Shown here one piece after another: positions 1-64,000 of a stretch of 64,000 nucleotides of DNA (its first letter is position 1; each line of letters starts with the position of its first letter). The notes beneath the pieces were generated by a model. That model had not been told where the DNA came from and did no database searches. It saw nothing but the letters and a program-made list of their open reading frames with translations. This DNA is from Branchiostoma floridae (Eukaryota > Chordata > Leptocardii > Amphioxiformes > Branchiostomatidae). The stretch spans positions 4,977,941 to 5,041,940 of the forward strand of contig NC_049981.1 in the NCBI RefSeq assembly GCF_000003815.2, written 5' to 3'. The position numbers were made by a program, and so were the translations under genes.

Positions 1-580
1 TCCCAACCCATACCCTAGCTATCAAAGGTACCTTGGTAAAATGTACGAGTAAATGTATACTGATGGTACATTCTCGATTACTTTATTCCCAGGGACATTT
101 TCCAGGTGTAAAAGCTTACATCGTGTGTAGTTTGGTCAATTGTATAACTTGCATTGTCATAACGCCTTGAAAAAAATTTGATGGCACCATATGGCGTCCA
201 GAAATCAGAAATAGGCCGAAAAAACAGCATTAATTTGTAAGTCCGGTTTGTTATCCAGTCATATAGACATAGTAGACTTCGTTTGTTTTCTGTTTTCTTT
301 GTTTTACTGTACAAAGTCAGAATACTGGGCACTGAACAGGACTACGTTGTAAGGAATGATGGAGGCCATATACATCAGGGTACTCCAGCCATCACAGAAC
401 AGAGACGGTGGGCGTTATAAACTTCCTGATATGTTTGACCAATTGCTGACGTCACGTATCCGCAAGGTCACGTGTCCATAACTCTCGCGAGTTTACGTCC
501 TGAAGTGGTGAGTTATTATTGATCATGAAGACGATGACAATGGTGACCATAGTTGCTGCACATATATCTCACTGTTCTGT
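1..580. other. No gene recognised
   Basis: AT-rich non-coding sequence. The open frames here are short, carry no recognisable motif and have no convincing splice sites. I see no named repeat. Confidence 0.4.
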
Positions 581-584
581 CAGT

Positions 585-761
585 TCAATTCACCATTTCT
601 TCAATTTCAAGCAAAGTTTTCATTTTTTTGCACAGTCTTTTCTTCCTTGCAGTCTCGTAGCCTTTGGCTCTAGATTCTACGTCATCCACAAAGTCAAGTT
701 CATGCAGCCTAATCTCTGGCTCAGCCGTGAACTTCAGAAGTGCACTTGTCCACACACTGTA
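585..761 (-). CDS. Possible 3' terminal coding exon, unknown product
   Basis: On the minus strand an acceptor-like GTTAG (AG at 762-763) is followed by 58 open codons and a TGA at 585-587. The peptide is charged and helix-like; it includes the runs FTAEPEIRLHELDFVDDVE and RAKGYETARKKRLCKKMKT. It has no ATG start, so it could only be the last exon of a gene whose earlier exons lie upstream on this strand (higher coordinates), and none was identified. The acceptor's pyrimidine tract is only moderate. I do not recognise the family, and this could be a chance open frame. Confidence 0.22.
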   Translation of the reverse strand, partial: YSVWTSALLKFTAEPEIRLHELDFVDDVESRAKGYETARKKRLCKKMKTLLEIEEMVN

Positions 762-763
762 CT

Positions 764-1764
764 AACAGGGCCCAGAAACGCGATGCCTCCCCAGAGACCG
801 CGCTAAAAGCTCCCCGTGTCTGAGGGTAGAGTGAAAATATTATCTTTACTAAGGAGGATATCTAAGTACGTGATGATATGTGTGCTATGGGTTAAGTGAG
901 GATCAATCGCAGTAACAGATTTGGTTGCCGACGAAGAAGCATTTCCATTCTTTTCGTATTTCTCTTTCTTTTCTCCGCTATTTTTTTCTCTTTCTTATAT
1001 TTTCCTTCCTTAACTTCCTCCATTGTACTAGATTCTCTGCCTCCATGTCTTTGTTGACTGAACTGAACAGCATTTCTTCCTTCCGTTATCTTTTTCTTTC
1101 GTTCTTTTTGTGTTCTTTCTCTCTCTCTTTTTTCTTCTCCATTGCACAAAATCTTAATTTGTATGTGTGGACTGGAGTAAACATTTAATCTTAATAAAGG
1201 CGTATATTTCATACTCCTCCCTTACTACTCAATTTCTCATGCCTTCCATCGAGCCTTCCTTCTTAGTCTGCGTCCTAACGGAACACAAGATGACATGTTG
1301 CCTATTATATCAATGGTAACCAACAAGGACTTTTACCCCCTTAAAGACTTACACAATAATCTTATACCCCAAAGATGTTAACCTTAAGACGTTAACCTTC
1401 CAACCTTACAATTCCTGTCTCGCCGTTTAGATGGGAAAATTGAATCATCCGGTTAGGACACGAATACATGGGGAGGTCTTTGGACTCTAAAATCAAATCC
1501 AGACTTTGTAGCGGTCTGGCTATCTTCACATGTTGTCAGTTTCAGGACGTGGTCTGATATTGATCTTGTGTCTTATCATGTTTACTTGCAAATGAGTAAA
1601 GCCCAACACACATGGCCGACCGCGACATGGCCTCCCGATGGTTGGGAGTTAGTCGTGTGTATGGTCGTCTGTGGTTGGGATGTGGTAGTTGAGTCTTTGC
1701 AAATCATCTGAGCCAGCGGACCATGGATTAAAAAAGATGGAAGTGGGGAAAGTCAAACATGTAC
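764..1764. other. Intergenic, pyrimidine-rich tract
   Basis: A long CT-rich stretch (about 940-1145) produces overlapping open frames of low complexity on both strands. No gene is recognisable. Confidence 0.4.
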
Positions 1765-1765
1765 C

Positions 1766-1915
1766 GTATATTGCAGTACAGTACGTATCTAGCTATTACT
1801 GCATATTGTACATACGGTATCTAGCTATTCTTACATATTGTACATATCTAGCTATTACTGATTTCATTACTGCATATTGTACATATCTAGCTATTATTGC
1901 ATATCACACTTATCT
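1766..1915. repeat. Imperfect minisatellite
   Basis: About four imperfect tandem copies of a 27-39 bp unit built on CATATTGTACATATCTAGC. The short open frames overlapping it arise from the repeat. Confidence 0.7.
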
Positions 1916-2039
1916 AACTGTCATTGCACTCTGCCACTGAAAGCGTTTTTAGTCAAGCACACTGAGTCAACCCTTCTCTTCTCTATATGTGTGTTGGGAT
2001 TCAGTGCAAAACTTTCAAATGAGGCTGTCTCGAAGCTCC

Positions 2040-2175
2040 CTCATACACGGAACCGCCGGCTTTACGTGCCATACGAAACGACGGCTTTAAACCTAGGCTT
2101 CAAACTATGCCCCGAGCGGGGTTTGAACCTCCGCCCACTGGAACTGCAATTTCTCGAGAAGATGTCAGATTAGAA
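2040..2175. repeat. Possible tRNA-derived SINE fragment
   Basis: Read on the minus strand, the segment near 2105-2135 contains a B-box-like GGTTCAAACCC next to a GC-rich hairpin. No A-box or complete cloverleaf was found, so this is at most a SINE remnant. Confidence 0.25.
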
Positions 2176-2179
2176 TATT

Positions 2180-3130
2180 GAAGTTTTCTTTAGCACAATC
2201 AGTTAAGTCTTATCCGCTTATGTTTCAATCAGACACCTTCTGAAGTGCTGCTTCTCACCGCTATATTTAGCCGTTGTAGGTGGCGTTTTCGCAGCGAGAA
2301 CACAATCCCAAACTTGGCTTAGTTTGTATCCCCCCTCATCCCTGTTCATCACCGAGGTTGAATTTCTTATCCAGACAGCCTCCAGAATCCACCAGATCCG
2401 CCTCTTGTCTTCTTTGTCTTTCAGCTTGGCTCCGATCCTTCCCAGTCAAAAGCACAGTTGTCTGATTAGCTTCAAAACGTATGCAAGTGAGACTTTACTG
2501 GTTGTGAAGAAGAAAGCCCCAATATCCTATCTTCTACCATCCGGATGGAATAATTTGGGGGAGATATCAGATTTGGTTTTCCTTTGCGCTCTCTTGCCTA
2601 CGATTTACAACGTTCATGGCGTGTCGCCCGTAACATCAGGTTAGCGTGGGGTGATGTTGTCCAAGGCTCATGCCGAGATGTCTCCGGTGTGTTTATCAGA
2701 TGTCTGACCTTGGTTCGTGTACCGAAGTCACGTCTTCAAGCAAGTTGTGACTTGGAGAAGATGATCTTGTCTTATGGAATCGACAAGGGGAGTCCTCTCG
2801 GAGTCTTGAACCTGTTTATATTTTATCGCCATCAGTCGGTTTCATTCTTGTATTAACATTTGTCATCTATTAGTTCGTAAGATTTCGTCTTAGAGCAATT
2901 CGCAACTTATAGGCTAATTGAAGGAGATCCCAGATAATTATCTGTATCGAACCTATTGAATCATTGTCTATTCAATCCTTGTACTAAGTTGTAGGAGCAA
3001 TTGTCATTTCTTCATTTTTAAGATTCCGTCTTAGAGCAGCTCCTAGGTCTGAAAAGGTCCTCGACAATTCGGTTTTAATAAAAAAGACTTCATATTGTCA
3101 TGTATGGATAGTTGGTCACATAAGACAAAA
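2180..3130. other. No gene recognised
   Basis: Short open frames only. Motifs such as 'aagattccgtcttagagcagctc' type segments recur at about 2880 and 3020 (direct repeat of TTCGTCTTAGAGCA), suggesting old repeats. Confidence 0.35.
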
Positions 3131-3140
3131 TCCTAACGGA

Positions 3141-3351
3141 TACTGTAAATGCATTTAAGTTCGCGGGGATTTAATTTCGCGGTAGCGGGAAAAGGACTTT
3201 TCGCGCTGGATTTAATTTCGCGGTAACACCATAGACTGCAGTCTAATACCACAATAGAAAAATATTCGCGGTAGTTTTAAGTTCGCGGTGAAGTGGTCAC
3301 CGCGAAAACCGCGAACATTAATCCACCGCGAACATTTCTGCATTTACAGTA
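3141..3351. mobile_element. MITE with TACTGTAAATGCA ends
   Basis: The ends are inverted copies of TACTGTAAATGCA followed by TTCGCGG-type motifs. Internally the motif TTCGCGGT recurs several times in both orientations. There is no coding capacity. The element abuts TA at both ends, consistent with a TA-targeting non-autonomous DNA transposon. Confidence 0.8.
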
Positions 3352-4550
3352 TCTAACGTTCTGGCAGCTGAAATTATAGCAAACAAAGTCTTTCATTGGC
3401 AAAGAATAAAATTTAAAGTATAGCATTGAAGTGGCATAGAATGCCGGTCTATTGCACGGTACAAGTGTGCTGTCAAGCTGATTATTGTAACAAGGTCATT
3501 CTTTGAATTTCGATGTCTTTTTTTAAGCCGATATTGTCTTACGCATTCCTGTACCAAACGGAGTGTCTACGTTGTCCATGGCAGCACATCTGTGCGCTCT
3601 AACATGTACCAACATTGGTAAACTTCAGTCAGACCGAAGCAGACACTCTTTGATGCAGGGGAAGTCACACTCATTATCGGATTCTCCGATTGGCTCGCCG
3701 CCATTTTGACCTTGACCTCCAGTTGACCTCTCCGGAGGGCTATCCCATTACAGAAATCATAGGGTGTGGAGTGACATTTTTTGGCATCAAAAGAACACAA
3801 ATTGATAAGAATTTTGTACATGTAAGCTAGTAGTTGAGATAAGAAACTGAGGAGAGAAATTTTTATAATGACCAACTTGTAGGATTAAATGGTATTTATA
3901 CTATGGGAGGGGACGGTCTTTCCTGACGGACTGAAAAAGTGAAATAAGTCTCCACTAGATCCGTCAACGGACTTTCAAAACTGGTAAAATTTGGTTGAAG
4001 TCGTAGAACAGTTTCAACATATTTGCCAGGGAATTTAGCCGAGTATGTATGTGTGATTCGCCATCTTGAATTTCCTTGTCGTTGGTATGTCAAGTCAACT
4101 AAGTCATGTAATTTGGCCGATTTCTACCATTTTTTCTAGGATACCGCAGAGATTTGAACTGAAAAGCAATCATTCTAAGCCAACTCAGATGACTACATTT
4201 ACCCCATGTTTTGATAGACCATGTCGGGAGTGCCCCATGCCCAACCTCATCGAAAAGTGTGATGGGTTCTTTAATGAACTCAATGTGTTGCTCTTCTGAA
4301 GCAGTGTGTCCGATGGCTTACACTAGATCACACTAGTTACAGCACTTTTCGATGAACTGCTAGAAAAAATAGTTGAAATTGTTGAAAAACGACCAGACCA
4401 GACCTCCTTGCAATGGTAAATAAAAAATAAATAAAATGGTCAGACGAGTTAACCGACTGGCGTTACCAATCTTTCTCCGATGTTTGCCAATTTCATCTTC
4501 GTTTAGTCCACCAAGGCGTCTGGTATAAACTGACTGCAACTTTCTTCTGT
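3352..4550. other. No gene recognised
   Basis: Non-coding sequence with scattered short open frames on both strands and no motifs. Nothing specific seen. Confidence 0.35.
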
Positions 4551-4553
4551 AGC

Positions 4554-5300
4554 GTGATTATCACTGATCAAAGCCCAGTAAGTCTGGATCTGAACCCATG
4601 GCCTCATTCTACAGATGTGGAATTGGTAGACACCACACCAAACTTTATGCCACATCTAATGTTTCGGTTCTACAACAACCCTGAGCCGAAAGACCTACTT
4701 GTAGAAAATCGAATCAGACGTTTTATAGATTTTCTACCTGGCTAGTTTGCACCCTACCAAGTTGCCATGTGATCCTGATTATGGAGACTCCTGGTCTTGT
4801 AAAGCTGACAAGTACCAGAGAATACAAACGGCCGCTTCGCACGACATGTTCAACTCAGAGAGATAACCACTCGTACAAATTTATGGCAACGTCTTGTGAT
4901 ACTATCTGTACACGATAGATTATGTAAATATTGCCCAATGAATGCAGTGGAAAATGAAACGCACTTCATTAGCCAGTGCCCTCACTACGAGGCCGAAAGA
5001 ATCAGATTATATCAAAGTGTTGCCTCACTTACACTTGCACTCACGTTTCACCGAGCTTTAACCATTTAAGAGATCAGCAAAAGACTACACATTTTTACTC
5101 AAATCACAACACCCACTTATTTTGCAGAAAGTGGGACAATTTATTAACCACTGCCATCAAAGAAGAAGTCAAACCCTACAATAGTAAACTTAGCACATTG
5201 CAGTAGATTAGAAACCAATGTTATGTACTGAAAAACTCTACTCTTATTTCGAGACAGTACGTGCAATTAGCCTTCGGGCATGATTTTGCAAATAAACTAT
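4554..5300 (+). mobile_element. Non-LTR retrotransposon (LINE) 3' fragment
   Basis: The plus strand has broken frames resembling the C-terminal region of a LINE polyprotein: RLCKYCPMNAVENETH then FISQCPHYEAERIRLYQS, a C-x2-C-x9-H-x4-C zinc-knuckle pattern common after LINE reverse transcriptases. Stops and frame changes interrupt it. The copy ends in a tail (GGGCATGATTTTGCAAATAAA, about 5276-5296) also seen at 25010-25050, 49293-49340 and 59485-59530. It is 5'-truncated and dead. Confidence 0.7.
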
Positions 5301-6004
5301 CAAGGTCTCTCAATTATTCTTTTTCTCCTTGTAGGGCAGACCTCAACTGAAGCGAGGCATGACGCTTGTTACCCGTACCTAGTAATCCAATGCGACGTCA
5401 TAATGGCTCATGTATTCACTTCAGCAAAGCACACCTACTTTTTTCGATTGTGTGTCGGGTTCTTTTATTGCTCTAGAATTGTTTGTGTTGTTGTTGTGCC
5501 TTTACCTATCACTGTAAACCAACATTTAGCAGAACTTTTTAAGGATTGAAGTTAATGCCAATGGGTCACCGAAAAACTCATAACATTTATGCATTCATCC
5601 GCAACAATGATTTTTAAAACCTGTCGACATTTGGACCCGTGTTGAAGAATGGACCCCTCCCGTTGCAGCTTGTACATTTAAGTTCGAGGACAGTAATCTG
5701 CCTAACAGTTTTCAAATATTACAAAATTGGGCCCTACTATTTTGAACAACTCAAGGCAGAGATGTAACAGGCTAAAGTGTACCACCAGACAGAATAAACT
5801 GGGGTGCAGATTGTTCAGGGGTATGGTTTGGGATGTTACACCGGCTTGGCGCCCACCCTCGTCGTGTCGTCCAACTTGCAAGGCAGAACATTCGAACCAG
5901 GTTCCGTTTCCTCGGTAACAGGTTCTAATAAATGAGCGTACCACTCCATTGAGACACATTACAGGGTTGGTTCAGTAGCACTTAATGCATCTATTGTCTT
6001 ATCC
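5301..6004. other. Intergenic; one exon-like segment
   Basis: A strong acceptor-like tract (TTCTTTTTCTCCTTGTAG, ending 5334) is followed by about 45 open bases, but I could not match a donor or a partner exon. Nothing else is supported. Confidence 0.3.
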
Positions 6005-6360
6005 ACCTTTCTCACGTGGCGGCCATGATAGTTTGAAGACGAGGTCAATGAGGCAAACAGACAACACTTATTTCTAAAATCAGCACAATATAGGATCAAA
6101 TTATAAATATTATAACTAGTGTTATGCACCAAAAGATATAGCAATTTAGAGTAGCGTAGACTGGTCCCATAGTCCATTAAGAGATGCAAAATAAAAACAT
6201 AATAATGCAAATATTTGACGGACATGCAGCTATTCTCTCATTGGTCGCTTTCCTAATTGGCAGACTATTATTGGTTGAACTGCTAATTATGATAGACAGT
6301 CTTTTGTTTGCCTCATTGAACAAGCTTTAGATCTATTATGGCCGCCGCGTGAGAAAGGTG
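6005..6360. mobile_element. MITE, CACCTTTCTCACG family, copy 1
   Basis: 356 bp with inverted ends CACCTTTCTCACGTGGCGGC. A second copy (23313-23704) shares ends and interior, including TTTGCCTCATTGA motifs. No coding capacity. Confidence 0.85.
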
Positions 6361-6829
6361 CATAGAATTGCGTAGACGTAAAGAAGAATAGCGTAGACAT
6401 AGAAAAACTAATTGTTTTCCCTGTTGGTATCGCTAGATGTCCCCGTTCAAGGCTCAAGCGGCTGTTGTTGATGGAATTGTACGTTATTCCTGGCAGGTCG
6501 CAATGAGCACTGACTCCCTGGGAAACTCATTTTACTCCTGTTTATGAGTTTATATCTCACTCGACTCAGTTGAAAATGAGTATATGTACCTAGCGTCGGC
6601 TAGGGGTGCCCTCTCAGATGGGATCTTAAATCGGGTGTGTTTGCGGAGATACATACCGTTGTAACTTGTATACATGTATTGGTTTTTAGGTTATGGGGAA
6701 CGCTGTGTTACTTTTATTAAACTCGCTCGTCATACGCAACTCACGCCATTGTGACCTCAAGGGCTCCTCAAGGGAAATTCGCTAGGCTGGCGGAATTTGG
6801 CGCAGTCGAATGAGATACTGTACTGTATT

Positions 6830-6925
6830 GGCGTCTCTCTCTCTCTGTCTCTCTGTCTCTCTCTCTCTCTGTGTGTGTCTGTCTGTGTTTGTGCGTGTCT
6901 CTCTCTGTGTGCGTGAGTGTGTTAA
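6830..6925. repeat. TCTCTG/TGTG microsatellite
   Basis: Runs of TCTCTCTG merging into TGTGTCTG. The open frame on the minus strand rich in R, E, T and H is an artefact of this repeat. Confidence 0.9.
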
Positions 6926-7266
6926 CGTTTACCAGTAATGTGTAACAAACAAATACTAGTTTCACGTTCCGTAGGTGATTATCCACATCGCGTTATCGCC
7001 TCGCCTCCGGTCTCCCATATTTCCGCATGATAACCTTTGGTGCGAGTTCTTAAGTGGAACCAGATCATGAGACTTAAGACGACTTATGTCTTATCGCCGT
7101 AAGAAGTGCAACTGTCGGCGGGTTCTTATGCTTTCATGTGTAAGGGGTTTAATTCCGATAAGGCTTGGCCTAACCAGTGCATTCGGTGGGTCGTAACTTC
7201 GATCGACGGCCAAATCATACTTAAGACTTTAAAACATACGGTTTTCTCTGCTTAACACTCAACACA

Positions 7267-7424
7267 TAATCTCCAAGCAGATCTTACGGTGCCATAAGAT
7301 GGTATCGAACTTTCAAAGCTGGTCAAGGAGTATAGCCAGTCAAAGGGAGTTCCCTTTGGCCGGCTATACTCCTTGGCTAGCTTTGATACTATCTAATGGC
7401 ACCGTAGGATCTGCTTGGAGATTA
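7267..7424. mobile_element. Palindromic MITE (158 bp)
   Basis: Nearly the whole segment folds back on itself; the ends are inverted copies of TAATCTCCAAGCAGATC, and the arms converge at a CAAAGGGAGTTCCCTTTGG centre. A fold-back DNA transposon remnant without coding capacity. Confidence 0.85.
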
Positions 7425-7993
7425 CTCAACACACACCACTACCAGTGGACTTGTCCGGCCCCTGACAAAGTGATTGCACAAGGTAAATGAAACGGAGATG
7501 GGGGCGCCGCCCGATGTACCATTTGGTGCGGGGAGGACTTAAACTTAACCTAACTTAAATCTTGGCCTTATGGCGCATGGAGTAGTCTTGTTACCTTCGT
7601 GATAAGTGTGCGTGTCTCTTCTTCTCTTAGCATATAAAGGAGCAATGGATAAACTGTAAAGATACTTTGTTTACGTGAAAGAATTGCAAAGAAACCGTTC
7701 ATCTGTTTCCACTTAACTTAAAGGCACGAAGTTTCAACACCTGTAAAATCATCATGTAGATCAAGTTCGGAGCTACGACATAAAAAAGTAAGGTGTTGAG
7801 ATTAAGGTTATCTATCCATTATCATGCATTTCTAAGTCACCCCTAAAATGGTCCAATCATGCTAATGGGGCGAGTGATTACCTTACGTTCGGTAGGTCGG
7901 TTTGATCTCCGGTCCAGTCATAACAAAGACCTTGCCCATACAACATTCCTAGAACTTGCACTATCATCTAAGGCAATATCTTTTTTACTTCAG

Positions 7994-10900
7994 AAATCGC
8001 TTGTTACGGCCACTCCTCTGAGCGGGATCCGTTCAATGGACGTTGTCTGGTAAGTAAATTTCATTTATCGTTATATCATCGTCTATTGTATATTTCATGG
8101 GAAGGCTAGTAAATAATTGGGAAAGTTATGCAGAGAACTGTAAATTGGGTATGTTTGAAAGCGATATCTACTTGATCAGTTGCACAATCGTCACTAGATG
8201 GCATTTTTCTCAACTGGTTGTCCTGACCCAGATAGGGCATTCTATATTGTAAGGAAACAACCAGCAAGGAAGAACCGAAGGTAAAAACAACGTCATTAGC
8301 TCCTTGGTAACAGTAACCTTGAAACAGTTACGATCTTTTAAAAATATACGAAAGAAGAAGAAGAAGAAGACGAATTTGTGATCTACGCAATGATGATCTA
8401 AGCAAGCCTGACCTAGTCTCGTATTCTCTCGCGAGATTGAGACTAGGTCATTCTCAGTGATCAATATGTGCTGTCAGACCTCTTCAACGAAACAGTTATG
8501 TCATTATCAACCAAAGGCTTCTATATCATATGACAGAACTGCCAGCATGGTACGGAGGGGAGAGACTGTGAGCTGTGTAAGAGTGGGTACGTCGGTGACG
8601 CCACGCAGACCACTAGTGACGCTTGCCACCCGCCGACTAGGTTTCAGGTGTGGTGTTTGTCCTTACTTAAAAACAAAAACGATACAGTGCACAGATATCA
8701 GTAAATTAGCTGCATGCAATTTGTGGTTTGAAAGTAAGTTGCGATGGGAAAGAAAGCCGCCAGGGGACCCAACCTGAAATTGCCTGTTTTTCAGGTCTTG
8801 ACCTACTCATACCAAACTAGAAAGGCCGACATTTGCTTAAGAGCAAATACAGCATATTTCAGCCATACCCCTTCCCACGCAACATTGGACTGTTCCAAAT
8901 CACCCCTGCGCAAAAATGGAACATCCTCTTAACAGTGCATTATCCCCCAAAGTGGACTGGTATTGTGAATTGATTCCAGGTAAAAACAGAGCTTGCTTCT
9001 ATTTTTCAGAAAATGACAATAATCACACCTTCCATTCAGAAAATTTTCATCATGACTGAAAATTGTTGAGTGACTTCATGTAATGTCATTAACAATTTTC
9101 AGTACGATAACTAGGTGTAAGTTTAAAAAAGTATAAGCTCCTTGTGATGTGGGTACATTTATTATTGCAGTGAACTTTTTTTTATTCAAGTAGGGCATAG
9201 GATTTAATAATTATCAAGCAGGTGCAGGTACTGTAGGAGCGTTTGTTTTCTTGAAGCTGTAAAACTGTTAAACTGTTTTACTTTGTATGCAATCAGCCAT
9301 CGAGCCTATTCTTATTTTAGTTTAACAACTTCCTGCCAGACCCGGAAGATACGATTGAACCTTGTTCGAGGATTTATTTTCGTCTGTCTGGTCAGTCTGT
9401 TCATACCCTGGCGCTGAGAGTGTTTTATTGGGCTGAAAATCTGGCAGTTTAAAGTTACTTACAATTTAAATGTTCAAAGTTTATGTCAAACAACAACAGC
9501 ACTAGGAAATGTGGCCACTATAGACAGGTGGTCACTATAGAGAAAATGCTGATCTATTGACTAGGAGCCATACGTTACACATGATTTCAGTACACTGATC
9601 ATTAATCATATAAACATTGCACAGGTAAGCCAATTGTTTAGATGTATAATTAAGTTCAAATAATTCTGAAGAGAAATATTGATGAGAAAATAATTCTCGC
9701 CACTGTCTAACTTATAATTACGTATCAAAACTAAACGCAGATTTTCTAACTAACGCACCTTTCGCCGACTTCATCAAAGGACCGCCGGCTATCAATCAAA
9801 CACGGCTGTTGATTAGACTTAGAGTTTCAAACAGTCATGTGCTGTGTGCCAGTTGACAGCGAACTTCATGCTACGTGATGTTTTACATTGCTTGGACCTT
9901 CTTTCCTACAGCGGTGCTTCTACAAAATATTTGGACTGTAACACTGAGTCCCACATGTTTTATAGAATAGAATTTGACGCAGAACAGCGTTTTTTGCTGG
10001 GTATTTTTCTTGAAACATGTCCGTGGGAATATCAGCGAGGCGGCGACGTAGGGATATCAGACCGTCAACAAAAGTCGCACGGCGGCTAACGGCGCAGTGA
10101 AGATACTAGCGCTATAAATAAGCGCTTCAACTAAGGATGGCAACCCGTACAATATTTTTGTATACTGTTGAGCTAAGTAAAGTTTGTTGTTTATGAGGTT
10201 TTAGTTGTCTTTGAAGCTTTGACCCGAAATATTTTAAAGTCAAACTGCTGAAGAGAAGTAAGTGACTGCTACGATTATCGTAGATATGGCCCTAAAAAAA
10301 CTGATAAAAGAAGCCTTCTCAATAGTCTAAAATGCAAGAGCTTCCGGGGGGGGGGGCTTCGCCCACCTGGGTCCCCCCCACAGTGGCCCTGCCCCTGGAC
10401 CCCGCCAGGGACATTCGGCGGCCCCCGGACCCCTGTCCGACGCTTTGAAAAAATCCTGGCGAGAAGTCTGTACGGCCTGAGTCTTCAAGTTAACGAGCAC
10501 GTCACCGGAACGTACTGCGCCTGCGCGAACCCTGGTGTTTTGGGGCTTGGTTGGCTGAACCATTAATTGAATTAACTCTTCCTGCCGGTTAGACGCAGGT
10601 GCAGATGTCGGCTCTGTGGGGTGAACGTCCGAAAGGTCATGGCATGGAGAACGAAAGAAAACCAATTTCCCCTAAAAAAAGTGCTGTAATTAAGCCTTTT
10701 ACAGTACTTTATGCCAAAAATTTTACTTGGATCATTTTACCAACTATCTTATGCCTATCTATACCAAATGTTACTCATACCAGGGTACAGGGGTGCAAAA
10801 TATACCGTTATAAGACCGTCAACAACAGTCGCACGGAGCTAACAGCGCAGCGAAAATACCATCGCTAGCGTTTCAACTTCGGATAACAAGTTATAAGTAC

Positions 10901-13900
10901 TGTTGAACTCAGTAACGTTAAAGTTTGTTTTTAGTTGCCTTTGACGGTTTGACCTGAAATAGTGTTACGCTAAACTCCTGAAGAGAAGTTAAGTGACTGC
11001 TGCGATTATCATAGATATGCCCCTAAGAACTGATACAATATAAAGCCTTCTGAATAGTCTAAAATGCGAGAGCCTTAGGCGGGCTTCGCTCCCCCTGGCG
11101 GGAACACTGCTATATACGGGATCATGAGGCCCCGCTTATGAATATTAATTAGCCTTTGGCCTCCTCTTCGCTGATTGGCTAGGTCTTTGATTCAATTAAC
11201 TCTCCGGCTGACGCGCACAGGTGTGGCTCTGTGCGGGGTCACGGAAGGTCACGTCAGGAGGCCAAAAGAAAACAAATTTCCCCTCAGAAAAGTGCCAAAA
11301 TTAATCATTTTAAAGTTGTTTATGTCAAAAATTTTACTTGAATCTTGTTACCAAGTATCTAATGCCTATCTATACCAAATTTCAGGTCATTTAATTGTAA
11401 TACCAGGGTACAGGAGCCAAAAGTGTCCTTTTTTGGTCAAAAATTGGCCAAAAATCGCAAAAATAAGCATTTTGTTGCACTGTACACCAAAAGTGTTATT
11501 GAATTTATATGAAGGGATTATCAAGGCACATCTGTGTCAAATTTCAGCTCATTCGGTTGCAATACCAAGGTACAGGAGCCAAAAGTGTCCTTTTTTGGTC
11601 AAAAATTGGTCAAAAAATCGCTAAAATAAGCATTTTGTTGTACTGTACACCAAAAGTGTTATTGAATTTATATGGGGGCATTATCAAGGCACATCTCTGT
11701 CAAATTTCAGCTCATTTGGTTGTAATACCAGGGTACAGGGGCCAAAAGTGTCCCTTTTTGGTCAAAAATTGGTCAAAAAATCGCAAAAATAAGCATTTTG
11801 TTGTAGTGTACACCAAAAGTGTTATCGAATTTATATGGGGGCATTATCAAGGCACATCTCTGTCAAATTTCAGCTCATTTGGTTGTAATACCAGGGTACA
11901 GGGGCCAAAATATACAGTTTTGGTCTAAAATTGACCAAAAAATCTCAATAAAATCATTTTAGAGGCAGATATGAAAAAACTGAGAAAAAACATCAAGGTA
12001 TTGGCCCATTCTACCCCTGTGCTAAATTTCAGGTCATTCGGTCCAGGAACGGCGGAGATGAATCACTTTGAAGATTTGACAGGAGAAAGAAAGAAAGAAA
12101 GAAAGAAGAAACATTACGAATACAATATATTTCACCATACTATGTATGGCTGAAATATAAATAGTGAGTATGACCAGATTATCGGCTAATAACATTATTT
12201 ACTTACCACCTTTGCGCCCACCCGATCGAGTTTTGTTATCACTTTTAGCGTACGGTTTTCGACAAAAAACATCTAACTTCATTTTGTGGTCACTTGTTCA
12301 GCGATGTCACCTGATCTACATGGGAGAGTTCTGTTACCGGTGCTCGGCGTCAGTTCGCTACGGGAACCCGGACATCCTCCGCCGAGGGTACTGCGGCAGG
12401 TGCCCCTGCGCCGTCCGGACCCGCCTGCCGCTGCTTCATGGAAGGTATCATTAAGATTTATACGATATTTCCGTACAAAAAGTAAAGTTCGTACCAACAA
12501 GTTTGATACTCTGATCCATCCCAATGACCAGAAGCCTATGTCATGTGACCCGGATAGAAGTGTGACGTGGGCAACGGGTCAAAGGTACCAGGCAGTTGGT
12601 ATCGGCTCCTGTCTCTGTTGTGGAATGATTCATATCCTGATGAATATGGCTTCTTTCACTCCTCTTAGCATGGCAAAAAAATTGTAGAGTTGCTTCAAAC
12701 ACTTGTCACAGTGAGCTATGCAAAGGTTAGTTGTGACAGTACAGGCCGTTCTGATACTGTCGCACGTACAACTTGCGTGTTTCTCCGAAAGGCGGTTGTT
12801 CTGGCTATGCATGTACACATACAGGTTTATGCCAATACAGGCTCTACATAGCAAATCCTTGCCATTTAGGAGTGTATGTTTATTGTGGTTACAGTTTGCA
12901 AACTGGTCAACAGAAAAAGATGGTGCAGATATGGACATGTATTCCTCTCATTTTACACAGATTCGGACGTGATGTCAGCCAAACCACACAAGAAGACGAC
13001 AGGTAAAGTAAAGTCTATCAAGGTCGATTTCAATGTGATGAAGCTAGGATCGAAGCTATTATAGGGCCTTCACACTGAAACCGAATTAGCAGGAATCAAG
13101 CAGAACCAGCCGGAATGAAGTATTTGCAAAATTCGTGCCACATTCGGGTGGGAATTCCAAATGGACCCTATATCCCCATTACACGAGAGGGAATGAGCAA
13201 AAATGCCGTCAGAATGAAAATTCTTTTCTATTCCTAGTATTTTCTATTGGTAGTGTATTCTAGAAATTCTTACTACGTTCCAGATATTCTTTTGACCATA
13301 TTCTGGCCGGATTCGAGGTGGCTTGCCGTTTCGGTTCTCCATCGAATGAGCAAATGTGAGATGAGAATGTTTCGAATAATGTTGCAATGCCGTAGAATGC
13401 CATCATACTGCAGTTAGAATAGTTAAAATAGACTTAGAATACACTTCGAATGCCGTTCGATATTTGTCCACTTCAAATGCACCTCGAAAGTTTTTAGCAT
13501 GTCAAACATTTTCGGGCCAGCCAAAAGAACGGGCACAAATATCTGGAATGCATTGATAATTTCTAGAATACACTACGAATTCCCAGGAATAGACAAGAAT
13601 TTTCATTCTGACGGCATTCCGGCTCATTCTTGCTCTCGTGTGAAGGGGCCTTAAGATATAACACGTACTGCGAGCTTGAGCTGGTAGTAGTTGTACTTTC
13701 GTCGGATGTTTTTCCAACTACACACAATAGACCACTGTGACCTCTGCAACCGTATTCAACACCGAGTAGCTATCAGAGAACTATATGATAGTTGGACAAA
13801 ATGACCAAAAAGGTCCACAATAGAGACTGACCTAGTTATCCAACCAATGACGTTAGCATTTGAAGCCTTTCACCGCCAAAAAGTTGCCACAAAATGAACT

Positions 13901-15128
13901 GGTGTAGTTTTGGTCAACAGTAGCTTTTCATCAGTTTGATTATTCAGTTTCTTCTCAGGCCGCAAATGGTGGCACCGAGGTGAGAAATAACCGACAGCCA
14001 ATAACGTACTTGAGGATCGAACTGGTAAGTCCACAAACGTAAAATCAATCATGAGTCTGTAATAAGGGTGGGTACCGGTACGATGAACCGGTACAAAACC
14101 GGTTTTTCTCTTTGGACCGATCCCGAAAAACCGGACCTGGAAAAAATCGGTAGACCGGATGTTGGACCTATTGGAAAACAGTTTATATGATCAGGCATTC
14201 ACACGTTTTGGGGCTTACCGGTCGAGGAAAATAACAAGAGCGAAATAGAGCAGAGTCTATAGTCATGTAAAACTACCAAGTTTTACAGTCAATAGCCTTG
14301 TAGGATTTTAAAACGCCAGTGGGAGTCGAATACTTCACAAAACAGATTCTTTGTAGTTAAATGGACCATTGTTTTGAGTATCGGCCATGCACAAGTTCTC
14401 ACATACTGAATCAGGCACAGGTTCAGGTCCGGACCTGGACCTGATCCTCTGGACCTGAACTTGACCTGGACCCGAATTTTCTGTACCGGTACCGACCCCT
14501 ATCTGTAACTATATCGCCTATCATTACAGACTTGAACTGTGGCACAGACTACGGAGTGTAGCAGACTTGTCTCAGCGGTTAGACGGCTATCTCCAACACA
14601 ACACGCCGACAGAACACACGCTGGTCGACGCGGCGAACCGCCTCCAGTCCTCTCTGCAGTCTCTCACCAACACAACGTCTGAAGGAACATTCAGACTGAG
14701 ACACCACCTGCGGAAATCGCTGCTTCCAGTCAAGAGAAAAACCCAGGTGAGCCGCCATTTTGGTTATTTCTGACGTCATGGTGTATATTTCCCATGATGC
14801 ACAGCTTTGATTATGACCGCTGTAGTATCACCATAAAACACATGTAGATCGAATTGAGACGCTTAAATGAATGAATAAAAGAATGAAGGAATGGATGAAT
14901 GGTATCTGTTTTCAGGCTTTTGTCCACATCAACTAAATGTAGTAAGTATGCATAAACGACTGGAAGTAAAGTATGATTACCTATGGACAAAGCAGTTCTG
15001 AAAAAAAGTTATGCTAAGCCTTCAGCATGTTTCCTGGGCTAGCTTAGATGTAACATTATGCAATATGTGAATTTGATTTTATTTCTTTTCCACAGGCTCT
15101 GCTGAAAGTGATGAGCCACCCAGCGTAA
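7994..15128 (+). CDS. Laminin-type EGF-like module protein, 3' part
   Basis: Six exons with matching phases: 7994-8049, 8537-8647, 12302-12444, 12961-13002, 14530-14746, 15096-15128 (TAA at 15126). Exons 1-2 give a laminin-EGF (LE) module: CYGHSSERDPFNGRCL then NCQHGTEGRDCELC and KSGYVGDATQ. Exon 3 gives the second half of another LE module (GEFCYRCSASVRYGNP, GYCGRCPC). Exons 4-6 give a charged helical tail ending KVMSHPA. LE modules occur in secreted or cell-surface proteins (laminins, perlecan, attractin/MEGF8). Signal peptide and earlier exons are upstream and were not found. Oddities: the usual Cys in SSE(C)DP is Arg, and the first half of the second LE module is missing between 8647 and 12302. 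Donor choice at 8640 or 8647 is uncertain; 8647 (TTTCAG/GTGTGG) keeps frame. The exon structure is inferred; the LE call is from visible cysteine spacing. Confidence 0.62.
8650..10050. other. Intron of the LE-module gene
   Basis: No exon encoding the missing first half of the second LE module could be recognised here. An open stretch 9844-10030 after a CAG has no recognisable motif. Confidence 0.4.
10058..11400. repeat. Two tandem copies of a ~730-750 bp unit
   Basis: Landmarks recur in order in both copies: ACCGTCAACA at 10061 and 10814, GTGACTGCTRCGATTATC at about 10263 and 10993, and CTATCTATACCAAAT near 10755 and 11368. Identity is moderate with indels and a G/C run near 10350, so the duplication is old. 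The second copy runs into the 163-bp array that follows. Confidence 0.7.
11380..11960. repeat. Tandem array, ~163-bp unit
   Basis: TACCARGGTACAGG occurs at 11401, 11563, 11726 and 11889, a period of 162-163 bp. Units carry CCAAAAGTGTCC, GGTCAAAAATTGG and AATAAGCATTTTGTTG. The 149- and 139-codon open frames here are products of the repeat period, not genes. Confidence 0.88.
11961..12165 (+). repeat. Repeat tail: (AAAG)n plus terminal palindrome
   Basis: The array ends in GAAGATTTGACAGGAG, an AAAGAAAG run, then an inverted pair (ATATTTCACCATAC / GTATGGCTGAAATAT). The same layout recurs at 44990-45130, so this looks like the 3' end of a repeat family. Confidence 0.6.
13063..13653. mobile_element. 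MITE with AAGGGCCTTCACAC-type ends
   Basis: The left end (AGGGCCTTCACAC) and right end (GTGTGAAGGGGCCTT) are inverted, and subterminal blocks (GAATGAAAATTCTTTTC, about 13215; TAGACAAGAATTTTCATTC, about 13590) are inverted too. GAATG motifs recur throughout. It lies in the fourth intron of the LE-module gene. Confidence 0.75.
14066..14500. mobile_element. MITE with GGGTGGGTACCGGTAC ends, copy 1
   Basis: The ends are inverted GGGTGGGTACCGGTAC / GTACCGGTACCGACCCC. The interior is rich in ACCGG and GGACCTG. Related copies at 27719-27997 (truncated) and 50683-51118 (left end lost). Probably hAT-like, judged only from the ends. Confidence 0.72.
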
Positions 15129-16020
15129 AGGACGGAGGCATGAAGTGCGAATGCTGCGACGTCAACTTTGGAAGGCACCTGATTGCAATGTTCAAAAGTT
15201 ATCTATATCATCTTATACGTCGTCACTATTTCCATGGTGCTAATACGTAGTTTCTCTACGTGTCAATTTTTATGCAATGTCTTTTAACTTTGAAAAATCG
15301 TTACGTTAGTTACAGGACAATATTAATCAAGAGTTGTGAGATGAAAGCTCCTTGGTGGAACAAAGATTCTGAATCTCAATTTATCGTCTCTTAAATAGAC
15401 ACCACACGTGTATTCTCATCGTTTTATTCTGACCTGAAGGCAACTAGATGATTAACTTGTTTAGACGACGTTTTTTTCTGTTATGTTGTATCTCTTTGTC
15501 AATGCTATGTTTATACAATAGACCCAGACCAGATCAACCTACTCCCTGCTATCTAAAGCTGTTAGAGTAGATATTATATAAGTAAACGACTACTTCAGTT
15601 TGCTAAAGATCAACGTACAGTCGTGTATATATTTTTCTCTGCTTATCATTTCTTATGCGTCAATCTTCATTGTTGATGAAAGCTCCTTTCTTCATCTGTG
15701 CCAATATGACAAAACTTCTACATATATTAAGTATACATACTATATTCAGATCACTATAGGAGCAATCTAGATATGAATGGATATAAAAAGATCTTCGTAG
15801 GTCTCATAACAACATGAACTATTTACATCTTTTAAAATTTCTTGTAGATTTTCTTGGCTTCTTGTGGTATTTTAGACCTGGGTCCTACCATCGAGGACAG
15901 CGAGAACTACATTTTTTTTTACATTTTTTAAATATTTCTTGTGAATTTTCTTAGCTTCTTGTGGTACTTTGGACCAGGGCGAAAGACAATTATCACAAAT
16001 CCTGTCTTAGCCCAACTTCA
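15129..16020. other. 3' flank of LE gene and spacer
   Basis: AT-rich; presumably holds the 3' UTRs of the converging LE gene (plus) and SLC22 copy A (minus). No canonical AATAAA was found close to the LE stop. Confidence 0.4.
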
Positions 16021-17243
16021 TTGCTCAGATCATTCCTCGTCTACGATGCCGTTCTCAAAGTTCTCGCTGTCCTCGATGGTAGCCGGAAGTGTCTTCCCCT
16101 TGGTTTCCGGTAGGAGGAGCGCCAGCAGTCCGGCGGCGACCGAAGCACCCCCGAAGATGACGTAAGGCATCGGCGCCCAATAGCTGCCGAGCAGATTCAC
16201 GAACGGAGCGACCATGCCGCCGACACGAGCGCTCATGGAGGACATGCAGATCCCGATTTGCCTGTGTTCATAATGACGCAACAAATACAACTGGTTATCG
16301 GTTTTTATTTAAAAGCGACGATGATGATGATGATGATTTAACTTAAGACAGTTAAGGCTGATGTGGCACTGCACTTAAGTTGATAACAACCCTCATTTGC
16401 ATAAATTGTCAGAAAATGCGATAAAAGCCTTCTTTCTTAACATAGATTATGTACGTCTAGTGTCTGGTAGAGGAGATGATCAACTGATATAATTTATGCA
16501 AATAAGAACCTTATTTGCATTATTAATCACAAACAATTAAAACAGTAGTTGTAAAGAAAGGTAGGATTATTTGGCGAAGGTATGGGGTCGTGGAACTCTA
16601 GTTCACTATGGAACAACAAAACTGCAAAGGATGCCATCTACAACAGGGTGCGATAACCTTTTTCTCAATCGGGACGGGGGGCGATATTCATATCTAACAA
16701 CCTTTGACTCATTGCTAACGTCACATATTCATCCAGTCACGTGTCCAGAGCAATCGGACAAAGATAACTAAGGAGAACTGAGCGATTCAGTTGAAACTTT
16801 GAAAGTTTTTGTGAGGCCATTTTTATTTATTTATCAAAGAACCGCTTAATTTTTACATGACATTTGATAGCATACCTGACAACGGTAGGGAAGATCTCCG
16901 CCGAGAAGACGTAGATAATGGCGAAAGTGGCGGTGATGCAGAACTTGCCGGCCATTGCCAGGGTGGTGGTCATCCAGCCGAGATCTGTGAAATACAATGC
17001 ATTCATGAGATAAGGATTGACATGGTCCATTGAAAGCATACTTTAGAAGGGAATCGACAGAGGGTGCTTCTTTGTGGGAACAGCAGAAAGGTTTTTATCC
17101 AATTGAAGGTAGGTATTATCTCGATCTCATTTAGAAATGTTTGGGGAAGAGTATTAACTTTCAGGTTTCTCGGTCCCTCCAGACGGCTTCTCATCACAGT
17201 TTGCAAAAGTGCAAAAGATTGGGGGCCAGGAATGTTTGCCAGA

Positions 17244-17677
17244 GGATAGGCTATGTGAGACCTTGTATCGTTGCCATACAGGGTATTCAGATACGACGTT
17301 CTTTCGTTAGTACAGGTGCACTCTCATTGCACTTGCGTCAAGCTTGCGTCACTGTTGAGTTCGAAAGATACTCAACGAATTTCAGAGGTGAAAAACGAAC
17401 TTTCACTGCGGGGTTCGATCACTGCGTCACTGTTTTGTTATTTTCTCCGATTTTTTTATGATTCAGATATTACGTAATATGCAAATGTATGACTTAGAAG
17501 AATACATGAAAAGTAAGAAAATTCGTTTATCATCTCTGAAATTCGTTGAGTATCTTTCGAAGTCAACAGTGACGCAAGCTTGACTCAAGTGCAGTGAGAG
17601 TGTACCTGTACTGACGAAAGAACGTCGTACCTGAATACCCTGTACGGCAAGGATACAAGGTCTCACATAGCCTATCC
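17244..17677. mobile_element. Fold-back MITE, ~150-bp arms
   Basis: The left arm (GGATAGGCTATGTGAGACC…) and right arm (…GGTCTCACATAGCCTATCC) are inverted for about 150 bp with roughly 90% identity around a 120-bp centre. Only a left-arm stub is present at the equivalent place in SLC22 copy B (about 50617-50660). A related family occupies 38100-38860. Confidence 0.85.
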
Positions 17678-18469
17678 CTGCCCCCCCCCCCCCAATCTTG
17701 AGAACACTTTTGCTAGTGCACATTACGCCCTGTGGCCACCCGATGTAAGCAATTGGCTATGGCGGAAGAAGGTTACGGCGAAAATTATAGTATACGGCGA
17801 GATTTTTAAACCAGTACGGCAGAAATCACCGGGTTGGGCGACGTACTTACGTTTAGGAATAAAGAAGGCCACGATACAGGCGACGCCTCCGAACAGAAGC
17901 ATCAAGCATAAGGGCCAGCGTCTTCCGAACCTGCAACGGACACAAGCAATTAGATGGAAACAAGGATAAAGTTGCGACCGTTCAACGATTCTTTCTTCTA
18001 CATCCCCTTTTTTCTCGAGCCCCTTTAAGATATGGGGATGTGTTCGATGTAGGAGTGTTCTGGTTGTATCTTTTATCCATTTGTAGAAATTGAATTGTAC
18101 TTGAAAACATTGTTACAACATACCTATTCAGGATGAAGATGGATAATAAATATGCTGGAATCTCGACGAAACCGGAAATGGCGAAGTTGAGGTACATGTT
18201 CCCGCTCAGGGCGGCCGTGTTGAGGGATATCCCATAATATACCAGGGTGTTGACAATTCTGCATTGAAGGTGAAAGGTCACAATTAGAGGCATGCGCGGT
18301 GGGTGGATTTTCATTTAAGGTAGCAGAACACAGTATTAATGCGCGGCCCCGGGCGTCCATGACGCGGGGATATATAATAGTACAGATAAAACTGTTGAAG
18401 GAGAGGTAAAAAGCCTTATTTGAGAGGCAGCCAGTTATAACCTGAGCGGAAGGTGTCGACTCTGAGACT

Positions 18470-18800
18470 GTATGATTTGGATTGTGAAAGTTTTCTATTT
18501 CGTGTATAAACGCGCCCATTACGGAACTGCCCTTCCAGTGTGAGTCGGCTGCAGTTATTTGACCTCCGCAAAGCGGCGTTTCAAAGTGGGCGTGAGAAGG
18601 CGATGCGCCGACAGGATTTTATTGTTTTTCAATATTTTGTGGCTTGTACCCTGAACTCGAACATCCGTTTTTGGTATTCCTAAAGTGCACCCTACTATAT
18701 GTTTTTCCGCGTCGAAGCCAGTCACCTTGAGGCCCTTATTATAGAAACCCCCATAGACCGAAAACTGTGTTCTACTTCCTTAAGCACAGTTAAGATAGGA
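18470..18800 (+). repeat. Diverged fragment of the 25.7-27.4 kb element
   Basis: Matches the interior repeat of the 25716-27440 element in order: GTGTATAAACGCGC, GTGAGTCGGCTGCAGTT, GTCGAAGCCAGTCACCTTG and CCGAAAACTGTGTTCT. It sits in the interval where copy A has lost three exons. Confidence 0.65.
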
Positions 18801-18832
18801 AAACGTAACTTTACCAGAATACCCTCCCCGGC

Positions 18833-19867
18833 TAGTGATCTCGCCCCCCTACCTCGCCCCCCTTTAGCGATTTCGCCCCCCCCAAAAAAACGGGTTTACA
18901 TGACATTTTAGAAGTTGATTGGTATAAATCACAAAATGCAGTTTCAGAATGATATAAGTACACGAGTTTGATACATAACTCCATTCATAGTATCAATATT
19001 AACGTAATTACACGGTAATAAGATAGTTGAACTTGTTTCAGATAAGGAGGGTTGGGTCCCTTGTATTCCCATTATTGCATATACCTGAGTCTTGACATAA
19101 GATGTATTTCATTGTATTCACCTGTCCTCAAGCAACCTATATATCTCCAATATGAAGTCCCTACCATGAAGTGACCACAAAAGAACTATGCAATGTCTTT
19201 ATTAATTATGCAAATATTAGGTATTAATTAGAATAACGCACATTTTGGTATATGCACCTGGCCAAGGGATATCTTCACCTCCAACATGACTGTTTTTCTA
19301 GTATTTAGGAACTGATGCATTTACCCGTGTTTCTTAAGACTGGTACTTTTCCAGTGTTTGTGTAGCATTTAGCAACAGCTATATCAACTTGCACGTGGAT
19401 AGTGTTTATAATGAGAAACTATTTTTCACGTGTGTTTTTGTTAGTGCTTTGGAAATGTTTCCAGCACAAGAAAGAAAACACTGTGACAAATTGAAAACAT
19501 ATAGCTGACGTATACCGTACCATAGACGGTGTTGATTTACACGTTCGCAGTAGCACTGTTTTTATGCCACCTCAGCTGCAAAAATTGTCTTTTTCATTTC
19601 AATGTCATGTTTGCACCGAACAATATAGTATCGACTTTCGAGGTATGACATCTTACGATACGGTAATAAGGTACCATATAGGTACCAGGTAACACACCAT
19701 ATACGTTACTTCCCAGGTGCAGTATAGTACCAGGTAGCGCACCTGTAATATGTAGTAACCAGCTGCTCTTGGGGGGGGGGGCGAAAACGCTAAAGGGGGG
19801 CGAAAACGCTAGTGATCTCGCCCCCCGGGGGGCGAGATCGCTGGGGGGGGGGGGTGAGATCGCTGTC
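18833..19867. repeat. Segment bounded by inverted G/C-run motifs
   Basis: TGATCTCGCCCCCC and TTAGCGATTTCGCCCCCC at 18833-18893 are mirrored by GGGGGGCGAAAACGCTA and GGGGGGCGAGATCGCT motifs at 19770-19867. The latter include a palindrome around CGCCCCCCGGGGGGCG. The enclosed kilobase is AT-rich without genes. Confidence 0.6.
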
Positions 19868-19893
19868 ACACCGGGAATCGAACCCGGGCCTTG
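19867..19893 (-). repeat. tRNA 3'-end-like remnant
   Basis: The minus strand reads GGCCCGGGTTCGATTCCCGG, a T-arm with a perfect B-box. No anticodon arm is attached, so this is not a tRNA gene. The same remnant, next to the same exon, is at 62243-62262 in copy B, so it predates the duplication. Confidence 0.6.
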
Positions 19894-20204
19894 GCAGTTT
19901 CATCACATTTCAGTAATCATGTAAAGAAAAGAAAATATTTCTTTGGTGGACAGAAAGATGCAAGTTGTAAACAATTCTTGCGTACCCATGACAAACAGAG
20001 CCAGAGTGCTGACGGTGGTGCTAGCTGCTATGATGAACCGAATGGCCACGAAGAAGGCGTAGTTAGCGGAGAAAGCACACGCTATCCCGGACACGTAGTC
20101 AACAGCAAGGGACGCTAGCAGCACCGGTCTGCGGCCCCATCTGGGATAGAAAAAAATCAGTAACGTATCGCTATTATTAGTTTGTATCTCGGAATTGCAA
20201 TATC

Positions 20205-20530
20205 TATTCATAGTTACCCCCATGAAAATTGAGGTATAGTTTTTGGTGTGTCTGCATGTGTGTCTCTGTGTGTGTCTGTCTGCTTGTGTTTCCGGATATT
20301 TGTGCATAATTTTAGAAACTCTGGATGGATCGTATTTCCATTTGGAACATTTTGTATGTGTGTAGTTGTTGGGAATCAAGTCAATTTTAGGGCCTTGGTG
20401 TGAGATCTTGGTACTGCAGCAGAAGTTAAGAAGTTGGCAGATGATGTAATGAAGAAGTGGTGTAGGTTTGGGGCCCCCTTCAGATTGCTCTGGAACTGCA
20501 GAGGCATTTTTGTCAAAATCTTCCAAGGAA
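20205..20530 (-). repeat. Interspersed repeat with CA-rich, hairpin-type end
   Basis: The minus strand contains GAAGATTTTGACAAAAATGCC, AGTACCAAGATCTCACACC, a CACACAGAGACA tract and a terminal ATACCTCAATTTTCATGGGGGTAA. Copies in other places: 35625-35993 (plus), 47290-47420 (plus), 62579-62720 (minus). It contributes to a spurious open frame running into SLC22 exon 3. Confidence 0.7.
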
Positions 20531-20867
20531 CACAGGAACGATGGATTTCCGTGATATTTAGTATGCTGGTATCTTTGGCAGGAATGTACTTGATGAAGTG
20601 CAAATTATGCAAACTTGGACTTAATTTGCATTTTTAATTAAAAAAACGGATATAGGTGCCCCGCGGATAAAGGTGAGTCAGCGTTACCTGTGAGCTGCGT
20701 GTCCGCCGGAAACCGCTCCAACCATATAACCGGCAAACCAGAGAGACTTGGCCAGGTTCACCTTCCAACTGTTGTCGCAGACAAGGTTCCACTGGAGAGA
20801 GAAATGTATCCGTGAATAGTTTCATCAGGTTGGTACGTTGCTGAATAAAGAGACTCTTATTACACAA

Positions 20868-21200
20868 CCATTGGTTTAAAATTCACACCGACGTTTCGGT
20901 GACCGTCTATCACCTTCTTCAGCGCAGTTCTGACTGGTTCACATTGTACTGCAGGACAGGTGTCGCTGCTCACAGTTCAGATGCGGTCACAAAATGTAAA
21001 GTATTTATATATGTGCAGACAGCTTTTTTGCAAATTATTTACAATGCGGTCCCATACGCAAATGAGTGTAAAACATCCATGACAGTTGTCAATTAATAAA
21101 GAGAGGATGTAAAAGATTCGTCTATTTCTTAAGAAAACTGTCCCATTGTGAGCAGCGACACCTCCCCTGCGGTACAATGTGAACCAGTCACCAAAATATC
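20868..21200. mobile_element. Penelope-like element terminal-repeat remnant
   Basis: The motif ACGTTTCGGTGACCGTCT…CACCTTCTTCAG is typical of Penelope-like element terminal repeats. An inverted pair follows: CTGGTTCACATTGTACTGCA (about 20934) against its inverse near 21170-21195. There is no coding region between. Assignment rests on motif memory. Confidence 0.5.
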
Positions 21201-21318
21201 CTCAGATACGGTATATCTTGGAATTGCGGGCATGAAAGGTTCGTATCTAAGCATTGATTTCAATGTAATGACGAAATGCAGGAATGAAACCTGCAGGAGG
21301 ACTAGCTCACCTCTGTGA

Positions 21319-21500
21319 NNNNNNNNNNNNNNNNNNNNNNNNNNNNNNNNNNNNNNNNNNNNNNNNNNNNNNNNNNNNNNNNNNNNNNNNNNNNNNNNNN
21401 NNNNNNNNNNNNNNNNNNNNNNNNNNNNNNNNNNNNNNNNNNNNNNNNNNNNNNNNNNNNNNNNNNNNNNNNNNNNNNNNNNNNNNNNNNNNNNNNNNNN
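21319..21500. other. Assembly gap (Ns)
   Basis: 182 Ns lie next to a CA/TG repeat. The eight bases left of the gap (21311-21318) read, on the minus strand, TCACAGAG followed by a GTGAGC donor. This is the end of a missing SLC22 exon expected between 20791 and 21712. Confidence 0.95.
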
Positions 21501-21504
21501 CCCC

Positions 21505-21690
21505 GTCACACACACATACATACATTACATGATATATACACACGCACGCACGCACGCATGCAAACACACACACACACACACATACATTACATGACACACA
21601 CACACACACACAAACACATACATTACATCACACACACACACACACACACACGCACACACACATGCACACCACACATACATACACATTATA
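21505..21690. repeat. CA/ACACAC microsatellite
   Basis: Long ACACAC tracts interspersed with ATACATTACATGA. It explains the adjacent gap and the cysteine/valine-rich open frames on the minus strand. Confidence 0.95.
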
Positions 21691-22026
21691 TGATGAGGGA
21701 GCCACTCTAACCGTTTGCACTGACTCCGTGTCCACTCCCCGTCCTTCAGCTCCCAGGGGATGGTAACGTTCAGCAGCTCGGCTGGGGTCGCGTTCAGCCC
21801 CGAGAAGCTGTCCTGCGGCACCCGGCAGTGGAAGTCGGGCTCCACGGCAAGGAAGACGATAACAAATAAATGGAAGGCTATGATCGCAATTGGCAGACAA
21901 GCCAGGACGAATACCCTCCGCTGCCAGGGACCGAATCCTCCCAGGTACTTCAGAGCCAGGTCGTAGTTGACTTTGACCTTGATAATAAATAATAGATAGA
22001 GATTTAAAATAATTTTTTTTTCAAAC

Positions 22027-22190
22027 ATTGACTGCTTTTTAAAGGTAAACATACGTACCTCCAAATTTTCGATGGCTATCAGTCCATCTTGCTCACGGAG
22101 TGACCCTGTTCTCGCGAGAGATGCAAAATGGACTGATATCCATAAGAATTTGGAGGTCCGTGTGTTTACCTTCAAAAAGTAGTCACTGCT
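22027..22190. mobile_element. Fold-back MITE
   Basis: Inverted arms: GGTAAACATACGTACCTCCA…GATGGCTATCAGTCCAT against ATGGACTGATATCCAT…TGGAGGTCCGTGTGTTTACC. A related half-copy is at 53565-53695. No coding capacity. Confidence 0.75.
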
Positions 22191-22347
22191 TGATGAAAAT
22201 TCTATTAACTGTGTACATAACGTTACGTTACTACCGAATCTCTTCAACGATAGATTCTATGATTTCCCCATATGAAGGCCTGAAGGCTAACAGACTGTTG
22301 GTATGTACTGTCAGACAGAGTATACATTATGCTGATTAAAATTCCTA

Positions 22348-22432
22348 ACATTCCTAACAAATTTGGGGAATTCTTGTCAAAGGGACGCTCTCTATATTAT
22401 AAGGCTAGCACCTGAGGCGTCGCCAAAAACAT
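22348..22432 (+). repeat. Repeat end: GGGAATTCTTGTCAAA … CCTGAGGCGTCGCC
   Basis: About 85 bp matches 54890-54970, ending GGCTAGC-CCTGAGGCGTCGCCAAAAAC. A shorter match to its last 19 bases is at 53346-53364. Confidence 0.6.
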
Positions 22433-23087
22433 AATTTCAAAGTCCAAAACTCACTCATTCACAAATCACTCATTTAGAATCATTCAATCTTTACAACCCG
22501 TCCCATAATAACAATGCTATATTCACATTTTTTTTCATAACACCAGTCCAGAATTAACATCAAAATACATTTAACCATAATGATTTCTAGTCTTCTGTGA
22601 GGAAAATGACATTTTCAAACCTGCACATTGCCATGGTATCCGCCAGATGGCGTGCTGCCAAGTATTGCAGCTCTCTCACCGCGCTCTTTTCCCGCCATTG
22701 TTCTGTTTTGCTTGATGCACTACGTATGATGTAAAGGATTAGATCAAGAAAATTATATTGAATTCCAGACTCGCAAGGCCAGGACCACACCAATCCACGT
22801 ACGCTTGGAATGATCAGCAATAGTAAGTTTGGATATAAGCCTTCTCACATTAGTCAGGAAGCATGTGCTGTGACAAGAATTCTAGGTAATATGTCAAAAG
22901 GTAAGGCACACAAAAAAAACAAAAACCGTCTGGATATTTTTTTGGGAGGGGGGGGGGGGGCTTGCTGACCTACTTGACACCATGTCGAGCAACAATCCTA
23001 TTTTGTTTTTGGACTAGCTTCCCCTGAAAAATTGAAGTCTCGAGACTCTGAAACGCTATTTTCTTCATTTTCAGGGGCAAAGTAGTC

Positions 23088-23165
23088 TAAACTAAAAAGT
23101 TTAGACTAACAAAAGTTTAGACTACCAAACGTTTAGACTACCAAACATTTAGACTACTTTAAACT
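23088..23165. repeat. TTTAGACTA short-repeat cluster
   Basis: Four to five copies of GTTTAGACTACCAAA in one orientation, flanked by inverted TAGTCTAAACTA. The paralogous cluster is at 23885-24018. Each can fold into several alternative hairpins. Confidence 0.8.
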
Positions 23166-23312
23166 AAACAAGAACTATCATTTTGACGCTAGTGTCTCTT
23201 GCTTGATGCACTGCGTATCAGGTTAAAGATTAGATCAAGAAAAGTATATTGAATTCCAAACTCCCAAGACCACGACCACACCAATCCACGTACGCTTGTA
23301 ATGATCAGCAAT

Positions 23313-23704
23313 ACACCTTTCTCACGCGGCGGCCATGATAGATCTAAAAGGAGTTCAATGAGGCAAACAAAAGACTGTCCATCTTACTTAGTAGTTCAAC
23401 CAATGATAACATGGAAATAAGAAAAGTGACCAATAAGAGAATGGTTGGATGCCCGTCAAATATTTGCATTATTATGTTTTTATTTTGCATCTCTTGAGGA
23501 ACTATGAGATCAGTACACGAGTCTAAATCGCTAATATTTCGCTGCATAACACTATTTATAATTTCTATTATTTGATCTTACATTGGGAAAATGTGTGTGG
23601 TCTGGTGAGAAACTAAATGGTAGCTGATTTTAGAAATAACTTTTGTCTGTTTGCCTCATTGACCTCCTCTTCAAACTATCATGGCCGCCGTGTGAGAAAG
23701 GTGT
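23313..23704. mobile_element. MITE, CACCTTTCTCACG family, copy 2
   Basis: 392 bp with inverted ACACCTTTCTCACG ends. The neighbouring duplicate unit shows the empty site (GATCAGCAATAGTAAG near 22815-22831), so the insertion is directly visible: flanks GATCAGCAAT and ATAGTAAG, a 2-3 bp AT/ATA duplication. Confidence 0.92.
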
Positions 23705-24059
23705 ATAGTAAGCCTAGGATATAAGCCTTCTCACATTAGTCAGGACGCATGTGCGGCGACAGGAATTCCAGGTAATATGTCAAAGGGTAAGACACACAAA
23801 AAGAAAACAAAAAAACGTCTGGATATTGTTATGCAAATCGAAACAATGGTCAAGACAAGGACTGTTTAAAGGACTGACTAAAAAGTTTAGACTACCAAAA
23901 GTTTAGACTCTGAAACGTTATTTCCTTCATTTTCAGGGGCAATGAGTGTGCTGGTAGTCTAAACTAAAAAGTGTTTAGACTTCAAGAGTTTAGACTACCA
24001 AAAGTTTAGACTACTTTAAACTAAAGAAGAACTATCATTTTAACGCCGGTGTCTCCGCT

Positions 24060-25009
24060 TTGGCTAAGGAAAAACTGCGAGACCAGACTATGTGATTTAC
24101 AAGAAAGTTTATACTAGATTATGCCTTACGTGAAATGCACTGTTTACGGTTTACGGAAAATTTTCAGGTCCTCATTGTGTCAGTGCGAAGTATATAGATT
24201 TCAATAGCTTCCATGCGAAATACGGGAAACTAAACAGGCCTTGCAGATAGGAGTATGCAGACTGTAAGCCGCCATTTTAGATACAGCGCTATTATAATAT
24301 GGATACTACAACAGTGCCTTAGGTGCATTGTCTATTATGTTTAGCCATACATTCCTTAACCCTACGTTAGGTATGGAAAGGGAGACCAGTTCATACGCAC
24401 AATTTTTTTACGATTCGTTGTAGCATTGTCGCACGATCGTCATGCGATTTTGATATCGTACGATTTCCAAGCAGACAGTGAAAGAACCAAACACCGACAA
24501 GGATCTCGGACAGCCTTTATGGTTAGAAAACGGCTAGATTCTGTACGATATACGCCCAACTTACCCACGATCGCTCTCGATTTGGATTGGTACTGACTGT
24601 CCAATTTTTGGAGCCCTTTACCGCGGATGGATAGATGGATGGATGCTTCTCTGGCCCTGTCTCTGGCCCGGCCTGAAAGTGCTTCCAATCGGTCCCCTGC
24701 TAGTCCTGGTTTGTTTATGCCAAGAAGCTGACATGATGGCTTGATGTTACAAAACTGGTCGAACCAGTCTGTTTGCCTGTGGTATACCGGTAGTAGAGGT
24801 TTGCTTCCGGTGGACGTTACCAACGAAGAACTGCATTATTCACAAGACTTGTATTCAATTTTATCACGATGAAAAGAAATGCTCCAGACAAACAAGTATC
24901 AAATTGCATATGTGACTGTGTAGTATATGTGGATGACTTTAAAGTCCATTTATATACGGCCTGGTCCCCGGAAAATACCCGTGTCTGTCAACCCTTCTCA
25001 ACGAAGCCA
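24060..25009. other. No gene recognised
   Basis: A 127-codon open frame on the minus strand (24440-24823) has no recognisable motif and no splice context. The rest is AT-rich. Confidence 0.3.
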
Positions 25010-25265
25010 GAATAATATAATGTTTTATTGCAAATTCATGCCCATTGGGCTAATTGCAAGAGAAGAAAGACTAGATACATGAAATGAATGAATGCAGTCT
25101 AAGTACATGTAGATAAAGTAAATTCTAACATACAAATATTAAGTGGATGGATGTACATACGATACAGAATAGGATACTAAGTCTACGTAACTATTACTGG
25201 GTTTGACTTCTTCTTTGAAGACAGTTGGAAATGAAAATGCCCCATGTATTCTTGTGTTCCTCTAA
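25010..25265 (-). mobile_element. LINE 3' end
   Basis: Read on the minus strand this ends CAATTAGCCCAATGGGCATG…GCAATAAAAC. It matches 49293-49515 along its length (TCTAACATACAAA, GGGTTTGACTTCTTCTTTGA) and 5265-5296 and 59485-59530 at the tail. Non-coding 3' portion only. Confidence 0.65.
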
Positions 25266-25715
25266 GACGCTTCTTGTCATGTTTTAGTTGTCTCTGTACG
25301 CCTCAAAAAGTTTATTATTAAAAGCTTATGAAAGCTTAAAGTACAACCATGTTTATATAGTATTACATATACTTTCCTATACTAGTCTTACTTATCTATC
25401 AATACGTAAGTGAACAATAAAACATCCTGAACAAGACAACACAAAAAACTCCCCAAGGTTAGTTAGATCACTTACTCATAGTTTCAATAAGCAAATTGTT
25501 GGTGATTTCATTATGTTAAAAAAACAAAACAACAAAACTGATTAATTTCATTTTCAATCTATATCTATTAGTTATTGAGTTTTTACCACATTTGTGGCAG
25601 AAATGACATGACATGAAGCTATCACCATTTCAATGTGTGTCCATCCAGAGACCAGACCGTAAAGTTTGACCCACTCACAAATGGGTCAAACTTTACTCCT
25701 CGCTAGTGTGGCTAT

Positions 25716-27440
25716 AAGCCTTCTCACACTAGTTACCACGCATGTGCGGGTGAAAGGAACCCTGGGTAACATATCAAGGTCGCAGCCCACAGTATTTCTC
25801 CGCGACCCCCGTGGTCTATTACGTAGGGGCAAAAAAGTAGTGCGGCCGAAATCTGGAAGCGCCTGTAAACACCGTAACGTGAACGACAGTGGGGGATGAG
25901 CTTTGCTATATGGTAGTACAAGAAGTCGACTTTCAGGTGATATGTGTAAGGTTTTGATGTTTGTCCATTTGGTGTATAAATGCGCGTGACCTTTACAGCT
26001 GCCTGCCCCTGTGAGTCGGCTGCAGTTCCGCATGACCCCGCATGACCCCATTTAAAAGAGGTCTTTACAAAAATTCAAAACGACAACTTTTTCTGTTTTT
26101 CAATTATTTTGGTAGGTTATACCCTCGACTTCAACATATTAGTTTGTTGTGCTTGAAAACTGCACCCTGCTATGATTTTATCAGCGTCGATGTCAGTCAC
26201 CTTGTGGTCCTTAACTATAGAAATCCCAATAGGCCGAAAACTGTGTTCTGCTACCTTGAACCACAGCGGGGATCGGCCCGGAATTGCAAGCAAACTTGTA
26301 TTCGACCAAAATCACATGGCATATTGACTATTGACGTCGGCTCACTTCAAAACGTGCCAGTTTTACAGCGTCAGAACCGCCGTTGCCATGGCAACGTCAC
26401 TATGGCCCCGCCCTATGCTTAACTATGGGACTCAGCGTGGAATTGCCGTTGGCCGGAACCCCGTTCACCCCCCCCTTTTCTGTCGCAACGAAGCCGCATG
26501 CTAACCCTAAATGATTCAGAAAGTTAGAATATGCACCTTAGAACTTCTTTTATAACAGAAACCCAACCGGAATTGTGCATTTGTCCGGAGAACGGGACCC
26601 CTGACAGCTCCCTCAGATTGGCCTTGTACGGGACCTGCCCTTGTGCTGGGTGCCGAAGTACGAAGTTGGCCATATCTCAGCAACCGCTTGTATGTCTGGA
26701 CTAAAATTTGGTACAGTTCTATATCTTGACTTGTTTTATTCTATAAAGCAAAAGAAATTCAAGTTCAAGTTCGTAGGTCGCAGCCCACAGTATTTCTCCG
26801 CGACCCCCGTGGTCTATTACGTAGGGGCAAAAAAGTAGTGCGGCCGAAATCTGGAAGCGCCTGTAAACACCGTAACGTGAACGACAGTGGGGGATGAGCT
26901 TTGCTATATGGTAGTACAAGAAGTCGACTTTCAGGTGGTATGTGTAAGATTTTGATGTTTGTCCATTTGGTGTATAAATGCGCGTGACCTTTACAGCTGC
27001 CTGCCCCTGTGAGTCGGCTGCAGTTCCGCATGACCCCGCATGACCCCATTTAAAAGAGGTCTTTACAAAAATTCAAAACGACAACTTTTTCTGTTTTTCA
27101 ATTATTTTGGTAGGTTATACCCTCGACTTCAACATATTAGTTTGTCGTGCTTGAAAACTGCACCCTGCTATGATTTTATCAGCGTCGATGTCAGTCACCT
27201 TGTGGTCCTTAACTATAGAAATCCCCATAGGCCGAAAACTGTGTTCTGCTACCTCAAAGGCCCCCAGAAAATCAACATTCCGCCATTTTGCAGGCGCCAT
27301 TACGTCTCGGATGCTGTTGCATAAATCGAAACAAACAATTGTGGAGACGAGGCTGTTTACGTCTGAGGGCCTTCAACTTTGACATATTACCCAGAGTTTC
27401 TTTCACCCACGCATGCGTGGTAACTAGTGTGAGAAGGCTT
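25716..27440. mobile_element. 1.7-kb TIR element with long internal direct repeats
   Basis: The ends are inverted for about 65 bp: AAGCCTTCTCACACTAGTTA (25716) and its inverse at 27421-27440, flanked by TA on each side. Inside, 25779-26256 and 26776-27254 are direct repeats of about 478 bp, differing at only a handful of positions (for example GTGATATGTGTAAGG / GTGGTATGTGTAAGA), separated by about 520 bp. No transposase frame is recognisable; the 94-126 codon frames occur in both repeats and show no domain. Relatives at 22840-22905, 23715-23790 and 18470-18800. Confidence 0.85.
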
Positions 27441-27718
27441 AACCTCCGACTGGGCTAGGAGTGTCCATGACTAATATTTCTCTCGCCAGCAGTAAGAAAT
27501 CCCGGTCACTACTATCCTGCACCAAACCTCTGCTTGGAGAATTAAGTGTGGCAGGTTCTTCACACTACTCTTCATAAGACCTAACTACCATCGATATACA
27601 GTAAAACCTGTACTAGTGACCACCTCTACATAATGACCACCTAGTCATTGATATACAGTCAATTCTGTACAACTGACGTTCTCTGCATAAGGACTAGCTG
27701 GCACTTGATGCTTACTAC

Positions 27719-27997
27719 TAGGTGTGGGTACCGATACAAAGCCGTTTTTCTTGTTTGAGTGGTCCAGAAAAACCGGACCTGAAAAAATGAGTGGACCGAA
27801 TGTTGGACCGATTCGAAAATGAACAGACCATACCGGCAGATGTTCATGTGTTTTGGGGCTTACAGGTCAAAGAAAAGAATAAGAGTGAAGTAGAGGAGAG
27901 TTGATAGTCATTCTTACCAAGCTGCTACGGTCAAACCTGGTCTAAAACAGAGACTGTTAGTGTTATTTACATGAAGATAGAATTTTAAAACGTCAAG
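27719..27997. mobile_element. GGGTGGGTACC-type MITE, right end truncated
   Basis: Starts TAGGTGTGGGTACCGATAC and follows the 14066-14500 copy (AAAACCGGACCTG, GGACCGAATGTTGGACC, GAATTTTAAAACG) but stops at about 27995, directly against an SRCR coding segment. Its right end is missing. Confidence 0.75.
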
Positions 27998-28734
27998 GCT
28001 ACAAGGACGCTATCGCCTCCGTCGGTCAGGCTGCGTACGGGGAGGGTACAGGGCCGATCCTGATGGACAGTGTCGGATGTACCGGCTCTGAGCCTCACCT
28101 GGCCGCTTGTGCTCACGAGGGATGGGCCGTGCACGACTGCAAGCACGAAGAAGACGCCGGGGTTATATGCCAACGTCTGTCGACGTTTGATGGTCATATT
28201 ACCTTTGAAGAATGTTTGATATAGGGCACTAGATAAAATTGCCATGTTTTGGTTGATATGACCTACATTGTCTTTATATTACCTTATTCTAGCTTGTTAA
28301 CAAAGTTGTTTGAATCCTTTACAGATTTGGACATAGCATTCTCGGCTGGTTGGAGTGCTGGTCACACCCGCCCGAGCAGCAACAGCTACACCATCCCCTT
28401 CGACCAAGTCTACACCAACATCGGGGGCCACTACTCAACCAACGGCAGGTTCACGGCACCCATCGGTGGACACTACTTCTTTGTGTTCAACGGCTATTCC
28501 GCATACCTCGGCAGTTACGGTGTGTATATAAATTTCATGATAAACAACAGTGCTTACAAGACTCAGTGGATATACGACGCTGACACTGACGATAGCTACG
28601 ACACATCTAGTAACAGCATTATTGTCCACTTGAACAGAAAAGACTATGTTTCTATCCAGATTGCTACCACCAGTTATGCCCTGAGCGGGTACGAAAGAAC
28701 CACCTTCTCTGGCTTCTTGGTTCAGGCAGATTAA
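27998..28734 (+). CDS. SRCR-C1q domain protein, 3' part (SRCR half truncated)
   Basis: Two coding segments. 27998 to about 28190 encodes the C-terminal 60 residues of a scavenger receptor cysteine-rich domain: YKDAIASVGQAAYGEGTGPI, DSVGCTGSEPHLAACAHEGW, then HDCKHEEDAGVIC. Exon 2, 28325-28734, starts after TTTACAG and encodes a whole C1q domain: AFSAGWSAG at its start, GGHYSTNGRFTAPIGGHYFF, and TFSGFLVQAD at the end (TAA 28732-28734). A GATG/GTCATA donor near 28190 would join in frame (…STFD/DLDIAFSAGW). AATAAA lies at 28968-28973. SRCR and C1q modules are secreted ligand-binding domains; a role in microbe or glycan recognition is inference. The SRCR N-terminal half, signal peptide and any collagen stretch are missing: a MITE abuts the break. 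Could be a 3' fragment or a pseudogene. Confidence 0.75.
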
Positions 28735-28967
28735 CATAACCTTTGAGATACCAAAGTCGTACATAAAATGAGCATGCTGGTCTAAAATGTTACGCCATAT
28801 TCCATCAGAAAAAATAGCGACCTCTTTGGATAATCTTTCTTTATTAAGATGTGACTGTCAAAATCGCAAGTGTCCGCACAACAGGCAAAAGAAGATAGTA
28901 AAGAGAAAATCCTCTCCTATGTGACTCTTCTTCAAACGTCAATGCGTACGATTTAGCCAACATGTCA

Positions 28968-28973
28968 AATAAA
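28968..28973 (+). terminator. Polyadenylation signal AATAAA
   Basis: Canonical hexamer 234 bp past the C1q stop codon. Confidence 0.7.
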
Positions 28974-28979
28974 GATGGA

Positions 28980-31490
28980 CGGCATTATTGTGTCGTTGTC
29001 ATTTCCTCTCTAATGTAAGCTAATGGAAAGGAGAAAGAAATGTACAGTTACGCAAACTGTCATTATATCTAACTTCGTATGAAGTGTTAGCGGACCACCC
29101 TTTAGCCAGTGACATCAAACGATAATACTTGCCTGGTGATATTGTAACATAGCATCGCTAGGCGGTGCTGAAGATACAACGTGTCGCAAAGAAAATCATT
29201 GAGCGATGATTAGATCTTAGTCATTTGATGAAAACAATCTAGATCTACTTGATGAATATATATATACAAATTTTACATTCCTTGAGCTCGTGACAACAAA
29301 AATAAACAAGAAAAAGCCTTGATATTCCTTGTATTGTTGTTGACATCCAAGTCTCTACCTGACTCCGTGGGTTGCTGAAAAATAGTAGAGATTTCATATA
29401 GTAGTCACAAATTGACCTCGTATGGCTGGCTAACTCATTTGGCATATCAGTCTGCTTTATAATAGCCAATTTGAACTATTTTTCTAACAACTATGGAGTC
29501 TGGTAGACACTAAATTGTGTCAACGAAATTTGACACCGTGCTAGTGCGAACACATTCGATGGTTACATACCAAGGACCCATCGTATGATCCAAAAGAACG
29601 TAATTCTCAACACGGGTTCCTATCGCTCTCTGTGTAGGGAATGCACTTTAAAAAGACCATCTCATCTCATATTTCACCACAAACATAACTCTGCAGATTT
29701 TACAACATCTTTCTTTTACAATAGACAATTTTCTACTTTAATCATTCCGCTCATACTCTGCATGAAAATAGAAATCATTTGATTATTACTGTCCATATAT
29801 CAGCACACGTAATGTTAAAAGCATTAAGGATTACGATTCGTAGTATTTACGATTACTATTTTGCATATGAATTTACCAAAATAGACATTTACTGTTGTGG
29901 TGAGCTTCCATTCAACAATAAACCTATCATATTTGTCCAGAAAGATATTGGATCTAGGTTTCATACCAGTAGAACATCACGCTATAATTCTGTACAAATG
30001 TTGAAATGGCAATCGTTTACCTAACGATCACTAGCGGTCATACAAACACTGCATATACACGTGACTTTGTATATCGTTATCCTTTAAAAGTTGACGGAAA
30101 TTCCTTCTGGTAGACTGGAAATGCTTTTTAGATTGAGCGGCAAACCAAGCGTACAAAGCCAGGTGTCTATTAATGATATTGCACAGTACATGTCAGTAAT
30201 TCAGTAATTCAAAAGGACAATCTAATATTTTCTTGGTTGTCTAGTACTTTGGGGGACTGGGGTGGGCCATGGGGTAGCATAGCTATTTGAATATAGAACA
30301 CAAACGGATACCGGACTTCAATGATATAATAACGGCTTCTATCAGCCTTATCTAGGAAATATTTCAATATGTCTCCACACCAAATTTTTAACTTTTATGT
30401 GGTCATTGATAAAGACCATATCACCAATTAGTATCGATACCAGCCTGGTAACCAGGAAGTTTTAGAACCCATCATCCCGGCCGGCCAGGTGTCTCCGTGG
30501 AAGGTCAGTGGTGACCGTGCCGGCCACTCTATACAGTTGTTAGTCCGGAGGGTGGGGTGGACATCTCTATGGCTGTAGTGGCAGACCGGACATTGGCCAT
30601 GTCACGGATGTTCCCTCTGCGTGACTCCCTGGAAAAATACGTGAACAGCAGCGACTGTGGATGTATAATAGATAAACCTCACGAACTACTTTATATGATA
30701 ATATTTGTAGGAAATTATAGATTTAGTCCATAATCAGAATGAAAGGGTTGCAAAAATCTTTTTTTTAATGAAAGATCTTTGCAACCCCTTCAAAAACATA
30801 CACGAATACCTTTCAAAATATTTTGATGTCTTGAAAGGTATTTGTTATTCTTCACTGCATCAGTTATTGCCTGCATCTGGTATTGACCGCTTCATACGAT
30901 ATACGGTTATATTCTTATCAAGACAGGGGACTAAAAAGGGCATATTTTCAATGCAAAGCTTCAGTCCGACGTAAATGATAAAATATCGTTAACATGACTG
31001 TGTGACCATGTAGTTATGTACGCTATATAGACCAAAGAACCCCAACGGTTCGTAGTGGAAGTCTTTGATATTTCATCTCTTAAGTTGAAGAACTTTTTCC
31101 CATCAAGTGGACCCGACGTTGATGGGCCACTTTCAAGTACACCGATGCTATAAATCTTTCTATACGCCCTTTAGGAATGTCCATGCCCAGCCACTGAATC
31201 TTTGTACCAAAAAGCATATATCATAAGTGCGATATTTGTCAACACACAAGCTAGCAGAAATTTACATTAAGCTTATACCTATCGAACCTCCTGTGGTCAA
31301 GTACATGCAGTATTCATAAATACAACTGGATCCCGCGGATAGTTTTCTAGCCCACAATTTCAAACTGCGTTGACAGCTAAAAGGATTTTAATGTTGCATA
31401 TCCACCACAAGTGACAAAAGACGTAGAATAGGTTACGTTAGTGATGATTCTGTACGTACTTAGCTAGAATCTGTCGTGTCGGTACGGAAT
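28980..31490. other. Intergenic, no gene recognised
   Basis: AT-rich. Short frames have no motifs. A GC-richer patch at 30470-30620 has CCGGCCGGCC-type palindromes but no coding signature. Confidence 0.4.
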
Positions 31491-31498
31491 AACGTCCT

Positions 31499-31560
31499 CA
31501 CTTACTCACTCACTCAACCACTCACTCACTCACTCACTCATGATCACTCACGGACTCACT
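31499..31560. repeat. (TCAC)n microsatellite
   Basis: ACTCACTCACTC runs with few interruptions. Confidence 0.9.
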
Positions 31561-31875
31561 TACTAACTGATTCACTCACAATTACTGACTCACATCGGTA
31601 CGATATATTTTTCAACACAAGCTAATGATAAACAAAAACTTACATAAATGTATACTTCTCAAACCTCTCGTGACCAAGTACATGCGATGTCCACAAATAT
31701 AGCTTAACCCCATAGAAAGTTTTATTCCCCCACGACATAAAATTGTGTTGACATTGTAACGTTAATGGTACACATCCACATCAACTGACGCACGGCGTAG
31801 AAAGCGTTTGTGACTGTGTGTGTACTTAGCTAGAGTCTGTCATGTCCGTATTGCATGACGTACGCAGTCAACCCA

Positions 31876-31950
31876 GATCGGCGCCTGGCTGGTGCCGGCC
31901 TTTCACGAAGTGAAGGGGTCACCGGCTCATGAAAGGCGCCGGCCTGCTTT
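31876..31950. repeat. GC-rich inverted repeat
   Basis: GGCGCCTGGCTGGTGCCGGCC, CTTTCACGAAGTGAAGGGG and GAAAGGCGCCGGCC form nested inverted pairs. Probably a small fold-back element 3' of the receptor gene. Confidence 0.5.
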
Positions 31951-32043
31951 TTTACGCTATGTTCCTGTCACTCTAAAACCATCCGTAAGTGTATAAATAA
32001 ACACGAATCTGTCACACCTGCATTAATGGTCACAACTGGACAC

Positions 32044-33033
32044 TTACTGCCGACAACTGTCAGGGCAACAGCTGGACCCGCACAGCGTGCGCTTCAGGCT
32101 CGCCCGGAAGTTCTGTCCGAGCAGGGCGTATAGGAAGGGGTTGACGCAGCTGTTGACGTCAGCGATGACGTTCAGGAAGTACCAGACGGTGGCGTTGACG
32201 TTGAAACCGAAGACGGAGCTGATGATGTTGCCCACGTGCAGCGGCAACCAGCTGATGACGAAGATCACCACCACCACGATGACCATGCGAGTAACGCGGT
32301 GACGAGAGCGCAGCGCCCGGCGGCTTTCCGGCGGGATGACATCGGTGTTTCGCAGCTTACGGTAGATGAGGACGTAGTTGGGGACCATGATGCAGAGAGG
32401 GATGAGGAACGCCAATGCTGTAAGGTAGACGGCGTTAGCGCCTCGCCACCAGTCCTCGTTCTGGACGTTAGCCGGCCACTTGAACATGCAGATGGTACTA
32501 CCCCCAAGGTAGTCGGTCTCCGCGAACACGATGTACGGTAGGGAACACATCAGCGCCACCGTCCAGACACATCCTCCGATCATCTTCGCCTTCTTCAGCG
32601 AGCGGTTCTGCATGTTTCGGACGGGGTGTAAGATGGCGTAGTACCGCTCTATGCTCATCACGGTCAGGAAGTAAATGCTAGCAAATGTGTTGACGTTGAA
32701 GATTGACCTGACTATCTTACACATTGCCCGCCCGAATATCCATACTCTTAAGATGTAGTCTGCTGCCCAAATCGGGAACGTCAAACAGTAGAGAAAGTCT
32801 GACACCGCCAGGTTTAAGACGTACATATTTGGTACAGTTTTCATGGTTGAGTACTTGATAATGACGTAGATAATCAGTCCATTTCCTATAAGTCCTGTAA
32901 TGCCTATGGCACACTGGATGACAGGAACCACTATGTTGTATATGATGACGTCCCAGGAATACGGACTCTGTATGTAGGTTTCGTTGACGAAGAAAGAGTA
33001 GTTGGAGATGTCAAAGGGGAAGTCATCCTCCAT
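32044..33033 (-). CDS. Class A GPCR, peptide-receptor type (somatostatin/allatostatin-C-like)
   Basis: A complete 329-residue seven-helix receptor in one coding exon. Rhodopsin-family marks: GNGLIIYV with N51, LAVSD with D79, Cys105 and Cys182 for the extracellular disulphide, ERY at 129-131, W157, SWLP at 261-264 (replacing CWxP) and NPFLY at 298-302. N-glycosylation sites N11 and N17 precede helix 1. The TM1-2 region (YSTMKTVPNMYVLNLAVSD) and TM6 (HRVTRMVIVVVVIFVISWLP) resemble somatostatin, opioid, galanin and allatostatin-C receptors. The aspartate of helix 3 used by somatostatin and opioid receptors is not at the expected place (sequence IFNVNTFAS), so the ligand is open. The start is ATG 33031-33033: just upstream lies a good acceptor (TTTTGTGTGTCTAG, AG at 33053-33054), making 33034-33052 5' UTR; an open frame extending further would run through the intron. 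Acts at the plasma membrane, presumably through G proteins. Confidence 0.9.
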   Translation of the reverse strand: MEDDFPFDISNYSFFVNETYIQSPYSWDVIIYNIVVPVIQCAIGITGLIGNGLIIYVIIKYSTMKTVPNMYVLNLAVSDFLYCLTFPIWAADYILRVWIFGRAMCKIVRSIFNVNTFASIYFLTVMSIERYYAILHPVRNMQNRSLKKAKMIGGCVWTVALMCSLPYIVFAETDYLGGSTICMFKWPANVQNEDWWRGANAVYLTALAFLIPLCIMVPNYVLIYRKLRNTDVIPPESRRALRSRHRVTRMVIVVVVIFVISWLPLHVGNIISSVFGFNVNATVWYFLNVIADVNSCVNPFLYALLGQNFRASLKRTLCGSSCCPDSCRQ

Positions 33034-33059
33034 CTTACACCGACAGGTTGATCTAGACA

Positions 33060-34030
33060 CACAAAAGAAAAGAAACATTCATTTAAGAAGACATAACAGT
33101 AACATAATCAATATCTGCCTGTCAACATTTTGCCAATGAGAAACATAAAAAGGAGGCATTCAGAATAATAAATAAAAGTCCTGAACATGTGTAGAGATAG
33201 GATGGTTTCCTTGTCCTTCACTTCTATGCTTCAGAGAAGGTTGAATGCATGTGAAAACTGAAGATACTTGATATTTAGTTCGAGAAGTCACAGTACTTTG
33301 ATAAATGGTTGTACCTTCAAAGTTGTATAAAAGCGTTCATCGACTGATGAAGACTTTAAGACCACTGCAATCTACTGTGCACTTACAACCAATCAATTTA
33401 CTATCTAGAAGTTTTACGTTAAAGTAAAATTTCTTGATTAAGAATTACTTTCAGTAAAGCCCACAAGACGGACGAGGCAATACCAGCAGATCGATAGCCA
33501 TAGTCTCCTTAATGCACAGCTGTGAAAGAGTGAAGGAAGATAATTTGTGGGGTAGATCGGTTGGTATTAGAAACTGGACCATTGCAACGGTTTGTAATCA
33601 ACTGACCTTCTTGAGATGAAAGGGTGTGTATAGTGTTTGAATTTCCTATGACGTAGATTGGCAGTTTATGATAGATAGAGGAGAGTACAACGACGCCTAT
33701 CGTTAGACCTAAATCAGAGAGATGACCCGTGTGATCTTTAGCCTAAGTTGATTCTACGGAATTTCTCTTGTAGCGACGGTATCTGACTGGCATAATATCA
33801 AACGGTGAATCAAATCTACTTCTCGCTTACTGATTGCTCTTTGAAGGTACACCAGCCCATTCTAATGATAGAAAGTAGAATAATTTCATATATTCACTAA
33901 GGATAAAAGCTTTACTTGGCTATCGGTTTGCATTTATTTTCTGTACTTCTTCATAATTGAATTGTTTATAGAGGAGTCAATCCAATCCAATCCAATCGAC
34001 ATTTCTCTCTCGCCTGAAACATTTCTCTCT
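33060..34030. other. 5' UTR intron / upstream region of the receptor gene
   Basis: Non-coding. The acceptor at 33053 implies an upstream 5' UTR exon on the minus strand, which I could not place. Confidence 0.45.
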
Positions 34031-34065
34031 CTTCTCGATGTCTATCTTCCTCTATCTCTCCCATC

Positions 34066-34325
34066 TCTCATTTTCTTTGTCTCTGTCTCTCTCTGTCTCT
34101 CACTGTTTCTCTGTCTCTCTCTGTCTCTCTCTGTTTTTCTCTGTCTCTCTTTGTCTATCTCTGTCTCTCTCTGTCTCTCTCTGTCTCTCTGCCTCTCTCT
34201 GTCTCTCTCTGTCTCTCTCTGTCTCTCTCTGTCTCTCTCTCTCTCTGCCTCTCTCTGTCTCTATCTGTGTCTCTCTCTGTCTCTCTGTGTCTCTGTCTCT
34301 CTCTGTCTCTCTCTGTCTCTCTCAT
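34066..34325. repeat. (TCTCTCTG)n microsatellite
   Basis: About 250 bp of TCTCTCTG with scattered changes. All 60-120 codon frames here on both strands (S/L/C-rich, R/E/T-rich) are artefacts. Confidence 0.97.
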
Positions 34326-34329
34326 AGAA

Positions 34330-35570
34330 CGTTGAACTAGCTTCATTTACTTTTAATACCCCATCGGACATAATTTGCTAGCTAGGCGTAGTTTTCTGGA
34401 TAATGCCGGGCCTTGAGTACTTATCGAGATCAGATTGACTGTCAGATATTGGCATGGCGTACGCAATCAGAGCTCGGTAGGTGGAATTCATCAGGGGTCT
34501 GTAACGGAGGCTAAATGTACGATGTGTAGAGATTTGTGTCAATCTTGTCGCATTAATGGAGGTCACCTTTGTAGCTACACACCCAATGTATCTCTAATAA
34601 TCAATGTGTCATGTACATGGCATAGGTCTTCTGTCCTCTCAGAAACAGGAATTAGATATAAATACCATATTAACCCCCTCGGCCAGAGGTGCTTACGTAT
34701 GGAACAATTACTACCAGATGTTTCCATTTGTCAAGTCGTGACTTGAAACTGTCATCCTTATTCTACCGAGTTATCAACTAACTTTATATTCGACAATTTC
34801 GACAATTACGTACGGTCATGATCTGCGTTTCAGAGAAAGGTGAGAGTCTGAGTGAGTTTCCTGCTGTCTTTAATCATCAGGTATTGATCGTCCGAAACAG
34901 CTTAAACATCGACATTATGAGAACACGCGAGCTTCTCTTCTCACTAGTAAGATAAAGGAGTCTGGTTTCAACTGATAAGACATACAACCCCATGAAAGCG
35001 TGAGGTTCTAGGTATGATTTTGATATCATGCCAAAAGGCGTCTGTGTATAATTCACAAAACCAATGGGTTGTGCAGTATGTATTTGTTTAATCTGAAAGC
35101 CATTCAGCTTACAAATTACAAATGTTACACTTTGCGATTGCTGCTGTTTGAAGATTACTGTCATTCGTCATCAACAGTCACTGTGGTAGAGAAGAATTCT
35201 TTGGATAAATCGTATCCTCTTGTTGGCAGCAACACTTGAATACTAACCCAGTTTAGCCATCTTTATAGCCAATGCCACACGCATACCCAAGCGTACGGCA
35301 CCCCACTATCTCTATGTCCAAAATGGCACAGAAGCAAACAAGAGTCTGAAAACTCAAACCTGCTTGAAATATTTTGTTTTGTGATGGTGCGCATGGTGTG
35401 TTGTGGGGGTTGATATGGTTTGACGTTTGGCAAAATTATTCCATCATTGTTCTTAAGTTATATATCTACCTATGGTAATCAGTCAGATCCAAAACTACAC
35501 CTTTCTGATGTCCTCACCATTTCATCTTTATTTCTTATTGTTACACCTGCACCTGGCACATACATTGTAT
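34330..35570. other. No gene recognised
   Basis: Short open frames without motifs or splice context. Confidence 0.35.
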
Positions 35571-35624
35571 CTCAATGTGTATATAATGGTTCACACCATA
35601 CAGAGGTGACAGCGATGGTCACAG

Positions 35625-35993
35625 TTGCTCTTTTTTGCTCCTTAGAAGATTTTGACCAGAATGCCCCAGCAGTTCTAGAGCAAGCTGCTAGAGGGCCCAA
35701 ACATACAACACTTCTTCCTTACACCACAAGCTATGTGCCACCAAAAAATCAAGACCATAGCATATCCATGTCAAAAGATACAAAAATCCAAGTTCTGTTG
35801 CAGTACCAAGGTCACACACCAGGGGATCCAAAATTGACTTTGACCTTCGTCTTTCAAACACCTACCCAAATACCAAATATCATTACAATCCATCAACAGG
35901 TTCTAAAGTTATGCTGACCACAAATATGTGGAAACACAAACAGACACACACACAGACACACCAAAAACTATACCTCCATTTTTCATGGAGGTA
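35625..35993 (+). repeat. Interspersed repeat with terminal hairpin
   Basis: Same family as 20205-20530: GAAGATTTTGACCAGAATGC, AGTACCAAGGTCACACACC, a CACACAGACA tract and a terminal TACCTCC-ATTTTTCAT-GGAGGTA palindrome at 35971-35993. Confidence 0.75.
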
Positions 35994-36654
35994 AATATCA
36001 TCACAATCACACGTTCTGTTCTGGAGATATAGCACTGGAAACGACCCTTCCACACACTCCCATGCTACTGAAAACACAAAACAGGTGTTACAGCTGCTAG
36101 CTGTCCCCAAGGAGGTTGAGACAGAGGGAATGAGGCCAGATCACTCCATAACAGGAAAAGGGGTGTAAATATTTTTTTAAAAACGAAACACAAAACAACA
36201 GCAAACTTCTAATCTACTTAATAGCACAATAGGTCACACACTCTATCCCCATAGCAAAGGAAATCGCAATCCATCCAGAGGTTCTAAAGATATAGGTCCG
36301 GAATCACAAAGATCCCTACCAGAAACAGTACATGCTTTTTTCAAGCATGTAACAAAGGCGACAGAAACTGTATAAACATGAACCAATGGCTTGAAATACA
36401 CTAGAAACGCCATGAGACGTCCCTGCTGGCTCGGACCAGACATCTTTGAGATGCCGTCTTTTCAGCTTAGACGATCGGAATTCCGCCGGCGTAATTACAG
36501 GGTTACTAAACACTTGAACATTTCTTGTTGGAAATTACAATTCAACTTAGGCCCTAGCAAGATAATCATCAATTGTAGCTAAATGTTAACATCGTAAGTA
36601 AATTGGTTGTCTTTACTTTAGAAATACATTGTACAGTCGACTCCTGTCAGCTTT

Positions 36655-37090
36655 TTAAGTTATTAACTCCATGAAAAATGGAGTTACTGTTTTTGGTATG
36701 AATGATGTTTTAGAGTATATCTCGAGTTCCGCTGGACGGATTGAGTTGGTATTTAGCAGGTTGGTAGGTAGGTGGGGTGATTTGCACGGTGCATGTCGAT
36801 TTTGAGCACATGGTGATTGACCTTGGTACTGCAGTAGGAGTAAGTTTAAGTATCTTTGGTGCTGAATGCCGTGTGGGTAAGATGTTTTGTTGGCAAATAC
36901 CTGTTGACAAAAAGGTTAAGTGGTGTAAATTTGAGCCACCAAGCTGTTTGCTGGGGCCCTTCACGGTCGCTTACTTTTGTGATTTTCGTTTGTGTTTCCG
37001 GACAGAAATCTTAAGAACCTCTTGGTGCGGGGGTAGACGCTGTGAGCCTTTGCGCTTTAAAGTGCATTCGAAGTTTGTTGCAGTTTTGTG
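36655..37090 (-). repeat. Interspersed repeat, reverse copy
   Basis: Begins with the same hairpin type (CTCCATGAAAAATGGAG, 36668-36684) and carries TTGACCTTGGTACTGCAGTA and GGGGCCCTTC, elements of the 20205-20530 family in reverse. Confidence 0.5.
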
Positions 37091-37099
37091 GTTCGTTTA

Positions 37100-38095
37100 A
37101 AAAAAATACTTACACCCCTTTCTTTTATATGCAGTGACCTAGTCTTCCCTCTTTCAACCTCCTTGTTTTTGCCTTTTTTTGCTATTTTCATCATATACTT
37201 CTAGGTCAGTATGCCATGTATTATTTCAGGCAAACATCAGACTTGTGCCATAATAGCTTATGCAATTATGAAATGCTATCTATAATGGGGTGAATGGGAA
37301 ATGATCTGGGCTTCCAGATTTCTATACAACCTCCCGAATTATGCATTTGGCCGCGATACAAATAGCTGGTTTCTACAGCTGTATATGACTATAAATCTTA
37401 CTCAGATTCGACTACTTCATGAAAAACCAATATTGCTTGGACAATTTTTTTTTCTTGGCTGTTACGAGTTTGACAGCTAGTAATTCATCAAACAAAGTTT
37501 GGGCTCCTGTATACAAGCGTGTAGACAGTAATGGAGTTAGAACGGAATGGATACACCATGCCCTGGGCGTTGACACATATCACATTACACAGAGGTCTAC
37601 GGCCCCTTGGCGCAAGAAGCAATCGGCTTGCCCCTTACCATTATAAATAGTTCACCTTTATCTACAACGTTCAGACGTAAAACCAAATACATGTAAGTTG
37701 TACACCTCGCATTTGCTTATCCTATAATAATTTTTGTGTAAAATAACATACAAAAAGACTGTCAAGCAGTGCAATTCAGCCCTTTGGGCTGCAAGACCGC
37801 TTTTAATTTGTCATTCTTGTTGAATTGAATGAATAAACCAATCTACTACTACTACATGTACAATAATCCATACCTTACGGCGCCTTTTGAATAGAAAGTA
37901 AGGTGTTAAAAATGAAATGAAGCAGTTGACGAATGGATTTTACCTTTGCGACTGAGCTGGGTTTGATAGAATAATGTTTACGAGCTTTTGCAGGCTCAAG
38001 ATGGTCTTAGGGAAATTTAGCAATTGTGTGTTATGACAGAACATCGTCTGTAAGTGTCATGTTAACGGATTGAAGTCTTACCCAGTAATTTTAAG
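37100..38095. other. No gene recognised
   Basis: AT-rich spacer. An AATAAACC-containing tail near 37825 may be a repeat end. Confidence 0.35.
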
Positions 38096-38099
38096 TGTA

Positions 38100-38860
38100 A
38101 CATATGTCATACTCTCAGCTGACACGAATTTACTTGGATTCTTAAGCGCATACTTTTACGTATTTTTACGCAATATCTAAATTATAACAAATCGGAGAAA
38201 ATAACAAAACAGTGACGCAGTAGACGAACCCCGCAATGCCGCAAGCGTGCCTCAAGTCCAGTGAGAGTGCACCTTAACCAGGTCGTCTGCCACTGACTTA
38301 TGTTTTCATTCTTATCTCGTTCCATGTTAATTAAAGACATGAAGCTTGCGCTATATAATCACGCAATACGTTCAGCTCGTGTAAATTATCGCGTTCAATC
38401 TGGCAAAGACTACATTGAGGTGCATGGGCTACGGGACAGGGCTAAAGGTGCGCTCCCATCGCACTTGTGTCAAGCTTGCGTCACTGCGGGGTTCAAAAGA
38501 TACTCAACGAATTTCAGAGATAAAGAACGAATTTTCTTTTTGTGTATTTTGTCGTCTTCTAAGTCATACTTTTACGTATTACGCAATATCTAAATTATTA
38601 AAAATCGGAGAAAATAACAAAACAGTGACACAGTGAAGGAACCCCGCAATGCCGCAAGCGTGCCTCAAGTCCAGTGAGAGTGCACCTTAACCAGGTCGTC
38701 TGCCACTGACTTATGTTTTCATTCTTATCTCGTTCCATGTTATTCAAAGACCTGAAGCTTGCACTATATAATCACGCAGTACGTCCGGCCTATGTAAACT
38801 ATCGCGTTCAATCTGACAAAGAGTTGCAAGGGCCACGGGACAGGGTTAAGACACTGTGCC
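38100..38860. repeat. Direct duplication of a MITE-related unit
   Basis: 38155-38450 and 38570-38860 match in order: TTTTTACGCAATATCTAAAT, ACCCCGCAATGCCGCAAGCG, CCAGGTCGTCTGCCACTGAC and ATAATCACGCARTACGT. The segment between (about 38450-38560) matches the arm of the fold-back element at 17244-17677. Confidence 0.8.
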
Positions 38861-38869
38861 ATTCATTCT

Positions 38870-39615
38870 GAAACCCATTTTACGTCTTACCATTGCTAAT
38901 TTAACTCTTTTAACTTTAACGTTAGAAACTGTATGCTGTATACTGGCCTTTGCACTTATATGGTCATCCCGACCTCATACCCACTATGTTCACTGATTTT
39001 CTGTTTAATGTTCACGCATCATCGTATCCGCCGTCTCGAGGTCGATAATGTAAACCATTCTGCTACTCACTTTCACGCCATCAGGCCACACCGCATTAAT
39101 TTTATGGATGACATCCTCTGAAGACCTCAAAACTAATGCGCGCGGGCAAAAAAAAGAAAAATCCAGCAAAAATAAAAAGTGTTGCTAAACCACAGGACTA
39201 AACATCCAGACCATTCCTTCCCAGGATTGTTTTATGGTCACCTCCAGTAAAAGTGTCGGAGACAATCGTCGCCATTTGAGTAACATTTATATTGCCATTC
39301 TTGTTTTAAGAGGGAACAAGGGTGCAATGGCCCCATGCCCTGACCATGTGCCCCTCTGCCCTGGAGAGCAGGTCCTCTAGCTGGTAAGCATGAAATTCTG
39401 ATTTTTTTTAGAACAGGCGAAAATCAATGTTCGCGCGGATGCCATCCATAAAATTAAGTCAGTGTGGCCTTACCGTAGCCTCCAACTTGTGCTCGATAAT
39501 GTTAACTGTTTCTATTTTTGTTACTCGCCTACGCACCATGGCCAATGTCGTATCCACCAGAGTTTGCTCGGTAGTGTAAACTGTTTTTGCTCGGTAGTGT
39601 AAACTGTTTATGTCA
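38870..39615. other. No gene recognised
   Basis: Contains an inverted pair (CTACTCACTTTCACGCCATC…GGCCACACCGCATTAATTTTATGGATG near 39060-39115 against GGATGCCATCCATAAAATTAA near 39440) and a short direct repeat TCGGTAGTGTAAACTGTTT (39567, 39591). No coding signal. Confidence 0.4.
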
Positions 39616-39622
39616 TCTGTTA

Positions 39623-39809
39623 AGCCCCGTTTACAAATCAAGAATTTAGCTCGGCCGAGTTGTCAGCAAGGTCTAAATTACGAGGAGGCATGACCCTGAT
39701 GCCGACGAAGAAACTCCATTTGTTCGTAGGCATCAGGTTCATACCTCCTCGTAATTTAGAGCTCGCTGACACCTCGGCCGAGCTAAATTCTTGATTTGTA
39801 AACGGGGCT
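39623..39809. mobile_element. Palindromic MITE with TTA duplication
   Basis: Inverted ends AGCCCCGTTTACAAATCAAG extend inward through AATTTAGCTCGGCCGA. TTA flanks both ends (39620-39622, 39810-39812), the target duplication typical of PIF/Harbinger-type elements. Confidence 0.85.
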
Positions 39810-40399
39810 TTACTAGAGCTCGTACTAATCTCGTATCCACCTAATGTGTTCGTAAAGTAGCTGTTTGCATTTATGTTTTATGTCTTTCACGCCTATATAT
39901 CTAACGTTAGTATCCACTAACCTGTGTTTTAAGGCGTAAACTGTGTATATGTTCATTTGCTTGACCTGGCTATAACCTATTTCCATCAACCTGTGTTCGA
40001 TGATAAAATCTCTCTGTGTTATCTATCTACTGCAGCTGGCATTCGTGCCATTCTCGACCTAAGGTCGATTTTGTAATCTCTTTATATTCCCTGTCAATTG
40101 GCTTCGTGCCAATCTCACATTGTGAGACAAAGCAAAATTGCCCAGACTGTTATAACACAGTCACATAATCAGTACAACTTGTCCACAACTTTCAGGTATT
40201 GGAAAGCCAAGAATAGACTTGTGTTCAAATTATAACTATCAAATCAGCCCCTTCGGAGTTGTAACTGTAACGTTATGTATATTTTGCAACTTGAACATGT
40301 CTTCTTCAGAACTGAATTAGTTTTCAAGTTGATAGTGTCTAAGATATGGCTTATTACTATGGTGTCTACTTGGCAGTCTAGAAAACAAATGTAGACTGT

Positions 40400-41960
40400 C
40401 GGCTGCTGTGTTGTCATTGTTTTTACTTTTGGTTAGTTGAAGACTTATGATTTTACCTGTAAGCATTATTCAAACTCTTAGCTGTTGTCTCTATTTGAAA
40501 AGTGTCTTGAAGAGTAACTTCGTGTGCTTGGTAAACTGTCTGAGTCAGACCTCCATTGATGTGTACACCACGGTAGTAAAAGAGCAGACTGAGGCTTGAT
40601 AGTAAACGTTTGCTGATTTAATTGGGTGATTTTATAGTACGGACTTCCTCTTTAATAAACGACCAATCGTGATCGTGACGTTGCACACGTCTACCATATC
40701 TGCGTTTGTGATACTTGGTTCTCTTGGCAGTTCACAAAGAAGAAAAATATGATGATTTGACATGCCAGTATCGCACTCGCGGCAAAACGGCAAATGTGGA
40801 CTACATCAAGTTTGATACCTGTGATGTTCGCGTGCAAAGGTTGCTCCCTGTAGCAACATTTACACATCAAAATAGCGAGAAATCTCTTCTACAGTCTCAC
40901 CCAAATGGCACATGCACCGTGAGCTGTCATCATGCTGACAGTAGATAAGCTTCTTTGCCAGCAAACTACAAATCGCACGGTCCCATCACAACGATTTCAA
41001 GGGAATGTGAATCTTATTGGAGAAATCCACCTCAACTTATGTTCCTAAATCTACTCCAAAGGATAGTCCTCTTGTGTTTCATCTACTAGTAGTCAGCTGT
41101 TGATTGAGTCAGAAATTAGCCAGTGTTATCATTGCTTTTTACTTTTGGTTATAACGTCAGTTGAAACTGACTTATGTTGATCTGTGAACATTATTCAAAT
41201 CCTTTTCTGTTGTCTCTATATTTGCCAAGTGACTTGAAGAGTACCATCGTGTACTTGGTAAACTATCTTAGTCTCTTCTCCACTGGCCTGTACACCATGG
41301 CAGTAAGGAGCAGACTGAGGCTTGATAGTTTACGTTTGCTGATTTTACCGGGTGATTTTGTAGTACAGGCTTCCTCTTTAATAAACGCTCAACCGTGATC
41401 GTGACTTTTCGCACATCTACCCTATCTCTGTTTCTGTCCAGTCTGTGAATATACAGGAACTTGGTTCTCTTGGCAGTTCACAAAGAAGAGAAATATGATG
41501 ATTTGACATGCCAGTATCGCACTCGCGGCCAAACGGTAAGTGTGGATTACATTAAGTTTGATTTGAGGCCTGTGATGTTCACGTGCAGAGATTGCTCTCC
41601 ATAGCAACATTTACACATCAAAGTAGCGAGAAATCTCTTCTACAGTCTTACCCAAGTGGCATATAAACCGTGAGTTATCATCATGCTGACAACAGATAAG
41701 CATGTGCAAATCAAAATAGCGAGAAATCTCTTCTTTGGCCTTACCCAGATGGCACATGCACCGTGAGCTATCATCATGCTTACAACAGACACATGTAAGC
41801 GACTTTGCCAGCAAACTACAAGTCGCATGATCCCTTCACAGCGATTTCAAAGAATCTTATTGAAGAAAATCCACCTCAACGTATGTTCCTAAATGTTCTC
41901 CTGATGATAGACCTCTATCTTATGTTTCATCTACTGGTCATAAGCTGTTGATCGGGTCAG
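40400..41960 (+). repeat. Tandem duplication (~727-750 bp) with exon-like segments
   Basis: Landmarks repeat: GCAGACTGAGGCTTGATAGT at 40583 and 41310, and TTCTCTTGGCAGTTCACAAA at about 40719 and 41464. After that shared acceptor (TTCTCTTGGCAG) both copies keep an open frame with HKEEKYDDLTCQYRTRG; the second ends at ACG/GTAAGT. Part of the second unit (41580-41815) is internally duplicated again. Could be a duplicated small exon of an unrecognised gene or simply a repeat; no start or stop context was found. Confidence 0.6.
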
Positions 41961-42227
41961 AAATACCATTCGTATGATACAGTATAACAGAAACAGACAC
42001 GGCTTGACTGGCACACTGGTTTCTATAACTGTATGCATAGAGATAGTATGCAGACTCTGAATTGTATCATAGGCATTAAGTACATTAACGTTGACAGGGA
42101 AATAAAGTGCAGGGAACTGCTTTGAGTGTCATATCTGCTGGTTTTCGGTACGCCAAAAAATTAATTTTATGAGCACATGATCTAAAAAGCTCGGACTGTG
42201 CATTGATGGTCTCTACCAGACTACATA

Positions 42228-42721
42228 CGAGGGGCATTCAATAAGTAATGCCCCTGACCCATTTCCCATAGCAGGATATTAATGAAACTTGGCACAGTTA
42301 TTAGTCTTTCTCTTCATAGGAAACACCCAGAGTTTTGCATTTCTCCCATCATTTGATGTAGCTCTGGACACCGTTCTTGTAGGACATCCCAGGTTGGTCC
42401 TCCGACAGATGCCTCATCAATGGCAGAAGAGGGACGACCAGGTCTGGGAGCTGTTTCCACAGACTTCCGACCTTGTTTGAATTCAGGATGCCAGCGTTTT
42501 ACAAGGTCATATGATGGGGCATCATCACCATAAGTTTTTTTCATTTCATCAAAAGTCCCCTTTGGTGTGCGTCCTTTCAAATACAAAAACCGGATCACTG
42601 TGCGACACTCAACATGCTCCATTTCACACCTGGTCCATTTCACACCTGACTCAGTTCAAACACCAGTAAATCAGTAACCACTGGAAGTGGGTCAGGGGCA
42701 TTACTTATTGAATGCCCCTCG
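42228..42721 (-). mobile_element. Deleted mariner element (494 bp)
   Basis: Inverted ends CGAGGGGCATTCAATAAGTA flanked by TA duplications (42226-42227, 42722-42723). Contains only the N-terminal part of a mariner transposase, on the minus strand. Confidence 0.92.
42314..42643 (-). pseudogene. Mariner transposase, N-terminal domain only
   Basis: Matches the helix-turn-helix (HTH_48) DNA-binding region of mariner transposases from MEHVECRTVIRFLYLKG through SYDLVKRW and KSVETAPRPGRPSSAIDEA. The frame then runs into unrelated sequence and stops. The catalytic DDD region (about 250 residues) is deleted, so no transposition activity is possible. Codons are clean in the retained part, which suggests a fairly recent internally deleted copy. 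Confidence 0.88.
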
Positions 42722-43005
42722 TATATAGGTCGCTGAGAAAACCGTTTAAATGGAACAAATAGAGGAGTAAGCCGCTGTTCCCTAGCCGGCTGTACTTCTC
42801 TGGCCGGCTTACTCCTCTATTTGTTCCTTTTGTTCGGTTTTCCCAGCGACGTATGGAGTCTGGTAGAGACTAGTGGGTTGAGATAAAAACAAGAGGCAAA
42901 ACTAACTTGTTTGAGGTCTACTCAAGCATTTGTCGGCCGGTGCCAATAGTTCTTTGTCGTCTTTTCCTAGATGCAAGAAGAGAATATAAAGCAGAACACA
43001 CCTAC

Positions 43006-43199
43006 CAAAGTCTTGTTGTGCCGTGGCCTGTACGGACGCGCTGTGCGGAGAGCCTTGTGGCACGTTGTCACTCGTTGAAGAAGGCGTCGCTCTTGTGGAC
43101 CCTGCTTCCGAGGCCTCTCTGTCATGTAGCACCAGTTACCCTTACTCAGCTTGACAGCGCTCGAAAGTGGACGAAACCATTTCCAGAAAGAGGTGTGCA
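43006..43199 (-). CDS. Possible internal exon, unknown product
   Basis: GC-richer than its surroundings. An acceptor-like CTGTAAG (AG at 43200-43201) and a donor ACTTTG/GTAGGT (43005) enclose 64 open codons: SKGNWCYMTERPRKQGPQ, LLQRVTTCHKALRT. A second frame (STRATPSSTSDNVPQ) is also open, so the coding frame is uncertain. No flanking exons recognised. Confidence 0.25.
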
Positions 43200-43734
43200 C
43201 TTACAGTTACAGTTACAAATGAGGTCGGAATAAAGTAGAGGACAGAATATATTTTGTTGTTTTTGAACATTTGTTGTTATATCATAAGTTGTCAACTTGC
43301 ACAGTATTCATTTTAATACCTAAGGGCAAACGTAAAAAAAGCCCCCAGCTAATTTTTTCCCCAATCTCGTCTCACATCGCTGGAATGGAATGGCCGAAAG
43401 TACGGGTGGGCATTCACTGATGACGACATGTACGTGATAAGTATATGCTGAATCGGTTCACTTTTGATAGGTATGGCTATATGCGAAATGGGGAGCGAAG
43501 TCCGTGCGCGTGTCAAATGAAAGAAAAATGTTATTGTCTTGAAGAATACTTAAACAAGAAGTATATTTCAACAGATTTCTTATCATAAACGTTACATGCC
43601 AACTGACATTTGATATAGAATGTTACATGTAGGAGAAAGACTCTTACATTGATAGTTTCACACAAGAAAAGATCAGCTGATTGGTGGTATGACTAGAGTA
43701 AATGAAGATTCGCCAAAACCAGTAATATTCATGA

Positions 43735-43820
43735 CAAGCAACTAGATATGATTTTGGAAACGGTCAGACGTTTCAGATACCATCCGTTATCTTTCGTCAG
43801 TGTCTTTTTGGCGTATCTTT
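43735..43820. mobile_element. Penelope-like terminal-repeat remnant
   Basis: GTCAGACGTTTCAGATACCATCC followed by TTATCTTTCGTCAGTG resembles the terminal-repeat signature also seen at 20880-20925. Short; assignment tentative. Confidence 0.35.
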
Positions 43821-44224
43821 ATACCTGGATGTCTAACCTTCATCGACGTAAATGAAGTTATATTTTATTATTTTGTTGTGATCTCCACGGGCATAAAGGT
43901 AAAACATATTCAAGGTTTGGATTGTTTTGGAACTGATGCAGTACCGAGTTTCTATCAGTAGGGTATCACGTGACATATACGTTATTTGTAATGTTGGTCG
44001 CCATGTTGGTTGGTTAAACCGGGAATTTACCAGGTAAATTTAAATTCGCATGAAAGTATATGTACTTATAGTCACCTGCATGATTATGGCCCTGTACACA
44101 TCAATGGTATAGTTACTTGGTAGTTTAAAGCAATGGGGTCCAAAATTGACCTTGACCTTTGATCTTGACCTACCCACATACCAAATGTCAACACACTCCA
44201 TCCAGAGGTTCCAAAGTTATACTT

Positions 44225-44510
44225 ACTTTACTTTGGCCCTTCGCCCCGGTCGGAGCATAGGCCACCGATGATAGTCCTCCACTGCACCCGCCTCTGGGCC
44301 TTCTTCCTCAGGTCCTGCCAGCTGTTGCTGATACTCTTCATCTCCTCCTCCGTATCCCTTCTCCAACTGTTCTTGGGCCTTCCGTTTGCCCTGTGGGATC
44401 CATGTCAGAGCCTGGTGTGTGATGCTGGATGGTGGCTTCCTGACGGTGTCCTATCCAGGACCATTTTCTCTTGAGAATCTGACTGACCACTGGTTTTTGT
44501 CCTGCTCTAT
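44225..44510 (-). mobile_element. LINE C-terminal remnant
   Basis: Minus-strand frames give SWIGHTVRKPPSSITHQALT then WIPQGKRKAQ, and after frame changes DYHRWPMLRPG. This is the conserved tail of a common invertebrate endonuclease-reverse transcriptase LINE (WIGHTLRK…ITRQALTWNPQGKRKRG type). Degenerate. Confidence 0.7.
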
Positions 44511-44589
44511 CCCACAGCTCCAGGTTGCTGACTACAAAAATCCGAAAAACCCAAAATAACTCATTTTTAAAGTGATCTATAAAGAAAGT

Positions 44590-45130
44590 GTTGATTGGAC
44601 CCTGTGCTCATATGTCCAATGCACCTATGTACCAAATTTCAGGTCATTTGGTTTCTATACAAGGGCATAGGAGCAAAAAATATACATTTTTAGTCAAAAA
44701 TGGCCCAAACCCCTAAAATAACTAATTTTTTAAGCGATCTATGAAGAAAGTGTTGATGGTTTTCTGTGCTCATATGTTTAATGCACCTCTGTACCAAATT
44801 TCAGGTCATTAGCTTGTAATACCAGGGCACAGGAGCCCAAAATATACATATTTTGTCTAAAAATGACCAAAAACCCTAAATATCATAAATTCTAAGGCCT
44901 CTATCAAGAAAGTGAAAAAAATTGCCTGGGGGTATTTGCCAACTCTATGCCCATACCAAATTTCAGCTCATTTGGCCCCAAAATGAAAAAGTTGAATCCA
45001 ATAGAAGATTTGACAGGAGGAGAAGAAGAAGAGACAAAGGAAAAGCAATATATTGCAATCCCATACTGTAGTATGGATTGCAATATAATAATATTGCAAT
45101 CCCATACTATGTATGGATTGCAATATAATT
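44590..45130 (+). repeat. Tandem repeat with (GAA)n and terminal palindrome
   Basis: Two to three ~170-bp units (TACCAAATTTCAGGTCATT…AAAATATACAT) related to the 11380-11960 array. They end GAAGATTTGACAGGAGGAGA and then two copies of TTGCAATCCCATACT…GTATGGATTGCAATAT palindromes. Confidence 0.75.
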
Positions 45131-45134
45131 AGAC

Positions 45135-45870
45135 AAATGGCAAGAGGATTGGCAGATGAAACTACATCCTGACAAATGTCATGTCATGAGGTTCACACAT
45201 AAACGTAAACCAAAATTATATGATTATAGATTAGGAAACCACAATCCGACGGAAACCAGAAATCACAAATACTTGGGTGTTACCCTAAACAACCAACTAT
45301 CATGGTTCAACCACATAAATAACATTACATGCAAAGCAAACAAGACCCTTGGTTTCGTTAAGGGCAACTTATATGACTGCCCCAAAAAGGTCAAACAAAA
45401 AGCCTACAGTAGCCTGGTTAGACCCCATCTTGAATATGCTTGTGCAGCTTGGGATCCCCATCATAAAGACCACATTTCCAAGGTCCAAAAAAAGAGCGGC
45501 TAGATTTGCTTCAAATGTCCCTAACTGTCCAAATTCTCAGTCAAGCGCCACTAAACTAGTCTCGGACCTGGGTTGGGATACACTCAAAAATAGAAGAACA
45601 GCCAACAGACTTACCATTATCCAGAACTCTAGACATGACCTCCTAGCCCTTCCGGTCGATTATTACTTGCAGCTGAACCCTAGGCAATCTCGACACAATC
45701 ATCCAAATTCATACAAACCCATTAAGACTAATAAAGACTGCCTCAAATATTCTTTTTCCCAAGAACAACTATCGATTGGAATACTTTACCATTCTCTACC
45801 ACCCTTCAATCTAACCCCATCAAGTTTAAGGAAGAGGAACATCTGAGGAACAACCAATAAAACAACAGCA
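45135..45870 (+). pseudogene. CR1/jockey-type LINE reverse transcriptase, 3' part
   Basis: The RT C-terminus is clear: KLHPDKCHVMRF, NHKYLGVTLNNQLSWFNHI, KANKTLGFVKGNL, AYSSLVRPHLEYACAAWDPH, then after a +1 shift in an A run at about 45488-45494, RAARFASNVP and LGWDTLKNRRTANRL. The endonuclease and RT active site (YxDD) are missing; a 5'-truncated, frameshifted copy on the plus strand. Confidence 0.9.
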
Positions 45871-45879
45871 CTACGCCCT

Positions 45880-46690
45880 GGATGGTTGGCCCCAACAATA
45901 TAGGGGTGTTGCCCAGTACCATAACATGAACAAGAACAAGAATTGAATTTTACTTGAGTTTCCATATTTGGTCAATGTTCTTTGGCAATGTACATTGCAT
46001 TACTTGGAGGCTGGGGTGTAGTACTCCCTTTGGCCACTAGATGGCACTAGTAGCCAAGCCCATGGCTCTTCATTTAAGAAATGACATAAATACATGCAGC
46101 ACTTGTTCTTGTGGCAGATCTAGAGAATACCTTTGTAAACAGTACATAACCATTGCTTTTAGTTTTACATATCATTGGAAGATATTGCAATATTTGCTTT
46201 TTTTCATTATTATGCAAACCATACATGGATTGAAATGTATAATTGTCTTTTCTTTAAATGTTTTCTCCAAGCTTTGGTACCAGATTCTGAACTGTCGACA
46301 GGAATCATGAGCTAAAAGTATGAATTTTTATGGTTCGATGTTCAATAACATCAAAGAAGTGTACATTTATGCAAATGTCAATGTTCGATGAATAATACTA
46401 TCACTAGTATGGTTGAATGGAATGGTTTCATCAGTGATATATAAGCAGTTTGAAAGATTGCACAGCAGTGTTCCTCCTCTATAGATCATTCCCAATACAT
46501 GGACATGTTATTGTCTTTAAAGATTTTCAAGAACTTAAAAAGATATGTGTATAAGATCTATTTCAAAATGATAATACATCACAGTAACTTTGACATGCTT
46601 GCTATAAGTTTAAATGGCTCGATATTGAATATAGACAATGAGATGTCTATTGTTTTTTTCTCTGAATATATTTTCAGCATCTTACTTAAG
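45880..46690. other. No gene recognised
   Basis: AT-rich; an inverted pair around CAATGTTCGATGAATAAT and GTTCGATGTTCAATAAC near 46335-46395. No coding signal. Confidence 0.35.
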
Positions 46691-46940
46691 TAGAAATGAG
46701 ATGAGATGAGATCTTTATTTGGTTTTCACAGTTAATACAGCAAAAAACTGAAATTTTAAACCAAATTACATACCTCCTATTTAAAGTACATGCAACAGCT
46801 CCGAGGAGATTACAATGACCAGATAACCGCAAAGCAGATTCGCCATCTAGCTGCCAACAGAAGGTCTTGGAAGGAACTTACAGTCGCCTGTGCTGAAGGC
46901 CAACCGATGATGATGAGTGGACGTACGTCTTCAATCACGT
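46690..46940 (+). mobile_element. LINE C-terminal remnant
   Basis: QQLRGDYNDQITAKQIRHLA and NRRSWKELTVACAEGQP match the extreme C-terminus of an RT-LINE polyprotein. A TTTATTTGG-type tail of another element, in reverse, precedes it at 46700-46740. Confidence 0.6.
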
Positions 46941-47289
46941 TACTCAAAACAACTGTGCTATACCTTCTACCGCAACTCGAGCCGTAAACATGGTCCATTA
47001 CTCATTCACCTCACATGTAACGCCATCGTCTAACGTTTAATTTTCTGGGCCATAGGTCATTTGAAGGTCCCCGGTTGAATTTAGTTACAACAAGAGGGAC
47101 CGCACTTGTAGTGTCGACCATAAACCGTGAGCTGCACGGACGACTGAGCCTACCAAAGAAACTGCCAAACACACACACACATACTGCCAAACACACGCAC
47201 GCACACAATAAAACAACAAGAGCAACTTATCAAGCAAGTGACGTTATATTATTTGTTCCAAACTTTTGTCACGTAATGGTACAAGTTGT

Positions 47290-47422
47290 TCTACCCAGAT
47301 GTTCTTGAGTTATGCTGACCACAAATATCCGGAAACGCAAACACACACACAGACACACACACAGACACACACACAGACACACCCAAAAGTATATCTCCAT
47401 TTTTCATGGAGATAAAAATATA
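47290..47422 (+). repeat. Interspersed repeat end with hairpin
   Basis: GTTATGCTGACCACAAATATCCGGAAAC, (ACACAC)n, then TATCTCC-ATTTTTCAT-GGAGATA. Same family as 35625-35993. Confidence 0.75.
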
Positions 47423-48565
47423 CAGACTGAGACAAAAAGAAACAAGTGACCGTAGGTAACAAACTTTGTGACGTAATCATGGTCTGTCAGTTGTGTTGTT
47501 TTCAGTGATGTGTGACATTGTGTTTATTATTCATCAACAACCATACTGTTACATTCCTCTGATAAACCAACAACCTTGGCCCGCGGCATCAGATGTTGCC
47601 ATAAATTTACCATAAATTTTATACAATTGTGATACTCAAAGTAGAACAAAATGTGTCAGAAATAACAGAAATATCATTAATAATATATATATAAATAATA
47701 ATAATAACGATAATAATAACTAGTTGTTGGGTTCTAATGGTTGAATCAGGAGGGAACTGGGGTCAAAGGTGAGGCTACGTTTCTTTCATAGAGCGAGCTT
47801 TTCTCGGAGAATGAGCCGAACAACCCCGTTTTCTTTGAAAGGTTATAAACTAGACCCAAGTGACTTTCTTGTGGAGAACTGAGCAGAATTTTTAAGATTG
47901 AAATATGGGTAAGTACTTTTTTCATACCTTCATTCCGTTATTTTAACATGCTTTCCAATGAGCAGCTCTAACACCGATGTGTGCCCTATACACAGCGACA
48001 GCTGTGAATAGCTGACAACACGACGTGCACAAAACACGCAAATCAGGCAACATCTGCTTGACAGTATCCAATTACCACAAGGCCTAGACAACGCAGACTT
48101 GTACCAATACACCGAAAGACGTACATTTTGTAGGGGTGATTTCTGACATTATTTCATCGATTATAACAACAGCTACGGCCAAATGAAAGGTACGTGCATC
48201 ATTTCACAACGGTGTACAGGCGACCTGCCAAACCACATACGAATGCGGCAAACGGAACATAGAGATATAGGTGCGAACGCTGACCGAAAAAACAATTCAC
48301 AATAATTTGTCGACGGAGGTTACCCTCCAGTCACAAAGTAATAAAGTAAAATGGAATTCCAAATCAACAAATCATTTCGTGAATACATGGAACTATCAGA
48401 CTACAACTACATACATGGAGATACATGGAAATGTTAGACTACAACTGCCAGGTGAAACGTAAAGGTTCGAGACTTATACTGTTTTGCCATTTTATCGGCG
48501 CCATTTTCTCTTCGGAAGGGGACCACATTCATAGCACACAAACTGCGTCATGCTACACGAATATT
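47423..48565. other. No gene recognised
   Basis: Contains (ATA)n at 47680-47720 and short frames without motifs. Confidence 0.4.
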
Positions 48566-48569
48566 ACGT

Positions 48570-48962
48570 TCAGCACTGGAACGTTCCAGTGCTTTATAAA
48601 CGTCAGCACTGGAAGTCCAGAGCTGAAGTTTTTACAGCACTGGTCTTCCAGTGCTGAAAAGTTCCCGAGCACTGGTAAATCCAGTGCGGAACCCGTTACT
48701 TTTGTATATCAGCACTCGCTTCCGGTGCTGACGGCGGTTTCAGCACTGGGTAACCAGTACTGAAGGACTTTTGAACTAGCTCGCCACCTCTCCACCGCAA
48801 GTTCAGCACTGGTACCCGAGTGCTGACGGCAGTTAAGCACTGGAAAACCAGCGCTCGGAGAAGTTCAGCACTGGAAATCCAGTGCTCGCATTGGGTTCAG
48901 CACTGGAAAACCAGTGCTGAGGCCGATTCGACCCATCGATTCAGCACTGGAACACCAGTGCG
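48570..48962. repeat. Array of eleven short hairpins (CAGCACTGG / CCAGTGCTG)
   Basis: Eleven imperfect palindromes of about 20-23 bp, each CAGCACTGG + 3-5 bases + CCAGTGCTG with variants: 48571, 48604, 48635, 48668, 48710, 48741, 48803, 48836, 48866, 48898, 48942 (start positions). Spacers are 8-45 bp and mostly unrelated. GCGGAACCCGTTACTTTTGT follows unit 4 (48685) and again unit 11 (48960), indicating segmental duplication within the array. It ends about 75 bp past the SLC22 copy B stop codon on that gene's downstream side, where homology to copy A begins at about 48985. Confidence 0.93.
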
Positions 48963-49037
48963 GAACCCGTTACTTTTGTATACTTGCGGGCCAAAGACAA
49001 TTATCACAAATCCTGTCTTAGCCCAACTTTGCTCAGA

Positions 49038-52000
49038 TCATTCCTCGTTTACGATACCGTCTTCCTTCCCGAAATTCTCGCCGTCCTCGATGGTAGCCGG
49101 AAGTGCCTTCCCCTTGGTTTCCGGTAGGAGCAGCGCCAGCAGTCCGGCGGCGACCGAAGTTCCCCCGAAGATGACGTAAGGCATCGGCGTCCAATAGACG
49201 CCCAGCAGGTTGATAAATGGCGCGACCATACCGCCGACACGAGCGCTCATGGAGGACATACCGATCCCGATTTGCCTGTGTTCATAATAACATAAAGGCT
49301 TTATTGCAAATTCATGCCCATGTGGTTAATTGCAAGTGAACAAAATCAAATACATGAAGTGATTGAAAACAGGTAAATAATCTAAATTCTAACATACAAA
49401 GATTAAGTGAATGTGTGTACATATAGAATATCGAATACGATTCTAAAACTACATTAATATTGCGGGGTTTGACTTCTTCTTTGAAAACAGTTGAAAATGA
49501 AATGTCCCACATTTTCTATTATAGATTGATTCGTTGATCTTAGCAGGAAGTGTGTCTTTTGTGTGTTTTTTTAACAGTGAAAAGTTTGGTTTGATTTCGG
49601 GCACTCATAATGACACAACAACAACTACAACTGATTATCGTTTTTCATTCACAATTGAGACGATGTGGCACTGCACTCAAAGTTGATAACAACAGCGGAC
49701 AAAAACATTTTAACAAAGGACAGACAGAAGGTAAAGGTGATCCCATAGCCCTTTTGAGGCCGTAAAGGCAGTGGGTTGTTATCCACTGCAGTGTCTAGGG
49801 CACGATATCGGGAGGCGGAGCCCTTTTCTCTCCTCCCACGGCATTTGATCACCCCAGCCGAAGTTAGGCACACACATTGGTGGGATAAGACAAGTGAAGT
49901 GCTTTTTACGAGGGCACAATATCGACATGACAGGATGTCAGCTCCGAACCTCTACTTTATACAGGAAATGCCAGAAAATAAGTTGGCAATCACGCTATGG
50001 AACAACAAAGCTGCAAAGTATGCCATCTACAACAGGGCGCAACAACCTTTTTTCTCAGTCGGGACGGGGGGTGACATTGATATCTAACAAACTTTGACCC
50101 ATTGCTAACGTCACATATACATCCAGTCACGTGTCCAGAGCAATTGGACAAAGGTAAAGAGGACTGGGTGATTCAGTTGAAAGTTATTGTGAGGCCATTT
50201 TTATTTATCTGTTAAAGAACAAATTAATATTTACATGATATATGATAGCATACCTGACAACAGTAGGGAAGATCTCCGCCGAGAAGACGTACACAACAGC
50301 GAAAGAAGCGGTGATGCAGAACTTGCCGGTCATGGCCAGGGTTGTGGTCATCCAGCCGAGGTCTGTGAAATACATGCATTCATGAGATAAGGATTGACAT
50401 GTCCATTGAAAGCACACTTTAGAAGGGAATCGATAGAGGGCGCTTCTTTGTGGGAACAGCAGAAAGATTTTAATCCAATTGAAGACATGTGTTACATCAT
50501 TTAGAAATGTTTGGGAAAGAGTATTCACTTCCATATTTCTCGGTCCCTCCAGACCGCTTCTCATCACAGTTTGCGAAAGTGTTCTCAAGATTGGCGGCCA
50601 GGTATGTTTGCCAGAGGATAGGCTATGTAAGACCTTGTATCGTTGTCGTACGAGGTATTCTGTTATGACTATCTTTTGCTACAAAATCGTTCTTTCTTGT
50701 TGGACCGGTCCAGCAAAAAACGGACCTGAAAAAAATTTAGTGGACCGGATGTTGGAACAATTTGAAAATCAACATATTATATCGGCAGACGTTGACGTGT
50801 TCTGGGCTTGCAGGTCCAAGAAAAGAGCAAGAGTGAAGTAGAGGAGAGTTGATAGTTGTATTGTTATAAACATTCTACGGTCAAACAAAGTGGTCTGAAA
50901 CAAAGGCAGTTACATGAAGGTGGAATTTTGAAACGCCAATGGACGTCGGATACTCTACCAAACAGAATCCTTTATAGCAAAATGGACCATTGTTTTGAGT
51001 ATTGCCCATTTATAAGTTTTTACAGTTAATTAGGTCCACGTTCAGCTCCGGATCTGGACCTGATTCTCTGGACCTGAACCGCACCTGTACCTGAATTTTC
51101 TGTTCCGGTGCCCACCCAGTAATGGGGGTGCTGTGTGAGTTGGAGGACGTACTTACGTTTGGGAATGAAGAAGGCCACGATACAGGCGACGCCTCCAAAC
51201 AGAAGCATCAAGCATAAGGGCCAGCGTCTTCCGAACCTGCAACGGACAGAAGCAATTGGATAGAAACAAGGATAAAGCTGAGTTGCCACGTTAACCGTTC
51301 ACCGATTCTTTCTTCTCCAGGTTGACAATATTCAAGTACAATTCAATGTCTACAACTTGACAAAAACGACATTTACTTCCGGACATCCATCACTTTTCTT
51401 AAGCGTCACAAGATATTGCTAACTTTCACTCTTCTTCCGCGTAACCAGCCTTCTAGGGATGCTGAAGAAGAATGATTGCTGTCGCTGGAAACGCCCGGAA
51501 GTAAATCTCCGTTCTTTTATCCAGTTGTAGAGATTGAATTTACTTGCAAACACCGTTACATCATACCTATTCAGGATGAAGATGGATAGTATGTATGCTG
51601 GAATTTCGACGAAACCGGAAATGGCGAAGTTCAGGTACATGTTCCCGCTCAGGGCGGCCGTGTTGAGGGATATCCCATAATACACCAGGGTGTTGACGAT
51701 CCTGCATTGAAGGTGAAAGGTCACAATAAGACGCATGCGCGGTGGGTGGATTTTCATCTACGCACAGTTTTTTAAGAATTATATTTGCTTTTGGACAGAT
51801 GAGGACAATGTGGCACTGCACTCAAGTTAGTAGCTTATATCAACAGTGCTACATACACAGTAGAGACGGAAGGTAAAGGTATTTTTTTCTTTCTTTTACC
51901 TTCCCGACCGAAGTCAGGTACCAATTTTTACACCTGGGTGAAGTGGGGAAGGTCGTGTAGCCTTTGCCAAGGGCACAACGTCGGGGCACGGCGGCTATCG

Positions 52001-55000
52001 AACTCGTGACCTGTAGATTCCGAGCCCAACGCTCTACCAGTTACGCCACACAAGACGCCAGGGGAGCAGAGTTTTTTTTTTAAGCACAGTTAAACAGGAA
52101 AAAAAAACCTTTACAACAAGACATTAAGCCCAAAAACCCACAAGACAAATTGCAACAGGTTGGTAGAAATAACAGCATTTGGGAAACAATATAGGCACGC
52201 AACTGATGTCAAATATTTTTCATGTATACTGATTATCCTCAGAAAATCTACATGTGAGAAATGGTATGTTTAAGCCAAAGATTACCGATAGATAAATCAT
52301 ATGTGCATGTAGCATATTGATGTGATTTGGTAGTGAAACGTCTCCCCAGTACTCATGATTAACAAAACAATTATAAGCAACTATCATTTGTTTCACTGAC
52401 CAGTTGAAGAAGATGTTGACAGTCCACTTCCGAAGATTCGGGGTCCTGAACAGGTCAACAAATGTGTAGAGCTTCTCTTTCTTCTTAGCCTTTTCATCCG
52501 TCTTAGAGACAAAGGACACACAAGTAAAGATGAGAAGCACCACCAAAAAAAAAAAAAAATGGTAACAAGTCTTTCCACACTTTTCGTTTTTGTTTTTCTT
52601 ACTGTTTCCCTTAACACTGCGTCCGTCCATTCTCTGATATCATCCTACCAACTTTTACATTGACTAATTTTTTTGTCTTACTTCCTCTCTGGACGGTTGT
52701 TCATTGCTAGTTTTTGCTAGTGCTGATGACTGCTAAGAAAAGCTATCATTTCTGTATCTGTATCGATATAGCCGGTATAACCGCCGTTCGGCGTACCATA
52801 ACATCTTCGCAGGCACGCACGGCGCAGCGGCAGCTGGTTATATTACACCGAACGACCCGTCACACCTAACTTTTGCACATCTATCTGCAAGCGTTCTTTA
52901 AAGCTACCCAGAGAAGATGCCCCTACTGTACTTGGTGATAACAAATTCCACTCTAATTGCAATTGTTCATGCCAATATGATATGTGAGCAAGCGGAATAT
53001 TTTAATTGCTTCCGATCATGACGAGAAATAATGTAAAAGCAGACATTTTCGAGTATTTTGGTCAGCGAGGTCCTCTCCACCACCCGAAGCCGCAGTGCAG
53101 TTTGGGAAGGGTGGTGAAATTCCCCACAATTCCGCCTGGGGGCGCAATTCTACCACAATTACTTGCAAAAAAGAGACATTATGAGAAACCAATAAAGTTC
53201 AGTTACCTGATGAAGCGGGATAGTGTTGTGGAATACCTCATCAGGTATAGTGACTTTCGTAATCTCTGCGGCCTTCCGAACGACGGCTGCCGCCTCTTTG
53301 TGGCGATTCCGGGAGATCAGCCATCGCGGGGACTCGGGCATCAGCCTGGGGCGTCACCAAAAATGTATGTAAATGCATTAAAATAACATTAACATTGGGC
53401 CACAGCAAGGTAGCCTGACTAAAATCGCGCTCCTAGCGGCCGGCCCTATAGTATTGCCACCGCCCTAGGGTGGTCATTAACCCCAGCCAGCGAGAGATTG
53501 TGTGAACACAGGCTAACAGTAAGGGAGGTGGGGTGAGGGGGCAGAAGATCCACGCAAGTCTCGACCTAGTTCTCACAACTCTCGCGAGAACTCCGTGAAC
53601 AAGATGAACTGATAGCCATCGAAAATTTGGAAGTACGCGTGTTTACCATTAAAAGTAGTCACTGCCTGATAAAAATTCTGTTAACAGGCCACAGCAATGA
53701 TATTTTATGGATGACAACCTTTGCAGACTCCATATTTAATGCGACAGGGGGAAAACAAGATGGGTATAAAAGTAGAAACAACATGAAATCTATATTTTCA
53801 AAGTAGACATCACAAACGTACTACCTAGATTTGAAGCGACAAAACATCGTATCACAGCCAACATGTCTTTTATTTCTGCATTCAAGAAGTTAGGTGCATA
53901 AAATGACACTAGTTCGGTAAACTGGCATAACGTACCAGGTTAACAACTGCTAAAAAGTGTGGCAATTAAAAATATTGCCATGGCGACGGTTTTATTGTTT
54001 ATAAGTATTAATGATTGTTGTTGTACGTGTGTTGTATTTGTGTTCTATCCTTTCGCCTGGCTGTATGTATGAAAATGATCATCTCCTCTACCTGAATAAC
54101 AATGTGTTAAAAGTATGAAAGTCTTAGCCAAGAAATCTATTGTAGCATGCATTCTCTCAAACATTATGTAAATGAGACCCTGATTTGCCCTTCTTACGTC
54201 TGCATGTTCAACTTAACGTACATGTTGCTGCCAAATGTCGGAATAATGGAATTTCGTCATGTAACACTATAATAACAATTTCTCATTAATTATGCAAATT
54301 AGGTAACAATTTGCATGATTGATGTATATCTGTATTTATCTCCTTTCTAGTTACATATGTCATGTTAACGTGTCCTAGTAGTAATGAAATACTGTGGCTT
54401 AATAAACTGTGCTCGTTAATTATGCAAATTAGCTCGGGGTCTGCATTAATATCCCTTATTTATGGAAGGCATCTCCGAAGTTATCTACATATCAAAAATC
54501 ACGATGATCAGTCAACCCCTTCCCGAGTTATTCCCTTCCAAAAGTATGGTGCAATTGCGCACGCGCGGACGAATTGCTGTAGAATTTCGGGAATTTTAGC
54601 CAATTGGATATATACTTAACAGTAAGCATAATATTTCTGTCTTTTTGAAGTACATATGGCATATTTTTGAGCATTTTAACAGGAAATGCAGTGTATTTAT
54701 AAACTGTCCTCATTAATTATGCAAATTAGCCCCATATTTGCATGATCAGCATTTACATTTATGTTATTGTGTTAGGCATCTCTGAATCTATCTATATTCT
54801 AAATATTATGATGATCCGTCAACCCATTCCCAAGTTATTCCCCTCTAAAGGGATGATGCAACTACGCAGGCGTGGAAAAATTCCTGACATGCTTGCGGGA
54901 TTTTGGGAATTCTTGTCAAACGGTCGCACACTATACTATTAGGCTAGCCCCTGAGGCGTCGCCAAAAACTTACGACTACCACATTGAAGCCACTTTTACT

Positions 55001-58000
55001 ATAACATGTACAACCACGGTGATGGCTATATGTTCCTCATTAGTTCTTCAGTAGTGTCACTCAATGTTGTAGAAACAAAACCAGAGACCAAGATCGAGAG
55101 GAAGATGAAGGAAGAAGAAGAACGAAGCTAAAACTTACCACCAGAATGAAATGAAGAAGAGGAAAGGCATGGTGATGGCGATCTGTAGCCACATCCAGGT
55201 CCGGACGAAGTAGGCGATCCCGGGCAGAAGCACGTAGGCCAGGGCGTAGGGGATCCAGATCACCATTCCCACCATGCTTCGCTTGTCGGCGGAAACTAGC
55301 TCTTGTGCTTGAGACGGGGGGAGTGTCAGGTTATCATTTCCATGAAAAATTGAAATTTGCATATGTAATGAGGAAAATTTATATTTACAGTGTTTTCCAT
55401 TATAGGACTCAAATACACGTACCATAAGACTAGCAGATACATAACCAAGCATAAATCATGCAGATATGAAAGTCATTTGCATAATCAGAATATTTCATGA
55501 AGGTATGAGGTCTTCGAAGTCTTGTTTCTGATTCGCTTTTCAAAGTTCATCTTTGACGGGTTTTGACTTCATAAAAATCTTAGACGCTAATTCCTTACGC
55601 AGTTTTTGTTTAAGTTTTTTTTTTCTTTTTAGGAGACTGTAAACTTGTGTTTCCCATGCCGGGAATATTTTTTTTAATTTTAATGGAAGGTCAAACCTCG
55701 ATGTAAGTAAGATGAACAGGAATGAGATCGTTGCTGAGTTGAGGAAGCGAGGGATGCGTACAACAGGTAACATCAGAGCACTGCGTTCTGATCTGATGTT
55801 TGCACTTCAGTCTTAGTTCATAAAGTAGGAGAAGGTAACTAACTTTACTAAGATTATTGCGTAATATGTTGGAGAATGATGTAAGACAATATAACTTTCA
55901 CTGAATTCTGTGAGTAGGATCATTGTTAATATGTGATAAAGATAAAAGTAAGACATATTTAGGAGAATGGGGTGCAATTGTTGTGGTATTTAATCATATT
56001 ACAGCTGGCAGTTTTTTTGTTTTGTTTTGTATGGCCACAACAGTGGCCAGCTTGTGTAGAGGAGGCAAGTGTGCCTCCACTGTTTTCTTTGTCGCTACAG
56101 GTAAAACCTCGGAATGAAGTCACATCAGACGTGAAAAGTGCACAGCACACCCTGCACCAAGATACCAATATGAAAGCACAGGGAGCATGTAGATTGAAGT
56201 TGGGTTTGTTTGTTACATGCCCAGTAACTTTTGTAACTTTTTAACTGCTGTGATCTTGAAAATAAGTTTGTACTGGAGATACATCCACAGTATCCACAAA
56301 ATGGTAAAGTTAAAATTCAACCAAGAAAGTTCATCTGAACAGTTTTACTTGTAATGTCCAACATCTGAAAATTGTATTGATTTCTTTGTGTTATCTATCT
56401 TTTTGCTGATTGAACACTGAGTAATCCTGTGGGGTCTTGGGAAATTTTCCACTTCTTAACCCTCAGAAATGCTATTTCTCATATTTTGAGAGACAAATTT
56501 CTAATACTCTGACAGAGAACAAGTTACCAAACAGAAAGTTGAAAAATTGAAATGAACCAAATTCTAACACAAGTGATACACCAAATCTTGTTGTCTTTCG
56601 TGACACATCAGTGTTAGAAATTCAATACATGGTAGATTTACAGTTTACAAAAATACACTTTTAGTGTTCTCGCACTGTCTGGTGCACATGGCACAAAAAT
56701 ACTTGGACAAAAACATTCCTCTTTGGCAGAATCATTTTTGCACCTTGCCTTGCTGCAAGCGGCAAGGTGTGTTGAAGCCAGATGATTTGATGTTTCTTTT
56801 TCTTTTCAAACATCTATTTAATATATACAGTGCTTTAATCTCTCAGCTACATCATCAAAACCCGGCTTTGGGGATTTTTTTCTTTTTAACCATCCACTAC
56901 ATTGAGGCTATGCCATACATGTAAAATGCAAAATGGTGTATTTTCTTTTCTTTTTGAATAATTTTCTTACATCCAAACCTGGCCTGCTTCTGAAGCACTT
57001 GCCTTATTCTTTGTCATTTAGATATTTTTGTTACATCCGAACCATGGCAAGGTGCCAGCTTTTTTTAAAGCACTTTTTATCGTTAAGTAGTTTAAGTAAA
57101 CCTTTTGTCAATTTTCACTAGTTACATCAGTAGGCAGTAGGTTGAAGACTGTGGCTAACACGTGTCTGCACCTTTATTGAAACTTGTAATATGAGGGTCA
57201 GTATTTCTAAACAGATTGTGTCACATACTATACTAGTAAGTAATGATTTTTACCTAAGTTAGATCATAGTAATTACTATGAAGGGAAAAAAGACAGGAAG
57301 GCTTCTCTAAAATTGTCAGTTCAAATTGGATACCAGTATATGACTGCTCAGCAACACTTTAGGTTTGAAAAGAAGATAATTTATACATCCACAATAGCAC
57401 ACAATTGTAATTTTACATTGTCAGTGACCTCTCCCCACAAATAGTGTAATTTTTGTTTTGAGCATACGTTGTTTTTGCAGAGAAAACAGATGTGTCGTGT
57501 GTGATGATACTGAAAAAGTCTCACTTTAGGATTGTATAATTTCTTACCAGTCTGTTGTAAAAAAAAACAAGCTCCATTTCCGACCGTTTCTTTATCAAGT
57601 AAGGAAAGTTGTCTGATACTTTAATTTTTTGCCTTTGACATTAACAGTCAAAGTGGCCTCTATAAGTTTATACAAATTAGTATTTCTGTAGTTATTGAGC
57701 TACTTTAGCGGTCACAGTACTTGGTTCATTGACTAACGTCATGGTAATGATATGTTTTGTGTTGAATAGCATGAGTTACTTAAAGGTATAGAGTGTAGCA
57801 GACAGTATCAGTAGATCCAAAAATAATTTCATTAGGTTGGTAAAATACTTGTACAGGATATAGGAGAATTCCTGTACACAACCAGGATAAACTTACTGTG
57901 CTTACGTTTCGACTGGAGCAACAAGCCATCACCACAGCTCCTGTCACCTGTAGCCTGACGTGATGGAAGCAGTGAAGAGAGGAGTCCAACAAGTGTGCAC

Positions 58001-61000
58001 AGACCACCTCAACCAGACCGAGCCCACTGATAGCATCAAGGTTACGTATGAAGAGGAGTAGGAGGGTATACTACCTTTTCTCAACACCCTTCTAGTACGT
58101 AAGGGGGACGGACCAGTACCTCAACTTTCAGTCTCATCACCCTCTGCACCAGAACTTAGGAGTCATCCACACCTTACTGTACTACTGTAACACAGTCATC
58201 ACCGAAGAACAGGATAAATAACTAGAGAGACAACATGTCAAAAGGGCCCTCACACACTGCGGCTACCCTCAATGGGCTTTAAACAAAGTGGAACGACAGA
58301 GGAAGAGACCAAAACAGAAAGAAAGGAGTAGCAAACAACAGGAAAAGTCCATGGTATGCTGACTATTCCATACATCAAGGGAGTTACTGAACTGCTGGTG
58401 TTCTGCAAACATGGGATAACCACTGCTGTCAAACCCAAAACTACACTCACTGCAAAAGCTGGCTATATATAGCAACGAGAAGCAGGACTCCAGTTAAAAG
58501 CTTGAAGGAAGGTGTCTGATAGACACCAAAACGTAAGCACATTAAGTTTATCTTGGTTGTGTACAAGAGTTCTCCAATATCCAGTATCAGTATTAAATGT
58601 GCACTTATCTGTCACCGTGGCATGTTTTGGCATAGTGCGACTAAGTTGTGGCTTTTGCCAAAAACATGTAACACTAATGTGGCAAATTTTCATACGTCAC
58701 GTTGAAACCCTGTTATGTGGAATTGTCTGCTATAGCCATTTTACCTGAAATATGACTCAGTCTGATGTGTTAAATTGTACTCTGGTTCCAACAGTTATTG
58801 ACCTACCCAGCACATGTGGCTCAATGCGATTGTACATATGGGATCTGATTGTATGATATATAGTTATAGTTAACAAGATTGAATGACAGTAGTTGGAGAT
58901 TTATATACGTGTATTTAGTACATTAGTATTTACTGTGGTACAGTTTTGAGTGATAACCATCATCTGGTGAGACCCACTGTGGTTTAAGTGAAATGGGATC
59001 CAACTTTTGTACAAACTGTCACTAATTAGAAGAACAATTAAAAGAGCAGACCTACTCATGGCCAGTTTGCGTTGAAAGTGTACTGTACTTTGCTTGTGCT
59101 TAATCAGATTAAACGTCCTTGCTTGTGCATACTGCTCTTTACATACGAATTTGAAATTGTCCATGAATTGTTAACGTTATCTTTATTAATACATTATTTG
59201 TACTTAAGTTAATTTGGCTTGTTGTTTTTTTTCTTTAATTAGTGAGGCTTTAAGCTTAAGTGGCAGGGGAGGGCTTCGAATTGTAATTCACTAAGGGATA
59301 ATGCAACTGTTACTCGGATTCTCCACCAGAGGGGGGTGATACAGTGGAATACAGTAAAAGAATAAAGTTTTCAAACTTGATGTTTTTGCCAAGTTTCCTT
59401 ACCTATATTGATAGCACCTGAAATACTGATAAGTACTGGCTTTCAATATAACAATATAAAATACAATTAGGCTTTCAATATAACAATAAAGTTTATTGCA
59501 AAATTCTTGCCCGTGGGCTAATTGCAGGTAACATGAAAGATTTAAACAATGGAAAAACAATATAACAAGCATCTGCTCTAGTCTAAAACTAGTAAAAGCT
59601 AACTCTAGATCCTGGGTTGTTGGGTTCGAATCCTTTTTCGAAGAGAGATATAATGTTGGTGAATTTAATGCAGAGAGGCATCTATCGTGTACAAGTCAGG
59701 ATTCGTTGTCACTAATTGTCTCCTTTACACACTGTAATACAGGATTGACGATAACATTTCGTTGGATATCATCAATTGTTTATCTGCCAATCCTATGTTT
59801 TGCTGTCTGTCACTCCGTAGGAGGCATGTCCTGTGCTGCCCGCAGCATAGTGTCCTCTGCGAGGCCATTGCGGTCGTACTTCTGTCTGAAGAACGTCACT
59901 GTTAGCCTCCCTCTGCTGCTGCTGTAGTGGAGCCGGAATGGTCGGGCTGTGGTCGCCACCACCACACTTTTCCCCCTGTAGTGGCTGATGACTCGGTCCT
60001 ATGGACAGAAAAATTGCAATGTTGCAAACATTGTAAACAATTATTCTCAAGGTAGCATTTAATTCTACAGTCAGGGGAGACATTACAAATGTATCAACTT
60101 CAAGTACGCTTTAGATATTGGTATGAAGAGGGGAGGTGAAAAGAAAAAGGAATGCTATAATCAAGTTGCTATAATATAGTTTAATTGTATTATTATAGTA
60201 GTTCTCACCTCAGGTGTACGTTCCCGGTCAAAGTGCATTTTGACCAGGAACGTTCTTCCGTCACTGCGGGCCCCGCTGAAGATGCTCCGCAGCACCTCGA
60301 AGCTGTCCACGTTGATCTCAACAGTCCCGTACATGCCGCTCCGGGACGTGCTTGAGCCGGCCATGTCCACTTTCCCACCGTAGCGCTTGATCAGCAGCAT
60401 GAGGGGGGAGAAGACGGTTGGCGGCACGTCCCGCTCGAAGGTAGCGATGCCCGTGCCGTTGTTCCGCCGTAACCGGGTCGCGACCTCCCCGCCAATTTTG
60501 GACAGGTAGAAGTCCACAAGCGGCCCGGCCACAAGCAGACTGTTGCCCACGGACTCCTCGATCTGTAGAAATATTACATGATTATTGATTATGTAAACAA
60601 GGTTTCAAGAATTACTTAGCTTGTTCAAGTTCTTGACGTCTTGGCGTTTATGTGCGCGCATGGACGGGGCTATTCCAATTAGGGGTAAATATGATGATCC
60701 AATTTCTATACTGCATCATAAGGATAGGCTTCAACCCACAACGTATCCATAATATTACCGGATACCATTCCAAGATTTTATATCTCAATCAAAGTACAGA
60801 TAGAAATCGGAAACGCACGGTTTTGTACAACGAGTCATTGCACCCCCACCCCTTACAAGCAGTGCCAATTTGTGATCGGCGTGGGTACGCCGTGCCAGCT
60901 AACCGTGCCAGCAAGATTGCACAAACCTACTCGTATTAGTCTTAGTTTAAATGTAAAGTGAAACATTAAAGTCACCTTAGCGTCTAGCCTCTCCATCCCG

Positions 61001-63249
61001 TACTCCGGCTTGTAGGAGTCTGGGAGACTGTCCAGCCATTGCCTGTACACCGGCGTGAAGTACAGCTTGACAGCGGTACTCGCCGGAGGTATCAGGACAA
61101 CTCGGCACCTGGGACGACTCGGCACCTAGCCAAGTGGGAAAACTTGGCACCAAGAATATGACATAAAATTGTGAAGGTTTGTGAGAAATGCAAGATGTTT
61201 AACTGCAAAACATTTCTCTCACTGCAATAACTTGTAAGTCATACAGTCGGCACAATTTTACGGACATTTTGAGGCTCTGAACGTCACTTCAAGGTACGTT
61301 AACTTTGAACGGCCGAGGCTCTGTCTATATCAGATCGGTCATCTCAACGCATTTTTAAAACCTACAAACAGTTGTAATTTATGACCAACAAAATATATTG
61401 AACTGCTTATTACATCTATTTTCATTTGTACTAACTTGCAAACACGGTGATATAGAAGAGAAGTAGAGTGACATCGTGAAAGAACGCCGATATAACAACT
61501 AAAAAATGGCGTCGCCGGCGCGGCCCGCAACATGTTTTGGGGATCTTGTATCCTAAAAATTTGTATCCAAAACGTTACCTCGTGGGGTGAGATTGATTTG
61601 TACATTCTTATGTCACTTCTTATGCTGCCGGAATGATAGGATTATCATTCTTCGAGTGCAAAATATAAAAGTTATGTGCCGAGTAAGTATGTTGCCGACT
61701 AGGGCCGAGTTGTCTCAGGTGCCGAGTCGTCTCGAAACCCTCGCCGGACGCCAGAACCGTCCGTCGTTCCGCGGGTCCCGGGACGCCTGTGGTCCCCTCG
61801 TTCGCGGGACCAAGGGGCAGCTCGGGCCGGGAATGCTGACGTTGTTGAGCCCGGCGGGCGCCGACTGGTTCTTCTTTCCGGACTTCGCTTTAGGCATTTT
61901 TATCACAAGCACAGCGGAATGGACACGAAAAAAATACGATGTTGTTTCGACAGCGGAAATTGAGAGAATGGCGAAAGCGCGGGCTATTCTCCCTGCCTGC
62001 CTGCTATTCTTAAAAGGCGCTAATAAGACAACAATGAGGGAGGGAGTCAAAAGCGCATATGAAAAGGGACGATCTGGCGGAAAATTAAAGTTCCCTCGCG
62101 GAAAGACAACATTTCTAAGGACCGCCCGTAATTGTCTTGGCCAATCAGAGACAGCAAACTGTGATGACTAAGCTGATTGACGGCTTGTTTTAATTAATAT
62201 TCATGTCCCACAAGTGGGGATTTTTCAGGTGCTTTTAGACCATCGTGAATCGAACCCGGGCCTTAGCAGTTTCATCATATTTCAATAAGGAAAAGAAAAT
62301 AATTTTTTGGACAGAATGGTGCAAGTTGTAAAACAGGCTTACTTACCCATGACATACAGAGCCAGAGTGCTGACGGTGTTGCTAGCTGATATGATGAACC
62401 GAATGGCCATGAAGAAGGTGTAGTTAGGGGAGAAAGCACACGCTATCCCGGACACATAGTCAACAACGAGGGATGCGAGCAGCACTGGTCTGCGGCCCCA
62501 TCTGGGACAGAACAAAATCAGTAACGTATAACTATTATATATATGGTTGTATCTCTAAATTACAATATCTATTTATAGTTACCTCCATGAAAAATGGAGG
62601 TATAGTTTTTGGTGTGTCTTTGTGTCTCTATATGTTTCTGTCTGTTTGTCTGTTTGTGTTTCCGGATATTTGGGGTCAGCATAACTTTAGAAACTCTGGA
62701 TTGGATCGTAATTACATTTGGTATGTGTGTAGGTGATGATGGATTCTCCTGTCGGCCTGTGCTGACCCCTAATTTGAAATGCTCAGTCCTAAATGACGTC
62801 ATGAAAAAGCAAGATGGCGGCAGATTTGACCGGTGGAATATATTGCGCTGGTCAGAAAGTTTAAAAATTAGACTTTTGGACACTTGAGATAGCGGGCTGC
62901 TGTGTGGGTCGAGTTCTTATGACCTGGAATGTTCACGGATGAGATTATGACACCCTGAACTTGCTAATTTTTACATTATCGCCAATACAGATTTCCATTA
63001 GTGTTAACTGCTCTTGACGTACTCCCTCCCTGCTTTTGCCAGTCGTTCCCCACGTTTTCCAAAATACGTGGCGGACGTGGCCTCCCAAAAAACTGCGGAC
63101 AAATCGCACGTACGGCGGGTTGTGCCCTTAAGCTAAGGGCACAACCCGCCGTACGTAGAAATACGTGCTACCGCTCCAGCCATGATACCGGCAAACCAGA
63201 GAGACTTGGCCAGGTTCACCTTCCAACTGTTGTCGCAGACAAGGTTCCA
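49038..63249 (-). CDS. SLC22 organic-ion transporter, copy B (exon 2 disrupted)
   Basis: Minus-strand exons: 63249 leftwards to about 63170 (WNLVCDNSWKVNLAKSLWFA, then broken), 62347-62501 (WGRRPVLLASLVVDYVSG), 55139-55307 (helices 5-6), 53207-53345 (MPESPRWLISRNRHKEA), 52401-52501 (KLYTFVDLFRTPNLRKW), 51567-51701, 51157-51236, 50254-50362 (VFSAEIFPTVVR), 49038-49275 (stop at 49038). Phases agree at every junction from 62501 to the stop. The first exon lies beyond the window or is lost. SLC22 proteins are 12-helix plasma-membrane organic-ion carriers; ESPRW and the helix-2/3 loop GRR motifs are family signatures. Relative to copy A, exon 2 loses homology after GGAGCGGT, where a perfect 23-bp-arm palindrome (63108-63156) begins nearby and the frame reaches a stop; unless an alternative exon is used the gene is inactive. 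Introns are about 90% alike in A and B where shared, so the duplication is not just two haplotypes, although that should be excluded. Confidence 0.82.
49290..49520 (-). mobile_element. LINE 3' end
   Basis: Second long copy of the 25010-25265 tail, in the last intron of SLC22 copy B. Absent from the equivalent intron in copy A. Confidence 0.65.
49650..49890 (-). mobile_element. SINE 3' portion
   Basis: Minus strand reads GCTCCGCCTCCCGATATCGTGCCCTAGACAC, GGATAACAACCCACTGCC, TTTACGGCCTCAAAAGGGC and GGGATCACCTTTACC. This matches the body and tail of a lancelet-type tRNA-derived SINE as I remember it. Inserted in copy B only. Confidence 0.6.
50683..51118. mobile_element. GGGTGGGTACC-type MITE, copy 3
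   Basis: Follows the 14066-14500 copy (GGACCGGATGTTGGA, GTAGAGGAGAGTTGATAG, TTTTGAAACGCCAATGG, GGACCTGATTCTCTGGACCTG) and ends CCGGTGCCCACCC. The left end is missing; it replaces the fold-back element arm that copy A has here. Confidence 0.75.
51880..52065 (-). mobile_element. tRNA-derived SINE, 5' portion
   Basis: Minus strand: A-box-like TGGCGTAACTGGTAGAGCG, B-box GGTCACGAGTTCGATAGCC, then TTGTGCCCTTGGCAAAGGCT, CACCCAGGTGTAAAAATTGG and CTGACTTCGGTCGGGAAGGT. This is the standard order of a tRNA-headed SINE. In an intron of SLC22 copy B. Confidence 0.8.
53400..54275. other. Intron of SLC22 copy B
   Basis: Holds a half-copy of the fold-back MITE seen at 22027-22190 (53565-53695) and AT-rich sequence. 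No exon. Confidence 0.5.
54280..54970. repeat. Three related units around ATTAATTATGCAAATTAG
   Basis: CATTAATTATGCAAATTAG-type starts at about 54284, 54415 and 54709. The last two units continue in parallel (GGCATCTCYGAA, ATGATSMGTCAACCC, GAGTTATTCCCYTC, GCGGGATTTTGGGAATTC). The last unit ends CCTGAGGCGTCGCCAAAAAC. Confidence 0.75.
55310..57820. other. Intron of SLC22 copy B, no gene recognised
   Basis: Very AT/T-rich. Short frames without motifs. CTTGCC-TTGCTGCAAG-CGGCAAGG near 56745-56765 is a small hairpin. Confidence 0.4.
57835..58600 (+). mobile_element. Penelope-like element remnant
   Basis: Plus-strand frames: IKVTYEEE, LPFLNTLLVRKGDGPV, after a shift YLNFQSHHPLHQNLGVIHT then LLYYCNTVITEEQDK and RALTHCGYPQWALNKVERQ. 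These are the conserved C-terminal RT segments of Penelope-like elements (FLDTLL…RK, HHPLHQKLGVIRTLLDR, CGYPxWA). Stops and frameshifts abound. Flanking inverted blocks ACAACCAGGATAAACTTACTGT (57878) and its inverse at 58535-58556, with an ACGTTTCG motif, are terminal-repeat remnants. Confidence 0.82.
58601..59465. other. Intron of SLC22 copy B, no gene recognised
   Basis: AT-rich. Nothing specific seen. Confidence 0.4.
59470..59565 (-). mobile_element. LINE 3' tail
   Basis: AAAGTTTATTGCAAAATTCTTGCCC…GGGCTAATTGC, the same tail as at 25010 and 49293. Confidence 0.5.
59810..61897 (-). CDS. Unrecognised 267-residue protein, nested in an SLC22 intron; first exon split by a transposon
   Basis: Minus-strand parts: first exon 61740-61897 (ATG 61895-61897, A at -3) continuing at 60976-61078; exon 2 60209-60562; exon 3 59810-59998 (TGA 59810-59812). 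Splice sites are canonical (AAG/GTGACT, TTCTACAG/ATC, GAG/GTGAGA, CATAG/GAC), all phase 0. The protein starts MPKAKSGKKN with a basic, Pro/Ser/Arg-rich region, then KLYFTPVYRQWLDSLPD, YKPEYGMERLDAKIEESVGN, FYLSKIGGEVATRLRR, VEINVDSFEVLRSIF, RPFRLHYSSSRGRLTVTFF, ending AAQDMPPTE. No signal peptide, membrane helix or cysteine motif; it looks cytosolic or nuclear with mixed alpha/beta. I do not recognise the family. Coding exons are CpG- and GC-rich, unlike the AT-rich intron around them. A 652-bp transposon (61088-61739) interrupts the first exon; without it the frame is exact. With it, translation stops nine codons into the element unless it is spliced out. Confidence 0.72.
61079..61748. mobile_element. 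DNA transposon (652 bp) with 9-bp target duplication in a coding exon
   Basis: Element 61088-61739. The left end GGTATCAGGACAACTCGGCA and the inverse of the right end GGTTTCGAGACGACTCGGCA stay aligned for about 38 bp. CTCGCCGGA flanks both sides (61079-61087, 61740-61748). Subterminal CTCGGCACC motifs are repeated. No coding capacity. A 9-bp duplication with GG-starting ends suggests a Mutator-like non-autonomous element; an 8-bp (hAT-type) reading cannot be excluded. Confidence 0.92.
61898..62230 (-). promoter_or_regulatory. Likely CpG-rich 5' region of the nested gene
   Basis: CpG-dense sequence continues from the first exon to about 62160, and the minus strand has a CTGATTGGCC (inverted CCAAT) at about 62137-62149. 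No TATA box. The 194-codon open frame on the plus strand across this interval is antisense to the CpG-rich exon and crosses the transposon end. Confidence 0.35.
62243..62262 (-). repeat. tRNA 3'-end-like remnant
   Basis: Minus strand GCCCGGGTTCGATTCACG, T-arm only. Paralogous to 19867-19893. Confidence 0.5.
62579..62720 (-). repeat. Interspersed repeat end with hairpin
   Basis: TACCTCC-ATGAAAAAT-GGAGGTA followed by TGTCTG tracts and GTGTTTCCGGATATTTG; reverse copy of the 35625-35993 family, at the position paralogous to 20205 in copy A. Confidence 0.75.
63108..63156. repeat. Perfect palindrome, 23-bp arms, 3-base loop
   Basis: ACGTACGGCGGGTTGTGCCC… reads the same on both strands for 23 bases each side of AGC (63131-63133). 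It lies where SLC22 copy B exon 2 loses similarity to copy A. Flanked at a distance by AAATACGTG at 63064 and 63160 (direct repeat), possibly a target duplication of a larger insertion. Confidence 0.9.
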
Positions 63250-64000
63250 CTGGAAAGAGAGAAAGGTAGTCTTATGGCTGCAGCTGGGCATTTGACGTCG
63301 TATAAAGGTCATATGACTTTGCACTGAATGGCGCCCGCTCCAGTTATTTGTTCGTTGGTTAGTTATATTTCAGCCATGCCATATATGTTATACAGGTATG
63401 GTGAAATATATTGTATTCGTAATGGATAATAAAATGGATATATTTAAGGATCATTTTGCAATAGCCAGAGGGGTGCACGTGCACATTGCACATGCATGCC
63501 TGGACATATTCATATAACTTAATCAAGTAGGGAACCAATAACTTAGCTTGAATCAATATCCAGAGGGAAGTTTGACAGCCAATCAGCAAGCCTGGTGTTA
63601 TCTGGAAGAGTCCATTCTTGTACGGAGGGGTACATAGCATTTTTAAAAATTCATCTTTGGACTGATGATTATGTAAAGTCTTTCGGTGGGAGTATTTTTG
63701 GACTGGTCAACTTTACAATTTTACATGGGGTGTGCTGGAAGAGTCAATTCTTACACAGGGCGCATTTTTTAAAATCCAATTTTAGACTTTGGTAATTATG
63801 TCAAAGTCCTATTTTAGCGAATTTATTTTTGGACTGCACTTTACATAGGGGTATCAGAGGAAGAGTCCATTATTGCATGGAGGGGAGGGTGTCACATTCA
63901 GTTTTGGACGGTTAATGATTCAAAATTTCATTTTTTAGCGGAAGTGTTTTTAAACTGGTCTATTTTACCTTTTCATGCACGGGGGACCTCTTTTTGCTAA
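63250..64000. other. Intron of SLC22 copy B, 5' side
   Basis: An inverted pair (ATATTTCAGCCATGCCATA / TATGGTGAAATAT, 63365-63412) like the tail at 12120-12160. From 63600 the motifs GGAAGAGTC and TTTTTGGACTG recur three times, a degenerate tandem repeat. First SLC22 exon not seen. Confidence 0.45.

What the first reader, a model, noticed from the sequence alone, without database searches (positions are those of the whole stretch)
48570..48962. Array of eleven short palindromes beside the SLC22 copy B 3' end
Eleven 20-23 bp units of the form CAGCACTGG-n-CCAGTGCTG occur within 390 bp. Arms covary in places (for example TGGAACGTTCCA, TGGTACCCGAGTG), spacers differ, and one spacer block (GCGGAACCCGTTACTTTTGT) is itself duplicated. 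SLC22 copy A has no such array. It could be a seeded hairpin repeat (each unit a minimal fold-back), a cluster of protein-binding palindromes, or structured RNA if the 3' UTR extends through it. I know of no named family with this layout.
Basis: seen in the sequence. Interest (0 to 1): 0.8.

Follow-up and report, generated by a model that had tools for sequence, protein, structure and literature searches.

The report
Palindrome array ending a DNA transposon
The eleven palindromes beside this gene are one end of a broken copy of a jumping DNA element found across this genome, where they most likely served as docking sites for the enzyme that moves it; it is a fairly ordinary find with an unusually regular layout.

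Summary
The array is real: 11 palindromes of 21-24 bp, consensus CAGCACTGG-N4-CCAGTGCTG, at 48571-48963. The claimed arm covariation is not there.

It is the right arm of an interspersed, non-autonomous DNA transposon with 21-bp terminal inverted repeats (182 in the genome at up to 1 mismatch, reversed control 0) and a palindrome array at each end. Of 49 complete copies, 36 have a perfect 9-bp target-site duplication and 41 at least 8 of 9; cross-paired flanks give 1 of 2352. The window copy has lost its left end.

The arms look needed for mobility: private substitutions hit arms and inter-unit DNA alike, substitutions shared by copies avoid the arms (66:9 against 54:35, p = 8e-5; left arrays p = 0.003). 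Most unit spacings fall near whole helical turns.

Best reading: dimeric transposase-binding sites of a Mutator/Foldback-like element. No autonomous partner was found, so the superfamily is inferred.

The parts
46925..48987 (+). Remnant of the non-autonomous transposon: interior pieces and right arm; left TIR and left array are missing
   Evidence: Blast to copy L026: window 46925-47278, 47208-47289 and 48355-48964 align; no left TIR in the window at up to 3 mismatches. 47290-48354 is only partly matched (48048-48344 to L033 and L031, 74%)
48571..48963 (+). Right subterminal array of 11 palindromes, consensus CAGCACTGG-N4-CCAGTGCTG
   Evidence: Unit centres 32, 31, 32.5, 42, 31.5, 63, 31, 31, 32 and 44 bp apart
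48967..48987 (-). Right terminal inverted repeat GCAAGTATACAAAAGTAACGG (outer edge 48987)
   Evidence: Exact match. 182 genome matches of the TIR at up to 1 mismatch, 0 for the reversed control
48693..48713 (-). Internal TIR-like copy inside the array (2 mismatches)
48988..48996 (+). Presumed right target-site-duplication copy GGGCCAAAG; no left partner remains
   Evidence: Position follows from the 9-bp duplications of other copies. The only other exact match in the window is at 44231 on the other strand
49038..49325 (-). Open frame with the host gene's terminal exon (MFS-like C terminus); 50 bp between its stop codon and the element end
   Evidence: (MFS_1, E 9.9e-5, below the curated cut-off)

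Best explanation
The array is the right subterminal region of a non-autonomous cut-and-paste DNA transposon (969-2582 bp in 41 of 49 complete copies). SHOWN: sharp ends, 21-bp TIRs, 9-bp target-site duplications, a palindrome array at each end, heterogeneous interior, no Pfam domain inside the one long copy scanned throughout, and stronger constraint on arm sequence than on inter-unit sequence across rounds of transposition. INFERRED: each 9-4-9 palindrome is a two-fold-symmetric site for a dimeric DNA-binding domain of a transposase supplied in trans, probably Mutator (MULE)/Foldback-like. Sites set about 3, 4, 5 or 6 helical turns apart would put the bound dimers on one face of the DNA, helping the two ends synapse and giving specificity. 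The window copy has lost its left end and is probably immobile, a fossil 50 bp past the MFS-like stop codon.
For: Dispersal with the same spacers (39 other scored places). Shared boundaries and TIR. 36 of 49 complete copies have a perfect 9-bp duplication and 41 of 49 have 8 or more of 9; none fits perfectly at 8 or 10 bp; cross-pairing gives 1 of 2352. Arrays at both ends in the 38 copies scanned. Private substitutions per site equal in arms and between units, shared ones depleted in arms: right arrays 66:9 against 54:35, p 8e-5 (CpG excluded 58:9 against 41:20, p 0.011); left arrays 83:26 against 65:50, p 0.003 (CpG excluded 82:24 against 57:44, p 0.002). Spacings: 622 of 680 intervals are 31-32.5, 42, 52 or 63 bp, within 1 bp of a multiple of 10.5; recurrent spacing classes are closer to phase than private ones (p 0.0004, classes sorted by hand). 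Precedents: Muta1 with subterminal tandem repeats and 8/9-bp TSDs (PMC5225508, passages); Tm1 with composite TIRs and 9-bp TSDs (PMC3169594, passages); Galileo, whose long TIR holds several transposase-binding sites (PMC3688188, passages).
Against: No autonomous copy was found. None of the 27 MULE-domain matches in the genome lies within 30 kb of any of 174 listed termini of this family (nearest 31.7 kb), and the interior of the 9.86-kb copy has no Pfam family at E up to 0.1 in six frames. Protein binding is not shown. The phase argument rests on about five independent spacing classes, one of which (44 bp, 38 of 680 intervals) is off by 2 bp; tested on those five alone p is 0.013. The arm/shared test treats variants as independent and depends on aligning arrays of variable unit number: in the left set private variants are far denser (0.77 per arm site) than in the right set (0.28), a sign of alignment noise, and the 4-bp spacers there (24:16) look like inter-unit DNA while in the right set (21:6) they differ significantly neither from arms nor from inter-unit DNA.
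Confidence: 0.85

Rival explanations
1. Same transposon, but the array is bound by a host factor (for example a dimeric repressor or enhancer-binding protein) rather than by the transposase.
For: Palindromic, phased sites fit any dimeric DNA-binding protein; the constraint result shows need for spread, not which protein binds. No transposase of the family was found.
Against: Arrays sit at both ends next to the TIRs, the usual place of transposase sites; a Foldback-like element, Galileo, has transposase sites in such repeats (PMC3688188, passages).
Confidence: 0.2
2. The hairpins themselves matter (foldback or cruciform DNA, or structured 3'-UTR RNA of the MFS-like gene).
For: The block folds to -227.6 kcal/mol, z -15.4. 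Minus-strand AATAAA/ATTAAA at 47523, 47036 and 46714 lie beyond it, so a read-through 3' UTR could include it. One compensated double change was seen where 0.22 double changes were expected by chance.
Against: That is 1 compensated change in 3782 arm-pair cells in 33 copies; in the window units 10 of 11 one-sided changes break the pair and none is compensated; no Rfam match near a gathering score. Copies lie across the genome, so a role tied to this gene did not shape the array.
Confidence: 0.06
3. Array born by simple tandem duplication with no function: a minisatellite carried passively inside a transposon.
For: Unit number varies in 31-bp steps between copies, as in tandem duplication or unequal exchange.
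Against: Inter-unit spacers differ while arms are kept; shared substitutions avoid arms in both arrays; the same unit is at both ends of copies.
Confidence: 0.08

Closest known systems
Muta1 and other Aedes aegypti Mutator-like elements (PMC5225508; passages, one of them from the abstract; section 11)
   Same: 8- or 9-bp TSDs with little or no target preference; a short terminal motif followed by an array of subterminal repeats; non-autonomous derivatives with variable unit number and variable interior; classed there as type 2 Foldback
   Different: There 9 copies of a 12-bp tandem repeat with 3-4 bp spacers within a 145-bp TIR; here a 22-bp palindrome every ~31 bp, only 21 bp of clear TIR, and no transposase known for the family
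Tm1 Mutator/Foldback family of root-knot nematodes (PMC3169594; passages seen)
   Same: Mostly 9-bp TSDs, composite ends with a variable number of short repeats, MITE-like members and members encoding a transposase
   Different: 13-15 bp tandem repeats, other terminal motifs; its transposase is known
Galileo (P superfamily, Foldback-like; PMC3688188, passages seen)
   Same: Internally repetitive ends; repeats shown there to hold several transposase-binding sites
   Different: P-superfamily transposase with THAP domain, ends over 1 kb; its TSD length is recalled as 7 bp, not from a call
Rehavkus (outgroup to MULEs in PMC6446971, passages seen)
   Same: 9-bp TSD, a minisatellite before the 3' TIR
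   Different: 26-400 bp TIR, reported only in arthropods and annelids, PHD-finger transposase; minisatellite at one end
Drosophila Foldback (FB) elements (recalled, no call)
   Same: Recalled as having 9-bp TSDs and arms built of short repeats including a 31-bp repeat
   Different: Long inverted arms; sequence not compared here

Membership tests
Non-autonomous cut-and-paste DNA transposon (TIR element) | Terminal inverted repeats shared by dispersed copies with sharp ends | tested here: met
   21-bp TIR, 182 genome matches at up to 1 mismatch, control 0; of the first 20 loci the left end was found in 19 and the right end in 20; boundaries
Non-autonomous cut-and-paste DNA transposon (TIR element) | Fixed-length target-site duplication | tested here: met
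   9/9 in 36 of 49 complete copies, 8 or more in 41 of 49; 0 perfect at 8 or 10 bp
Non-autonomous cut-and-paste DNA transposon (TIR element) | No transposase gene in the copies | tested here: inconclusive
   Interior of the 9863-bp copy: no Pfam family at E up to 0.1 in six frames. Of the 49 complete copies, 46 are 2582 bp or shorter; these, L031 and L032 were not scanned with a family library
Mutator-like element (MULE) | TSD of 8-11 bp | tested here: met
   9 bp; range quoted from PMC6446971
Mutator-like element (MULE) | MULE transposase (PF10551) in an autonomous member with the same ends | tested here: inconclusive
   27 MULE-domain matches exist in the genome but none lies within 30 kb of any of 174 listed termini; partners with diverged ends could be missed and their flanks could not be fetched
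Foldback-type (composite, internally repetitive ends) | Ends made of short repeats in variable number | tested here: met
   Left and right arrays with unit number varying in 31-bp steps, 15-25 units per copy in 38 copies
Foldback-type (composite, internally repetitive ends) | Long inverted repeat between the two ends | tested here: inconclusive
   Only the outer 21 bp is clearly inverted between ends; inner arrays share the palindromic unit, which matches in either orientation
Merlin (TSD 8-9 bp, recalled) | Merlin-type transposase (PF12762, assignment recalled) between the same ends | not tested
   Genome search asked twice, not answered
Structured RNA or 3'-UTR hairpin array | Compensatory changes in arms | tested here: not met
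   0 in the 11 window units; 1 of 3782 arm-pair cells in 33 copies, 0.22 double changes expected by chance

The most novel reading that the evidence does not exclude
Each end of the element is a helically phased scaffold: a series of two-fold-symmetric sites placed 3, 4, 5 or 6 turns apart on one DNA face, on which transposase dimers assemble cooperatively, so that both the palindromes and their phase, not merely their number, are selected through transposition. Recurrent spacing classes sit near whole turns while private indels do not (p 0.0004), and a 63-to-42-bp variant differs by two whole turns.
Probability: 0.3. Interest if true: 0.55.

Novelty: new member of a known kind. Interest (0 to 1): 0.3.

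Why it matters
It turns an apparently unique structure beside a gene into a transposon end that can be tested. PMC3688188 says it is untested whether the tandem repeats of Foldback and Phantom elements act as binding sites (passage). This family, with 49 complete copies seen here and 15-25 sites in each of the 38 counted, lets the need for such sites be probed from sequence alone; the private/shared substitution test done here already argues that they matter. It also warns that strong fold-back scores and palindromes near a 3' UTR can come from transposon ends.

Tried and rejected
Arm covariation: rejected. Rfam: only matches far below gathering scores. A mobiliser inside the element: the interior of the 9863-bp copy (L029+L030) has no Pfam family at E up to 0.1. 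The 7773-bp copy (L031) is long because of reverse-transcriptase-like (LINE-like) frames inside it, which I recognise by eye from the open frames; no family scan was run on them. Ten single open frames from long loci gave a reverse transcriptase in L056 (RVT_1, E 2.7e-18), in the same frame ALKBH8_N just over its cut-off (21.6 against 21 bits), and otherwise only matches below cut-off; three of the ten gave nothing. MULE genes as partners: 27 matches, none near a listed terminus. Paper searches (I saw the listings, and passages of PMC3688188, PMC6446971, PMC5802833, PMC5225508 and PMC3169594) showed none that names an amphioxus family with this unit; the amphioxus MITE paper I recall (LanceleTn) is not held, so it was not compared, and no repeat library such as Repbase was available. 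That the genome is amphioxus (Branchiostoma floridae) is my inference from size (513 Mb) and from recall; no tool names it, and one listing was not read further. The first extraction of right arrays failed on a bad filter.

Rows dropped: one search used 33 right arrays (of 39 sequences L031 was left out beforehand, 4 had no hit to the inner unit, 1 was too short); one search used 43 of 59 candidates, the rest lacking a right array of 350-600 bp by its filter; one search used 49 of 59 loci that had both ends by its criteria, and in at least one of them (L009) it took an internal TIR copy as the end, which counts as a failure; one search used 50 of 59 loci. The set is not random: L009-L028 were the best matches to the window array, the others were chosen from terminus lists.

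Phase test on five independent classes: p 0.013 with the 44-bp class, 0.0005 without it; I rely on the former. Variable sites as such do not differ between arms and inter-unit DNA (p 0.11 without CpG); the difference lies in the shared ones.

Full report
CHECK OF THE OBSERVATION. The array exists. A scan for CAGCACTGG-N3..6-CCAGTGCTG finds 11 units at 48571-48963, 21-24 bp each, nine of them 22-23 bp long. The 9-4-9 pattern with up to 3 mismatches occurs 8 times in the whole window, all in this block, against 0.05 expected. The duplicated block is 28 identical bp at 48681-48708 and 48955-48982. TGGTACCCGAGTG is a one-sided change; TGGAACGTTCCA is a unit whose 6-bp centre happens to be self-complementary.

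WHAT IT IS. A genome search with 48560-48970 gives 224 matching pieces from the 40 candidates scored (of 435): the window itself and 39 other places, 80-94% identical over 296-411 of the 411 bases, so with the same spacers. Aligning 20 loci with flanks shows bounded elements with an array at each end and a variable interior; the left end was found in 19 of the 20 and the right end in 20. The ends are GCAAATATACAAAAGTAACGGTCTCCTCTG on the left and GCGGAACCCGTTACTTTTGTATACTTGC on the right, a 21-bp inverted repeat GCAARTATACAAAAGTAACGG. The left terminus occurs 85 times and the right 89 times at up to 2 mismatches, the 21-bp TIR 182 times at up to 1; reversed-pattern controls are 0 in each.

TARGET-SITE DUPLICATION. 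Of 59 loci examined, 49 had both ends by the criteria. 36 of these 49 carry a perfect 9-bp duplication and 41 at least 8 of 9; none is perfect at 8 or 10 bp, and mismatched pairing of flanks between copies reaches 8 of 9 in 1 of 2352. This is a cut-and-paste signature. Median length of the 49 is 1480 bp; 41 lie between 969 and 2582 bp.

THE WINDOW COPY. It keeps the right TIR (48967-48987), the right array, and interior pieces matching L026 from 46925 on; no left TIR is found in the window. A second, internal TIR-like copy at 48693-48713 accounts for the duplicated block. Fifty bp separate the right end from the stop codon of a minus-strand frame (49038-49040) with a weak MFS_1 match, so the array sits just past a coding end by insertion. 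Whether the transcript runs through it is unknown; minus-strand poly(A)-signal hexamers lie beyond it at 47523, 47036 and 46714.

HOW IT MOST LIKELY WORKS. Three results point to recognition sites needed for movement. First, constraint: in 43 right arrays, private substitutions (arisen after insertion, in the main) are as dense in arms as between units (66 in 234 sites, 54 in 186 sites), but substitutions shared by copies are 9 in arms and 35 between units (p 8e-5; without CpG sites 58:9 against 41:20, p 0.011). In 50 left arrays the counts are 83:26 against 65:50 (p 0.003; without CpG 0.002); private variants are much denser there, a sign of alignment noise. TIR sites show 11 private and 0 shared in the right set and 7 and 1 in the left. 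The 4-bp spacers (21:6 right, 24:16 left) are not clearly different from inter-unit DNA. So variants in arms arise but are seldom passed on. Second, symmetry without covariation: only 1 of 3782 arm-pair cells in 33 copies is a compensated change, with 0.22 double changes expected by chance, so the sequence of both half-sites is what is kept. Third, spacing: in 38 copies plus the window, 622 of 680 neighbour distances are 31-32.5, 42, 52 or 63 bp, near 3, 4, 5 and 6 turns of 10.5 bp; 38 are 44 bp, the outermost right step, which is off by 2; 20 are other values. Recurrent classes are nearer to phase than private ones (p 0.0004, classes sorted by hand). With only five independent classes the direct test is modest (p 0.013).

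From this I infer dimeric transposase-binding sites in both ends, bound in trans by the enzyme of an autonomous relative. Galileo's repetitive ends contain several transposase-binding sites, and that paper states that for Foldback and Phantom elements this is untested (PMC3688188, passages).

WHAT IS MISSING. The autonomous partner was not found. The 9863-bp copy with a perfect duplication (L029/L030) shows no Pfam family in its interior in six frames at E up to 0.1. The genome does contain MULE transposases, 27 matches over cut-off with several long open frames, but none within 30 kb of the 174 listed termini of this family (nearest 31.7 kb). The Mutator assignment therefore rests on the 9-bp duplication and on end architecture (compare PMC5225508; PMC3169594; TSD range 8-11 bp, PMC6446971). 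Merlin, another superfamily that I recall with 8-9 bp duplications, could not be tested.

COMPARISON AND NOVELTY. As a kind of thing it is known: short-TIR, repeat-ended, 9-bp-TSD non-autonomous elements with variable interiors. The 22-bp palindromic unit at helical spacing differs from the 12-15 bp tandem repeats of Muta1 and Tm1. No paper seen in the searches made names this family, but Repbase could not be consulted, so it may well be catalogued there. Verdict: new member of a known kind, interest 0.3.

Noticed in passing
G000 C2:20560291, C13:5001006, C3:13218489 and 24 more: 27 MULE transposase (PF10551) matches over cut-off in this genome, some in long open frames (up to 1748 aa). PMC6446971 (passage) reports limited evidence for MULEs in chordates and says that MULE transposases could not be detected for the earlier Branchiostoma floridae report; if this genome is amphioxus, the two disagree.
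   Followed up: partly
L029 and L030 (C7:7614968-7624830): A 9.86-kb member of the family with perfect 9-bp duplication whose inner ~9 kb has no Pfam family and little similarity to the other copies compared: captured host DNA or an unrecognised gene.
   Followed up: partly
L054, L056, L065: Three loci share, at roughly 92-94% identity over most of 8-9 kb, a unit in which a short palindrome array with this TIR is followed by reverse-transcriptase and minisatellite-like sequence; between L054 and L056 the similarity continues past the TIR, so the array travels inside a larger repeat.
   Followed up: partly
L023 insertion site: The copy's duplication tccagtgcg lies in sequence resembling the palindrome arm (ccagtgcgg): an apparent insertion into a related array.
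   Followed up: no
window 48693-48713: Internal copy of the right terminus inside the array, so the right arm looks like two ends in tandem.
   Followed up: partly
window 11376-11960 and 44545-44914: Two distant tandem arrays with periods of 163 and 162 bp whose consensus units share similar text (CAAATTTCAG..CATT..), perhaps one satellite or transposon family.
   Followed up: no
window 45050-45129: Two 40-bp copies, each nearly palindromic (consensus ATATTGCAATCCCATACTATAGTATGGATTGCAATAT), beside reverse-transcriptase-like frames at 45129-45846 (RVT_1 only at E 0.031).
   Followed up: no
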